From: Spartobacteria bacterium
GTDB taxonomy: Bacteria > Verrucomicrobiota > Verrucomicrobiia > Chthoniobacterales > UBA6821
Length of the DNA: 47,271 nucleotides
Assembly (NCBI GenBank): GCA_947487385.1
Contig: CANKWU010000015.1
Coordinates: 1 to 47,271, forward strand
Direction of reading: 5' to 3'
The position numbers and the translations under genes were made by a program. The notes beneath the pieces are model-generated. The model did no database searches and was not told where the DNA came from. It worked only from the letters and a program-made list of their open reading frames with translations. Shown piece after piece: positions 1-47,271 of this stretch (positions are counted from its first letter, which is position 1; each line of letters opens with the position of its first letter).

Positions 1-977
1 ATCGTCTGCGTCGCCGCCGAGTTGTTGGTGATGCCTCCCGAGACGGTCAGCGTCTGCCCGGGATTCGTTCCCGTCAGGGTGTAGACACCTGCTCCGTTGC
101 TGAAGGTCAGGCTGGAGATATTGGTGACTGCATTGTTCGTGATCGTTCCGCCCGAGGCACCCGTGATCCCAACAGCAAAGCCATTGGAGGCCACCTGATT
201 GCTTGTCCAGTTGTTGGTAACGCTCCAGTTGCCAGAGGATGCTGTCCAGTTCCAAGGACCGGCGTAGGCCGACGGTAAGGGAGGAGTGAATCCCCCCAGA
301 GTGATGATACCCCCTGACTGGTTGATACTTGCAAAGCTCCCATCACCAAGAGTGAGGAAGGAATTCACTCCATCAAAAGCAAACTGCTGAATGCTCAATC
401 CTCCAACAACCTGCTCATAGGCAGCAGAGGTAAAGGCACCAAAGTTATTATCGGCCAATCCAGCAAATGAGGTTGGTGAATTATCAATAGCTGATATCTG
501 ATGAATATTACCACGGCTTCCAGTTACGTAAGACAATTCGGCAGCACCAGCAGTATGAGTCGATAATAAAGCACCAACTTTATCGGAAAGAGCGAAATAC
601 CCATCTTCATTCAAAGAAGTGCTACCCAGAACATCAGTTTGGAGCAGCGGCTGACTTGTAGGACGGCCAACATAGGCACTACCATATTCGCCATAGTTAC
701 CATCGTAGCCGATAAGACTCCAGAAAACCTGGGAATTGTTGTACCAATTGTTCCCGAAGATGCTAGAGAGCGCAGAACCTCTGGCGGAAAGATCAAGAGT
801 GAACCCATTGAAGACATCTGCACTGCTCCCTAGATTAATCACAACACTCCTAGTGCTGACTTCATTCGCGGCATAGAAACCGAGATAGAGACTATTCTCT
901 TCACCGATGCTATAAGTCTCTGCTTTAGCTCCTGCAACGAGTAAAAGATAAATGAATGGTAATAATTTAACCTTCAT
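1..977 (-). CDS. Secreted PEP-CTERM-paralogue with autotransporter-type repeat, 3' end outside window
   Basis: An open frame starts at the ATG at 977 and runs off the left edge without a stop, so at least 325 residues are present. Residues 1-19 form a signal peptide (MKVKLLPFIYLLLVAGAKA). The next ~220 residues are closely similar to the proteins at 1068-1829 and 1913-2680 (shared blocks YLGFYAANEVSTRSV, QPLLQTDVLGSTSL, SYVTGSRGN, IQQFAFDGVNSF). Instead of ending in VPEPS it continues into WNWTASSGNWSVTNNW and Asn/Thr-rich text typical of autotransporter-associated beta-strand repeats. This suggests an exported, probably surface-anchored protein of unknown function. It is the last gene of a tandem array on this strand. 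The chimeric architecture is seen directly; surface location is inferred. Confidence 0.8.
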   Translation of the reverse strand, partial: MKVKLLPFIYLLLVAGAKAETYSIGEENSLYLGFYAANEVSTRSVVINLGSSADVFNGFTLDLSARGSALSSIFGNNWYNNSQVFWSLIGYDGNYGEYGSAYVGRPTSQPLLQTDVLGSTSLNEDGYFALSDKVGALLSTHTAGAAELSYVTGSRGNIHQISAIDNSPTSFAGLADNNFGAFTSAAYEQVVGGLSIQQFAFDGVNSFLTLGDGSFASINQSGGIITLGGFTPPLPSAYAGPWNWTASSGNWSVTNNWTSNQVASNGFAVGITGASGGTITNNAVTNISSLTFSNGAGVYTLTGTNPGQTLTVSGGITNNSAATQT

Positions 978-1018
978 ACATTGTCAGCGAAGAAAAACTA
1001 CAATGGTATCAACAAAAT

Positions 1019-1045
1019 GGGAAGGCATCACAACGATGCCCGCCC
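1019..1045 (-). terminator. Imperfect hairpin downstream of the 1068-1829 gene
   Basis: GGCATC (1024-1029) pairs with GATGCC (1035-1040), and an outer GGG/CCC pair flanks a two-base internal mismatch. On the minus strand it is followed by a short T-rich stretch (CATTTTGTTG). It sits 23 bases past the stop of the gene at 1068, so it is a plausible but weak intrinsic terminator. Confidence 0.45.
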
Positions 1046-1067
1046 ATATAGTGAATAATCAAATATA

Positions 1068-1829
1068 TCAGGCTACTTTGCGACGATAAGCACCGTAGAG
1101 TGACAATGCGCCAAGAATAATGAGCGCGTACGTGGAAGGCTCAGGAACTACGGAAATGATACCATTGCTTTGCATGACTTCGCCATAAGTACCATCGAAG
1201 GTCGTGGGGAAGGAATTCACTCCATCAAAAGCAAACTGCTGAATGCTTAATCCTCCAATAATCTGCTCCCAGGCAGCAGCGGTAAAGGTACCATAGTTAT
1301 TACCGGCCAATCCAGCAAATGACGTTGGAGAATTATCAACGACCGAAATCTGATGACTATTACCACGGCTTCCAGTTACGTAGGACAATGTGGAATTGCC
1401 AGCAGTATGAGTCGTGAATAAAGCTCCAATCTTATCGGAAAGAGCGAAATACTGATCTTCATTTAAAGAAGTGCTACCCAGAACATCAGTTTGGAGTAGC
1501 GGCTGACTTGTAGGACGGCCAGCATAGACACTACCAGATTGGCCATAGTTACCATCGTATCCGATAAGGCTCCAGAAAACCTGGAAATTGTTGTACCAAT
1601 TATTCCCGAAGACTGAGACAACATATGTGTTAGTAGATAGATTAAGTGTAAACCCGTTAAAACAATCTTCACTCGTGCCAATATTAATCAGAACACTTTT
1701 AGTGCTGACTTCATTCGCGGCATAGAAACCAAGATAAATATTACCTTCTTGACCTATATTATAAACAGCAGCATTTCCTAAAGTAATGCCTCCAAGAAGG
1801 ACAACTAGTGCAAAGTATTTCTTAATCAT
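1068..1829 (-). CDS. PEP-CTERM sorting-domain secreted protein
   Basis: 253 residues. An N-terminal signal peptide (MIKKYFALVVLLGGITLGNA) precedes a ~200-residue domain rich in Asn, Gly, Ser and Tyr. The C-terminus is a classic PEP-CTERM tripartite signal: VPEPSTYA, a hydrophobic helix (LIILGALSLYGAY) and RRK. Known PEP-CTERM proteins are exported and processed by an exosortase, often in exopolysaccharide-forming bacteria; no exosortase is visible in this window. It is the middle member of three tandem paralogues (1-977, 1068-1829, 1913-2680). Much of the nucleotide sequence around 1200-1780 matches 350-900 almost base for base, so the duplication is recent or maintained by gene conversion. 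Function unknown. Confidence 0.85.
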   Translation of the reverse strand: MIKKYFALVVLLGGITLGNAAVYNIGQEGNIYLGFYAANEVSTKSVLINIGTSEDCFNGFTLNLSTNTYVVSVFGNNWYNNFQVFWSLIGYDGNYGQSGSVYAGRPTSQPLLQTDVLGSTSLNEDQYFALSDKIGALFTTHTAGNSTLSYVTGSRGNSHQISVVDNSPTSFAGLAGNNYGTFTAAAWEQIIGGLSIQQFAFDGVNSFPTTFDGTYGEVMQSNGIISVVPEPSTYALIILGALSLYGAYRRKVA

Positions 1830-1864
1830 TTGATATTTTATTTTTAAACCTCACAACCAAAAAG

Positions 1865-1892
1865 ACCCGAAAGGCAAATTTGCCTTTCGGGT
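1865..1892 (-). terminator. Perfect 14-bp palindrome terminator
   Basis: Arms ACCCGAAAGGCAAA and TTTGCCTTTCGGGT are exact complements with no spacer. On the minus strand they are followed by CTTTTTGG. The site lies 20 bases beyond the stop of the gene at 1913-2680 and upstream of the 1829 start, as expected for an intrinsic terminator between two tandem genes. Confidence 0.75.
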
Positions 1893-1912
1893 TACTAATT
1901 GTTAGGTTCTTT

Positions 1913-2680
1913 TTAGGCTGTTTTCCTGCGGTATGCAACCACAAAAAGAAGAACTGCTAAACCCATGAGGGCATAAGTCGAAGGCTCTGGCACAACGCTA
2001 ACAACTCCATCTGTAGTCCGAAGATAGACGCCAGTTGAAGGCCCCGACTGAGCTGTCTCAAACGTTCCAGATCCATCTTTTACAAACTCCTGAAAGCTCA
2101 GGTTGCCTGCTACTTGTGCATACACAGCGGATGTGAAGATACCCCAATTTCCATCTGCTTTTCCAGAGAAAGAAACGGGGGAGTTATCTGTCACTGAGAA
2201 CTGGTGGAGATGACCTGTGCTACCAGTCACATAGCTAAGATCCGATGCACCAGATGTATGATTAGCTAAGACTGCACCGATACTGTCAGAGTAAGCATAA
2301 TAGTTATCCTCGGTCAGTGCTGTGCTACCCATAACGCTTGTCTGAAGGAGAGGCTGGACGGAATCACGGCCAGCATACACATTTTCACCACTTCCATAGG
2401 CACCATTGTAACCAAAGAGACTATAGTAGACCTCAGTGTTATTGTACCATCCATTTCCATAAGTGGATGAGAGAACTGAATTCAGTGCACTCTGGTCGAG
2501 GCTGATGCCATTAAAGACATCAGCGCTTCTACCAAGGTTGACAATCACGCTTCTGGTGGAAACTGTATTTGCAGCATAGAAACCCAGATAGAGGCCGTTT
2601 TCCTGGCCGATGTTGTAGGTGTCTGCTTTTGAGGAGGCAATTCCTGCGGCGAGCGCAAGAACTAATAATGTTTTTTTCAT
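1913..2680 (-). CDS. PEP-CTERM sorting-domain secreted protein
   Basis: 255 residues. A signal peptide (MKKTLLVLALAAGIASSKA) is followed by the same core domain as the two downstream paralogues (TYNIGQENGLYLGFYAAN, QPLLQTSVMGSTAL, LSYVTGSTGHLHQFSV). The C-terminal PEP-CTERM signal is VPEPSTYALMG, a hydrophobic helix and YRRKTA. It is more diverged from the other two than they are from each other, so it probably represents the older duplicate. It is separated from its downstream neighbour by a perfect hairpin, so each copy may be its own transcription unit. Export and sorting are known for the signal type; the role of the core domain is not recognised. Confidence 0.85.
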   Translation of the reverse strand: MKKTLLVLALAAGIASSKADTYNIGQENGLYLGFYAANTVSTRSVIVNLGRSADVFNGISLDQSALNSVLSSTYGNGWYNNTEVYYSLFGYNGAYGSGENVYAGRDSVQPLLQTSVMGSTALTEDNYYAYSDSIGAVLANHTSGASDLSYVTGSTGHLHQFSVTDNSPVSFSGKADGNWGIFTSAVYAQVAGNLSFQEFVKDGSGTFETAQSGPSTGVYLRTTDGVVSVVPEPSTYALMGLAVLLFVVAYRRKTA

Positions 2681-2714
2681 TTTATTGTATTTTATTAAAG
2701 GTTTTTCTGAGAAT

Positions 2715-2744
2715 TTGCCGGACGGTCATTGGACCGTCCGGCAA
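2715..2744 (-). terminator. Strong hairpin downstream of the PstS-like gene
   Basis: TTGCCGGACGGTC (2715-2727) and GACCGTCCGGCAA (2732-2744) form a perfect 13-bp stem with a 4-base loop, 36 bases past the stop of the gene at 2781-4085. The following minus-strand text (ATTCTCAG) lacks a long T run, so termination may be Rho-assisted or the hairpin may mainly protect the 3' end. Confidence 0.6.
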
Positions 2745-2780
2745 TTAATAATCTGGTTAGGATAGATTCAGTATGATGAA

Positions 2781-4085
2781 TTACTGATTACCACCATCTA
2801 CTGTCCTGCCAACCTTCATGTCCGTAAGCTTGATGTTCGGAGCAATGATGGAGTTGGTCGAGTCGAAGGACTTGATCAAGTTAATGAAGTTATTAGCAAA
2901 AGCCTTGGCGTTAACCGAAGCTAATGTGTTGTCGTAACTCACGAACTCATATCCCCACCAAGGATAGGCGCCCGTGGTGATGTTGGTGTAGCCGGCATCA
3001 AGGGTTGTGAAGTTGGTATTGCTGTAGCAACGCCCTTCCACGCCATTGAACTTAAGCGGGACCAATCCAGCGGCCACGCGGGCTGCGGTCATGTCAGCAA
3101 CTGAGACATAGCCAACCAAGTAGTTGCCCCCAGAACCCCTGCTGGTTCCAGTTACAGTCACATTTGTGGCGATGGTATTGGTCATGTATCCGGCAACTGT
3201 GCCGCCCGAGGACTCACCACCCTCTCCGAGGGACGTGGAGATACCATTAATGGTTGTCGCGGGATGCTTCACAAGTGCTGTTACGACAGCGTTCGTAACA
3301 GTAGGCTTCCATTGAGTTAACTGATCGGCGATTCCTCCCTTGAGGGCAGCTAAAGCAATCACTCTTGTTCCAGAGTCAATGTTACGTCCGGTAGCGAATA
3401 CCTTGACTGTGGTTTTGTTGGTGTTACCAGAGATCTTTTCTCCAGTGATGAATCCAGCCGTCAAGATTTGGTACATGTTGTTAAGGGTCATGTTGCGATC
3501 AGGGAAGTCGGTAGCATACCCCTTACTTGCGATAGGGCTATAAGGAACAATCCCTACTGGCACCAGGGTGAGAGCGGTGTAGGTGGCGCCGTCAGATGCC
3601 TTCTTACCACCCTGGAAACGGGATGATGCCTGGAAGCTGTCCGAGCATCCGATGATTCCCTTCTGGAGGGATGTCAGAGGGCCGGCGCTCATCGTGGCAG
3701 TATCAGGCTGCGCGACACCAGTCGTGCGTGTGGTAATGTTATTGGATGCCAACTTGGCGAGGTCATAGAAAGGCACGCGCTTGTTGTTGGTGCCGGAAGC
3801 AACCGTCTGCATGCCACCCTCTGAACCTGTCCAAGTCACTGCAAGATCAACAATGTTGCCGTTAGTAAGCGCACAATTGGTGAAATACAATGCGATAGCG
3901 CTAGCGTCGGTTGCAGAGGAGCCAGACGATGCCAAGAGGTTATTGCTGTAGAGCGAGTAGAGTGTGTTGTTCGCAGCGCTACGGAAGGCCGTGGCACCGG
4001 TGATGTAGACGACTTCCTGCGCGGAGGCGGAAGCGATCGAGAGAGCTGCTGCTGCAGCCATCAGGATGGATTTGGTGTGTTTCAT
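2781..4085 (-). CDS. Secreted PstS-like periplasmic binding-type protein
   Basis: 434 residues. The N-terminus is a clear Sec signal peptide (MKHTKSILMAAAAALSIASASA). The mature protein opens with VVYITGATAFRSAANNTLY, which resembles the start of phosphate-binding PstS-type proteins (a beta strand, then a Gly-Ser/Thr loop). DSGTRVIALAAL near the middle recalls the PstS ligand loop containing SGTR. The rest is Thr/Asn-rich and poorly conserved to the eye. No pstC, pstA or pstB homologue follows, so transport is not supported by context; a surface or periplasmic binding protein of the large PVC-specific expansion is more likely. The binding-protein assignment is tentative. The gene ends at a strong hairpin and lies upstream of the PEP-CTERM array on the same strand. 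Confidence 0.6.
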   Translation of the reverse strand: MKHTKSILMAAAAALSIASASAQEVVYITGATAFRSAANNTLYSLYSNNLLASSGSSATDASAIALYFTNCALTNGNIVDLAVTWTGSEGGMQTVASGTNNKRVPFYDLAKLASNNITTRTTGVAQPDTATMSAGPLTSLQKGIIGCSDSFQASSRFQGGKKASDGATYTALTLVPVGIVPYSPIASKGYATDFPDRNMTLNNMYQILTAGFITGEKISGNTNKTTVKVFATGRNIDSGTRVIALAALKGGIADQLTQWKPTVTNAVVTALVKHPATTINGISTSLGEGGESSGGTVAGYMTNTIATNVTVTGTSRGSGGNYLVGYVSVADMTAARVAAGLVPLKFNGVEGRCYSNTNFTTLDAGYTNITTGAYPWWGYEFVSYDNTLASVNAKAFANNFINLIKSFDSTNSIIAPNIKLTDMKVGRTVDGGNQ

Positions 4086-4385
4086 GTTTGTTTGTGTGGT
4101 TTTTGTTTTTACTGACTTTTCTTACTGCGATATGACGTTTTTCAATTCCTTGCTTATTCTTCCAATAAGCTTTGGAGGCTGATTTTATGAGGTTCTAGCG
4201 GTGGTTTGGTTGTGAGTTGGTTTTCCCCAACAGTCGAGAGAGTGCCCGAACCCTCCAAAGTCGTCACCCTCTCTATTGTAACAAGTTCGTAACATAGCGC
4301 CCCCCCCCTACAATGGGCGGTCGTGAAATGTAAAAGGTGGGAATGTTGGGTGGTGAGCGTCGAGGGGTCGAGGGTCGAGGGTCGA

Positions 4386-4468
4386 GAACCAAGGCTCTGG
4401 GAAGAGCTGCGGAAGACTACTGTAAGTAGCCCCGGAGGGGTGGCACCGCTTGTCGGGCGGCAAGTGCC
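4386..4468 (+). repeat. Four-hairpin structured repeat, copy S1
   Basis: Reading on the plus strand, GAACCAAG is followed by four stems: GCTC-TGGGAA-GAGC, CTAC-TGTAA-GTAG, CCCC-GGA-GGGG, and a bulged terminal hairpin GGCAC-CG-CTTG ... CAAG-TGCC. The element is 83 nt, exactly the same length as copies S2 and S3. It is bordered on both sides by GTCGAG-type direct repeats. There is no coding content. Presumed to act as RNA or as a structured DNA repeat; function unknown. Confidence 0.75.
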
Positions 4469-4545
4469 ATCAATCGAGCGTCGAGGGCATTCATTGGCCA
4501 CAAGATGCACAAAAGGCACAGAAGAGACGGGGGATGCTAAAGGGA

Positions 4546-4657
4546 AAGTCGAGGGACGAAGGTCGAGTGTCGAGGGCAGTTAGAAAGGCTGACACAAAGA
4601 CACGCTGAAACTCTAAAAAACTGACCAGTTGACAAGAATCGGCCCGTGGGAGATGGA
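4546..4657 (+). repeat. 112-nt direct repeat, copy 1 (left of vapBC)
   Basis: Starts AAGTCGAGGGACGAA and runs through TAGAAAGGCTGACAC, CACGCTGAAACTC and AAGAATCGGCC to GGGAGATGGA. Copy 2 at 5480-5592 differs only at scattered positions. The two copies bracket the vapBC module at 4740-5365 in the same orientation. Confidence 0.75.
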
Positions 4658-4739
4658 CGATGGAAGATGGAGGCTTGAAAATGGAGGGAGTGGCGTCAAA
4701 CAAGCCGCTGGAAGGCGGCGCTTCCAATGACCATCAACT

Positions 4740-5144
4740 TCACAGAACCGGCTCGATCAGCTTCAATTTGGAAAAATAATCCCTGTAGTATCCGCGATCC
4801 CTGGCCAGAAGCCGCCCTGCGTGGTGCATGGCGTGCGAACCAATCAGAAAATCGGGAAGCACTCTTTTAGCACCCCCTCCCCTCTGCAGATACGAGCGAT
4901 ACATCTCACCGGCAAGGGTTGCGCTTTCAAGGGTGGAGGGGAGATGCAGAATCTTCCAGTCACGCAGAAAACTCTCCAAGTCACCAGGTGCGAAGGCCGG
5001 TGCGATCTCGGCAATCACGCATTCGGAAACGACCAACTGGCCGAGTGCGTAAGAGTCCTTGATCGCACTCTCGGAGGCGTCGCCCCAACTGCGGTCATTG
5101 GTCACGACATCGAGGATGACACTGGAGTCGAGAGCGGTCTTCAT
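4740..5144 (-). CDS. vapC: PIN-domain toxin (VapC family)
   Basis: 134 residues, the usual size of a VapC ribonuclease. PIN acidic residues are visible: D6 in TALDSSVILDV, E46 in CVIAEIAP, D98 in RVLPDFLIGSHA and D116 in LLARDRGYY. These coordinate Mg/Mn in the family and cleave RNA, often tRNA or rRNA. The start overlaps the stop of the upstream AbrB-type antitoxin (5141-5365) by four bases (ATGA), the typical translational coupling. The module is flanked by 112-nt direct repeats, suggesting it moved or was captured as a unit. The RNA target cannot be read from sequence. Confidence 0.85.
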   Translation of the reverse strand: MKTALDSSVILDVVTNDRSWGDASESAIKDSYALGQLVVSECVIAEIAPAFAPGDLESFLRDWKILHLPSTLESATLAGEMYRSYLQRGGGAKRVLPDFLIGSHAMHHAGRLLARDRGYYRDYFSKLKLIEPVL

Positions 5145-5365
5145 TCTCCACGGGTCGCGGTCAGGTAATCCATGACCCCTAGCCTTCCCGGAAGGCTACC
5201 CCGCCCACGCCATGCGGAAATGGGATTTTCGTTCACGATCTTACGCACAATGATCACGCCGTGATCTTCCTGAAAATCAAGGACTGCCCCCGGAGTCAAT
5301 CCCAAGTCATCACGGATCGCCTTAGGAATGGTGACCTGACCTTTTTCGGAAAGAATTGCATTCAT
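5141..5365 (-). CDS. vapB: AbrB/MazE-type antitoxin (VapB)
   Basis: The protein beginning at the second Met (MNAILSEKGQVTIPKAIRD) has 74 residues and is a textbook swapped-hairpin AbrB domain: EKGQVTIPKAIRDDLGL then PGAVLDFQEDHGVII. This start is preferred to the in-frame ATG at 5386, because the family begins just before the EKGQ block and because the palindrome at 5375-5388 then lies upstream as an operator. The C-terminal ~30 residues (NENPISAWRGRGSLPGRLG) would be the toxin-neutralising tail. It binds the VapC encoded downstream with a 4-base overlap and presumably represses the operon. Confidence 0.85.
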   Translation of the reverse strand: MNAILSEKGQVTIPKAIRDDLGLTPGAVLDFQEDHGVIIVRKIVNENPISAWRGRGSLPGRLGVMDYLTATRGE

Positions 5366-5388
5366 ACTTTTAATGTATGAATTCATAC
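5361..5388. promoter_or_regulatory. Candidate VapB operator
   Basis: Three half-sites lie in 28 bases: TTCATAC (5361-5367), GTATGAA (5375-5381) and TTCATAC (5382-5388). The last two form the perfect 14-bp palindrome GTATGAATTCATAC. AbrB-type antitoxins autorepress by binding such palindromes over the promoter. The position immediately upstream of the chosen vapB start supports this; binding itself is inferred. Confidence 0.6.
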
Positions 5389-5479
5389 TTGAATGTCAAT
5401 GAAGGGAAACCGATACCACTCGATAAGGCTATTAGAATGGAGGGATCGACCCGAGAAGATGGAAGTTGGGCTGAAGCGG

Positions 5480-5592
5480 AAGTCGAGGGACGAAGTGTCG
5501 AGCGTCGAGGGCAGTTAGAAAGGCTGACACACAGACACGCTGAAACTCTAAAAAACTGACCAGCTGACAAGAATCGGCCTGAGGGAGATGGA
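5480..5592 (+). repeat. 113-nt direct repeat, copy 2 (right of vapBC)
   Basis: Near-identical to 4546-4657, including the internal TAGAAAGGCTGACAC and AAGAATCGGCC blocks, with a few substitutions and a one-base length difference. Its right end runs directly into the 'agatgggagtttggtaag' repeat that starts at 5586. Confidence 0.75.
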
Positions 5593-5663
5593 AGATGGGA
5601 GTTTGGTAAGAGATCGGAGAAGCTGGTGACAGGTTGGAAAGTGACAGGTGGGAAGGTGCGGAA
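5586..5663 (+). repeat. Dispersed purine-rich repeat, copy a
   Basis: Contains GATGGGAGTTTGGTAAGAG, GAGAAG and GTGACAGGTGGGAAGGTGCG. The same order of blocks recurs at 6368-6445 and, shorter, at 7629-7685. The copies sit in the gaps between the toxin-antitoxin modules. The intergenic stretch 5366-5776 holds only this and the 113-nt repeat; nothing else is seen. Confidence 0.65.
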
Positions 5664-5776
5664 TGGAGCGCCTGTGGCGCGGGGGATTGAAGTCAGGGGA
5701 CAGAAGGATTGATTGAGGAAGTCACGGGATTATACCCGAACCATGCGTTGACGGGGGTTGGATCTGAGAGTATGAG

Positions 5777-6007
5777 TTGATCGTGCAATGCGTTGACCGA
5801 GTTACCGTGGATCCGGCCCAGTGCGGGGGACGCCCCTGCATCAGGGGTATGCGTATTCGCGTCAAGGATGTGCTCGAAATGCTGGCTGATGGAGCCTCGC
5901 AAGAGGAGATTCTGAAGGACTTCCCTGATCTTGAGGCCGAGGATATCCGTGCGGCGATCGCCTATGCTGCCCGGTACACCGATCACCCTGTCCTGACGGC
6001 TGCCTGA
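5777..6007 (+). CDS. DUF433 antitoxin
   Basis: 76 residues matching the DUF433 pattern closely: VTVDPAQCGGRPCIRGMRI, then VKDVLEMLADGASQEEILKD and FPDLEAEDIRAAIAYAA. The family has a winged-helix-like fold and is known as the antitoxin partner of DUF5615 PIN-like toxins; the toxin follows 3 bases downstream. The ATG at 5777 gives the expected short leader before the conserved domain. Regulation is presumably by autorepression, but no clear palindrome was found upstream. No mismatch to the family was noticed. Confidence 0.85.
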   Translation: MIVQCVDRVTVDPAQCGGRPCIRGMRIRVKDVLEMLADGASQEEILKDFPDLEAEDIRAAIAYAARYTDHPVLTAA

Positions 6008-6010
6008 CCG

Positions 6011-6346
6011 ATGCGCTTCCTGGTGGATGCGCAGTTGCCGCCCGCAATGGCACGCTGGCTTGGGGAAAAGGGATACTCAGCGACCGCGGTGAGGGATGCA
6101 GGTTTTCTAAAATCCGATGATGGGAGCATTCGTAACTTTGCCAGGGATGGCGGCTGGATCCTCATTACGAAGGACGAGGATTTTGCCGATGAGGAAATCG
6201 GATTCCATGCAGGACCATCCGTTGTCTGGCTCAGAATCGGCAATGCCACAAACAGAGTGCTCTTTGCGTGGCTGGACTCCATCCTCCCCGAGATCATCCA
6301 CCAACTCGAATCAGGGCAAACCTTGATCGAAGTCCGCAAGCGTTAA
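6011..6346 (+). CDS. DUF5615 PIN-like toxin
   Basis: 111 residues, normal for the family. It begins MRFLVDAQLPPAMARWLGEKGYSA, the Mut7-C-type PIN-like signature with the first acidic residue D6. ILITKDEDFAD (residues 50-60) carries the D55/D57 pair, and VVWLRIGNATNR follows as usual. Members are predicted ribonucleases. The gene lies 3 bases downstream of its DUF433 antitoxin, forming a bicistronic toxin-antitoxin unit on the plus strand, opposite in direction to the neighbouring VapBC and HicAB modules. Confidence 0.85.
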   Translation: MRFLVDAQLPPAMARWLGEKGYSATAVRDAGFLKSDDGSIRNFARDGGWILITKDEDFADEEIGFHAGPSVVWLRIGNATNRVLFAWLDSILPEIIHQLESGQTLIEVRKR

Positions 6347-6367
6347 AGCATGCGCCTAGGGCGCGGG

Positions 6368-6445
6368 AGATAGAAGATGGGAGTTTGGTAAGAGAGCAGA
6401 GAAGTTGGTAAAAGGTGCGAAAGTGACAGGTGGGAAGGTGCGGAA
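6368..6445 (+). repeat. Dispersed purine-rich repeat, copy b
   Basis: Same block order as 5586-5663 (AGATGGGAGTTTGGTAAGAG ... GTGACAGGTGGGAAGGTGCG), immediately after the DUF5615 stop. Roughly 85 percent alike by eye. Confidence 0.65.
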
Positions 6446-6463
6446 GGCCTTGTGGTTCACTCT

Positions 6464-6479
6464 CTCAAGCTAGCTTGAG
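6464..6479. repeat. 16-bp perfect palindrome
   Basis: CTCAAGCTAGCTTGAG reads identically on both strands. It lies between the purine-rich repeat and the hairpin cluster that starts at 6503. It could be a protein-binding site or the edge of an element. Confidence 0.4.
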
Positions 6480-6502
6480 GAGATGACACGTTAGGCATTC
6501 CA

Positions 6503-6644
6503 GCTCCGACGCTCGGAGCCCATGCCACTTGCTCCCTCCCCCCCTAGGATTCCACTTGGATGGCCCTTTGCTTCGATCGCTCCCGCGATCCAAACCCTTG
6601 CGGGCTATGCTCCTACGCATAGGCTACTCCGCACCTCCCGGTGC
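6503..6644 (-). ncRNA. Cluster of hairpins with GNRA-type loops
   Basis: Read on the minus strand, consecutive stems are GCACC-GGGA-GGTGC (6631-6644), CTATGC-GTAGGA-GCATAG (6605-6622), CCC-GCAA-GGG (6595-6604), GATCGC-GGGA-GCGATC (6575-6590) and CTCCGA-GCG-TCGGAG (6504-6518). Three loops are GNRA tetraloops only on the minus strand, which points to that strand being the RNA. It fills the gap 6347-6730 between two toxin-antitoxin modules. No coding potential is evident. Whether it is transcribed is unknown. Confidence 0.45.
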
Positions 6645-6730
6645 TCGGCGTTGTGGTGAATATCCTTCTTTGTTCCTTGTTCTGCGTGAGCTCCCTGCCT
6701 GCCCGCTCAAATCAGTGAGGATCCACCAAA

Positions 6731-6973
6731 CTAGAGATCCAACTTCCCCAACAATTCATCCATGGTCAATCCGTGATGGGCTGAAATACTTTTTAGGATT
6801 CCAGAAAGGGTTCCGGTCTTGATGGGGCGATGGTTTGGGATGACTTCCTTGTTGGGACCATCAACCTCAGTAGCAATACTGATATGTGAACCCCTCTGTC
6901 GGACCACTGCGTATCCCATGACCTTCAGTGCCTTGACCAGCTCAGATCCAAGGATATCGCGGGGAAGCTTCAT
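6731..6973 (-). CDS. hicA: HicA-type mRNA interferase toxin
   Basis: 80 residues. The HicA/YcfA double-stranded-RNA-binding-like fold is indicated by LGSELVKALKVMGYAVVRQRGSHISI, with the catalytic His in RGSHISI, and by VIPNHRPIKTGTLSGILK towards the C-terminus. HicA toxins cleave mRNAs and are held inactive by HicB. The start overlaps the stop of the upstream HicB-type gene (6970-7185) by four bases. Here the antitoxin gene comes first, an order seen in part of the family. Length and motifs are intact. Confidence 0.85.
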   Translation of the reverse strand: MKLPRDILGSELVKALKVMGYAVVRQRGSHISIATEVDGPNKEVIPNHRPIKTGTLSGILKSISAHHGLTMDELLGKLDL

Positions 6974-7185
6974 CGTGCCATCACTTCATCCCTGACAAAG
7001 TGAAGGCGGATGACGCTGGGTGATTCAGCTTCATCCTCGAAGTAGCACTCTACCGCTTCTTTCACCATGGATCGCACTTCTTCCATGGTCTCTCCCTGAG
7101 TATGGATGCCAAATCCTAGCGCCGAGGCGGTATAGCCCCCCTCAGTCTCGTCTTCCCTGACCTCAAAGATGATCTCACTACTCAT
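6970..7185 (-). CDS. hicB: HicB-type antitoxin
   Basis: 71 residues from the ATG at 7185 (an upstream TTG at 7194 is less likely). The sequence IIFEVREDETEGGYTASALG, followed by IHTQGETMEEVRSMVKEAV, is the partial RNase-H-like fold of HicB, which covers the HicA active site. There is no obvious C-terminal DNA-binding helix-turn-helix, so autoregulation may need another factor. It is translationally coupled to hicA downstream. A second HicB-like gene lies just upstream (7210-7434). Confidence 0.8.
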   Translation of the reverse strand: MSSEIIFEVREDETEGGYTASALGFGIHTQGETMEEVRSMVKEAVECYFEDEAESPSVIRLHFVRDEVMAR

Positions 7186-7209
7186 GGGGAACAACTTAGC
7201 TCGAGCATC

Positions 7210-7434
7210 TTAATGCTGCAAGCAGGGGCTTGCCTTCCAAGCGTAGAACGCGGTGCTGGCAAGCATGTCATCGCCAGCCTCGACCTGATCGGCCAAGATG
7301 CGGAGTGCAAGAGCTTCCACGGATCGGATGGCTTCGTTACGTGTCACGCCGTAGCACATGCAACCCGGAATCATGGGGATCTCAGCGATCCATCGACCAT
7401 CCTCCTCCTGATCGATCTCAATGGAAATAGGCAT
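7210..7434 (-). CDS. Orphan HicB-like protein
   Basis: 74 residues from ATG 7434; an upstream GTG at 7449 adds five residues and is less likely. The body ISIEIDQEEDGRWIAEIPMI, then PGCMCYGVTRNEAIRSVEAL, is a HicB/DUF1902-type fold. It lies 24 bases upstream of the hicB-hicA pair on the same strand, giving two HicB-like proteins and one HicA. It may be a leftover from a second module that lost its toxin, or an additional regulator. It shows only family-level similarity to the other HicB, so a recent tandem duplication is unlikely. Confidence 0.7.
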   Translation of the reverse strand: MPISIEIDQEEDGRWIAEIPMIPGCMCYGVTRNEAIRSVEALALRILADQVEAGDDMLASTAFYAWKASPCLQH

Positions 7435-7846
7435 GACGCAAAGTTGCACCCAAGGTCATGAATTGCAAGCCGTGAGGCTGAAGGGGCTGGTGAAAAGCGA
7501 ACGGTGTGAAAGTGAGAAGGAAGCACCTGTGGCGAGGGGGATTGAAGATTGGATACTGTAGATGGGAGGGAGACTAGGGACGCGGAGGCAGAAGATGGGA
7601 GGGACGGGTTTCACCCGTCGTAGATGGCAGATAGAAGATGGGAGTTTGGGGAAGAGAGCGGAGAAGCTGGTGACAGGTGGGAAGGAAGTCTATTAGCTGA
7701 AGGGAGAACCGAGAGGGGGATGCTAAAGCGAAAGTCGAGGGACGAAGTGTCGAGAGTCGAGGGCTGGAGGTGGAGCAGAAGCTATCCACCCAACAGGGCT
7801 GAACGGGTTGTCGAGGGACGCAAGGAAACGCAGGAGGGATTGGTCC
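7435..7846. other. Repeat-filled intergenic stretch
   Basis: About 410 bases without a supported gene. It holds a fragment of the 'aagcgaacggtgtgaaagtg' repeat (also near 8610), a shortened purine-rich repeat at 7629-7685, and TCGAG-rich text around 7733-7770 resembling the 112-nt repeat's start. Open frames here are low complexity and were not accepted. Confidence 0.6.
7629..7685 (+). repeat. Dispersed purine-rich repeat, copy c (short)
   Basis: Contains AGATGGGAGTTTGGG, GAAGAGAGCGGAGAAG and GTGACAGGTGGGAAGG in the same order as 5586-5663 and 6368-6445, but lacks the first of the two GTGACAGG-type blocks. Confidence 0.55.
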
Positions 7847-8281
7847 CTAGTCGTTCTGAAGTGGGTTCCAGACCCGCGTGAAGCCGAATCCCTCGAAATC
7901 CTTGCCGTTGGCGGTAGCGAATTCACTCACACCATAATGCCGCAGGGTCGTGGCAAGACGGGCATCGATGATGCGCCGAATCGCGAAGTCGCGCTCGCTC
8001 GCCATGGCCCATACCTCCCCCATGATGGGAGCATTCTCGACGAGGGTCCAGTTTGGATTGGAGCGGAGAGCCCGGCAGAATGCCCCGGCTTCCTCGGCAG
8101 AATAAGGGTGTTGCATGATCCGGGCGTTGCGGAGCTTGAGGTAGGTCTCCACGAGCATCAGCTCGCAAACCACCACATCCTCGCGTTCTGCAAGTGACTC
8201 AAGGAAATCCCTAGCCGAGGTGTTCTCAGCAGAGTCGAGGTTGGAGGCGTGGACGAGGATATTTGTGTCGAAGGAAATCAT
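7847..8281 (-). CDS. vapC: PIN-domain toxin (VapC family)
   Basis: 144 residues. PIN motifs: D5 in ISFDTNILVHA, E45 in LMLVETYLKL, D106 in RRIIDARLA and NGKDF at 125-129. The subtype differs from the toxin at 4740-5144 (FDTNI opening and a GFTRVWNPL tail), so the two are separate acquisitions and not duplicates. Predicted Mg-dependent RNA cleavage; the target is unknown. It follows the ribbon-helix-helix antitoxin gene at 8303-8536 with a 21-base gap, forming a toxin-antitoxin operon. All four acidic positions seem present, so it should be active. Confidence 0.85.
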   Translation of the reverse strand: MISFDTNILVHASNLDSAENTSARDFLESLAEREDVVVCELMLVETYLKLRNARIMQHPYSAEEAGAFCRALRSNPNWTLVENAPIMGEVWAMASERDFAIRRIIDARLATTLRHYGVSEFATANGKDFEGFGFTRVWNPLQND

Positions 8282-8302
8282 GAGCGGGCAGGCGGCATGG
8301 AG

Positions 8303-8536
8303 CTACTCGCCATGAGCCAACTCGGTCCATTCTGTTTCCGGAGAAAGGAAGGCACCGCCATGCCGGGCCTCGGGAAGCTTCCAAGCACCGAGCCGCTTTC
8401 CAGACGCCGACTGGGTTGCCAGGAACATCTCCGCAGAGCGGCGTAGCGTCTCGGCTAGGGACCACTCCCTGTCGGAGGCGAGGTTCTTAAGTTGCCTGTA
8501 AAGGGCGTCGGGCAGCTGGATCTGCGTCTTGATCAT
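8303..8536 (-). CDS. vapB: Ribbon-helix-helix antitoxin (VapB type)
   Basis: 77 residues from the ATG at 8536. This start is preferred over 8572 because the ribbon-helix-helix fold begins at once: MIKTQIQLPDALYRQLKNLA, then SLAETLRRSAEMFLAT. The remaining ~40 residues (GKRLGAWKLPEARHGGAF) would wrap the PIN toxin encoded just downstream. RHH antitoxins dimerise, bind an operator and repress their own operon. Confidence 0.8.
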   Translation of the reverse strand: MIKTQIQLPDALYRQLKNLASDREWSLAETLRRSAEMFLATQSASGKRLGAWKLPEARHGGAFLSPETEWTELAHGE

Positions 8537-8836
8537 GATGGAAAATCTCCATCGGAATGGATATGATGTCAACTTGCTTCCTTGGAAGATTTGGGGAGAG
8601 ATCGATGGTTAAAAGCGAACGGTGTGAACGTGGGAAGGTACCGAAGGGAATACCTAGGGTGCGGGAGATGGAAGCTTGAAGATAGAAGTCGGGCGGAGGG
8701 CTGAGGGCTAAAGGGGAAGTCGAAGGACGATGATCGGATTAACGAAAGGCTGGCCTTCCTTCTGAAACGCTTAAACTCGAGGAAGCATCCCTGATCACGG
8801 ATTGACACAATTTCTGAATCAGATGAAATCTGTCTT
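8537..8836. other. Intergenic stretch with degenerate repeats
   Basis: Exactly 300 bases without a gene. AAAGCGAACGGTGTGAACGTG near 8612 repeats text from around 7495. AAGTCGAAGGACGA followed by GAAAGGCTG and CTGAAACGCT (about 8718-8775) looks like a decayed third copy of the 112-nt direct repeat. The promoter of the plus-strand gene at 8837 should lie here but was not identified. Confidence 0.5.
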
Positions 8837-9856
8837 ATGTTCCAAGATGCTGTTCATAGCCTGATCGTTCAACCAGATGATGGGATCGCCCCGATCCTGG
8901 GCACCGTCGAAAATGCCAAGCACTCGCTCGACATCAAGATGTTCCAGTTCACCGACCCCGTCCTGATCGAGGCGGTGATCGCTGCCCACAAGCGGGGAGT
9001 CAAAGTCCGCGTGATGCTGAATCCCTCGCGCTTCACAGGGGAGCATGACAATGACGAGGCCTTCGAGCTCTTCAAGAATGCGAAGGTGAACGTGAAGGAG
9101 ACGAATCCGAAGTACCCGATTACCCATGAGAAATCGATGGTTGTGGATAACAAACAGGCCTTCATCATGTCTCTCAACTGGGCCCCGAAGTATTTCGGAC
9201 TGACCCGCGACTATGGTCTGGTCACAAATGATCCTGAGGAGGTCTCCGAGGTGGCGGGCTGCTTCGAAGCCGACTGGAACCGCGAAGACTTCGTTCCTCC
9301 CGCAGTCTCCAACCTGATCTGGAGCGTCGGACGCTCTCGTCAGGAGGTGATCGACTTTATCGATGGGGCCAACAAGACGCTCTACATCCAGCATGAGAAG
9401 TATGTCGATACTCCGGTCATCGAGGCTCTCGTCCGCGCCAAGATGAAACGGGAGGTGAAGGTCCATGCGACAGCCCTGCCGGTGCATTCCCTCAGGGACT
9501 TCTACATTGTCGAAGGGGTCGCGGGCCTCAGGCTGCTCGAGGATCTCGGAATCCATGTCCACAAGCTCCATGGTGTCCACCTCCATGCGAAGCTGATCCT
9601 GGCCGATAAGCACCGGGCGCTGCTGAGCTCCTTCAACATCTATCCGAAGTGCTTCAACGAACGTCGTGAACTCGGCATCCGCTTCAGCGATCCCGACCTG
9701 ATTAAGCGGCTGGTGAAGATCTTCGAATCGGACTGGGAAAGCTCCAAGAGGATGGACCTCACCGATAAGGGGATCCAAGCCGACCAGGAAAAACACGCCG
9801 CCAAGGTGCTGGCTGAGCAAAAAGAAGGCAATGCCGGTGGAAGCCCCCAATCCTGA
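8837..9856 (+). CDS. Phospholipase D-like protein with two HKD motifs
   Basis: 339 residues with the two-domain PLD layout. The first HKD motif is THEKSMVVDN (H97, K99, D104) and the second is LHAKLILADKH (H250, K252, D257). Each is followed by the usual small-residue stretch (SLNW, SSFN). Known members include cardiolipin synthases, which transfer phosphatidyl groups between phosphatidylglycerol molecules, and nucleases. There is no N-terminal membrane segment, unlike classical Cls, so a soluble PLD-family phosphodiesterase or transphosphatidylase is likely. The 3' end overlaps the next gene (chromate transporter, 9831) by 26 bases. A long open frame on the opposite strand is a shadow. Confidence 0.8.
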   Translation: MFQDAVHSLIVQPDDGIAPILGTVENAKHSLDIKMFQFTDPVLIEAVIAAHKRGVKVRVMLNPSRFTGEHDNDEAFELFKNAKVNVKETNPKYPITHEKSMVVDNKQAFIMSLNWAPKYFGLTRDYGLVTNDPEEVSEVAGCFEADWNREDFVPPAVSNLIWSVGRSRQEVIDFIDGANKTLYIQHEKYVDTPVIEALVRAKMKREVKVHATALPVHSLRDFYIVEGVAGLRLLEDLGIHVHKLHGVHLHAKLILADKHRALLSSFNIYPKCFNERRELGIRFSDPDLIKRLVKIFESDWESSKRMDLTDKGIQADQEKHAAKVLAEQKEGNAGGSPQS

Positions 9857-10472
9857 CGCCACTCCCCAGCCGGTCAGTTCGGATACGCCAAGGGTAAGCC
9901 CTGAAGTCAGTCTCTGGGAATTGGTTTTCTTTTTCGGTCTGATCGGACTTACCAGCTTCGGCGGTGGTCTGACGGCCTACATCCGCCGTCTGGCGGTAAC
10001 GCAGAAGGGGTGGTTGACCGACGAGGAGTTCTTCTCGGCGCTGGCGATCGTTCAGATCCTGCCCGGAGCACGGGTGGTCGGCATCTCGATTTATATCGGG
10101 AATCACCTGCGGGGGCTGCTCGGGGCCGCTCTGGCCCTTCTCTCGATCATGATGCCCCCCTTCCTTCTCGTCTGCTTTCTGGGGTTGCTCTATTTCCACT
10201 ATGGGGAAAACTCCGACTCCAAGGCCCTGCTGGCAGGGGTGACAGCGGTGGCCTGCGGGCTGATGGCGAGCATGGTGTTTGAAGCCGGTCAGAAGTCGAT
10301 CCGAGGAGTCTTCGATGTCGTGATGATCATCGTGACGTTTCTTCTCGTCCGACTCGGCCACATGCACGTCCAGTATGTGATCCTGCTTCTTGCCCCCATT
10401 GCTATCTGGTGGCACCGTCCACGTCCCGAAATCAAAGGGGATGATCTGAATCAGAAAGGATCCACTCCATAA
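9831..10472 (+). CDS. chrA: Chromate transporter family protein, N-terminal half type
   Basis: 213 residues. After a Pro/Ser-rich leader it shows the CHR signature FFFGLIGLTSFGGGLTAY, and AVTQKGWLTDEEFFSALAIV, then PGARVVGISIYIG. About five to six membrane segments follow. Short-chain CHR proteins work in pairs, each equal to half of a long ChrA, and export chromate with proton motive force. Its partner follows 8 bases downstream (10481). The start overlaps the upstream PLD gene, so an internal start near residue 20-25 is possible. The substrate may be something other than chromate. Confidence 0.8.
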   Translation: MPVEAPNPDATPQPVSSDTPRVSPEVSLWELVFFFGLIGLTSFGGGLTAYIRRLAVTQKGWLTDEEFFSALAIVQILPGARVVGISIYIGNHLRGLLGAALALLSIMMPPFLLVCFLGLLYFHYGENSDSKALLAGVTAVACGLMASMVFEAGQKSIRGVFDVVMIIVTFLLVRLGHMHVQYVILLLAPIAIWWHRPRPEIKGDDLNQKGSTP

Positions 10473-10480
10473 TCCACCCT

Positions 10481-11023
10481 ATGATCCAGACCTTCGGACA
10501 TCTTGTGGCGTTGTTTATGATCCTTTCGATTTCCGCATTCGGCGGAGGGAAGGTGGTCCTGCCGACATTGCAGCATCAGGCGGTGGATAAATTCCACTGG
10601 ATGACGAACCAACAGTTCGTTGATCTCTTCGGTATCAGCATCATCGACGGTCCCTCAATGATGGTGGTGACCCTCGTGGGTCTGAAGGCCTGCCTTCAAT
10701 ATGGTTACGTCATTGCGATCCTCGGAGCCCTGGTCGCGACCATCGCGATGTTCCTCCCCAGCTCAATCCTGGTCCTGATCGTGGGGCGCTACTGGGACAG
10801 TTGGAAAACCTCCCCCTGGCACGAATCCATCCAGCGCGCGATGATGCCGATCTCCACGGGACTTATTCTCGCCGCTGCTTTCATTATCGCAAGACACTCG
10901 ATTCACACAATCCCGACGGCCATCATGGGGATTATCGCGCTCTGCCTGATGCTCTTCACTAAGCTCAACCCGGTGATCATGATCGTCGCGGCGGCGGCGA
11001 TAAGTTGGGTGTTTCTGCGGTAG
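10481..11023 (+). CDS. chrA: Chromate transporter family protein, C-terminal half type
   Basis: 180 residues. It has the second CHR-domain signature ISAFGGGKVVLPTLQHQAV, then MTNQQFVDLFGISIIDGPSMM, where the usual PGP is replaced by DGP. Five to six hydrophobic helices follow. It pairs with the protein at 9831-10472 to make a complete antiparallel CHR transporter in the inner membrane. The 8-base spacing indicates an operon with it and with the PLD gene. Both halves are of normal length for short-chain CHR proteins. Confidence 0.8.
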   Translation: MIQTFGHLVALFMILSISAFGGGKVVLPTLQHQAVDKFHWMTNQQFVDLFGISIIDGPSMMVVTLVGLKACLQYGYVIAILGALVATIAMFLPSSILVLIVGRYWDSWKTSPWHESIQRAMMPISTGLILAAAFIIARHSIHTIPTAIMGIIALCLMLFTKLNPVIMIVAAAAISWVFLR

Positions 11024-11086
11024 GAATTAAGAGGGGTTAAAGAGTTGACGGGTTACTTTAGAAATCAGGAAGAGAGACATCCCGAA

Positions 11087-13186
11087 TCACCTTAAGACAG
11101 AGAGGGACCAAGGAGGAATCGTTAACGGTTGATCCGCGGGAATCTTGGTGGATGCAGGGGAAAGATTGAGGGAGGGATGCCCGTTGGCTCCATCGGGATG
11201 CCAGGCATATTGGGCGGAGGAGTAGGTGGTCACCGTGCGGAACTCACAACCTGATCCTTTCACGGAAAGCACTGCCGGAGCCTTTGCGTCCTTATTGATC
11301 ACAAGCAAGGAAAGATCCCCATCGGGACGCCTCACCGCGAAGGCGCTGATCATTCCCTTGCGGTCATCTCTGATGCGAACTGGCAGCACCTGATGCTTTC
11401 CTCCGCGGCCATCGAGCCAGTCTTGATTCATGAGTCGCAGCGCACGAAAGGTGGCAACGGAAGTGATTCCCTTATTCCCCTTCCCCTTCCTCTCCCCCTC
11501 CTTCTCCAAAAGCATGAGCTGATTACCCCAGGAGCCGCTGCTGCCATCGAGTTTGTTCGGCTCGTAGCCATAGTAGTAGAGCGAATCCCCTCCACCGCAG
11601 AGAAACTGGGCAGATATCTCGGCATTGAGCAAGGCTCCACTGAGATCGACTTCCTGGCGGCATGGAAAGACGGAGTAGTTGTACTCACCGATCACCAGGG
11701 GCAGGTGAAAGGAGCTCATCAGTCGCATGGTGCGCGAGAGCATCCCCGAGGCCTTCGGAATCTGGTTCGACTCCTTTCCATCAACATCATCAAAGGGATA
11801 CCACTCGAAGGAGATAAAGCGGAAATCGTCGGCTTGATTCCTGCGCCTGAGCTCTCGGAGAAAATCCCGAATCCACCAACGTTTGTCAAAACGGTAGGTC
11901 TGGTCATCTCCCGGCTCGACATCCAGCGTGACAAAACTCGGCCCGCCCATCACGGCTCTTGGAAAAACTTTCCTAACTCCACGACTTGCCTGGGCGTAGA
12001 GCGCACCGAAATCCTTGGGATCGATCCTCTGACCATCAGGCTCCTCACCAAGCTCGAGACGGTTGACCGGCATAGCCGAACGCATTGCGTAAGCGGCTAA
12101 CCCAACAGCATTCTCCGGCGTGTCGTAGAGGACAGGAAGGGAAAGCATCATCGGCAGCCCTCGGGTGATCCCGCATCGCTGAAAAAGATCGAACCCAGGC
12201 TGTTCCACCTTCGGGTCCCGGTCGTCGGCACGGTGCCAGGGATCGGTCGAGGAAGCATAGGTGATCGTTTGCCCCTTGCCGGGGGTATGGATAACGTGAT
12301 CGTCAAAAGAATAGTTATCCGCTGCTCCCATGCTGAGTTCACGGATCGCGTAGCCAAGATGATCCCGTGGATCATTCGCTCCCGGCATCGCTGTACCCGA
12401 ACTCTCGGTCATCCAGATCCGGAGGTAACGGGCCTTCACCGGATGCTCCGCAAGCTTCAGGAACTGGTCGCCTCCTTTACTCTCTGAAACGACACCATGC
12501 GCAAAGGAATGCCAGACATTCCAAGGGTGGCCGCCGTAATAGGTTCTCCCCTTGGTGGCATACTCGACTTGAAATCTGGTGGCATAGGGCTGGGCCCACT
12601 GGATCCGGATTGCATTCAGAGGAACCGGCTTCCCAAAATCAATCACCACCCATTGGGGATGACGGGAGTCAGGTTCTCCAGTGAACTGTTTGCAGAGGTA
12701 GGGATTGCTCTTCCAAAAGGTCTTGGGATCGCCGTCATCGAGTCGCGAATAACCGTCGTCGTTTGCCTCATCAAGGGTGTTTCCCCGCCGGGGCAGCTTG
12801 TATCCATAGGAAAGCAGGATCGGATGAGCTGGATCAGGCTTGGCCTCGGAAGTCCAGTAGCCTTGGGAATGGCAGGGATCGCTCCACGATCCCCTCGGAT
12901 TCCAGTGCCATGCTTCCACGGCCAGTTCTGTGCGGAGTCTCACAGAAACCGGACCCAATCCCGCTCCCAGCATCTGCTCCACATTCTCCCGGGAGAGCAT
13001 ACGCAGGCAATCCCCCTGCTCGTGCCCGTCAATTCCCGCCCCAAAGGCCTTGCGGGGATCAAACGATCGCGTCGGGCGGTTGGTGTCGATCGAGATGGTG
13101 ATTTGAACGGGTTGTTCAGCGGAACAAAGCACCCCATTCAGGAAGATGAAAAGCAGAAGAAATCTCACGGGAGCTAAAGGGATCAA
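11087..13186 (-). CDS. Secreted clan GH-A-like glycosidase with inserted discoidin domain
   Basis: 699 residues. The signal peptide is MIPLAPVRFLLLFIFLNGVL, ending near CSA. Residues ~140-290 are an F5/8 type C (discoidin) module: DGYSRLDDGDPKTFWKSN, WVVIDFGKPVPLNAIRIQW and VKARYLRIWM. The flanking segments form a TIM barrel. LELGEEPDG (E381/E382) fits the acid/base site after strand 4, and LPLVIGEYNYS (E501) the nucleophile after strand 7. A beta-sandwich domain (LSLLVINKDA, ending PPWSLSVLR) closes the protein, as in GH39/GH30/GH51-like enzymes. It probably acts outside the cell on a polysaccharide. The exact GH family and substrate are not known. It is a stand-alone gene. Confidence 0.7.
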   Translation of the reverse strand: MIPLAPVRFLLLFIFLNGVLCSAEQPVQITISIDTNRPTRSFDPRKAFGAGIDGHEQGDCLRMLSRENVEQMLGAGLGPVSVRLRTELAVEAWHWNPRGSWSDPCHSQGYWTSEAKPDPAHPILLSYGYKLPRRGNTLDEANDDGYSRLDDGDPKTFWKSNPYLCKQFTGEPDSRHPQWVVIDFGKPVPLNAIRIQWAQPYATRFQVEYATKGRTYYGGHPWNVWHSFAHGVVSESKGGDQFLKLAEHPVKARYLRIWMTESSGTAMPGANDPRDHLGYAIRELSMGAADNYSFDDHVIHTPGKGQTITYASSTDPWHRADDRDPKVEQPGFDLFQRCGITRGLPMMLSLPVLYDTPENAVGLAAYAMRSAMPVNRLELGEEPDGQRIDPKDFGALYAQASRGVRKVFPRAVMGGPSFVTLDVEPGDDQTYRFDKRWWIRDFLRELRRRNQADDFRFISFEWYPFDDVDGKESNQIPKASGMLSRTMRLMSSFHLPLVIGEYNYSVFPCRQEVDLSGALLNAEISAQFLCGGGDSLYYYGYEPNKLDGSSGSWGNQLMLLEKEGERKGKGNKGITSVATFRALRLMNQDWLDGRGGKHQVLPVRIRDDRKGMISAFAVRRPDGDLSLLVINKDAKAPAVLSVKGSGCEFRTVTTYSSAQYAWHPDGANGHPSLNLSPASTKIPADQPLTIPPWSLSVLR

Positions 13187-13251
13187 AAAGATGAAAGGAG
13201 GAGCTAAGAGGTTTTAGCGGTTGGCGACAAGGAAGCACCCTAGACGCGGAA

Positions 13252-13315
13252 CAGCCCGCGACTTTACAGTCGCGGGCTGCCTCTGGGTGGACTTCCCCAT
13301 GGCAAAACCATGGGG
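13252..13315 (-). other. Two strong hairpins downstream of nrdB
   Basis: CAGCCCGCGACT (13252-13263) pairs with 13268-13279 in a perfect 12-bp stem; the minus-strand loop GTAA is a GNRA tetraloop. CCCCATGG (13295-13302) pairs with CCATGGGG (13308-13315) across a 5-base loop. They lie in the 262-base gap between nrdB and the glycosidase gene. No T run follows, so they may be 3'-end stabilisers or part of a repeat element and not simple terminators. Confidence 0.5.
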
Positions 13316-13448
13316 GTCTCGGGGAGGAAATCTTATTTAGATGTTGAGCAGGGATTTTAGATGATGGGCCAGTACTACGAGCTAGAGCTGTAGTGAATCA
13401 ACAACTGAAAAATAATGCCGTACCACCACGTCCAATGCACCCCTTAAA

Positions 13449-14510
13449 TTACCATTCGAGTTGCCCAGCATTCTGATAGGCCGTCACCTTGGTCTCAAAG
13501 AAGTTGGCTTCCTTGGAAAGATCAGCCACCTCACTCATCCATGGGAAGGGATTCTGGCTGCCGAACTCCTGAGTCATGTGGAGGCGGTCGAAGCGACGGT
13601 CGGCAATATACTGGACGTACTCGCGGAAGAGTCCGGCATTGAGTCCAAGGATGCCGCGGGGCATGCAATCCTGAGCGTAGGCGATCTCGAGCTCAACGGC
13701 CTTCAGGATCATGGCACGGACCTCAGCCTCGAGCTGCGGCGTCCAGGCCTCGGGGTTCTCCTCGCGGATGCCATTGATGAGGTCGATGCCGAAGTTCAGG
13801 TGGATCGATTCGTCGCGCATGATGTACTCGAACTGCTGGCCGATACCGACCATCTTGTTCTGCCTCTTGAAAGAGAGGAGCATGACAAAGCCGCTATAAA
13901 AGAAGATCCCCTCCATGATGACGTAGAAGCCTACTAGGTTCTTAATGAACTTCTGAAGCCCCTCAGTGGTGTCAGTAGAAAATCCATCCTCCATGATGGA
14001 GGCGGTGAGGGTCATCTCGAAGGCATCCTTGTCATGGATGGAATTGACCTCATGGTACATGTTGAAAATCTCACGCTGATCGAGCGAGAGGCTCTCCACG
14101 ATGTACTGGAAGGTGTGGGTGTGGATCGCCTCCTCAAACGCCTGACGGAGCATGTACTGCCGGGCCTCGGGATTGGTGACATGCTTGAAGATCGCAAGCA
14201 CGATGTTATTACCCACAAGGCTCTCGGCGGTGCTGAAGAAGCCGAGATTCCTCATGATGACCTGACGCTCCTCGGCAGTGAGCCGGTTGGACTTCCAGAG
14301 CTCGATATCACGCTGCATCGGGATCTCGTTGGGCATCCAGTGGTTGGCGCAACCCTTGGTGTAGTAGTCCCAGGCCCAAGTGTACTTCAGGGGCATGAGC
14401 TGGTTCACATCGACCTGCTTGCAGTTGACCAGGCGTTTCTGATCGGGATCGATCCGCTTGGTAAGGTCATGGAAGTTGGCAGGTTGGGTAGTGGAAGAGC
14501 AGCAGGACAT
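13449..14510 (-). CDS. nrdB: Ribonucleotide reductase small subunit, class Ic type
   Basis: 353 residues. It supplies the oxidising cofactor for deoxyribonucleotide synthesis by NrdA. The ferritin-like ligands are E96 ([10 protein letters not shown]), E127 and H130 ([10 protein letters not shown]), E200 (YVIMEGIFF), E234 and H237 ([11 protein letters not shown]). The position of the radical tyrosine is F134 (HTHTF), as in the Chlamydia trachomatis enzyme (F127). Each residue listed is exactly seven higher than its chlamydial counterpart (E89, E120, H123, F127, E193, E227, H230). Such proteins use a Mn/Fe centre in place of a tyrosyl radical. The C-terminal tail (NAGQLEW) would dock to NrdA. 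The gene lies 80 bases downstream of nrdA. Confidence 0.93.
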
Positions 14511-14590
14511 GGCTTTAGGGGTATGGCGTTTCGTTGGGTTTAAGTTACGTGAGTATTGTTATTTTTTCCAGTGGGGTATTCCCGTCCGGG

Positions 14591-17482
14591 TTATTGGCAG
14601 GCCTCGCACTCTCCGCCGTTGCGCATCGCCTCGATGTTGCACGCTGCGGCTTCCTCGGGGGTGAACTCCTTCTCCTTCGTCTTCGACGGAGGTTGGTTGA
14701 CCCAGTTAGGACGGACCTGACTGGTGCTCTGTTCGACCGTGGAAGCAGCCGTTGCACGGAGGTAATAGGTGGTCTTAAGCCCGGTCTCCCAAGCATGGAG
14801 GTACATGTCGTTGAGCCTTTTGCCACTGGGTGCGGCTATGTAGAGGTTCAGCGACTGCCCCATATCAATCCACTTCTGGCGGCGGCTGGCGCACTCGATG
14901 TACCAACCCGGCTCGACCTCGAAGGCTGTACGGTAGATCTCGCGGATCGTCTCGGGGATACGGTCGATGCCAAGGATGGATCCATCCTTGTATTTGAGTT
15001 CCTCGAGCATCTTGCGATCCCAGATGCCTAGCGTCTTGAGATCCTCGACGAGGTAGCTGTTAATGACGGTGAAGTCACCGCTCAGATTCCCCTTGGCAAA
15101 GAGGTTCTTGAAGGTCGGTTCGATCGACTGAGCGACACCGGTGATGTTCGAGATCGTGGCGGTCGGAGCAATAGCCATGGTGTTGCTGTTGCGCATGCCA
15201 TGCTTCCGAACGGCGCTGCGGATCACGCTCCAATCAAGAGTGGAGGACCGATCCATGCTGATGGGCATCCCCCTCTCCTGCTCGAGGAGATCAATCGTGT
15301 CGATCGGCAGCAAGCCACGGTCCCACTTTGATCCCTTGTAACTCTCGTAGGCCCCTCGCTCTGCGGCAAGCTCCGTGGAGGCCAGGATGGCAAAGTAGGA
15401 GATCGCCTCCATGCTGGTGTCGGCAAAGGTGACCGCCTCGTTGCTGGCATAGCTGATCTTCAGCTTGTAGAGGGCATCTTGGAACCCCATGAGTCCGAGA
15501 CCGACGGGGCGGTGACGGAGGTTGGCATTCTTGGCCTCGGGGGTCGGGTAGTAGTTGATGTCGATGACGTTATCGAGCATCCGCATGGCCGTGCGGATGG
15601 TCTTCTCCAGAAGGGCAAGATCAAGGCCTTTCTCGGTAACATGAAGAGGCAACCCGATGGAACCGAGGTTGCAAACAGCAGTCTCCTCGGCAGAGGTGTT
15701 CAGCAGGATCTCGGTGCAGAGGTTGGAACTGTGAACGACCCCCTGGTGATCCTGCGGGGAGCGGATATTGGAGGGATCCTTGAAAGTAATCCAAGGATGA
15801 CCTGTCTCGAAGACCATCGAGAGGATCTTACGCCAGATGGAGGAGGCCTCGATCCGCTTGAAGAGCGGGATCTCGCCACGGTCGGCCATGGCCTCGTACT
15901 CGCAGTAGCGCTCCTCGAAGGCTCGGCCATAGAGGTCGTGCAGGTCGGAAACATCACTCGGGCTGAAAAGGGTCCACTGGCCGTTCTCCTTGACCCTCTT
16001 CATGAAGAGATCAGGGATCCAGTTGGCGGTGTTCATGTCGTGGGTGCGGCGGCGCTCGTCACCCACGTTCTTGCGAAGTTCGAGGAAGTCCTCGATGTCG
16101 AGATGCCAGGTCTCAAGATAGGCGCACATCGCTCCCTTGCGCTTGCCACCTTGGTTCACGGCGACAGCTGTGTCGTTGGCGACCTTGAGGAAGGGAATGA
16201 CCCCCTGGCTCTCACCGTTGGTCCCCTTGATGAGGGAGCCAGTGGCACGGACGTTGGTCCAGTCGTTCCCGAGTCCACCAGCCCACTTGGAGAGCTTTGC
16301 ATCGTCGCTGACACACTTGAAGATGTGATCGAGGTCATCCATCACCGTTGTCAGATAGCAGGAACTGAGTTGAGGGTGCAGGGTGCCGCTGTTGAAGAGG
16401 GTCGGCGTGGAGGAGGTGAAGAGGAAGCTGGAGAGGAGCTCGTAGAACTCAATGGCCCGCTCGTTCTTCTGTGCTCCCTCATTCATGGCAAGACCGAGGC
16501 AGACGCGCATCCAAAAGAACTGGGGCGCCTCGAGGCGACGGCCACCGATGTGAATCAGGTAACGATCGTAAATGGTCTGGAGTCCCATGTAATTAAAGAG
16601 GAGATCGCGGTCGGGCTTGAGCGCCGCTGCGATCTTCTCAAGATCATAATCCAGAAGCTCCGGAGCGAGACGTCCGGCAGCGATCCCCTCCTCAAGGTAG
16701 GCTTGGAAGCGGGTGGTATGCGCAACCGTGGTGTCGTGGTAATGCTCGTAGCCGGGAAGGGTCTCGCCGTAGATCACATCCAGAAGGAGACGGGCAGTCA
16801 CGTAGCCGTAAGCCGGGTCTTGTTCAATGCGGGACTTGGATGCGAAGATCATCGCCTTCTCGATCTCGTCGATGCGGACCCCGTCGTAGAGGCTCCTCAT
16901 CGTCTCGTCGGCCATTTCGCGGGCCTCGCAGCGATCCTCGAACCCGCGGCAGGCACGGATCAGGGTGCGACGAATACGCTGCGGCTCCAGAACTTCCTTG
17001 CTGCCGTCGCGAAGGGTAACATGAAGCTGTGCCTGGGCGTTACCCGAGACATCGCGGTCGCCTCGTAGGGCGCGGGCTTTACGGCGATCCTCACGGTAGA
17101 TGATATATCGGCGGGCTACCTGGACGTACCCCTGGACCATGAGTGCCTCTTCGACGGCATCCTGGACACGTTCGATCTGGAGTTCCTCACCGCGGGCGGC
17201 CCTGCTGAGGAGACGCTGCACGACGGCGGACGTCACTGAAAGAGCAGCGGCCTGATCCTCTGCGGAAAGGGAATAATCACTGGGAATATCGCGGTCAGCT
17301 TTGAAGGCGCTCTCGACGGCGAGACGAATGCGCTCTTCGTTGAATTCTTCGCTACGACCATCTCGCTTGCGGACGGTGAATTCACGACCCTGAAGGGGGT
17401 CTACTCCGCTCAGGGAGAGTTGGCCGGAGAGTGGTTCCATGGATTTAGGGAGAGGCTTTGGGGATTTGGGGAAAAGGTCCAT
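14591..17482 (-). CDS. nrdA: Ribonucleotide reductase large subunit with two ATP-cones
   Basis: 963 residues, longer than the ~760 of Escherichia coli NrdA because of N-terminal allosteric domains. ATP-cone 1 begins at about residue 35 ([18 protein letters not shown]) and ATP-cone 2 near 155 ([20 protein letters not shown]). The catalytic barrel shows [38 protein letters not shown] and [10 protein letters not shown]. The C-terminal GGECEACQ is the redox-active cysteine pair. It reduces ribonucleoside diphosphates with the class Ic NrdB encoded downstream. The first ATG lies only 4 bases from a NrdR box, so the ATG at 17440 (MEPLSGQLS) is a realistic alternative start. A 529-residue open frame on the other strand is a shadow. 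Confidence 0.92.
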
Positions 17483-17485
17483 AAA

Positions 17486-17501
17486 ACACTATATGTTGTA
17501 T
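17486..17501. promoter_or_regulatory. NrdR box upstream of nrdA
   Basis: ACACTATATGTTGTAT matches the NrdR consensus acaCwAtATaTwGtgt at 14 of 16 positions. NrdR is the ATP/dATP-sensing repressor of reductase genes. The expected second box about 31 bases away is not convincing; only ACAAGTTGT at 17520-17528 lies near that spacing. On the minus strand the box contains TATAGT, which could be a -10 element occluded by NrdR. Confidence 0.65.
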
Positions 17502-17687
17502 CTTGAGAACCAAGTTGCCACAAGTTGTAGGTCAGACAGTGGCATCGGGTCAACGAGATTTGTTACAATTTCTTCTTTTTTCTTTTTTCTCTTTTGAGCG
17601 GGTAAAAAAACGGGGATTGGAAAGTAATTTTCCTAATCTTGAATCGCTTCAGCAAGCACAAGCAACCGTTGTGAATAACTATACCTT

Positions 17688-17713
17688 GAAAAAAGATTGC
17701 CCTCTTCGGGGCA
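17688..17713 (-). terminator. Intrinsic terminator of folC
   Basis: On the minus strand TGCCC-CGAAGA-GGGCA is followed by ATCTTTTTTC, 18 bases past the folC stop. A short stem with a good T run. The remaining stretch up to nrdA (17502-17687) shows only pyrimidine runs. Confidence 0.75.
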
Positions 17714-17730
17714 TTTAAGGGGGGCCTCCC

Positions 17731-18987
17731 CTATTGGCTGCGCGGCATGACCACCCCGCCGGAAAGCATGGAAAGGGCCTCTCCGACTAGAAAGAGCGAT
17801 CCGGTGAGTAGAGCAGGGGCTTCCGAGTCAGAACCTTGCCGCCGGAGGCCCTCCAAGGCCTCCCGAAGCGACCCACAGATCGTGGGGATAGGTTGTGAAT
17901 AATTGGTGAAGGCCTCTCCTGAAGCTATTTTCCTAGGATCAGCCGATCGCTGAGAAGCCACCGGCACGAGAAAAATTTCCGAAGCCAGAGGCATCAACTC
18001 GAGAAGCATTGCTGAGGGATCTTTGTCCGCAAGGGCTCCGAAAATCAGCCTGCAGGGTTGCTCTCCATACTCCTCTCTCCAGGTGATCGCGAGTTGACGG
18101 GCCGCATGGAGATTATGAGCTCCATCCAAGATCAGCTCACCTCCACCGGTGAGCAGACGCTGGAAACGACCAGGCCAGAAAACCTCACGGAGTCCCCTCG
18201 CAATGACCTCGGGAGCAGGGTCAAATCCGGCCGCACGGATCAAGCCGAGAGCTACCGAGGCATTCCAGCGCTGATGTGATCCCGCCAGACCGAGAGAAAG
18301 GTCCGGGGGAAGAGGCACAGTCACCCAGTCGCAGGGAGCCCCGATTGCGAGCACCGCCTCGGCGAGAACCTCCGAGACCTCAGGTTCCTGAGGAGCGATG
18401 ACGACAGGGACCCCCTCTCGGAGGATGCCCGCCTTCTCCCGAGCAATCTCACCCAATGTGTTGCCAAGCCATTCCGAGTGATCAAGGGCGATCGGCGTGA
18501 TTGCACAGGCAATCTTGGGTGCCGTGTTGGTGGCATCCAGTCGACCACCCAGACCGGTTTCCAAAACCACAACCTCACAGCCCCCCCGGTCAAAAAGATC
18601 GAAAGCCAAAGCCGTCACCAACTCGAAAAACGTGGGTTGCTCCTCATCCCCCCACGACTCCGTGACCTTCCTCACCCGTGCGATCGCTTCATCGATCTTG
18701 GTGTCAGCAATCTTCTCCCCCCCGATCCGGAAGCGCTCGGAGAACTCCACCAGATGGGGTGACGTGTAGAGTCCGGTTCGGATCCCCATGCTGCGGAGTA
18801 CCGATTCGGCAACGGCACAGATGGAGCCCTTCCCGTTCGTTCCAGCCACATGCAGGCAGTGGAGATTCCGCTCGGGATTTCCTAAGGCGAGCAGAAGACG
18901 CTCCATCCGCTCGAGTCCAGGATGGACACCCCGGGACTGCGTGCCCATCAGCCAATCGAGTTGACTCTCCTCAAATGCGGAATCCAT
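17731..18987 (-). CDS. folC: Folylpolyglutamate synthase / dihydrofolate synthase
   Basis: 418 residues, the family's usual length. The P-loop HVAGTNGKGS is at residues 46-55. GLYTSPHLVEFSERFRI is the folate/omega-loop segment, VVLETGLGGRLDATN the Mur-ligase-type motif, and HSEWLGNTLGEIAREKAGI the Mg/ATP region. LILDGAHN marks the C-terminal domain. The enzyme adds glutamate to dihydropteroate and/or to reduced folates in the cytoplasm. It is downstream of accD on the same strand, a pairing common in many bacteria (accD-folC), with a 157-base gap that contains a long inverted repeat. It ends at a clear intrinsic terminator. Confidence 0.92.
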   Translation of the reverse strand: MDSAFEESQLDWLMGTQSRGVHPGLERMERLLLALGNPERNLHCLHVAGTNGKGSICAVAESVLRSMGIRTGLYTSPHLVEFSERFRIGGEKIADTKIDEAIARVRKVTESWGDEEQPTFFELVTALAFDLFDRGGCEVVVLETGLGGRLDATNTAPKIACAITPIALDHSEWLGNTLGEIAREKAGILREGVPVVIAPQEPEVSEVLAEAVLAIGAPCDWVTVPLPPDLSLGLAGSHQRWNASVALGLIRAAGFDPAPEVIARGLREVFWPGRFQRLLTGGGELILDGAHNLHAARQLAITWREEYGEQPCRLIFGALADKDPSAMLLELMPLASEIFLVPVASQRSADPRKIASGEAFTNYSQPIPTICGSLREALEGLRRQGSDSEAPALLTGSLFLVGEALSMLSGGVVMPRSQ

Positions 18988-19005
18988 TTTGAAACTTTCT
19001 TTGGA

Positions 19006-19093
19006 TTCCTGAGTTCCTGAGTTCCAAATTAATTTCTGATCGGCCCGAGTAGATTACAGGCTGCATGGAATATGGAACTCAGGAACTCAGGAA
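19006..19093 (-). repeat. Perfect 21-bp inverted repeat between accD and folC
   Basis: The left arm 19006-19026 and right arm 19073-19093 are exact reverse complements separated by 46 bases. Each arm is itself a tandem of an 8-mer (GGAACTCA twice on the right arm). In the accD-folC transcript it would form a long stable stem just upstream of the folC start at 18987. It could be an mRNA processing or attenuation structure, or a small mobile repeat. Confidence 0.7.
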
Positions 19094-19148
19094 AAGAAAC
19101 ACTAGGGGCCTTACCTGATTAATATTGGGACTGAATTAGCTCTCCCTT

Positions 19149-19991
19149 TTACTTACCCATCAGGTTCCCGATGATCGTGATGATCGTCTCCCGCATCCGG
19201 AAACGAGGCACGATCTCGTCGATCAGGCCATGCTCGAGCAGGAATTCGGCAGTCTGAAATCCCTCGGGCAATTCCTGATGCGTCGTCTCACGGATCACCC
19301 GCGGACCGGCAAAGCCGATCATGGCCCTCGGTTCCGCAAGTGCGATGTCGCCCAGTGTGGCAAAGCTGGCCATGACGCCGGCCGTTGTCGGATTCGTCAG
19401 GACGGCGATGTAGGGGAGGCCTGCCTGACTGTGACGGGCCAGGGCGCCGCTGGTCTTGGCCATCTGCATGAGGGAAAGCATCCCCTCGTACATACGGGCA
19501 CCCCCCGATGCACAGACGATGATCACGGGTCGTTTGGCTTTGGTTGAGGCCTCGATGATCCGGGTAATCTTCTCCCCGACCACCGAGCCCATGGTGGCTG
19601 CAAGGAAGGAGAAATCCATGATGGCCAATCCGACAGGATGGCCTCCCATGGCCCCCGAACCGGTGACCACTGCATCGATCAGTCCGGTCTTCTCCCGGTA
19701 AGTCTTAAGCCGATCCTCATAGGTGGCAACTCCCTTGAATCCGAGAGGATCTACCGATGTCATTGCAGCATCCGTCTCCTCAAAAGTCCCTTCATCCACC
19801 AGCATGGAAATCCTCTCATGGGCCCCCATGGTGAAGTGATAACCGCATTTGGGACAGACACGCAGATTTTCCTCAACCGCGAGATGATGGACCATCTCGG
19901 AACATCCGGGGCATTTGGTCCAGAGGCCTTCGGGCATTTCCCTCCGATTTTTTCCCGAAAATTTAAGGGTCGGCTTTTTGAAGATGGTCAT
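19149..19991 (-). CDS. accD: Acetyl-CoA carboxylase carboxyltransferase beta subunit
   Basis: 280 residues from the ATG at 19991 (MTIFKKPTLKFSGKNRREMP). A longer frame reaches 20099, but the family starts close to this Met. The zinc ribbon is complete: CPGC at 27-30 and CPKC at 46-49. The crotonase-type core includes MGGHPVGLAIMDFSFLAATMG, IIVCASGGARMYEGMLSLMQ and PTTAGVMASFATLGD. With AccA it transfers carboxyl from biotin to acetyl-CoA, the first step of fatty acid synthesis. AccA is not in the window. It is upstream of folC on the same strand. Confidence 0.93.
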   Translation of the reverse strand: MTIFKKPTLKFSGKNRREMPEGLWTKCPGCSEMVHHLAVEENLRVCPKCGYHFTMGAHERISMLVDEGTFEETDAAMTSVDPLGFKGVATYEDRLKTYREKTGLIDAVVTGSGAMGGHPVGLAIMDFSFLAATMGSVVGEKITRIIEASTKAKRPVIIVCASGGARMYEGMLSLMQMAKTSGALARHSQAGLPYIAVLTNPTTAGVMASFATLGDIALAEPRAMIGFAGPRVIRETTHQELPEGFQTAEFLLEHGLIDEIVPRFRMRETIITIIGNLMGK

Positions 19992-20116
19992 GAATGGTGA
20001 TTCTGCAACAAATCGGCGGGAAATGGAAAGCCCTCGCTCACAAAGAACATGAGGGTGAAAGTATCTTTGCGGAATTCGAGGGCTTTCTGACCTTCCCACG
20101 TTTCCACCTTCAACTT

Positions 20117-20854
20117 CTATCCCCTCGCCACCACCACGGCGCTGACTTCCGTGGCTCCAGCCTCCATCAGGACAGCGGCACAGGCATCCAAGGTGGCACC
20201 AGTCGTCGTGACATCGTCAACCAGGAGAAGAGAGCCCCCTTCCAGTGGAGGTTTTCTTACTTCGAATGCTCCCTCAAGATTCTGCATTCTTTCCATACGA
20301 TCGAGCCCGGCCTGGGGGGCAGTGGCACGGGTGCGGCGGAGGAGGTTTTTTACACAACATCCGAGTTGCTTCCCAAGCATTAAAGCCAGAAGAGCCGACT
20401 GATTGAACTCGCGTTCGCGCTCCCGCAAGAGATGCAATGGAACCGAGACGATGGCGTCGAATCGTTTGTCGACAAGTCTGGGGTCGTTCATCGCCCCACT
20501 CAAAAGTTGACCCAGCACAGGGGCAAGCGTCCTGTCCCGCCCATACTTGAAACGTTTTATGAGCTCTACCGTCACCCCTTCATAGCGGCAGGCTGCAACG
20601 ATTGAGGAGAGGTGCCATCTGCGGCCGTGGCAGTTGGGACAGGTCAGCATCCCGAGCATCGGGTGGGAACACATCGGGCAAAGATGTTCCGGAGGAGGTT
20701 GAATTCCGCTCCTGCATCCTGCGCAGAGCCAGTCGTCTCGGGTTCCCCTCTCTTCAATGCTGCACCCGCAGGATGAGCAATGGGCGGGATAGAGGAGGCT
20801 CAGCAGGGGACTCAATAGCGAAGATCCAGCCTGGCGGAACCATGCCTCATCCAC
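20117..20854 (-). CDS. comF: ComF family phosphoribosyltransferase-like protein
   Basis: About 245 residues if translation begins at the GTG at 20854 (VDEAWFRQAG); an open frame continues to 20986 within the upstream gene, so the start is not certain. The N-terminal zinc-binding region has CSSCGCS, CAGC, CPMCSHP and CPNCHGR. The PRTase part has FDAIVSVPLH, FNQSALLA and LLLVDDVTTTGATLDACA (the PRPP loop). ComF proteins are needed for DNA uptake in competent bacteria, probably acting on single-stranded DNA with helicase partners. It overlaps the CPBP protease gene by 8 bases, suggesting coupling. Confidence 0.82.
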   Translation of the reverse strand: MDEAWFRQAGSSLLSPLLSLLYPAHCSSCGCSIEERGTRDDWLCAGCRSGIQPPPEHLCPMCSHPMLGMLTCPNCHGRRWHLSSIVAACRYEGVTVELIKRFKYGRDRTLAPVLGQLLSGAMNDPRLVDKRFDAIVSVPLHLLREREREFNQSALLALMLGKQLGCCVKNLLRRTRATAPQAGLDRMERMQNLEGAFEVRKPPLEGGSLLLVDDVTTTGATLDACAAVLMEAGATEVSAVVVARG

Positions 20855-21794
20855 GGTTATAAGGATAGAGTGGTGATTGGGGACGGTAACGGAGCAGGAT
20901 CCCTGCCAGAAAGCCTCCAAGGAGCAGCGCGCCAAGCGGGAGAAGCCCCACGGGCACCATGCCGTGGCACTGTGAAGGACCAACAAGCGGAAGAAGACCT
21001 TCCGGCGGCTGCACCCGGAAGCCGGCCACTAAATTAAATGCCTGTTGCCCGAGGATCCAACTTGCATGGAGACCGATCGCCGCCCAAAGGGAACCAGTTC
21101 GCACCGTCATCCAGGCCAAGATGATCCCCGCCACAAAGAGGGTCGCAAATGCCCATCCCAGAACAGGCATCGGGGGAAGGGAACTTCCGAGAGAACCGAG
21201 AACCGAAAGTCCCGACCACCAGGCAGGAGAAGCATCTCTCAATGCCGCGGGAAGATTCAAAAAATGAACCCCAGAAAAGATCACGGCAGAGAAAAGAATG
21301 GCAACAGGAGGAACCATGAACTGACGAAAAAATCCCAGCAGGACTCCTCTAAAAATAAACTCCTCGACCATAGCGACAACGGCGGCCGTTAACAGAATCC
21401 GAGGAAGAGCCGCAAGCAAAGCCCCATTCCAAAGGGGATGAAGCGCATAGGCTCCCGAGTAAAGAGCCGACGTCTCCAGAAGGAGGATGCAGAAGACTCC
21501 GGCAAACAGACCCACAAGCAGATCCCCGAGAGGACGGCTGCCTCCATGCAGACCGAGCTCTGCGAGGGATCGGATACGTAGTGACCGAAGTAGAGGCCAG
21601 AGCAGAATGATGGCGGCGACCTGCAAACTGCGCGAGAGATAGCGGTGGAAGGGCATCCCCTGAATATTCCCGATCAGGCCTCCGAGAAGATAAGGCGGGA
21701 GCATCTGGATCAGATGCCAAGCGAGGGGCGCCGCAAGAGCCCCGCCGATCAGGACGAGCAGAAGGTAGAGAAAGATCTTCCCGAGAGAGCGCAC
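20847..21794 (-). CDS. CPBP family intramembrane metalloprotease
   Basis: 315 residues with about eight hydrophobic helices. The CPBP/Abi motifs are present: motif 1 VEEFIFRGVLLGFF (E144, E145, R149) and motif 2 FSGVHFLN (H177). A third helix (IILAWMTVRTGSLWAAIGLH) carries the late conserved His. Family members cleave prenylated or other membrane proteins; bacterial substrates are mostly unknown, with roles in bacteriocin immunity proposed. It begins 25 bases from a divergent small gene at 21820 and precedes comF on the same strand. All predicted catalytic residues are retained. Confidence 0.8.
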   Translation of the reverse strand: MRSLGKIFLYLLLVLIGGALAAPLAWHLIQMLPPYLLGGLIGNIQGMPFHRYLSRSLQVAAIILLWPLLRSLRIRSLAELGLHGGSRPLGDLLVGLFAGVFCILLLETSALYSGAYALHPLWNGALLAALPRILLTAAVVAMVEEFIFRGVLLGFFRQFMVPPVAILFSAVIFSGVHFLNLPAALRDASPAWWSGLSVLGSLGSSLPPMPVLGWAFATLFVAGIILAWMTVRTGSLWAAIGLHASWILGQQAFNLVAGFRVQPPEGLLPLVGPSQCHGMVPVGLLPLGALLLGGFLAGILLRYRPQSPLYPYNRG

Positions 21795-21819
21795 ACAGAG
21801 GAAGCTATCACTTCAAACG

Positions 21820-22092
21820 ATGAGAGGAAACCATGAATGGAAGGTCCGTGATGAGGATGGAGTGAAACGGGAACTCCGTGTCATCAAGGAAGCCAGTCTT
21901 TTCCGCTTCCAAACGAAGCGGGCTGACTCCGAAGTCTGGACATACTACGACAATAAGAAGACCAAGCCCACGCCGGCTGATGTCGAGTCGCTGATCGAGG
22001 TCCTCGAGCGCAAATACCAGCGGAAACGCGCACCCTACAGCGATCTCATCCTAGCCAGAAAAATGCTGGCCGATGTCCTGAGTCCGAAGTGA
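21820..22092 (+). CDS. Conserved-looking small hypothetical protein
   Basis: 90 residues, not recognised. The N-terminus is charged (MRGNHEWKVRDEDGVKRELRV) and the body predicts one or two beta strands (SLFRFQTKRADSEVWTYYD) followed by two helices (ADVESLIEVLERKYQRKRA, SDLILARKMLADVL). It has neither signal peptide nor membrane segment. Composition and codon use match neighbouring genes, supporting a real gene. It is transcribed divergently from the CPBP gene with only 25 bases between starts. Confidence 0.65.
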   Translation: MRGNHEWKVRDEDGVKRELRVIKEASLFRFQTKRADSEVWTYYDNKKTKPTPADVESLIEVLERKYQRKRAPYSDLILARKMLADVLSPK

Positions 22093-22239
22093 GGGGGACG
22101 CCTCGGAGGGGCGGGAGATGGGAAGTAGGAGATGGGATATGGGAGATAGCGATAAAACTTAGCACTTGCCGTAACGTACGCGAAGCACCGGCCGGGCAAA
22201 TAAACCTGAAGACCGACTCGAAAGTCGAGATGTCCCCAA

Positions 22240-22264
22240 CTCCTATCTCCTATCTCCTATCTCC
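22240..22264 (+). repeat. Short CTCCTAT heptamer array
   Basis: Three and a half copies of CTCCTAT. The inverse heptamer text (GGAGATGGGATATGGGAGATA) occurs 100 bases earlier, near 22128-22150. It is related to the larger arrays at 30190-30266 and 47107-47162. It lies in the 222-base gap after the small gene at 21820. Confidence 0.7.
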
Positions 22265-22281
22265 TGCGCCCCTCCCGGGGC

Positions 22282-22304
22282 AAAAAACCGTCGTCAGAAC
22301 GGTT
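22282..22304 (-). terminator. Intrinsic terminator of the nusG operon
   Basis: On the minus strand AACCGT-(7)-ACGGTT is followed by TTTT, 11 bases past the nusG stop. This is a convincing Rho-independent end for tuf-tRNA-secE-nusG. Confidence 0.75.
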
Positions 22305-22314
22305 AGGATTTTAT

Positions 22315-22878
22315 TTAGGCTTTCTCGACTTGCCAATATTCCAACTCCACCGGTGTGTCGCGACCGAAGATGCTCACCGATACGCGGAGCTTGCCGCGTT
22401 CGGGGTCGACTTCCTCGACAATACCCTGCTGGTTCTGGAAGGGGCCATCGGAGACCTTGACCTTGTCGCCTACTTCGTAGATGACCTTGGCGGTGACGGT
22501 GTCCTCGCGTTCCTTCATTTGCGAAAGCATGCCCTCGACCTCTTTCTTGCGCATCGGAATGGGCTTGTCTTTGGTGCCGGCGAATCCGATGACGCCTGTG
22601 GTGTCCTTAATGAAGTACCAGGCCTTGTCGATGAGTTCGTTCTCCTCATCAAGGAGATGAATGTTAACGATGAGGTATCCAGGGAAGAACTTGCGTGTGG
22701 TCTCGGTCTTCTTGCCGCGCTTGATCTCTTGAACCCGCTCGGTTGGGATGAGCACCTCGAAGACATGGTCGCCAAGCTCCTCGGTGGCGATCCTCTTGAC
22801 GATGTTATCGCGGATTTTCTTTTCCTGTCCGGAAAGGACATGAACGACGAACCACTGGTCTTTTGGGGCTAATGCCAT
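22315..22878 (-). CDS. nusG: Transcription antitermination/elongation factor NusG
   Basis: 187 residues. The NGN domain begins KDQWFVVHVLSGQEKKIRDN and includes FFPGYLIVNIHL and GVIGFAG. The C-terminal KOW domain is VGDKVKVSDGPFQNQQGIVE. NusG binds the RNA polymerase clamp to raise processivity and links to ribosomes or Rho. An acidic/basic linker (KKEVEGMLSQMKERED) separates the domains. It is downstream of secE with a 36-base gap, the canonical bacterial order, and ends in an intrinsic terminator. Confidence 0.96.
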   Translation of the reverse strand: MALAPKDQWFVVHVLSGQEKKIRDNIVKRIATEELGDHVFEVLIPTERVQEIKRGKKTETTRKFFPGYLIVNIHLLDEENELIDKAWYFIKDTTGVIGFAGTKDKPIPMRKKEVEGMLSQMKEREDTVTAKVIYEVGDKVKVSDGPFQNQQGIVEEVDPERGKLRVSVSIFGRDTPVELEYWQVEKA

Positions 22879-22914
22879 GATCGGATAATTGGGTGAAAAC
22901 CGGAAATCTAGCGG

Positions 22915-23130
22915 TTAAGGTTTGGTAAGGAATCCGACCACATTGATGGTGATGAAGTCGAAGAAGGAGATGTAACCGCCGACCAACAGCATGGCGATGA
23001 TGACGACAAGTGTGGAATCCCAGAGTTCCTTGTACTTGCGGAATCCACGTTCGCTGTCATCCCAAGGCCACTGGGCCTTCTTCAATTCCGTACGGACCTC
23101 ACCGAAGTAGGAGAAGAATTTATTTGCCAT
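22915..23130 (-). CDS. secE: Preprotein translocase subunit SecE
   Basis: 71 residues, single-span form. The amphipathic segment FFSYFGEVRTELKKAQWPWD is the conserved cytoplasmic clamp helix; STLVVIIAMLLVGGYISFFD is the transmembrane helix. It stabilises SecY in the SecYEG channel. It lies between tRNA-Trp and nusG on the minus strand, the universal arrangement. The Trp-Pro (WPWD) is the usual spot of the WP motif. Confidence 0.94.
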   Translation of the reverse strand: MANKFFSYFGEVRTELKKAQWPWDDSERGFRKYKELWDSTLVVIIAMLLVGGYISFFDFITINVVGFLTKP

Positions 23131-23182
23131 ACAAGGGAGTGAGGAAGTGCGGAAGCTATTGAAAAGAGCGAAGGATGCAGAG

Positions 23183-23255
23183 CAGGCCAGGAGGGACTCG
23201 AACCCCCAACAAACGGTTTTGGAGACCGCTACTCTACCAATTGAGCTACTGGCCT
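23183..23255 (-). tRNA. tRNA-Trp (CCA)
   Basis: 73 nt without encoded CCA. Acceptor AGGCCAG pairs with CTGGCCT, D-stem GCTC/GAGT is followed by anticodon stem GCGGT/ACCGT with loop CTCCAAA (anticodon CCA), and the T-arm contains GGTTCGAGTCC. It sits between tuf and secE. Confidence 0.96.
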
Positions 23256-23271
23256 AGGCTCTTGCGATGTG

Positions 23272-24456
23272 TTATTCGATGATCTCGGAGACACGACCCG
23301 CACCCACGGTACGGCCGCCTTCACGGATTGCGAAGCGGATTGTCTTCTCCATGGCGATCGGGCTACCGAGTTCGACCTCAATAGCGACGTTGTCACCAGG
23401 CATGACCATCTCGACACCCTCGGGCAGCTTGACGGAACCCGTGACGTCTGTCGTGCGGAAGTAGAACTGAGGACGATAGTTCGTGAAGAACGGGGTATGA
23501 CGACCACCTTCCTCCTTGCTGAGGACATAGATCTCGGCCTTGAACTTCTTGTGGGGCTTGATTGATCCGACCTTGGCAATGACCTGACCACGCTCGATAT
23601 CGTCCTTCTTCACACCACGGAGCAGAATTCCGACGTTGTCGCCGGCCTCTGCGGTGTCGAGGAGCTTACGGAACATTTCGATGTCGGTGACGGTGGTCTT
23701 CTGGGTGTCGCGGAGACCAACGATCTCGACTTCCTCACCCTTCTTCAGGATACCACGCTCGACACGGCCGGTGGCGACGGTGCCACGACCTTCAATGTTG
23801 AAGACGTCCTCAACGGGGAGGAGGAAAGGCTGATCCTTCGGACGCTCAGGCATAGGGATATAGCTGTCGACGGCCTCGATGAGGGCGAGGATATTCTTCT
23901 CCTGCTCGGGGTCTCCCTCGAGGGCCTTCTTAGCACTACCCTTGATGATGGGAATCTCATCACCTGGAAAGTCGTAGGACGTGAGGAGATCACGAACTTC
24001 CATCTCGACGAGGTCAAGGAGTTCCGGATCATCAACGAGATCGACCTTGTTCATGAAGACGACAAGCGAAGGAACGCCAACCTGACGGGCGAGCAGGATG
24101 TGCTCACGGGTCTGAGGCATCGGGCCGTCAGCGGCACTGACGACGAGGATCGCTCCATCCATCTGAGCGGCACCGGTGATCATGTTCTTCACATAATCGG
24201 CGTGTCCCGGGCAATCGACGTGAGCGTAGTGGCGCTTGTCGCTCTCGTATTCGACGTGTGCGGTGGAAATGGTGATACCGCGGGCCTTCTCCTCGGGAGC
24301 AGCATCGATCTGGTCGTAGGCGCGGGCCTGGGCCTTGCCGGTCTTTGCCAGCACAGTGGTGATGGCGGCGGTGAGGGTGGTCTTGCCGTGATCAACGTGG
24401 CCAATCGTACCGATGTTCACGTGATCTTTTTCGCGTTTGAAGGCTTCTTTTGCCAT
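23272..24456 (-). CDS. tuf: Elongation factor Tu
   Basis: 394 residues from ATG 24456 ([20 protein letters not shown]). An upstream in-frame extension crosses the tRNA-Thr gene and is not real. G motifs: [28 protein letters not shown] and SAKKAL; domain 2 and 3 blocks ([28 protein letters not shown]) are intact. EF-Tu delivers aminoacyl-tRNA to the ribosome with GTP. It is flanked by tRNA-Thr and tRNA-Trp, the conserved tufB-type locus. Confidence 0.98.
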
Positions 24457-24506
24457 AATGTTGGGTTGTGCTGGTTGTTTTGTTTTTTGGTGATTCGTTC
24501 CTCTGG

Positions 24507-24579
<73 letters not shown>

Positions 24580-24830
24580 CTGCCCGGTCCGAAGACCGGC
24601 CAAGTTGTTGAAAGAACAGCGACCTTCGGGATGCTAGGGTCGTTTCCGCAACTCCTTAAAAGCAATGACCGTCACACCGGTCGGTACTAGTTAATAGTTA
24701 CGACGATGCTGCGATGCTTTCCGAGAAAAAGCGGATTAGAAGAATGATTCGCGGATCTTCTCCTGTCAAAAGCAATTTGCTTTCAATTTTAGGGGTGCCT
24801 ACAGGGGGGTGCCTGTTGCATGATCACAAA

Positions 24831-25517
24831 ATGGAACAATCAGAGCGTCCCGACCTTCTCGACGTGGCCTCGTTCCGTCGTGACTATCATCATGCCGAAC
24901 TTCGGAGCGCAGACCTCGCCCGCGATCCCTTCGTCCAGTTCCATGCATGGCTGGATGAGGCGACCGCGTGCCCGGCCGTTCTAGAATCGACCGCGATGGT
25001 CCTTTCCACAAGTTCTCCGGAAGGAGAGGTCTCCTCCCGTGTCGTGCTGCTAAAGGGTTATGATGAGACCGGATTTCGCTTCTTCACCAATATGGGCAGC
25101 CGTAAGGCCTTGCAGATTGCATCAAATAATTCCGTCTCCCTGCTCTTCTACTGGGAGCCCCTCGAGCGTCAGATTCAGATCAACGGTATCGCCTCGATCC
25201 TTCCCCGCTCGGAGACGGAGGCCTACTTCGCAAGCCGTCCACGGGGCAGTCGTATTGGGGCATGGGCCTCCCGCCAGAGCATGGTGCTCCCCGACCGCGA
25301 AACGCTTGATCGGCAGGCAACGGAATTGGAAGAGCGCTTCTCCGGACTGGAAATACCAGTGCCCGATTTCTGGAGTGGCTATCAGGTGGCCCCAAGGACA
25401 ATCGAGTTCTGGCAAGGCAGGCCGAACCGCCTTCATGACCGCTTCCGCTACCGGCGCCCGGTGCAGGGGGAGTCAACATGTGGCACCGAGTGGGTCATCG
25501 AACGCCTGAGCCCGTGA
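24831..25517 (+). CDS. pdxH: Pyridoxamine/pyridoxine 5'-phosphate oxidase
   Basis: 228 residues from ATG 24831; the longer frame to 24714 adds residues unlike the family. FMN/PLP motifs: STAMVLSTSSPEGEVSSRVV, LKGYDETGFRFFTNMGSRKA, SLLFYWEPLERQIQINGIAS, YFASRPRGSRIGAWASRQS and the C-terminal WQGRPNRLHDRF. It oxidises pyridoxamine- or pyridoxine-phosphate to pyridoxal phosphate using FMN and oxygen. It is divergent from the tuf operon, and the 25-base gap to the next gene suggests joint transcription. Confidence 0.93.
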   Translation: MEQSERPDLLDVASFRRDYHHAELRSADLARDPFVQFHAWLDEATACPAVLESTAMVLSTSSPEGEVSSRVVLLKGYDETGFRFFTNMGSRKALQIASNNSVSLLFYWEPLERQIQINGIASILPRSETEAYFASRPRGSRIGAWASRQSMVLPDRETLDRQATELEERFSGLEIPVPDFWSGYQVAPRTIEFWQGRPNRLHDRFRYRRPVQGESTCGTEWVIERLSP

Positions 25518-25542
25518 CACTTGGGCTCCTAGTTCCTGTTCC

Positions 25543-26514
25543 ATGACAATGATCGATGGCAACCGAGACAGGTTGATTCCAAGTCATTTTGTTAGGTCAG
25601 CAGTCCATCTTTGGCGACTGACCCGAGTAACCGCGACAATCTACTCACGCATCAACGGCGGGGAGAACGCCGCCGCCTTTGCCTACTACGCCCTCTTCTC
25701 ACTCGTACCGCTCGTCGCACTCCTTCTGACCATCGGCTCCTATTTCTTCCCCGGCGACACGGTTCTTACCACCATCCACCGTTTTGTTCCCATCGGAGAG
25801 GAGCAGCAAGAGCTTCTCTGGAGTATGGTGCGAGGTTTGGAAAAGGCGCGTGGCAGTGTCAGCATCGTCTCGATCCTGATCCTGACCTGGGCCTCACTGC
25901 GGTTCTTTCACTCCCTTGTGCTCTCGATCAATCACGCCTGGGGAACACGCCGACTCCCCTGGTGGCAGATGCCGGTGAAAAATCTTCTTCTGATCCTGGC
26001 CATGTCGGGAGCCCTGCTCCTCGGCACGGTCATTCCCGCACTGCTACAAGGAGTAGCCCGCATGCTTCATTCTCTGGAGGCGATCATTAATGAGCATTTC
26101 CCCTTGTTCAACGTCGCCCATGCACTGGCCGTCGTGGATTTCAGCCGCTATGTCGGCGGCACTCTGGTGCTCTTCTATTGTTTCACCGTCCTTTTCATGC
26201 TCGCCCCGCGTCAGAGGATCTGGTTTGTCCAGATTTGGATCCCGGCGCTGCTTGTGGCCATTCTCCTTCAGGTGGGGCAGGCCTTCTTCGTCAATATCGT
26301 CCCCAAGCTCATCAACTACAGCGCCATCTACGGCGCGATGGGGAGTATGATGTTTCTGCTTCTCTGGGTCTACATCGCCGGAGTGATCATCATCGGGGGG
26401 GGATGCCTCTGCGCCGCGATGGCCCATCTCCAGGGTCGTGCCTATGTCAATCAGCGACAGATCCGATCACACCCGGCAGAAGGGGCTCCTGCCGTGGAAC
26501 ATCCGGAGCCTTAG
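25543..26514 (+). CDS. YihY/BrkB family membrane protein
   Basis: 323 residues with six predicted membrane helices. Family signatures: NGGENAAAFAYYALFSLVPL, LLTIGSYFFPG, LRFFHSLVLSINHAWGTRR and INYSAIYGAMGSMMFLLLWV. The N-terminus carries the usual amphipathic helix. Once annotated as ribonuclease BN, the family is now thought to be an inner-membrane protein of uncertain transport or virulence role. It sits 25 bases downstream of pdxH with no functional link evident. Confidence 0.88.
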   Translation: MTMIDGNRDRLIPSHFVRSAVHLWRLTRVTATIYSRINGGENAAAFAYYALFSLVPLVALLLTIGSYFFPGDTVLTTIHRFVPIGEEQQELLWSMVRGLEKARGSVSIVSILILTWASLRFFHSLVLSINHAWGTRRLPWWQMPVKNLLLILAMSGALLLGTVIPALLQGVARMLHSLEAIINEHFPLFNVAHALAVVDFSRYVGGTLVLFYCFTVLFMLAPRQRIWFVQIWIPALLVAILLQVGQAFFVNIVPKLINYSAIYGAMGSMMFLLLWVYIAGVIIIGGGCLCAAMAHLQGRAYVNQRQIRSHPAEGAPAVEHPEP

Positions 26515-26591
26515 GAGTGGTAAAAGGTCAAAAGAACGAAAGTAAAAAGTCTGGAGACCTTCTTACCTTCTTGCTGCGCCGCACACGGCGA

Positions 26592-26771
26592 TTACTCTAG
26601 CCAGCCGAGGATATTGAAGTTGGCGGACATGAGGGCGGCCACGATAGCTAAAGCACCCAGAAGATGGCCGATCAGGACAACCGGCAAAACCACGACCAAC
26701 CAGCGCCCGATGGCGCCCTCGATGACATTCTGCTTCTCGGAAGGCTCAGCGGGAAAAGAAAAGTTGTTCAT
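26592..26771 (-). CDS. Small single-span membrane protein
   Basis: 59 residues: a 25-residue polar N-terminus (MNNFSFPAEPSEKQNVIEGA), then a long hydrophobic span (WLVVVLPVVLIGHLLGALAI, AALMSA) and a short tail. Not recognised. Starts with ATG, has codon use like its neighbours and lies downstream of der on the same strand, so it may be a genuine small membrane protein. It converges with the YihY gene, with 77 bases between stops. Confidence 0.55.
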   Translation of the reverse strand: MNNFSFPAEPSEKQNVIEGAIGRWLVVVLPVVLIGHLLGALAIVAALMSANFNILGWLE

Positions 26772-26924
26772 GAAGAACTGAAGTATCGGGAGCCAAGTGA
26801 CCTGTCAACGACTCAACTTTCTAACGGTCATACTGATTTGGCAGGGTGAAAGAATATTCTCCCACAGAGCAACTATAGATTTTAGCAAGGAGCGGAATTG
26901 TCTTGTTGCTTAATTGCAGGAGTC

Positions 26925-28487
26925 CTAACGCCGAGGGGCTCGCCCCTTGCGGGGAGCGGCGGTTTTTTTTCCGCCGAGCCGTTTCTGTGGCTTGTGAGAG
27001 GGGGCGCGTCGTGGACGAGGCACTGCCTTCACCAGGGGGCGGCGGGGGGCTTTTGGCTTTTTCTCCGGCACCATTCCCTCCTCTTGATCAGCTAGGGCGG
27101 CATCCGTGGCTGCCCGGCTCTCCTTTTTACGATCCTGCACCTCACGGGACTCACGTCCCTTCATGCGCAAACGAATCGGCAGGCCGGGATAGGGCCAGCG
27201 CTCACGGAATTGGTTGAAGAGATACTCGCGGTAAGAGTCGATGATCAGGTCAGGGTCGTTGACAAAGAGCAAAAACTCGGGAGGGTGGAAGGGCCGATGC
27301 ACCTCGGGTATCACCTGGGTGGCATAGAGGAGTTTGAAGCGCTTCCCAGACTTCGTCGGGGGAGGATGCTGTTCGAAAATATCCCGAAAGAAACGATTCA
27401 GCTCACCCGTTGGAATCTTGGTATCAGCTTCCTTACGAACGCTCTTGAGTGCCGAAAAAATCCGGCTGAATCCCTGCCCTGTCTTGGCCGAGATACAAAC
27501 CACCGGTGCATAATCGAGGAAGAAAAGATCCTTGCGGATGGCCTCGGACTGATCGCCCTGGGAGGCGCGGCCTCCATCCTCCTTACGGACGAGATCCCAT
27601 TTGTTTAGCAGGATGATGCAGGCTTTCTGGGACTCCTGAAGCATGCCTGCGATACGCTTGTCCTGCGCTGTGACTCCATTCTCCCCGTCGATCACGAGCA
27701 GACCTGCATCGGCTCGGCGGATCGCCTCCTCGGAGCGCATGGCGCTGAAAATCTCCACCGAGGTGTCGGGCCGCGAGCGGTGCCGAAGACCGGCCGTATC
27801 CACTAGGACATAGGGTTCCCCTCCGAGCTCGCATTTCACATCGAGCGCATCCCGGGTGGTCCCGGCGATATTACTCACAATGCTGCGCTCTTCGCCGAGG
27901 AGACGATTCAGAAGGGAGGACTTGCCCACATTGGGGCGACCAACGATTGCCAGACGGGGAGAGGAACCCTCTTCAGGAATCCCGTTATCTCCAAAGTCAC
28001 CCAGTTTTTCAGCGATCTTTGCAAGCAGGTCATGGGTGCCGCGACCATGAGCGGCGCTGATTGACAGTACCTCCGGAAAGCCTAGCTGGAAAAAATCCGC
28101 CACCAGAGATTCATGCATCTCCTGATCAATCTTGTTGATGATCAGGATCAGGGGGCGCCCTCCGGAGCGGAGCATCCGCGCGAGTTCCCGATCCAGGGGG
28201 GTGAGCCCGGCCCGACCATCGACAACAAAGAGAAGCAAGTCAGCGCTCGCGATTGCGGCCTGGGCTGCCGTGTGCGTCGCCTCTGCGAAGTCGGGATCAG
28301 GCGCATCGCCGATGCCTCCCGTGTCAATGATCTCGAAGGGCACGGGACCCGTCTTACAAATGCCGGCCAGGCGATCACGAGTCACTCCGGGCTGATCATG
28401 GACAATGGCCACCCGGCGTCCCATAAGACGGTTGAAGAGGGAGGACTTGCCCACATTGGGGCGACCGACAATGGCTACGCGTCTCAT
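26925..28487 (-). CDS. der: Ribosome assembly GTPase Der (EngA)
   Basis: 520 residues. Two tandem G domains: GRPNVGKSSLFNR at 8-20 with PGVTRDR and DTGG, and a second GRPNVGKSSLLNR near 180 with AGTTRDALD, DTAGLRHR and LNKWDLV. The KH-like domain follows (FFRDIFEQHPPPTKSGKRFK, VNDPDLIIDSYREYLFNQFR). Der is required for 50S subunit maturation. The C-terminal ~80 residues are an unusual Lys/Arg/Pro-rich tail (RRPLVKAVPRPRRAP), longer than in most homologues and probably RNA-binding. It is 24 bases downstream of pgsA on the same strand. Confidence 0.95.
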   Translation of the reverse strand: MRRVAIVGRPNVGKSSLFNRLMGRRVAIVHDQPGVTRDRLAGICKTGPVPFEIIDTGGIGDAPDPDFAEATHTAAQAAIASADLLLFVVDGRAGLTPLDRELARMLRSGGRPLILIINKIDQEMHESLVADFFQLGFPEVLSISAAHGRGTHDLLAKIAEKLGDFGDNGIPEEGSSPRLAIVGRPNVGKSSLLNRLLGEERSIVSNIAGTTRDALDVKCELGGEPYVLVDTAGLRHRSRPDTSVEIFSAMRSEEAIRRADAGLLVIDGENGVTAQDKRIAGMLQESQKACIILLNKWDLVRKEDGGRASQGDQSEAIRKDLFFLDYAPVVCISAKTGQGFSRIFSALKSVRKEADTKIPTGELNRFFRDIFEQHPPPTKSGKRFKLLYATQVIPEVHRPFHPPEFLLFVNDPDLIIDSYREYLFNQFRERWPYPGLPIRLRMKGRESREVQDRKKESRAATDAALADQEEGMVPEKKPKAPRRPLVKAVPRPRRAPSHKPQKRLGGKKTAAPRKGRAPRR

Positions 28488-28511
28488 GAAAAAATAAAGT
28501 GTTGTCCGGGC

Positions 28512-29111
28512 TCAGGGAGCTGGCTGATCTGAGCGTGTCACGGGAGCGGTGTGACCGCCATCCTGGAGTTGTCTGATGCCGGCGGTGACATATCCGATGC
28601 CGCTGAGAAGTGTGACAGCTCCGGATACCCAAACCACTGGATCGCAGTGACTCCACTGCAACATGACGACGGCGACAGTAAGCATCTGGAGGAAGGTTGA
28701 AAGCTTTCCCGCAAACGAGGGCTTCACCTCCAAGTGATCGTTCAACAGACGGAGAACCGCGCACCCGACGACAATAATGATATCACGGGCGATCACGAGC
28801 ACCGGATACCAGACAGGAAGTTCATAGGGCCACTTGGTGACACTCAGGGTGATGATAGCCGTCAGCATCAGTCCCTTGTCGGCGATGGGGTCGAGAATGG
28901 CACCCAAGCGGGACTTGAGGTGATATCGGCGGGCAATCCACCCGTCAATCCCGTCACTCAGGGCAGCCGTAAGAAACATGGCTATCGTGGCCCATCTCAG
29001 ATGCTCATCGGGATGACCCGCCGCGGCACTCTTTCCATAATAGATAGCAAGCACGACAAAGACCGGAATCAGCAGGATTCTGACGATGGTAATCTGGTTG
29101 GGCAGTGTCAT
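28512..29111 (-). CDS. pgsA: CDP-alcohol phosphatidyltransferase (PgsA-like)
   Basis: 199 residues, multi-span membrane enzyme. The family motif D-G-x2-A-R-x8-G-x3-D-x3-D is complete: D56 G57, A60 R61, G70, D74 and D78 in DGIDGWIARRY and GAILDPIADKG. The likely reaction is CDP-diacylglycerol plus glycerol-3-phosphate to phosphatidylglycerophosphate, the first committed step to phosphatidylglycerol. It opens with NQITIVRILLIPVFVV as is typical for PgsA. It is cotranscribed with der. The HKD protein at 8837 could act later in the same pathway, but the loci are far apart. Confidence 0.88.
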   Translation of the reverse strand: MTLPNQITIVRILLIPVFVVLAIYYGKSAAAGHPDEHLRWATIAMFLTAALSDGIDGWIARRYHLKSRLGAILDPIADKGLMLTAIITLSVTKWPYELPVWYPVLVIARDIIIVVGCAVLRLLNDHLEVKPSFAGKLSTFLQMLTVAVVMLQWSHCDPVVWVSGAVTLLSGIGYVTAGIRQLQDGGHTAPVTRSDQPAP

Positions 29112-29218
29112 TCTTCCGTTACATTCCGTGGCGGAGCAAAAAGCGGAAAGCTAAAAGTTAAAGACTGATTGCAATGACCCGATTCCCTAGGTGTGCTCAG
29201 GATACTGATTCTGTACCC

Positions 29219-30097
29219 ATGAATCCCTCACCTATTGAATTACGGAACCCCCTGAAAATTTCCAGCGCCCGTCAGGGAGGCTCCAATCTAGTGCTGGGAT
29301 TATTCCTGTTACCGGGAAAACGGAGGCGCGATGCCCTTCTGTTTTCGGATTTCTGCCGTACGGTCGATGACATCGCTGACTCGCAGGAAATAACCCCCGA
29401 AGAGAAACGCGATCTTTTGAATGATTGGTTGGAGGCACTCAAGCCGGATCACGGACAATCACTTCCCGAGGGATTTCGCGAAATGATTGCCCGGCGACAT
29501 CTCGATTGCCACCTTCTCGAGCAAATCGTGCAGGGGATGCTTATGGATGTCGGGGATCCGGAGCTTTGCCGCTACGCGACATTCCAGGATCTGGAAATCT
29601 ACTGCCGCCGGGTCGCATCAGCTGTGGGATTGACTAGCGTCAGGATCTTCGGAGCCAAGACTTCCGACGCCATGGGCAAGGATGTGGAATGCTATGCCGA
29701 GCAACTCGGGATCGCCTTGCAACTGACCAATATCCTGAGGGATGTCGCCGAGGATGCCTCGATGGGCCGGATCTACATACCCCTTGAGGATCTGGAGCGC
29801 TTCGGAGTCCGTCAGAACGATATTCTTGGATGCATCCCTTCGCCCGCCATGACCCACCTGCTCAATCACCAGGCAGAGCGGGCGGATTCATTCTTCGCCA
29901 AGGCCGAGCTCGCATGGGCTGAGATGACTGCAAATCAGCGCCGACTCATGCTACCCGCCCGACTCATGAGCGCACTGTACCGCGATCTCCTGCTGCAGAT
30001 GCACCGCGACCGCTACGATGTTTTCGCCAAGCGCTACCGGGTCCCCACATTGAGGAAACTACTGCTCCTGCTCCGGGTGATGACCTCGAGGAGCTGA
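29219..30097 (+). CDS. Squalene/phytoene synthase family protein (HpnD-like)
   Basis: 292 residues from ATG 29219. The first Asp-rich motif is RTVDDIAD (near residue 50) and the second is QLTNILRDVAEDASMGRIYI. The Arg/Tyr-containing block YCRRVASAVGLTSVRIFG is also present. These enzymes condense two prenyl diphosphates; the overall look (short first loop, LPARLMSALYRDLLLQM, then RVPTLRKL at the end) resembles HpnD/HpnC of hopanoid synthesis or CrtB. No other terpenoid gene is nearby to decide between them. Transcribed divergently from pgsA. Confidence 0.82.
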   Translation: MNPSPIELRNPLKISSARQGGSNLVLGLFLLPGKRRRDALLFSDFCRTVDDIADSQEITPEEKRDLLNDWLEALKPDHGQSLPEGFREMIARRHLDCHLLEQIVQGMLMDVGDPELCRYATFQDLEIYCRRVASAVGLTSVRIFGAKTSDAMGKDVECYAEQLGIALQLTNILRDVAEDASMGRIYIPLEDLERFGVRQNDILGCIPSPAMTHLLNHQAERADSFFAKAELAWAEMTANQRRLMLPARLMSALYRDLLLQMHRDRYDVFAKRYRVPTLRKLLLLLRVMTSRS

Positions 30098-30189
30098 GGC
30101 CGAGGAATGGATCCCGCAGAGGCGCGGAGGTGCAGAGAAAAAAACAAGGGGCGTGAGGAATGAAAGGTCGCTCGCATCACGAGTAGTTC

Positions 30190-30266
30190 CTCCTATCTCC
30201 TATCTCCTATCTCCTATCTCCTATCTCCTATCTCCTATCTCCTATCTCCTATCTCCTATCTCCTAT
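30190..30266 (+). repeat. Eleven perfect CTCCTAT heptamers
   Basis: 77 bases made of eleven uninterrupted CTCCTAT units. The ubiD stop codon (minus strand TAG, 30263-30265) lies inside the last unit, so the array abuts the 3' end of that gene. Related arrays are at 22240-22264 and 47107-47162. Prone to slippage. Confidence 0.9.
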
Positions 30267-31732
30267 CCCAGAAATCCATCAGCCCACGCCTTAGTAGCAG
30301 GATCCATCTTCACTAACTCAGGCCAGCCGCGAGTGTAGCCCTCTCCGGGGATTTTCTTCGTGGCGTCGAAGCCCATGTGCCCCCCCATGTTCGGCACGGT
30401 GGAAGCATGGTCGAGGCTGTCCAGTGGATTCTTGGTAAGGATGCTGTCGCGTTGAGGGTCGGTGTTGGCCATCCATCGGAAAAGAACCTCGGAGGTGTTC
30501 TGCACGTCGCAGTCATGATCCACCACGACGATGTACTTCGCGAACATCATCTGCCCCATACCCCAGAGACCATGCATCACCTTGAAAGCCTGCCATGGGT
30601 ACTGCTTCTTGATCGAGACAAAGACAAGGTTGTGAAAGGTCCCCTCAGCCGGGAGCGCCATGTCGACAATCTCGGGAAAGTTCATCTTGAAAATCGGCAG
30701 GAAGATCCTGACGCTCGCCTCCCCCATGTAAAAATCCTCCATGGGAGGAATACCGACGATGGTGCAGGGGTAGATGGCCTCCTTACGATGGGTGATCGCC
30801 GTCACATGGAAGACAGGATAGTCATCCACTGGTGTGTAAAATCCGGTGTGATCGCCGAAGGGACCTTCGGGTCGCATCTCGCCGGGCTGGACATATCCCT
30901 CGATCACAAAATCGCTCTCGGCGGGTACCTCCAGCGGCTGGGTAACGCACTTGACAAGGTCGACCGACTTCTTTCTGGCGAATCCGGCGAAGAGGATCTC
31001 GTCGATGCCGTCGGGCAGTGGTGCCGTGGCGGCCAGCGTGAAGACAGGATCGCCTCCGAGGCAGATGGCTACGGGCATCTTCTCGCCGCGCTCATAATAA
31101 CGTTTTCCGTGACGTGCACCGACTTTGTGCACTTGCCAGTGCATGCCGGTGGTCTGACCATCGTAGATTTGGATCCGGTACATTCCGACATTCCGCTCAT
31201 CCGTGTCGGGATCTTTTGTATAAACAGTTGGAAGGGTGATGAACCTTCCTCCATCGTGTGGCCAACACTTCAGGATCGGGAGATGATCGAGAGAGAGGAG
31301 CTCCCCATGATTTTCCTCTCCCAAGCGATGAACAACCTCCTGACAGGGAGCGCTCTTGACGGAGCGGGGACGGGCATGGATCAGATCGATTCCGTTTCGT
31401 AGAAGCTTCAGTGCATCTGCAAAGCTCTTCGGCGGCTTCGCCTTCATCAGGAACTCGAGTTGACCGGCAAGCTCATCGACAGAATCGAGTCCGAGAGCCA
31501 TCGCCATGCGGCGCTTGGATCCCAAGGCATTGATGGCCACGGGGAAGGCGGAGACCTTGCCGTTGATCGTCGGCTTCTCGAAAAGTAGAGCCTTCCCTCC
31601 GCCCGGGGACTTCATCTCTCGATCAGCGAGCTCCGTGATCTGAAGTTCAGTGGCCACAGGCTCAGTGATACGCCGGAGTTCCCCGGCTTCTTCAAGGGCT
31701 TTTAGGAACGCAGCATAGGATGGATAAGCCAT
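30263..31732 (-). CDS. ubiD: UbiD family decarboxylase
   Basis: 489 residues, close to E. coli UbiD (497). The conserved core includes GAKRRMAMALG-like text (LGSKRRMAMALGLDSVDELA), GMYRIQIYDGQTTGMHWQVH, EGYVQPGEMRPEGPFGDHTG (the Arg-Glu-Glu catalytic region) and KQYPWQAFKVMHGLWGMGQM. UbiD enzymes use prenylated FMN to decarboxylate aromatic acids, for example in ubiquinone or menaquinone synthesis. No ubiX (prenyltransferase) is in the window, so the pathway is not settled. Its stop codon overlaps a heptamer microsatellite. Confidence 0.9.
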   Translation of the reverse strand: MAYPSYAAFLKALEEAGELRRITEPVATELQITELADREMKSPGGGKALLFEKPTINGKVSAFPVAINALGSKRRMAMALGLDSVDELAGQLEFLMKAKPPKSFADALKLLRNGIDLIHARPRSVKSAPCQEVVHRLGEENHGELLSLDHLPILKCWPHDGGRFITLPTVYTKDPDTDERNVGMYRIQIYDGQTTGMHWQVHKVGARHGKRYYERGEKMPVAICLGGDPVFTLAATAPLPDGIDEILFAGFARKKSVDLVKCVTQPLEVPAESDFVIEGYVQPGEMRPEGPFGDHTGFYTPVDDYPVFHVTAITHRKEAIYPCTIVGIPPMEDFYMGEASVRIFLPIFKMNFPEIVDMALPAEGTFHNLVFVSIKKQYPWQAFKVMHGLWGMGQMMFAKYIVVVDHDCDVQNTSEVLFRWMANTDPQRDSILTKNPLDSLDHASTVPNMGGHMGFDATKKIPGEGYTRGWPELVKMDPATKAWADGFLG

Positions 31733-31845
31733 GGTCGTGTTTTCGAAAGAATGACCGGCATCCGCTGGAAAGTCACAAAAAAGATTGCCCGGAATGAAAT
31801 TGCGTGGATGATTAATGCCCCTCGGTTTTGATCCGAGACATCCTT

Positions 31846-31919
31846 GGAGTTGTAGCTCAATTGGTCAGAGCACCGCCCTGTCACGGCGGGGGTTGCGGGT
31901 TCGAGCCCCGTCAACTCCG
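31846..31919 (+). tRNA. tRNA-Asp (GTC)
   Basis: 74 nt. Acceptor GGAGTTG/CAACTCC, D-arm GCTC...GAGC, anticodon stem CCGCC/GGCGG with loop CTGTCAC (anticodon GTC), T-arm GCGGG-TTCGAGC-CCCGT. It marks the boundary between the core genes and the hipBST accessory zone, a common integration-type location. Confidence 0.96.
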
Positions 31920-32030
31920 GTGGGATGCAAAGAGTGGGCTTTTCCCTCTTTAAGCCTTATAAATAAAGGCTCCACGGGCGATCAGGACTTTTTCGTCATT
32001 TGCGCCAGATAGCGCCCCGCTGGCCAAATT

Positions 32031-32060
32031 TTTGTTACCTTTTGTTACCTTTTGTTACCT
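32031..32060 (+). repeat. Three tandem copies of TTTGTTACCT
   Basis: Exact 10-mer tandem, with the next bases TTTTGG beginning a partial fourth copy. It is the only notable item between tRNA-Asp and the hipT stop (31920-32155). Confidence 0.8.
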
Positions 32061-32155
32061 TTTGGAGGAGGGATCATTGCTGAGCACCGCACGCTCATTC
32101 TCCGAGGAGGATTCAAGAATGCACAGTCAGTCAGAAACAAGCCCCTCTTCTGATA

Positions 32156-33124
32156 TCACTCACCGGCATTTTCGATACTCCTCCCAAGCCGTTGCCAGCG
32201 ATCCAATACCAACTCTTTGTAGCGATCTTTGGCCTCACGGGAACACATCCCCCGTTCAATCACGGACAAAAGACCCGGAAATCCCTTTTCCAACCGACGC
32301 AAGGAATTAGCCATCTGACGCTCCGTGAGCTGAAGGGACTCTCCGCTGGCCAAGAAATCCTTCAGTGCAAGTCGCTTCTTTTTGCCGTTGATTGTGAGCG
32401 CCGATTCCTCGGTATCTGATGGCAAAAGCAGATGGGTTGGTAGCAGGTCGTAGGAGGGAGAAAAACGGATTTCTCCCTCAGATGTGCGGATCAGGGAAAA
32501 GTTTTTGAAATGCATGTCTGCATTGCCTGTGAGGAAGCAAAAGAGCATCACCTCGTAGAATCTCAGGACATCAAATCCCGGATTGGTGCAGCGCCTCAGG
32601 ATGATCCTGCCGACGCTCTCCATGGAGCCTCGGTACTTTTCCTCGGAAAGTTTATCGCCAAGCTGGCACATGTCCTCCATGGCAAGCTTCTCGCCTTTCA
32701 CTCGATCCATACGAAGAACGATCAGGGCCCTTTTGCCATCCTCGAGATCAATGAGACCACACTCCGCCGTCTCGATTCTTAGAGATCGGGCCATGCGCAT
32801 GGTGAGATGCTCCAACTCCGTCATTTCCGGAAACCTCTCCACGGAGGGCTTCAGAATGTAACCCCCCTCCAAACCGACAAGAGTCAGTCGGCCAGAATCA
32901 AATCGCCCGGAGCGATCAAGGTGGAGAGAGAGCTTCGGCTGAACGCCGGGAACTGCGATGTGCTGCTGGATCACCTGCTCCGCAAGCGCATCAAGATCTT
33001 TTGCTGAATAGGGAAGCTTGGGTGGATGTGACGATCCAAAGAGCTTCCGGGAACAGGAGGGATGGTAATCGGACACTCCGTCCTGGAGGGCCTCAAGACA
33101 GATTTTGCAGAACTGCTCACTCAT
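32156..33124 (-). CDS. hipT: HipT-like serine/threonine kinase toxin
   Basis: 322 residues. It has the small zinc-like N-terminus CKICLEALQDGVSDYHPSC seen in HipT. Kinase features: VPGVQPKLSL (Gly-rich-type loop, 58-67), YILKP (K92), catalytic GNADMHFKNFSL (N201-D203, K207) and SPSYDLLPT (D226, metal). It lacks the HipA N-terminal subdomain 1, which is encoded separately upstream (33117-33452). In E. coli O127 HipT phosphorylates tryptophanyl-tRNA synthetase and arrests growth; HipS neutralises it. The same target is an inference here. It overlaps hipS by 8 bases. Confidence 0.82.
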   Translation of the reverse strand: MSEQFCKICLEALQDGVSDYHPSCSRKLFGSSHPPKLPYSAKDLDALAEQVIQQHIAVPGVQPKLSLHLDRSGRFDSGRLTLVGLEGGYILKPSVERFPEMTELEHLTMRMARSLRIETAECGLIDLEDGKRALIVLRMDRVKGEKLAMEDMCQLGDKLSEEKYRGSMESVGRIILRRCTNPGFDVLRFYEVMLFCFLTGNADMHFKNFSLIRTSEGEIRFSPSYDLLPTHLLLPSDTEESALTINGKKKRLALKDFLASGESLQLTERQMANSLRRLEKGFPGLLSVIERGMCSREAKDRYKELVLDRWQRLGRSIENAGE

Positions 33125-33452
33125 GGCTCACCTCCTCGCTGAGAGGCACGACACCGATCGCACCGATGCAGTCACGGCAACAGGCCAATAGTAACCCCAT
33201 CCGATCCCTTGGATTCAGTTTCCAAGTGCTTTCGGCAATATCGAGCAACCACCCCTCCGGGATCAGCCCATCAAAAAATGGAAAAAGCCTTTTGTCCTCG
33301 CAAGGCTCTTCCCGGAGAGGGAGAGACAAACTCACAGGCAGGGGCTTCGGATCCTTCAGGTAATCCTGATGGTACGTGAATCGGTATCCACCCTCCGGTT
33401 CCTCCAGAAGTCCAACAGGGCGATCATTCAGCAAAACTTCAGCTCTTCTCAT
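33117..33452 (-). CDS. hipS: HipS-like protein (free HipA N-terminal subdomain)
   Basis: 111 residues equal to HipA subdomain 1 (Couple_hipA): VLLNDRPVGLLEEPEGGYRF, then LPVSLSLPLREEPCEDKRLF, PFFDGLIPEGWLLDIAE and DRMGLLLACCRDCIGAIGVV. In HipBST systems this separate piece is the antitoxin that blocks HipT. It overlaps hipB by 14 bases and hipT by 8, so the three genes are translationally linked. An alternative, that a fused HipA was split by a recent frameshift, is less likely because each reading frame has a proper start and conserved ends. Confidence 0.82.
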   Translation of the reverse strand: MRRAEVLLNDRPVGLLEEPEGGYRFTYHQDYLKDPKPLPVSLSLPLREEPCEDKRLFPFFDGLIPEGWLLDIAESTWKLNPRDRMGLLLACCRDCIGAIGVVPLSEEVSHE

Positions 33453-33663
33453 TGCCTATCTCCTTGCGAAACGGCGCAGGCTCCATCCTGTGACCGAAGA
33501 GCGCCATCACCTGGTTGACCTTGTCGAGGCGAAGGGTTTGCTTCCCTTGTTCCAATTCACGGATGAACCTCAGGCCAAGCCCGGCCCGATCTGCCAACTC
33601 AAGCTGGATTAAACCTAGGGCCTTCCGCTTTGCTTTCACGAACTGAATCAAAGTGTCGTTCAT
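33439..33663 (-). CDS. hipB: HipB-like XRE-family regulator
   Basis: 74 residues, a single Cro/C1 helix-turn-helix: TLIQFVKAKRKALGLIQLEL, ADRAGLGLRFIRELEQGKQT, LRLDKVNQVMALFGHRM. It is the DNA-binding member of the hipBST operon and probably represses it by binding the promoter palindrome at 33679-33689. It is the first gene of the operon. It is shorter than E. coli HipB at the C-terminus, as is usual for HipBST. Confidence 0.85.
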   Translation of the reverse strand: MNDTLIQFVKAKRKALGLIQLELADRAGLGLRFIRELEQGKQTLRLDKVNQVMALFGHRMEPAPFRKEIGNEKS

Positions 33664-33678
33664 AAATAAACCCTTTCG

Positions 33679-33689
33679 GGTATAATACC
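33679..33689. promoter_or_regulatory. hipBST promoter/operator palindrome
   Basis: GGTATAATACC is an 11-bp palindrome 15 bases upstream of the hipB start. On the minus strand it includes TATTAT, a fair -10 hexamer. A repressor bound here would block initiation. Binding by HipB is inferred. Confidence 0.5.
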
Positions 33690-33735
33690 GAATGAATGAT
33701 GGATGACTCCCCCGAAGCCCTCTTGATTAGTTGGC

Positions 33736-34056
33736 CCTTAAAAAGCCCTTTGGAGAGCAGGGAAGTTGGTGATTGGGATAGGGAGAGGTATAGGGGATAG
33801 GATTTGGACCAGAGCCGAGAGGATCTTTCTCATCCAGAGGGAGAGGTTGGCGGCTGTGGCAGCCAGGAGGAGGTTGATGCTGTTGACCTGTTGGCCGTTG
33901 AGGAAGTTGCGACCGAGGCGGAAGTCGCTTTTGAGATGGCCGATGCGTGGTTCGATGGCAGCCCTTCTGCGGAAGCGAGCCCGGGCCTTGAGTCTCTGGT
34001 GGGGAGAGTCGTTTTTTTTTGGAGCCTTCGATGAATACCTTAAGACCTTTTTAAGG
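33736..34056 (-). mobile_element. Internally deleted IS (MITE-like) with 10-bp inverted ends
   Basis: The ends CCTTAAAAAG (33736-33745) and CTTTTTAAGG (34047-34056) are perfect inverted repeats enclosing 321 bp. The interior encodes only the last ~100 residues of an IS5-type transposase. No target-site duplication is apparent. It probably depends on a full-length copy elsewhere for movement. Confidence 0.75.
33738..34046 (-). pseudogene. C-terminal remnant of IS5-type DDE transposase
   Basis: Reads APKKNDSPHQRLKARARF, RRRAAIEPRIGHLKSDFRLG, RNFLNGQQVNSINLLLAAT, AANLSLWMRKI and stops at the TAA inside the left inverted repeat. RAAIEPRIGHLK carries the final Glu of the DDE triad. The N-terminal two-thirds, with both catalytic Asp residues, is missing, so it cannot be active. 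A run of nine A (minus strand) lies within the frame. Confidence 0.8.
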
Positions 34057-34061
34057 AACGA

Positions 34062-34103
34062 CTAAATCGTCCCAGCGTATTCAATTCGCAGTTGTCTTGC
34101 CAT
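34062..34103 (-). pseudogene. N-terminal stub of a RAYT/Y1 transposase
   Basis: ATG at 34103 gives MARQLRIEYAGTI and then a stop. This is the characteristic opening of REP-associated tyrosine transposases (MAR-x-LRIE-x-xG-x-x-YHV). The gene is cut right before the conserved YHV, a few bases from the IS end at 34056. Only 13 residues remain, so the call rests on a short but distinctive motif. Confidence 0.55.
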
Positions 34104-34134
34104 AAACCGAACTCTTCAGATTTTTTAAATTGAG

Positions 34135-34257
34135 TCAATACGCGGGACTGACCCCTCTCCCGGGAATCAATACATTCCCAAATTGTTGTTTCAGGAGAGA
34201 AAGCCGCCCAAGAATGGCGAGAGCCGATATCGGCGAAGTGTCACTGACCGCCAGCAT
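34135..34257 (-). pseudogene. Truncated DUF3368 PIN-type toxin
   Basis: The ATG at 34257 overlaps the end of the UPF0175 gene by 17 bases, as in intact modules. The frame reads MLAVSDTSPISALAILGRL, then SLLKQQFGNVLIP, typical of the DUF3368 N-terminus (first Asp in VSDTSP), and then GRGVSPAY and a stop. Forty residues remain of about 160; the other catalytic acids are lost. The break coincides with the start of the RAYT-type sequence. Confidence 0.7.
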
Positions 34258-34495
34258 AAGCGATATCCTCGCTCACCTCGGCCAATCCGTAGTGCCGAGG
34301 AATCCCTCGCTCGGAAAGAGCGAGACCGAACCGATCCTGACTCATTGCGGCGAGTTCGGCAGCCTTGCCAAACGCAAGCAATCCCCGCTGATAGAGCGTC
34401 GAGGCGAGCTCCAGAAGAACCCTACCGCGAAGCTCAGGCTCTGGAAGCTTCAGTGCCCTCTGGATCTCATCAGGCATCTCGATCGTTACGGACAT
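34241..34495 (-). CDS. UPF0175 family antitoxin, partner lost
   Basis: 84 residues. Family pattern: VTIEMPDEIQRALKLPEPEL, RVLLELASTLYQRGLLAFGK, AAELAAMSQDRFGLALSERG and IPRHYG. UPF0175 proteins are antitoxins or regulators that normally pair with a DUF3368 PIN toxin encoded immediately downstream. Here the downstream toxin is cut to a 40-residue stub (34135-34257). The antitoxin itself looks complete and could still act as a regulator or neutralise a related toxin elsewhere. Confidence 0.8.
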   Translation of the reverse strand: MSVTIEMPDEIQRALKLPEPELRGRVLLELASTLYQRGLLAFGKAAELAAMSQDRFGLALSERGIPRHYGLAEVSEDIAYAGGQ

Positions 34496-34551
34496 AGTGA
34501 GGACATACTAACGGCGACCCATTTCCGCAAGTCGGGTAATCATAGCGAGTA

Positions 34552-34613
34552 TCTCGCGCGGCCGTAACGGCTGCGTAGCAACGGCCGGGTCAGCAAACGC
34601 AGAGATCGCAGAG
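34552..34613 (+). repeat. 62-nt dispersed repeat R2, copy A
   Basis: Begins TCTCGCGCGGCCGTAACGG and ends in CAGCAAACGCAGAG plus a CGCAGAG echo. GGCCGT and ACGGCC can pair around an inner GCT-gcgt-AGC hairpin. A nearly identical copy lies at 37113-37174. Confidence 0.8.
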
Positions 34614-34689
34614 TTAAAAGACGTGGCCAGGAATCCTATCCGACTCAGATGCATTGGACTTCAACTGCCGGCACGCGTACAATAACCGG

Positions 34690-34914
34690 GTGAATTCGGA
34701 TACCTCTGCAATCAGCAAACGCATCGCTCAATGGGCCGCGGCAGCACCTGTCCTGCAGGAGGTACGTGATGCTGATATCCGCTCGGCCGATACCGCTCAT
34801 TCCCTCAGAAATCTCGCCGGAACCATCCTTCAGACTGCAGCCAGGATGCCGGTTCGGAGTTCCTCGGGACTGGTGGAACAACAACGGGTCTTCCTTAAAA
34901 TCCGTTCGGTATGA
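34690..34914 (+). CDS. Small upstream partner of nucleotidyltransferase toxin (antitoxin candidate)
   Basis: 74 residues from a GTG at 34690. It predicts two or three helices: SAISKRIAQWAAAAPVLQEV and SADTAHSLRNLAGTILQTAA, with a basic tail. No known domain is recognised. Its stop overlaps the ATG of the nucleotidyltransferase gene (ATGA at 34911-34914), the classic arrangement of a toxin-antitoxin operon, and its size fits an antitoxin. The start is uncertain; in-frame codons upstream to 34654 exist but give sequence unlike the rest. Function is inferred from position only. Confidence 0.6.
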   Translation: MNSDTSAISKRIAQWAAAAPVLQEVRDADIRSADTAHSLRNLAGTILQTAARMPVRSSSGLVEQQRVFLKIRSV

Positions 34915-35471
34915 ATGAACTCACCAAGTTGTCGGTCGAGTTGCAGGACTTCTGCGATCGACGGCACTGGAAGTTCTGCATCATCGGCGGCATCGCCGTG
35001 CTCCATTGGGGTGAACCCCGCTTCACGATGGATCTTGATCTCACGCTCCTGACAGGATTCGGGGCAGAAGAATCCTTTGTTGACGAATGGCTGTCCCATT
35101 ATGAACCGCGCATAGAAGGAGCCCGTGACTTTGCCCTGCTGAACCGCGTTCTTCTCCTGCGCTCAGGTGAAGGAATTGGGATCGACATTGCCCTGGGAGC
35201 ACTCCCTTTCGAGGAGAAGGCTGTTGAACGCGCCGTCATGATCGAGATGGAACCGGGAGCCGAGGTGAAGCTCTGCACGCCCGAGGATCTCATCGTCATG
35301 AAGGCCTTCGCCGACAGGGATCTGGATTGGAACGACATCCGCGGAATCATCGTTCGTCAGGGCTCGGACAACTTGGATTGGAATCACATCTTCCAACATC
35401 TCGGCCCCCTCTGCGAGGCGAAGGAGGCACCCAGCATCATGACGAGACTCAGGAAGCTTCGCACTCCATGA
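34911..35471 (+). CDS. Nucleotidyltransferase-fold protein (AbiEii/MenT-like)
   Basis: 186 residues. The NTase signature is clear: CIIGGIAVLHWGEPRFTMDL with G26-G27, then the metal pair D41/D43 (MDLDLTLL) and the third Asp D92 (GIDIALG). CTPEDLIVMKAFADRDLDWN is the usual helix after the core. Such proteins include AbiEii-type toxins and MenT enzymes that add nucleotides to tRNA or protein. It is coupled to a 74-residue upstream gene, suggesting a two-gene toxin-antitoxin or defence unit. A housekeeping role cannot be excluded. All catalytic residues appear intact. Confidence 0.75.
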   Translation: MNELTKLSVELQDFCDRRHWKFCIIGGIAVLHWGEPRFTMDLDLTLLTGFGAEESFVDEWLSHYEPRIEGARDFALLNRVLLLRSGEGIGIDIALGALPFEEKAVERAVMIEMEPGAEVKLCTPEDLIVMKAFADRDLDWNDIRGIIVRQGSDNLDWNHIFQHLGPLCEAKEAPSIMTRLRKLRTP

Positions 35472-35624
35472 TCGCCGAGCAGTTACTCGAGCTTGATCGA
35501 CTGTTTTTTCAGATTTTGCAGATCAGAAAAGATACCTGAGCACCTAGCAATTCGGTTCTTCCTAACAGCCTAAAGGCTTTTTATCTGCCGGTCGTTTGAC
35601 TCGTTCGCTCCCGCTCAGTTGAAC

Positions 35625-35710
35625 GGCACTTTGCTCCAGCAAAGCGGTGCCGCCCTCACGGGCTTGCCTTAGAGGCAATTTCTCCGCATCTCTTCCCAGA
35701 GAATTGGTTC
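35625..35710 (-). repeat. Four-hairpin structured repeat, copy S4
   Basis: 86 nt. Minus-strand stems: TCTC-TGGGAA-GAGA, TTGCCT-CTA-AGGCAA, GCCC-GTGA-GGGC, and GGCAC-CG-CTTTG ... CAAAG-TGCC. The framework GAACCAA, GCGGAGA and GGCACCG is shared with S1-S3 while all stem sequences differ compatibly. An extra hairpin CCC-GAA-GGG precedes it (35711-35722). It fills most of the 370-base gap 35472-35841, whose right part is TCGAG-type direct repeats. Confidence 0.75.
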
Positions 35711-35841
35711 GCCCTTCGGGTCCCACCTCTGCGGGATCTATCCGCGCTCCATCCGTGAACCTTAGTTCGACATCTCGACTCTCGACTCTCGACTTCAGAC
35801 CTAGGACACTCAGTGTCTAGGATGATGTGCTACATTTAGGT

Positions 35842-36135
35842 ATGAAAACTAAATCCCTGCTCCTTGCAGCCCTGTTCCCCTGCCTCTCTGCAACCGAGTC
35901 GATCGAGGCCCAGGTCGTCGGGCTACCCGTCAATCCCTCCCAGATTCAATCGGGGACGGTTAACAACGGAGTCTACGACATCACCTTGACGGACGGCACA
36001 AGGCAGACTGGTAATATCCATTCTCGTCTCGATGCCCAGGGGAACGGCTCGATCGTCTCATGGCCTGATGGGGGCCCCGTGACGGTTACTCATGTCCACA
36101 ACGGGAACGCCGTGATCTTCGGACCAAGTAACTGA
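35842..36135 (+). CDS. Small secreted protein
   Basis: 97 residues from ATG 35842. The signal peptide is MKTKSLLLAALFPCLSATES, with probable cleavage after IEA. The mature ~70 residues predict beta strands (GVYDITLTDGTRQTGNIHSR, GSIVSWPDGGPVTVTHVHNG). Not recognised. It sits between two minus-strand copies of the four-hairpin element (S4 and S2), which is unusual. There is no operon partner. Confidence 0.65.
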   Translation: MKTKSLLLAALFPCLSATESIEAQVVGLPVNPSQIQSGTVNNGVYDITLTDGTRQTGNIHSRLDAQGNGSIVSWPDGGPVTVTHVHNGNAVIFGPSN

Positions 36136-36304
36136 ACCCGGTTTATTTCTGGTGATGACCCTGTTCCCTCTTCCTCTTTTCCTTCAGATCTTTATTCTTA
36201 TATTATGCTCACTGCTCGCCCCCTGTGCCGTTTGTGGCCACCTTCGGCACCTTCAAACTTTCCCACCTTCAAACCTTTTACTTTTAACCATCCCCCACAT
36301 TGAC

Positions 36305-36387
36305 GGCACTTGCCGCCCGACAAGCGGTGCCACCCCTCCGGAGCTACTGACAGTAGTCTTCCACGGCTCTTCTTAGAGCCTTGGTTC
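36305..36387 (-). repeat. Four-hairpin structured repeat, copy S2
   Basis: 83 nt. Minus-strand stems: GCTC-TAAGAA-GAGC, CTAC-TGTCA-GTAG, CTCC-GGA-GGGG (one T-G type wobble) and the bulged GGCAC ... TGCC hairpin. It is the copy closest to S1. The surrounding gap 36136-36461 contains nothing else recognisable. Confidence 0.75.
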
Positions 36388-36461
36388 TCTCCCCACTCGA
36401 TCACACCAGCTCTTGACACTCGACCAACGTCTCCCGACTCAGCCTTCAACCCCGACCTGCC

Positions 36462-37097
36462 ATGTCCGATTTTGAATTCTGCCCCGCCCTCCAAGCCGTC
36501 AGCGACTACCTTGATGGCAAGGATTTCAACTACACCTCCTATCCCGAGGAACGGAGGCTGGCCTTCGGCATGAGCGGGAAGAACGTGAACTTCCGGTTCA
36601 ACGTGCGTATCACCGATGTCAGAAACGGCGAGGAGTACCTACAGGTCACCGGAACCTACCCCTTCTTCGTGCGTGAGGAGAAGTTACGCCTCTCCACGTG
36701 CGAACTCATCACGCGAGCCAACTACAAGCTCCCCCTCGGCAAGTTCGAGATGGACATGGCCGACGGAGAGGTGCGTTTTCAGCTGACTCATATTCTTGCA
36801 GGGTTCGCCCTTACCGAGTCACTGATCGAACGGCTCCTCACTACCCCCTTCTACACACTGGACCGCTACTTTCCCGCCTTCATGCAGCACATCCACGCCG
36901 GCTACACGCCAGAGGATGCCATCTTCCATGCAGAGCTGGATACCCACGTGGAAACCGTGCAGGAGACTCAGAAGCCAGCTACTAAGACCGAAGAGACGCC
37001 TCCATCCGCTGAGGTGGTCAGACCACGCACTAAGAAAGGCACTCGCAAAAAGCCCTCAGGAGATCACGAGAGCCCGCAGGGAGACCTGCCTCTTTGA
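36462..37097 (+). CDS. YbjN-domain protein with basic tail
   Basis: 211 residues. Residues ~10-150 resemble the YbjN / type III chaperone-like fold: ALQAVSDYLDGKDFNYTSYP, NVNFRFNVRITDVRNGEEYL, STCELITRANYKLPLGKFEM and DMADGEVRFQLTHILAGFAL. The C-terminal ~55 residues are low complexity, first Glu/Thr-rich and then Lys/Arg-rich (RPRTKKGTRKKPSGDH), suggesting nucleic-acid or ribosome contact. YbjN proteins act as regulators of poorly known function. It stands alone, between repeats S2 and R2. Confidence 0.65.
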   Translation: MSDFEFCPALQAVSDYLDGKDFNYTSYPEERRLAFGMSGKNVNFRFNVRITDVRNGEEYLQVTGTYPFFVREEKLRLSTCELITRANYKLPLGKFEMDMADGEVRFQLTHILAGFALTESLIERLLTTPFYTLDRYFPAFMQHIHAGYTPEDAIFHAELDTHVETVQETQKPATKTEETPPSAEVVRPRTKKGTRKKPSGDHESPQGDLPL

Positions 37098-37112
37098 TCT
37101 GCCAATGAATGT

Positions 37113-37174
37113 TCTCGCGCGGCCGTAACGGCTGCGTAGCAACGGCCAAGTCAGCAAACGCAGAGGACGCAGAG
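37113..37174 (+). repeat. 62-nt dispersed repeat R2, copy B
   Basis: Matches 34552-34613 over its whole length except a few bases (CGGCCAAGTC against CGGCCGGGTC, and GGACGCAGAG against ATCGCAGAG). It starts 15 bases after the YbjN-like stop. Confidence 0.8.
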
Positions 37175-37240
37175 GTAATTACATTCGATACGACACCTTT
37201 TGCCTTCAGTCTTCAGACTTCGGCCTACTAGCCTACTGAC

Positions 37241-37891
37241 ATGACTGAAAACGAATACGACTACTTAGAAAAGGCTCTTCCCGGCTTTACACGTTCCAGG
37301 GAGATTGTGAAGGGTGCCGGTGACAAGATTCAGCCTTTTGGATTCGTCGGAACCAAGTTCGACTTCTACCGCTTTGCCAATCGGTTCCGTCTAGCAACCT
37401 CGTTTCGCCGCATGGAGTTGGACGGGTTCACCGAGGAGACGTCCTTTGGGTATGATTCACTGACACGCGTCTTCTTCACCTGGTCGGCCTTTGAGGGATA
37501 TGCAGAACTCGTCCGAGATCTTCCACCCTTCCGAATCCTCTTTGGCCAATACCCGAAGCGCCACATCCGGGAGTTGGCAGCGAAGTGCCGCGAACTCGAT
37601 CCAGAGAACAAACTAGGCGCATTTCTGGTTGAGCACTCCCAGAAGCAGATTCACATGGATTTCCTGGAGAACTTCCGTAATGGAAATGACTTTGCCGTTC
37701 TCACCCATGCGGCTTGTATCCGCCATATTTTTGCTCATGGACGTCTGACGGCTCATCCCAATGGGCTGCCGGCAGAGAACTTGAGCGGCATCTGCAATGC
37801 CTTGAGCGGCTTCCTCATCGACTTCATGAGGAGCGATTTCGACCGCAGACTGAAGCTCGCAAGAGCGATGGCTGTCCATTCAGCCAGCTAA
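37241..37891 (+). CDS. Hypothetical protein, possibly defence-associated
   Basis: 216 residues, not recognised. It appears soluble and mostly helical. KIQPFGFVGTKFDFYRFANR, FFTWSAFEGYAEL and FAVLTHAACIRHIFAHGRLT are the most conserved-looking stretches. HACIRHIFAHG-like spacing of His and Arg recalls HEPN-type or AbiV-type RNases (R-x4-6-H), here RHIFAHG, but that is only a resemblance. It converges with the operon ending at 37893, with a single base between stops. Confidence 0.6.
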   Translation: MTENEYDYLEKALPGFTRSREIVKGAGDKIQPFGFVGTKFDFYRFANRFRLATSFRRMELDGFTEETSFGYDSLTRVFFTWSAFEGYAELVRDLPPFRILFGQYPKRHIRELAAKCRELDPENKLGAFLVEHSQKQIHMDFLENFRNGNDFAVLTHAACIRHIFAHGRLTAHPNGLPAENLSGICNALSGFLIDFMRSDFDRRLKLARAMAVHSAS

Positions 37892-37892
37892 C

Positions 37893-38147
37893 TCAGGTAA
37901 CCGGCACATCCAGCACCCGGGCAGAGTTCAGATGCTCGATCAAGGAGGTCAGGACCTCATCTGGGACCGTATCGCCCTCAATATCAAGTTCCAGTTCCAC
38001 GAGAGCCGATTCTATTTCCTCGGTAAGGGCTTCCAGTTCGATGGTGCCCGACACGTTGAGCAGTACCCAGACATCAGGGCACCCATTGCTCCTGAAATCA
38101 TCGGCATAGAGCAGGTCAGTTGCTCCCTTGGTGGTGAAGGTCTGCAT
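37893..38147 (-). CDS. Small acidic hypothetical protein at the end of the restriction operon
   Basis: 84 residues from ATG 38147 (MQTFTTKGATDLLYADDFRS). Acidic C-terminal half (ELEALTEEIESALVELELDI). Not recognised. It begins 13 bases after the vsr stop on the same strand, so it is probably the last gene of the methyltransferase-McrB-DUF2357-Vsr operon. It may be an accessory or regulatory protein; no motif supports a particular role. Confidence 0.6.
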   Translation of the reverse strand: MQTFTTKGATDLLYADDFRSNGCPDVWVLLNVSGTIELEALTEEIESALVELELDIEGDTVPDEVLTSLIEHLNSARVLDVPVT

Positions 38148-38160
38148 GACGGCGATTGTA

Positions 38161-38574
38161 CTACGATCGGAGCACCTTCTCAATACGGAAGAGAAGTCGA
38201 TGCCGGTTCCTATTCTTAAGTGAATGCTCCGCGATGCGCAGGACGCGCCATCCTCGCTTTTTCAGCTCCCGATTCACCTCGCGGTCACGTTCGCGGTTGC
38301 GGGAGATCTTGCTCTCCCAAAACTTCCGGTTGCCCTTGGGTGCACGGTAGCACTTCGGACATCCGTGCCAGAAGCATCCGTCCACGAAGACCGTCAGCTT
38401 TTCCCTCCGGAAAGTGAAGTCCGGCCTACCGGGCAATGGAAGATGTCTTCGCCATCCCGTGATCCCTTCCTCTTTGAAGAGCTTCGCTATCACTCCCTCC
38501 GTCCGCTTGTTCCCCTTCCCCTTGATCAGGGACATCACCTCGGATCGTTTCTCCTTGGTGAAGACGTCAGGCAT
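38161..38574 (-). CDS. vsr: Very short patch repair endonuclease
   Basis: 137 residues from ATG 38574 (MPDVFTKEKRSEVMSLIKGK). The Vsr signatures are present: PGRPDFTFRREKLTVFVDGC with D52, FWHGCPKCYRAPKGNRKFW (zinc and active-site region, H70) and KKRGWRVLRIAEHSL. Vsr nicks T:G mismatches that arise when 5-methylcytosine deaminates, and it usually accompanies a 5mC methyltransferase, which is encoded three genes upstream. It overlaps the DUF2357 gene by 8 bases. It confirms the methyltransferase product as 5mC. Confidence 0.9.
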   Translation of the reverse strand: MPDVFTKEKRSEVMSLIKGKGNKRTEGVIAKLFKEEGITGWRRHLPLPGRPDFTFRREKLTVFVDGCFWHGCPKCYRAPKGNRKFWESKISRNRERDREVNRELKKRGWRVLRIAEHSLKNRNRHRLLFRIEKVLRS

Positions 38575-41032
38575 TACTCGTATTCCGCAAGTCCCCCCAT
38601 GGCTTCCTGACAGGAACTCCTTCCTCAACAGGGATTGCGATCTTCGCCTCCTTGATCTGGGAAAGATCCAGAGCTTTGTCTTCTGAGAATTCAACTAAGA
38701 AATAGAAACTGCCGTCAGATTCCAGATTGCCAGCACCCATTAGTTTTTCCTCCAGATCATTCCTAGAGATGAGACGGCTAGTGGTAATCTTCGCCACCCA
38801 TCCGCACCACTCGGGGAGTCCTACCTCACGGAAGGTATAGGGAAGAATCAGTGAAGCCTTGAACAGACGGGGGTCAACTTTTTCATTCGGCGTCCCATCA
38901 CTCCTGATGGCGTGAACGTAAGCAAATCCCTCCCGTTTTCCGAGATTTGCCAATGCATGCGATCTGTAACCGACAACAAGCGCATCCTCATCCCCAATTG
39001 GCCTGTCGTCCACAATGACATCGCGCGGCCGCTCCGCTTCAATTGCAGGTGTCTCCTGGATCGTTTTTTCCGTCCAGTAATTGATACGGTAGTTCCGACT
39101 AAAGGTATTCCCGTGATGGATGAGCACATCTCCGATGAACTTCGCCAGTGCCTTCTCACATTCCTCCCTCTGTTTTAGTGGACCTGGTCTCAAGCGAAAT
39201 GCCCCAACTCCTGGCGCCACTTCCTCGTATCGGGGGAAATCCACCTTGGGATCGCCGTCCTTTCCGGGATAGAGCACATACGATCCGGCTGTCCTGCGGA
39301 TCGCATCGTTGTAGGTGTGCATCTTGTACAGATCGCCCCTCTTGTAGGTATCAGTCCCACGTGACTCTGCGTGCTCCGTCACCATCGCCACCTCATCATC
39401 GTTACCGAAGGGACTCTCCTGCCCATCCTTGAAATCCAGCCGGTACTTGGCGTCGAAGTGCAAATAGGCGATCCGGCCTGCCTTCAACGCAGCCTGCTCT
39501 GCAGCCTCCCATGTTCCGAGCTTCATGTACTCCTCCGGAAAGAATGCCATCGTGTAGTCGGGCCAGAACGCCTGACTGTAGCTGCCGGAGAGCTTCGGGT
39601 CGCGGGCCCTCATGAACTTGCGGTTATAAAAGAAATGAACCCCCATCTTGGTTCCGTCGGCGGCCGTCCAGACCAGACGGCTGACCGATTCCTCTCCCCG
39701 CTTTAGATTTAATAAGGGCCCACCCTTCACCCCCTTCGAGACAAAGTCCCCCTTATCCTCACCTCTTTTCCAGGGCTCCATCCGCAGCTTCGTCTTCAGC
39801 ACATCGAGCAGGATGAAGTAGAGCCAATACTCGTATAGAGCGGCTGCGTCACGGTTCGTGCCATCATAGGCCTCGCCACGCCCTGGCCAGTCGAGCTTGG
39901 CTGCCACTTCGAGCATGAGCCACGACTGCAGGATGTCACGGTATCCCTCTCGCTTCTGGAGTGTTTGACTCTCGAGCGGCAGGCGATCAAGCGGAGAGAT
40001 ATCCCTGAAGAACGGGCGCCCCAGGAATGCATCCAGTGACTCGCTCATACGCATCGCCTCCAGATACGCCGTACCTTGGTCAGCCCCGCGTGACTTGATG
40101 ATCTCGTCGCAGAGATCACGGAATGACGTTAGCGCGAAAAGGATGAACCGGTTCGGCGGTGTGTCATGCGTTTCCTGTCGGTTGCGGTGGAGGATCTCCC
40201 CGGGGGAGGATCCATTCACCGAGAAAATACCTTCGGGCACACCCCTCATCCATCCCCTAGAATTCCTGAAGGGATTCACCGCAAACTCGAGCGGATCTGC
40301 CAGCGGAGCTGGCCTCCACTCCTCCTCATGCTCCAGTGCGGCATGCGGTCGACGGGCGATCATCTCGAGATGAAAATCGAGTTTATCCCCTCCCGTGAGA
40401 TGCCTCAGGAAAAGGAATTGCTCCAGCATAGTCTCGGCTCGCTTCTCAGGATCCTGCGAAATAGAAAAGCTCGTGGGACTGTCCCACTCCAGCAGCAGAT
40501 GACGACAGCGATCCGAAATATCCTCCACCATCGCGCTGTATTCGCCGTGATAGTCGAACTTCCTCGACTGGATCTCGAACCTCACCTCATTCCCTGGTTT
40601 GTCTCCCACACTGATAGAGGCGGTTCCAAGATAGTTCGTGACGCGGAAGGTGCCTCCAGGCGCCTTGCCCTTGGCTCTTTCCTGAGTCCACTCCCAAAGA
40701 CCCTTGCGGGAGGACGGGTTCTTCAGGGTGCTCCTGACCTCATCGTCACCCAGCAGTTCAGCCCCATCCCCAGCTATCATCCACCGGTAAGACGTATTCT
40801 CGTAGAGAACGAGGGCCTGGGCTCCCTCGGAGGGAATCACGGCAAAATATTCGATCGGAACCCTCCTTCCGGGAGAAGGGGAGAACGAACGTGATTGAAA
40901 GCGGAGTGGTCCTCCGGGACTGCGGTCCCTGTCATAGTCATCCACAGTCCCGACACCCGCACCCCAGATCATTAGGCTTAGCTTTCCCCCCAGCTCGATC
41001 TCGATGGAGTCCAGCTTTAGGGAGACACTCAT
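38567..41032 (-). CDS. DUF2357 / PD-(D/E)XK nuclease, McrC-like partner
   Basis: 821 residues. The N-terminal ~330 residues are beta-rich, including FQSRKFDYHGEYSAMVEDIS, the DUF2357-type region. A helix with YEYWLYFILLDVLKT (E401) leads into the nuclease core: FWPDYTMAFFPE (P491-D492) and IAYLHFDAKYRLDF (D527, K529), together the PD...(D/E)XK motif. McrC-type proteins supply the nuclease that an McrB-like motor activates. The motor gene lies directly upstream, 9 bases away. Predicted function: DNA cleavage in a modification-dependent or methylation-protected restriction system. Confidence 0.8.
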   Translation of the reverse strand: MSVSLKLDSIEIELGGKLSLMIWGAGVGTVDDYDRDRSPGGPLRFQSRSFSPSPGRRVPIEYFAVIPSEGAQALVLYENTSYRWMIAGDGAELLGDDEVRSTLKNPSSRKGLWEWTQERAKGKAPGGTFRVTNYLGTASISVGDKPGNEVRFEIQSRKFDYHGEYSAMVEDISDRCRHLLLEWDSPTSFSISQDPEKRAETMLEQFLFLRHLTGGDKLDFHLEMIARRPHAALEHEEEWRPAPLADPLEFAVNPFRNSRGWMRGVPEGIFSVNGSSPGEILHRNRQETHDTPPNRFILFALTSFRDLCDEIIKSRGADQGTAYLEAMRMSESLDAFLGRPFFRDISPLDRLPLESQTLQKREGYRDILQSWLMLEVAAKLDWPGRGEAYDGTNRDAAALYEYWLYFILLDVLKTKLRMEPWKRGEDKGDFVSKGVKGGPLLNLKRGEESVSRLVWTAADGTKMGVHFFYNRKFMRARDPKLSGSYSQAFWPDYTMAFFPEEYMKLGTWEAAEQAALKAGRIAYLHFDAKYRLDFKDGQESPFGNDDEVAMVTEHAESRGTDTYKRGDLYKMHTYNDAIRRTAGSYVLYPGKDGDPKVDFPRYEEVAPGVGAFRLRPGPLKQREECEKALAKFIGDVLIHHGNTFSRNYRINYWTEKTIQETPAIEAERPRDVIVDDRPIGDEDALVVGYRSHALANLGKREGFAYVHAIRSDGTPNEKVDPRLFKASLILPYTFREVGLPEWCGWVAKITTSRLISRNDLEEKLMGAGNLESDGSFYFLVEFSEDKALDLSQIKEAKIAIPVEEGVPVRKPWGDLRNTSNA

Positions 41033-41041
41033 AGCCTTATC

Positions 41042-43441
41042 CTAGTGGATGAAGCTAACGAACTGATCACGCCTCACGGCCTCGATCATTTCCACCAGTT
41101 TCGCTCGGCTCCAAGGGTACTTCACCGCACCGCTCGCGGAAAGGTCATCTGGATACGTGGCATCTTTGGGAGGCACCGTTCCCGTCTCGCAGAAGCTGGC
41201 AAGACGGAGCAGCAGGGCCTCGAGCCGGCGCTTCGAGCCATGCAGCTTAGGCAGCACCTTCTGGAGCAGCTGGAGGTCGAAGATGGGCTCCCATTTCCAC
41301 TCAGTCTTGTTTGCCGAGAGGGCATGATCCGCAGCATGATACGAGATAATCTCCTTGATCGTGCGGAATCCAAATTCCAGACGGGCATCGGCCATGATGT
41401 CGAAAACCGCTGCGAGGGCTTCACCAATGCTGCGGGTGGCTCCAGCATCCAGCGGTTCCACTGTTCCGGATCGGACAGCCTTCGCTAGCTGCAGGAAACC
41501 GCGCTGCTCGGACTCACCGCCCAGAGTGATTTCGGAAACCACCGAACCGCCGTCGGACAGGAATTGACCGATCTGCGTCTTTCCCGTGCGGAACTCGATG
41601 ACATTCGCCCTGTCCAGCACCTTTGGGCTGAACATATAGGTCGTCTCGTCCACATTGACCGTGCCAATGACGAAGACATTCTTTGGGAAAGGCAGTCGGC
41701 GAGGAACCACAGGCTCCCCTCCGGCAACTAAGGAGAGCAACGTCTCCTCATCACCCTCGGAGTGAAGATTAATCAATCCCTTGGTGGACTCCATCGCGGA
41801 TAGGAAATCGGCGAAATACCTCTCCACATGGGAGAGATTCATCTCGTCGAGAATCAGGAAATGGGGCTCCGCGGGATGTCTGTCAGCGCGTAGCAACAGA
41901 TCGAGGATCGGAGTGCTTTGGTAAAGCGGTAAAGGCTGTGACACATCGTCGCCCTCTCCATTGGCTGAGTCTGAACGCAGGAAGTTTACGAAGCCGATAA
42001 CGTTCCTGTTATCAGTCCATCCAGCACCCACCGCCATGGTTACATGGCAATCTTTTCCCGACAGCCGTGAGGCCACGAGCTCGGCCAGCTTGGTTTTACC
42101 CGTGCCGGAATTGCCAGTGAGTATAAGGAAAGGCTTGGCAGCCAGGGAATCCAGCACCCGGTCAACCAATCCATCCTCCGTCTGAAATCCCGTTGCCTTC
42201 ACGGCTCCCGCTACGTTGTCTTTATCGTCACTTGTGAACATAGAGGTGGAGAGGAGTTTGAGTTGATCCAGACAAAGGGAGAGAGAGTCGGCTATGTGAC
42301 TCCGCAACTTTTCCTCATCGAAGGAGTCCTTGAAGAAATTCTCAGGGTTAACAAAGCCATGGTTGAATGTATTGGCATCTATTGGAGGATTTTCGCCAAG
42401 ATCCGCGTAAGCTAGTCCCTGCGGAGTGGCGGCAGATCCCGCAAATCCGCAGACGGCGCCAGCCCCTTCGCTTCCGAAACAAATGGAAACATAAATGCCA
42501 TTCTTGGCTGTCTGACCTGGAGGGAGAAGGCAAAGCCATGGAACTTTTGGGAAATTGCCACTTCCCTTTCCAAACTTGAATTGAATTGGTATTCCGCGGA
42601 AAAGCTCGAAGTGGGAGCGTGCCCATAGCTCCATTTTTTCAAGACTTGCACATGCTGCTAAACACTTGGGCTCACTCGTCAACCAAGCACCCGATGCTTG
42701 GTTGTACTCTTTTGCGAAGTCGCAGATAGCGGAAAATTCATTTTTGATGCTGATAGTTACATCCGCCGGCTGTCCTTCTAAAAATCTCTTGTAGTGATTT
42801 ATTGCAGCGCCGTACATATTCCCGCCACGTTCATTCAAGCCGCGAATCTCATCTGATTTTGAAGCCCTTTCTAAGGCGTTAAAAAGGTTCCGCGAGACAT
42901 CTTTTCTAAAAACTTCAAGGCCAGCATTTCTGCTTACTGCACTTTTTAATGCAGATAGATACTTATCTAATGAACTCTCACTCACCTGTGGAGATAACCA
43001 TTTTTTAAATGGAATTTCAAAATACGTGATGATCTTATCTAATTTCTCATGAGCTAGATTTTCAGGAGAAAACAACCAGCCCCTACCTCTTCTAGTCTTT
43101 TGACTTGGTGGAACATCAAGAAGAAAGGATGCATAGAGTTCTAAAGAACGTACTGTGTGCCCTGTTTGACTCTGTATATTCGGAGTTACCGAGTTGCCAT
43201 TTACATTTAAAATCGGCTTAAGAGCTTCACGATAGCTATCTTCATTATAATCCCATACTCCGCTAAGCGCATCTGAAAGCCTGCTTCCTGCAGCCCATAT
43301 TAGTTCAAGAGATGAATAAATATCGGAGTATAATAAAACAAAGCGCATCCCATTTGCATTAAGAACCGACATCTGTTCTGTTCCAGCGGAAAAACCCTCT
43401 TCATTTGGAATCGAAGCCAAATATTCTGCAAATGATTTCAT
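41042..43441 (-). CDS. McrB-like AAA+ GTPase/ATPase of restriction system
   Basis: 799 residues. Residues 1-~225 form an N-terminal domain with SAM-like helices (SLDKYLSALKSAVSRNAGLE, GNMYGAAINHYKRFLEG). Residues ~270-390 are a MrcB-type DUF3578 domain (ELWARSHFELFRGIPIQFKF). The AAA+ core has Walker A GNSGTGKT (443-450), Walker B FLILDEMNLSHVERYF and sensor FVIGTVNVDETTYMFSP. It would assemble as a ring, recognise DNA and drive the adjacent DUF2357 nuclease. It overlaps the methyltransferase by 4 bases. The first ~265 codons are markedly AT-richer than the rest. Confidence 0.85.
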   Translation of the reverse strand: MKSFAEYLASIPNEEGFSAGTEQMSVLNANGMRFVLLYSDIYSSLELIWAAGSRLSDALSGVWDYNEDSYREALKPILNVNGNSVTPNIQSQTGHTVRSLELYASFLLDVPPSQKTRRGRGWLFSPENLAHEKLDKIITYFEIPFKKWLSPQVSESSLDKYLSALKSAVSRNAGLEVFRKDVSRNLFNALERASKSDEIRGLNERGGNMYGAAINHYKRFLEGQPADVTISIKNEFSAICDFAKEYNQASGAWLTSEPKCLAACASLEKMELWARSHFELFRGIPIQFKFGKGSGNFPKVPWLCLLPPGQTAKNGIYVSICFGSEGAGAVCGFAGSAATPQGLAYADLGENPPIDANTFNHGFVNPENFFKDSFDEEKLRSHIADSLSLCLDQLKLLSTSMFTSDDKDNVAGAVKATGFQTEDGLVDRVLDSLAAKPFLILTGNSGTGKTKLAELVASRLSGKDCHVTMAVGAGWTDNRNVIGFVNFLRSDSANGEGDDVSQPLPLYQSTPILDLLLRADRHPAEPHFLILDEMNLSHVERYFADFLSAMESTKGLINLHSEGDEETLLSLVAGGEPVVPRRLPFPKNVFVIGTVNVDETTYMFSPKVLDRANVIEFRTGKTQIGQFLSDGGSVVSEITLGGESEQRGFLQLAKAVRSGTVEPLDAGATRSIGEALAAVFDIMADARLEFGFRTIKEIISYHAADHALSANKTEWKWEPIFDLQLLQKVLPKLHGSKRRLEALLLRLASFCETGTVPPKDATYPDDLSASGAVKYPWSRAKLVEMIEAVRRDQFVSFIH

Positions 43442-44814
43442 AGATATTTAGTGATGCTTTTTGCAATAAATGAAATTAAAGGAACTGGTACAGAATTACC
43501 AAATTGTTTGTATGCCCTCATTTTTGATGGATGTGGATGAAATTGCTCTGGAAAACCCTGTAGTCGAGCGCACTCCCTCTCTGTGAGCATTCTGGGCAAG
43601 CCTTCCGGTTGATTTGGTTGCGGGATAAGACATTCTTTGCCGTCTTTATAATACCGGGCAACCAAAGTAGTTGAAGGTTTGGATAGATCTTTTAGGAAGG
43701 CAGTGAAGCCTGCACCCCGAGCAATATTCCTGTTGCTTCTTCTGATATGACCATCCCAAAGTTTTTTGGAAATTGTATATGAATTCTGAATAGGCAGTTT
43801 TTCCAGTATGCTTCCCAGAGCCAGGGGAGTACCGCTGAGTTTGGGCATACTCCACTGCAGAACAGCATCATCCCTAAAAGCCACGATAATGCATCGAACT
43901 CTATTCTGTGGAACTAGTACATTTGCATTGTATACAGAGTGATCAAAGATCTTATATTTTAGATCATTCTCTATTTGGGACTTAATTGTGCGAAATGTGT
44001 TCCCACCATCATGACTGAGTAGATTCCCAACATTCTCCAGAAGAATTACTTTTGGTCTATGAATCTTGGCTATATTGACTATATCAAAAAATAATTGTCC
44101 TTGTGTCTCGCAGGAAAATCCATGCTCTTGACCAAGTGAAGACCTCGCAGATACTCCCGCTCTGCTGAAGGGTTGGCAGGGAAAACCTCCAGCTAGAATG
44201 TCAATTTGTGCTGAGATTAGTTTTTGAGAGCTTAGCTTAGTAATGTCTCCGAAAGGCACCTCGCCGTAATTGTTAAAATACGTTTCCTTCGCGTGAACGT
44301 CCCACTCACTTGTGAAAACGCACTTGCCGCCGTGTTCCTGAAGGGCCAGACGGAAGCCTCCGATCCCGGCAAAGAGATCGATGAAGGTGAATTTGGGTTT
44401 CTCCGTGGGTGCGAAGGTGATGCCTGTGAAATCAATGCTGATGGGCTTGGCGCTCTTAACGGCCTTGGGTAATCCATGCACCGGGCCGTTGGCTTTCAGG
44501 AATAGATGTGACCTCAGCATCTCCATCCACTTCTTGCCATAAGACTGATCCAAAAGAATTGGTGCTTCACTGGGAGACTGCAGCCAGTGGGAGACGATCG
44601 CCGGCAGCTCCTCCCTCTGGTGCTCGGTCAGATCTGAGTTGCCACTTTCAGCCGTCAGAATCAGATCCAACGCCTCCCTGTAATCGATAGACCCGCCTTT
44701 GCCAGAGACAGTCTTCCCCGATCCGGCAGGACGTCCCCGGCAGGTTTTCACAGGAGTGGCAAAGTCAGTTGGCATATCGGGAGTATCATTTTCCAAGTGT
44801 CCAAGTCTGTGCAT
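43438..44814 (-). CDS. dcm: DNA (cytosine-5-)-methyltransferase
   Basis: 458 residues; ATG 44775 is an alternative start. Motif I FIDLFAGIGGFRLAL (144-158), catalytic GGFPCQPFS (C213), VILLENVGNL (260), QNRVRCIIVAF (303), a target-recognition region, then ARLQGFPEQF and KQFGNSVPVPLI. It methylates cytosine C5 in a specific site using AdoMet. The N-terminal ~140 residues are extra and start with AT-hook-like GRPAGSGK. It is the first gene of the four-gene defence operon. From about residue 175 onward the coding sequence is AT-rich, unlike the N-terminal part. Confidence 0.92.
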   Translation of the reverse strand: MHRLGHLENDTPDMPTDFATPVKTCRGRPAGSGKTVSGKGGSIDYREALDLILTAESGNSDLTEHQREELPAIVSHWLQSPSEAPILLDQSYGKKWMEMLRSHLFLKANGPVHGLPKAVKSAKPISIDFTGITFAPTEKPKFTFIDLFAGIGGFRLALQEHGGKCVFTSEWDVHAKETYFNNYGEVPFGDITKLSSQKLISAQIDILAGGFPCQPFSRAGVSARSSLGQEHGFSCETQGQLFFDIVNIAKIHRPKVILLENVGNLLSHDGGNTFRTIKSQIENDLKYKIFDHSVYNANVLVPQNRVRCIIVAFRDDAVLQWSMPKLSGTPLALGSILEKLPIQNSYTISKKLWDGHIRRSNRNIARGAGFTAFLKDLSKPSTTLVARYYKDGKECLIPQPNQPEGLPRMLTERECARLQGFPEQFHPHPSKMRAYKQFGNSVPVPLISFIAKSITKYL

Positions 44815-44853
44815 GCGATCAGCGATGTCGAGACCGGAGGAATGTCATGCGTG

Positions 44854-45468
44854 TCATTCCTCCATTGACTCGGCAGTCATCATTGCATCGATCTTCTCAA
44901 GCAGATCACCGTTGATCCTCAGGGCATCCCCCGTCCAATCAAGGAGAACACGCTCTTCCTTGCCCACTCCTCCCTCCGTGAGAAGGATGCGGACTTCGTT
45001 GCCCTGTCCGGGAGTGTAGAGCTTGGAGTTCTTGGAAGGGAGAGCCATGGGGAAGAGTGCTCGAAGTCTAATCGGTTGCCCTACAAGTGACGAGGAGGGA
45101 TTACTGGGATTGTCCTTTTTCCCAAACTCTTTCCTGTGCTGGTGAATCTGACTTCTGTTTTCCCAGATCAGTTCGGCAATCAGATCACGGAGATCACTTT
45201 TCACCTGATCAGGGTTGTCCGTTTTGGCTGTCTGCCAGACCCCGCTGATACCGGGGGTTTCCCCACCCCATTCCTCTCCCTCGATGATGAGGTGAACGGA
45301 TCGCTTAGCCAGATCCTGAAACTGCTCAAACTCACACAGGTAGTACTGGTCCCAGATCTTATCCAGGCCGGCCCAATCCAGTAGTTCCTGGGAAACATCG
45401 TCGTCAGCCGAGGCAATCTCCTCCCATCCATCGTCCTCCTCTCCCGAGATATCTTTGGGTTCACTCAT
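44854..45468 (-). CDS. Hypothetical acidic protein upstream of the restriction operon
   Basis: 204 residues from ATG 45468 (MSEPKDISGEEDDGWEEIAS); an in-frame TTG start at 45519 would add 17. Not recognised. It has a very acidic N-terminus, a central helix-rich part (LAKRSVHLIIEGEEWGGETP) and a C-terminal beta-rich part (RILLTEGGVGKEERVLLDWT). It lies 39 bases upstream of the methyltransferase on the same strand, so it may be the first gene of the operon, possibly regulatory or a DNA mimic because of its charge. Equally it may belong with the transpeptidase-like gene upstream. Confidence 0.65.
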   Translation of the reverse strand: MSEPKDISGEEDDGWEEIASADDDVSQELLDWAGLDKIWDQYYLCEFEQFQDLAKRSVHLIIEGEEWGGETPGISGVWQTAKTDNPDQVKSDLRDLIAELIWENRSQIHQHRKEFGKKDNPSNPSSSLVGQPIRLRALFPMALPSKNSKLYTPGQGNEVRILLTEGGVGKEERVLLDWTGDALRINGDLLEKIDAMMTAESMEE

Positions 45469-45515
45469 GAGCTTGTCTCTATTTTTACGTGTTGCTGGGG
45501 AATAACCGTGTGGGA

Positions 45516-46637
45516 TCAATGATCCGCACTACCCTCTTTGAGGGCTGAGATTTGAGTCGCTATGTCCGAGAAGATCGGAGCGGCTACTAATCCCCCAAAG
45601 TTTTTCTCATGAGGAAGGTCGGCTTCGTCCACGACCACGACCACCACGTACCGGGGGTGATCCACAGGAAAGAAGCCCGCAAACATGGTCCAATATTGAT
45701 CTGGGAGGTATCCGCCTTTGTGAGAGATCGCTTGGACTGTTCCCGTCTTTCCAGCCACTGTCACCCCTGCAACGCGGGCCAAGGGGGCAGTACCATCTGG
45801 GGAGACGGTTTTTTGTAGAGCATTTTTTACCCTGTTGGCTGTGCTCTGGGAGCAGACTCTGCGCACTACCTTGGGCTTCTCAGCGCCAATCAGCGGACGC
45901 ATGAGATGTCCTCCATTGGCAAGGGCACAATAGGCCATGGTGAGCTGGATGGGTGTGACGGCAACACTCTGACCAAAACCCATGCGCGCCTTGGTCAGCG
46001 CACTCCACTTGGAGGGAGGAATCACGACGCCTCTGCACTCGAATGAAAGCGAGATCCCTGTATTCTCCCCGAATCCATATTTGCGGACGAACTGGTAGTA
46101 ATCTTTGTCCTTCAGCATGAGGGCCATCTTGGAGGCTCCGATGTTGCTGCTCTTGGCTAGGACCTCTTCAAGGGTGGCATCCCCCACTGGGGAGTAATCC
46201 TTGATAATCTTTCCTCCGTAATAGAATCGTCCGTTCTCGCAGTAGATCTTGGTCTTTGGGGTGATGACGCGCTTCTCAAGAGCGGCGACAGCCACGACCG
46301 GCGTGAAGGTGCTTCCGGGCTCAAAGATTTGTGAGGAGGTCCAGAGATTGGGATCTGGTTTTCCTGTCCGTGGATTCTTTATCGCCTTAGGGGGCCAACA
46401 AGGCCAATCACTTATCGCAAGGATCTTCCCTGTCTTCGGCTCTGCAACGACTATTGAGATACCTTTGGGGTGAAGGGTTTTTCTGGCATCGGCCAACGCC
46501 TTATCCGTGATCCTCTGGATAGGCTGATTGTCCGGAAATGCCCTGGAAGCAGTCTGGGAAATATGATTGGCACAGCCAGTCAGAGCGACCGTGAGGAGAA
46601 GGGTGTTACAGAGAAGTGGGATGATGCTGGTTTTCAT
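45516..46637 (-). CDS. Lipoprotein transpeptidase-domain protein lacking the SxxK lysine
   Basis: 373 residues. It has a lipobox LTGC (C22) and only the penicillin-binding transpeptidase domain of FtsI/SpoVD type: FEPGSTFTPVVAVAALEKRV, LAKSSNIGASKMALML (SxN) and AGKTGTVQ (KTG). The catalytic motif S-x-x-K reads S109-T-F-T112: lysine is replaced by threonine (ACG, one base from AAG). SxN and KTG remain. Family knowledge says this lysine is needed for acylation, so the protein is probably inactive as a transpeptidase and may have a structural or scaffold role, unless a sequencing error is involved. The N-terminal dimerisation domain is also missing. Confidence 0.85.
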   Translation of the reverse strand: MKTSIIPLLCNTLLLTVALTGCANHISQTASRAFPDNQPIQRITDKALADARKTLHPKGISIVVAEPKTGKILAISDWPCWPPKAIKNPRTGKPDPNLWTSSQIFEPGSTFTPVVAVAALEKRVITPKTKIYCENGRFYYGGKIIKDYSPVGDATLEEVLAKSSNIGASKMALMLKDKDYYQFVRKYGFGENTGISLSFECRGVVIPPSKWSALTKARMGFGQSVAVTPIQLTMAYCALANGGHLMRPLIGAEKPKVVRRVCSQSTANRVKNALQKTVSPDGTAPLARVAGVTVAGKTGTVQAISHKGGYLPDQYWTMFAGFFPVDHPRYVVVVVVDEADLPHEKNFGGLVAAPIFSDIATQISALKEGSADH

Positions 46638-46693
46638 GATTAGAGGCGCGGATATGGGAGATTGGACATTTGAGATGGGGGATGGGTTAGGTT

Positions 46694-46888
46694 TTATTCT
46701 TTTTTATCTTCCGTGCGTGGAAGTAAGATAAACCGAGTTGTCGTTTCACCCGACTGCTGTGGAGGATTACTTCGGATCGTCATTGCCGAATCTGGTAGAT
46801 TGAGCGCCTTTTGCAAACGGGCGCTCCATTCCTCCAAAGTCATCTTCTTCTTCTCGTTTTTTGGAATATCGGAGTCAGGGTTGTTCAT
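46694..46888 (-). CDS. Small hydrophilic hypothetical protein
   Basis: 64 residues, not recognised: MNNPDSDIPKNEKKKMTLEE, then WSARLQKALNLPDSAMTIRS and a strand-like TTRFILLPRT. It lies 56 bases upstream of the transpeptidase-like gene on the same strand and may be cotranscribed. The helix and coding bias make it plausible but unproven. Confidence 0.5.
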   Translation of the reverse strand: MNNPDSDIPKNEKKKMTLEEWSARLQKALNLPDSAMTIRSNPPQQSGETTTRFILLPRTEDKKE

Positions 46889-46965
46889 TCAAAAAATCCT
46901 AGCACGTCTCCTAGGTCACCAAGTGTCCTAGGCTAGAAAAGGCTGAAGTTGAGGGTCGAGATGTC

Positions 46966-47048
46966 GAACCAAGCTGGTTGGAACCAGCGCGGGAGACTGC
47001 CGAAGGCAGCCCCAACGGGGCGGCACCGCTTTGCGGGCGCAAAGTGCC
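46966..47048 (+). repeat. Four-hairpin structured repeat, copy S3
   Basis: 83 nt. Plus-strand stems: CTGG-TTGGAA-CCAG, CTGCC-GAA-GGCAG, CCCC-AAC-GGGG and GGCAC-CG-CTTTG ... CAAAG-TGCC. Only the framework (GAACCAAG, GGCACCG, TGCCGTCAA) matches S1/S2 by sequence; three stems are replaced by different but complementary bases. It is bordered by TCGAG motifs. Confidence 0.75.
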
Positions 47049-47106
47049 GTCAACGTCGAGGGCTCAGGAAGACTGAAGGGTTTTAAGCGCCAAAGGCGCG
47101 GAGATG

Positions 47107-47162
47107 GAAGATAGAAGATAGAAGATAGAAGATAGAAGATAGAAGATAGAAGATAGGAGATA
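47107..47162 (+). repeat. GAAGATA heptamer array
   Basis: Seven GAAGATA units followed by GGAGATA and similar text. GGAGATA is the complement of the TATCTCC phase of the array at 30190, so the arrays belong to one heptamer family found in both orientations. Confidence 0.85.
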
Positions 47163-47228
47163 GGAGATGGGGGCTGTCGGAGACCTTCCCCAGTTGACGG
47201 GTGCGGGATGGAGGAGTACTGGTGAAGT

Positions 47229-47271
47229 ATGCCTGCGACAATGACCATGGAGCTACCAGCCGATGTGCTGG
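47229..47271 (+). CDS. Possible 5' end of a small gene, cut by the window edge
   Basis: From the ATG at 47229 the frame reads MPATMTMELPADVL and runs off the end. The short (Thr-Met-Glu-Leu-Pro) opening resembles small antitoxins such as UPF0175 proteins, but 14 residues cannot establish this. Confidence 0.25.
   Translation, partial: MPATMTMELPADVL

Follow-up and report, generated by a model that had tools for sequence, protein, structure and literature searches.

A family of ~85-letter folding DNA repeats, apparently undescribed, in freshwater bacteria

We analysed a 47,271-nucleotide stretch of a Spartobacteria contig (the window) and found that four copies of a short sequence in it belong to a real, well-supported structured repeat family of unusual anatomy. 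This family of ~85-letter folding DNA repeats in freshwater bacteria is apparently undescribed, and no description of it was found in the literature searched, most subscription papers lying outside that search. The repeat forms separate units that occur in many copies, vary in presence between genomes and keep their ends and structure; at its best site there is no target duplication. It occurs in one genus, in diverged form in other genera of the order (Chthoniobacterales, going by record titles), and on tailed-phage contigs. Because copies are present or absent at orthologous spacers, we think it somewhat probable that the unit is a non-autonomous mobile DNA element, similar to IS200/IS605-derived PATE or to REP/REPIN, and folded as single-stranded DNA.

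Anatomy of the element and its copies in the window

Each unit consists of four hairpins in a row: hairpin A with a two-pair extension CC/GG, hairpins B and C, and hairpin D with a three-base bulge. With borders taken from spacers that lack the element, the unit runs from CCAAG to TCAA over ~85 nt (85-89 nt in the window), and we call the strand that reads in this direction the element strand. An earlier sequence-only reading had placed four copies in the window, all of which we confirmed at their coordinates and strands; measured from GAACCAA to TGCC, three of them span 83 nt and the other 86 nt, as it had stated. Its stems A-D are as described, except that stem C of copy 3 is CTCC/GGGG with one T-G pair, and that stem D, although present, is longer than claimed (GGCA-CCG bulge-CTTTGC/GCAAAG-TGCC in copy 4). 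The linker that it gave as GCGGAGA actually reads GCGGAAGA, GCGGAGAA, GTGGAAGA or GCGGGAGA. Missing from its list was a truncated fifth copy, which immediately precedes copy 2 and shares its orientation (Table 1). Copies 1 and 3 are closely alike in sequence, so that the four copies by themselves are thin evidence, and it is the wider family that settles the question.

Table 1. Element copies, heptanucleotide repeats and an unoccupied spacer in the window
Feature	Position	Strand	Remarks
Copy 1	4389..4473	+	left border after GAGAA, right border ATCAA
Copy 2	35619..35707	-	89 nt, CCAAT...TTCAA; 88.0 bits, model seed
Copy 3	36300..36384	-	85 nt, CCAAG...GTCAA; 111.7 bits, model seed
Copy 4	46969..47053	+	85 nt, CCAAG...GTCAA; 111.0 bits, model seed
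Truncated fifth copy	35711..35765	-	stems A-C, without stem D; by inspection only, no model match
Heptanucleotide repeat	4355..4386	+	GAGGGTC; copy 1 is set in the repeat
Heptanucleotide repeat	35767..35794	-	beside copy 2 and its truncated neighbour
Heptanucleotide repeat	47102..47168	+	AGATAGA, 9.6 times; downstream of copy 4
Further heptanucleotide tandem repeat	22240-22265		
Further heptanucleotide tandem repeat	30190-30267		
Spacer without the element that the matching G012 spacer has	8600..8772	.	spacer otherwise rearranged

Genes of PIN, AbiEii and HipA type lie near element copies in the window. The small gene beside copy 4 is found together with the element within a multi-copy array of the close relative G012, which matches the window at 93% over 1014 bases. 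Homology with G012 and with the genome G009 breaks at 46545-46645, inside the start of a penicillin-binding protein (PBP) gene, and beyond this break the small gene and copy 4 sit in an array elsewhere in G012, marking an island border. In addition, the last 149 bases of the window (47123-47271) recur without a mismatch at the end of C12, another contig of the assembly. The window therefore probably runs on into C12, where a further element lies in the same orientation ~1.2 kb past the window end. A palindromic motif close to CCTAGGACACTCAGTGTC was seen at 35798-35825 and 46909-46932, and at loci L183 and L184 before the PBP gene. By inspection, the genes that follow it are unrelated to each other, and it stands immediately 5' of a putative -10 box; it might be a promoter or operator motif.

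Distribution of the family

A covariance model was built from the four window copies, which match it by construction, and the search of the own and related genomes that the sequence-only reading had proposed returned many further matches. In the own assembly (G000; 2.05 Mb, 48 contigs, 94.5% complete), scoring of the best 150 of 721 first-look candidates gave at least 25 places at E up to 0.005 and at least 34 at E up to 5. With the own genome included, 28 of 58 genomes have a match at E up to 0.1, namely 15 of 16 in the genus, 5 of 6 in the rest of the family and 8 of 36 in the rest of the order, some of these last eight resting on single weak matches. With up to 70 candidates scored in each genome, the numbers per genome are all lower bounds; they reach at least 70 in G006 and at least 52 in G003. 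The matches in other genera, found by the same model, keep the architecture and differ in sequence.

An exact pattern of the right half was found in 47 stretches of GTDB contigs, 44 of which are titled Spartobacteria or Chthoniobacterales, and in six IMG/VR contigs. Of the remaining GTDB stretches, two come from one Akkermansiaceae MAG and one is titled Proteobacteria, a title that is probably wrong since its matches coincide with those of G002, a member of the genus. The Akkermansiaceae copies sit at contig ends, and mis-binning is likely there, as is mis-titling of the Proteobacteria entry (the loci of the two MAGs are L114, L115 and L109). Plasmid and phage reference collections gave no match with copy 4 alone as query at E up to 1e-5.

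Comparison with Rfam 15 at gathering score returned only tRNAs over the whole window. Up to E 5, positions 46900-47100 gave one chance-level overlap (Flavivirus_SLIV, E 3.1), and six further loci gave no match at any element up to E 1. The view that the element matches no described RNA family is supported by these searches, as is the view that it is no described REP family, the element not being a GTAG/CGTC-tagged single-hairpin REP; nor was a match to a known IS end found. With the strong covariation described below, neither outcome that the sequence-only reading had named as refuting it came about.

Some loci show larger arrangements. In the own genome, ~350 bp around the element are shared at ~95% identity between L190 (~3280-3650) and L193, with extra GGGA-loop hairpins on both sides, which points to a larger repeat unit. 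At L052 and L203 (G027 C19, another family of the order), the hairpins seem by inspection to extend in both directions into longer tandem hairpin arrays.

Covariation of the stems

The covariation set comprises 134 model matches in 122 distinct rows, giving 3044 cells. Paired cells make up 95.0% compared to 74.7% (sd 0.5) in shuffles, a percentage favoured by an alignment that was fitted to the structure and whose related rows are not independent; with the partners slid by 1-3 columns, paired cells reach at most 46.5%. Changes on both sides occur in 26 of the 27 stem pairs, amounting to 554 cells vs 138.9 (sd 11.0) in shuffles, beside only 39 one-sided cells, and none of 500 shuffles reached any of the five measures. 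The compensatory changes noticed in four copies therefore extend to a strong signal in many more. Folding of single copies is unremarkable, with z of -1.04, -1.98, -2.03 and -1.17 on the element strand.

Pair types and loops were counted on the best 98 of the 134 rows, 85 after removal of identical cores. An extra pair closes stem D, as C-G in 69 and as T-A in 10 of the 85. Loops A and D read GGGA in 56 and 52 of these copies and fit GNRA in 58 and 53 on the element strand, compared to none on the other. This loop sequence, found on that strand alone, favours the strand that the sequence-only reading had given. Its statement that selection acts on structure and not on primary sequence is not supported, as sequence conservation is found at either end and in the linkers; moreover, the pairing pattern fits DNA better than RNA, and presence and absence of copies point to a mobile repeat.

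Element borders and orthologous spacers

The borders of the element are (T)GAA/CCAAG...TCAA/, where a slash marks the border. Border counts were taken on the 120 of 128 genus contexts (168 contexts in all) that have enough flank. CCAA is at its expected place in 85 of the 120 and lacking in 35; the 85 copies that have it are preceded by GAA in 68 cases and by CAA in nine, against a GAA background of 2.4%. At the right end, TCAA is present in 101 of the 120 and lacking in 19, and CGTCAA is kept in one of 34 related-genus copies. Head-to-tail joints such as CCGTCAA/CCAAG, in which TCAA of one copy is the left flank of the next, were counted in two of the 168 contexts by a strict pattern, and further ones were visible.

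Copies of the element are discrete units that are present or absent at orthologous spacers, a pattern by which mobility is supported. For copy 1, the matching spacer of G012 lacks the element, with homology picking up again at 4474, immediately past ATCAA. The best site is G000 C3:1746, where G000 reads GCTGAA/CCAAG...GTCAA/TACTGTTAGGAA and the unoccupied G012 allele reads GCTGAA-GACTGTTAGG-CTGTTAGGAA. The target TGAA is thus present in G012, which lacks the copy, and G000, which has it, shows no flank duplication; the ten extra bases of G012 (GACTGTTAGG) mean that even this site is not fully clean. The same copy is also missing in G009, with a wider gap. The copies at C16:35674 and C1:203258 are missing in G009, where the spacers have diverged. 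Conversely, G012 has two copies, on C24 and C18, that G000, or else G011 and G007, lack; the latter two genomes have other copies a few hundred bases from these sites. One G012 copy is missing from a window spacer (Table 1). Elsewhere among the unoccupied sites, divergence affects the left side, with its heptad repeats, or the entire spacer, so that deletion or wider rearrangement is possible there. One copy is shared by G000 and G012, one by G009 and G012 and two by G000 and G009; one orthologous copy is decaying.

Flank pieces from 13 element loci of G000 were compared with G012 and G009. Both flanks were recovered for five loci, with the element absent at four (L186, L188, L187:1746 and L024) and present at one (L025 in G009, 34.5 bits); the absence at L188 is not counted as a clear case because the spacer differs throughout. 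For L022, one flank was recovered in G009 together with the element (66.4 bits), and a weak match lies nearby in G012 (29.9 bits). The remaining loci were one-sided or not found. Integron cassettes were considered and rejected: in other flank comparisons, the matches listed were mostly short stretches, which we read as neighbouring element copies and not as shuffled cassettes.

Heptanucleotide repeats in the flanks

Heptanucleotide arrays are prominent in the window, where they include the two highest-scoring tandem arrays, and around the family across the genus. Over the 100 bases on the 5' side of the element (162 contexts), lags 7 and 14 give match rates of 0.325 and 0.315, compared to 0.251-0.291 for all remaining lags between 2 and 15. 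The periodicity is weaker in the 3' flank (0.298 at lag 7), and is absent 200-400 bases away and in the six phage contexts. A weak GA recurs every seventh base in the element flanks. The heptanucleotide repeats of the window resemble the STRRs of cyanobacteria.

Gene context, arrays and phage copies

Gene context was read from a codon-usage gene caller beside the listed open reading frames, so that counts of orientation are approximate. The element overlaps a called gene in one of 110 contexts (best 119 of 134 rows, repeats removed). In hosts, the gene adjoining the CCAAG end is antisense in 49 cases and sense in 30 (p 0.04); in spacers between co-directional genes alone, the ratio is 24:13 (p 0.10). 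Ten of 102 host copies lie between convergent genes.

Eight rows come from phage contigs, representing four sites of one phage group and one orthologous pair of the other group, which also has a weak seventh copy. These tailed-phage contigs carry portal and terminase genes, and peptidase S49 in one group. All phage copies examined are antisense to late genes. In five of seven a start codon lies ~20 nt downstream, and inspection shows a terminator-like hairpin ahead of some copies. Pfam comparison of 20 called phage proteins found no transposase or recombinase, ten of the 20 having no family match at all. The copies in phage late regions suggest a possible route of spread.

Two arrays, on G006 C53 and G012 C67, carry model matches in one orientation between short operons that include toxin-antitoxin and defence genes; they lie among nucleotidyltransferase, Fic, methylase, RloB-like and PIN-like genes. 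At other loci the element orientations are mixed. Many contig starts of G012 carry one gene piece, an assembly-breaking repeat that we take to be like the end of an IS3-type transposase.

Pairing as DNA or as RNA

Among 2251 stem cells of the element there are 34 G-T and 24 A-C cells, compared to 16 G-T and one A-C among 324 cells of a tRNA yardstick, which comprises those 27 of 32 tRNAs from fetched loci with at least 10 of 12 standard pairs, a filter that trims the A-C counts of the tRNAs. The split between G-T and A-C differs between element and tRNA with a Fisher p of 0.007 (0.086 without one ragged column), and the rate of G-T with a p of 0.0002. These modest counts suggest that pairing matters as DNA and that the element strand is the folded one. 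The family does not look like an ordinary RNA gene, and these data do not establish an RNA nature. Strong covariation, usually taken as proof of a structured RNA, is here found in an apparent mobile repeat; it may be maintained in the single-stranded DNA form, which calls for caution in filing such repeats as RNA families.

Search for a cognate transposase

The Y1 transposase family (PF01797) was not found in G000, nor in seven others of 11 genomes searched, and its matches in the remaining three genomes form five loci, none of which has a full element within ~1.5 kb. A RAYT/REP system was accordingly rejected as a candidate, none of these loci being flanked by a full element. The Y1-bearing genus members G003 and G006 have the two highest match counts of the nine compared, whereas four of the six tested genus members with at least 25 matches have no Y1 gene. 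In a search of the same 11 genomes for the general family PF00589, only two proteins were found in G000. As for an autonomous version, no lone half-elements enclosing a gene were recognised among 30 of 31 right and 24 left 'lone' ends, which proved to be pattern-missed, truncated or decayed copies.

One Y1 gene, on G006 C33 (L076 1375-2530), lies between inverted ends of the GGGGTCAGTGT type, and next to it, following GTCAAA, stands a left end of the element in truncated form. This arrangement and the high counts in the two Y1-bearing genus members are suggestive only, and too little to lean on.

Alternative explanations and the preferred reading

The main rival, which we hold to be rather unlikely, is a regulatory role as RNA, above all in phages: the element would be a small structured RNA or act in cis, as a leader or between cistrons in phage late operons and host operons, and would have spread only secondarily. 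It accords with the antisense position of all phage sites examined to late genes, with the ~20-nt distance from start codons in five of seven, with the similar antisense lean of host copies and with the GNRA-type loops A and D. However, the GNRA loops lie on the strand that is antisense to the neighbouring genes, and the G-T and A-C counts are unlike those of tRNAs. In addition, host copies also lie between convergent genes, on the sense side and in tandem, and are absent from orthologous spacers, while the lean in co-directional host spacers alone is not significant. A REP/BIME-type repeat moved by a RAYT (Y1) transposase would explain an intergenic, multi-copy, hairpin-forming sequence with no coding capacity, as well as the high counts in G003 and G006 and the Y1 gene of G006 beside a truncated left end. 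We consider it distinctly unlikely, for the element lacks the form of such a repeat, one hairpin of 20-40 bp on a GTAG/GTGG foot, no full element stands beside any Y1 gene found, and most well-populated members tested (four of six) lack Y1.

A decaying intergenic repeat, with paired changes that arise from hairpin-templated correction and with neither function nor present mobility, is very unlikely. Its account of the excess of both-side over one-sided changes, and of the one decaying orthologous copy, is set against presence and absence between close relatives and against copies in phages. Least probable by our reckoning is the recombination site of an integron-like cassette array: the one-way arrays of G006 C53 and G012 C67 between short toxin-antitoxin and defence operons resemble such an array, but the best unoccupied spacer lacks the element alone and not gene plus element, G000 has just the two PF00589 proteins, orientations are mixed elsewhere, and no attC-type end boxes were seen by inspection.

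On the reading that we prefer, a non-autonomous mobile element, one DNA strand of the repeat would fold and be moved by an enzyme acting in trans. This enzyme, a nuclease or transposase, would recognise the end hairpins, cut after TGAA/TCAA and paste the strand without duplicating the target. A more specific and rather doubtful version is that the four-hairpin unit, found in freshwater Verrucomicrobiota and in phages, may be moved by a non-Y1 enzyme, its pairs being kept because the folded strand is the transposition substrate; phages may have come to use copies at the boundaries of their late transcription units. The proposed borders, target rule and occupied and unoccupied sites make both mobility and the enzyme testable.

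Comparison with known systems

BOX and ERIC are modular intergenic repeats of ~100 nt that fold strongly and for which mobilisation in trans is assumed. They are similar to the element in size, modularity and folding, but have different hosts, and the element is also found in phages. The STRRs of cyanobacteria are degenerate 7-nt tandem repeats, whereas the heptads here form the setting that flanks the element and not the element proper. Compared to IS608-type ends, the distance from border to hairpin looks shorter here.

PATEs are palindrome-associated transposable elements, related to IS605, of Haloquadratum, and their conserved terminal oligonucleotide is read as target, outside the element (PMC3119063). 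The element is like a PATE in being short and non-coding, with hairpins near both ends, a conserved terminal oligonucleotide, presence and absence between strains and terminal-only deletion forms (PMC3119063). It is also too short to code. It differs in its four tightly packed hairpins of fixed order, in its occurrence in phages, and in that no cognate IS605-type transposase was found in its host genome; nor were ends shared with a host Y1 transposon found in the 11 genomes searched. The search for a cognate transposase turned up none next to a full element, and for this reason the family is placed in neither PATE nor REP.

The TnpA-REP system (PMC6006769) provides the other comparison, together with CGTC REPs, which likewise are not known to have a dedicated transposase (PMC3733652). 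Similar to REP/BIME/REPIN (PMC3733652), the element is intergenic, present in many copies and has a bulged hairpin; many of the genus copies have CGTC at the foot of hairpin D. Unlike REPs with a RAYT, it does not flank the Y1 genes found as full copies, and it is 85 nt long with four hairpins, compared to REPs of 20-40 bp with one hairpin and a GTAG/GTGG tag (PMC3733652).
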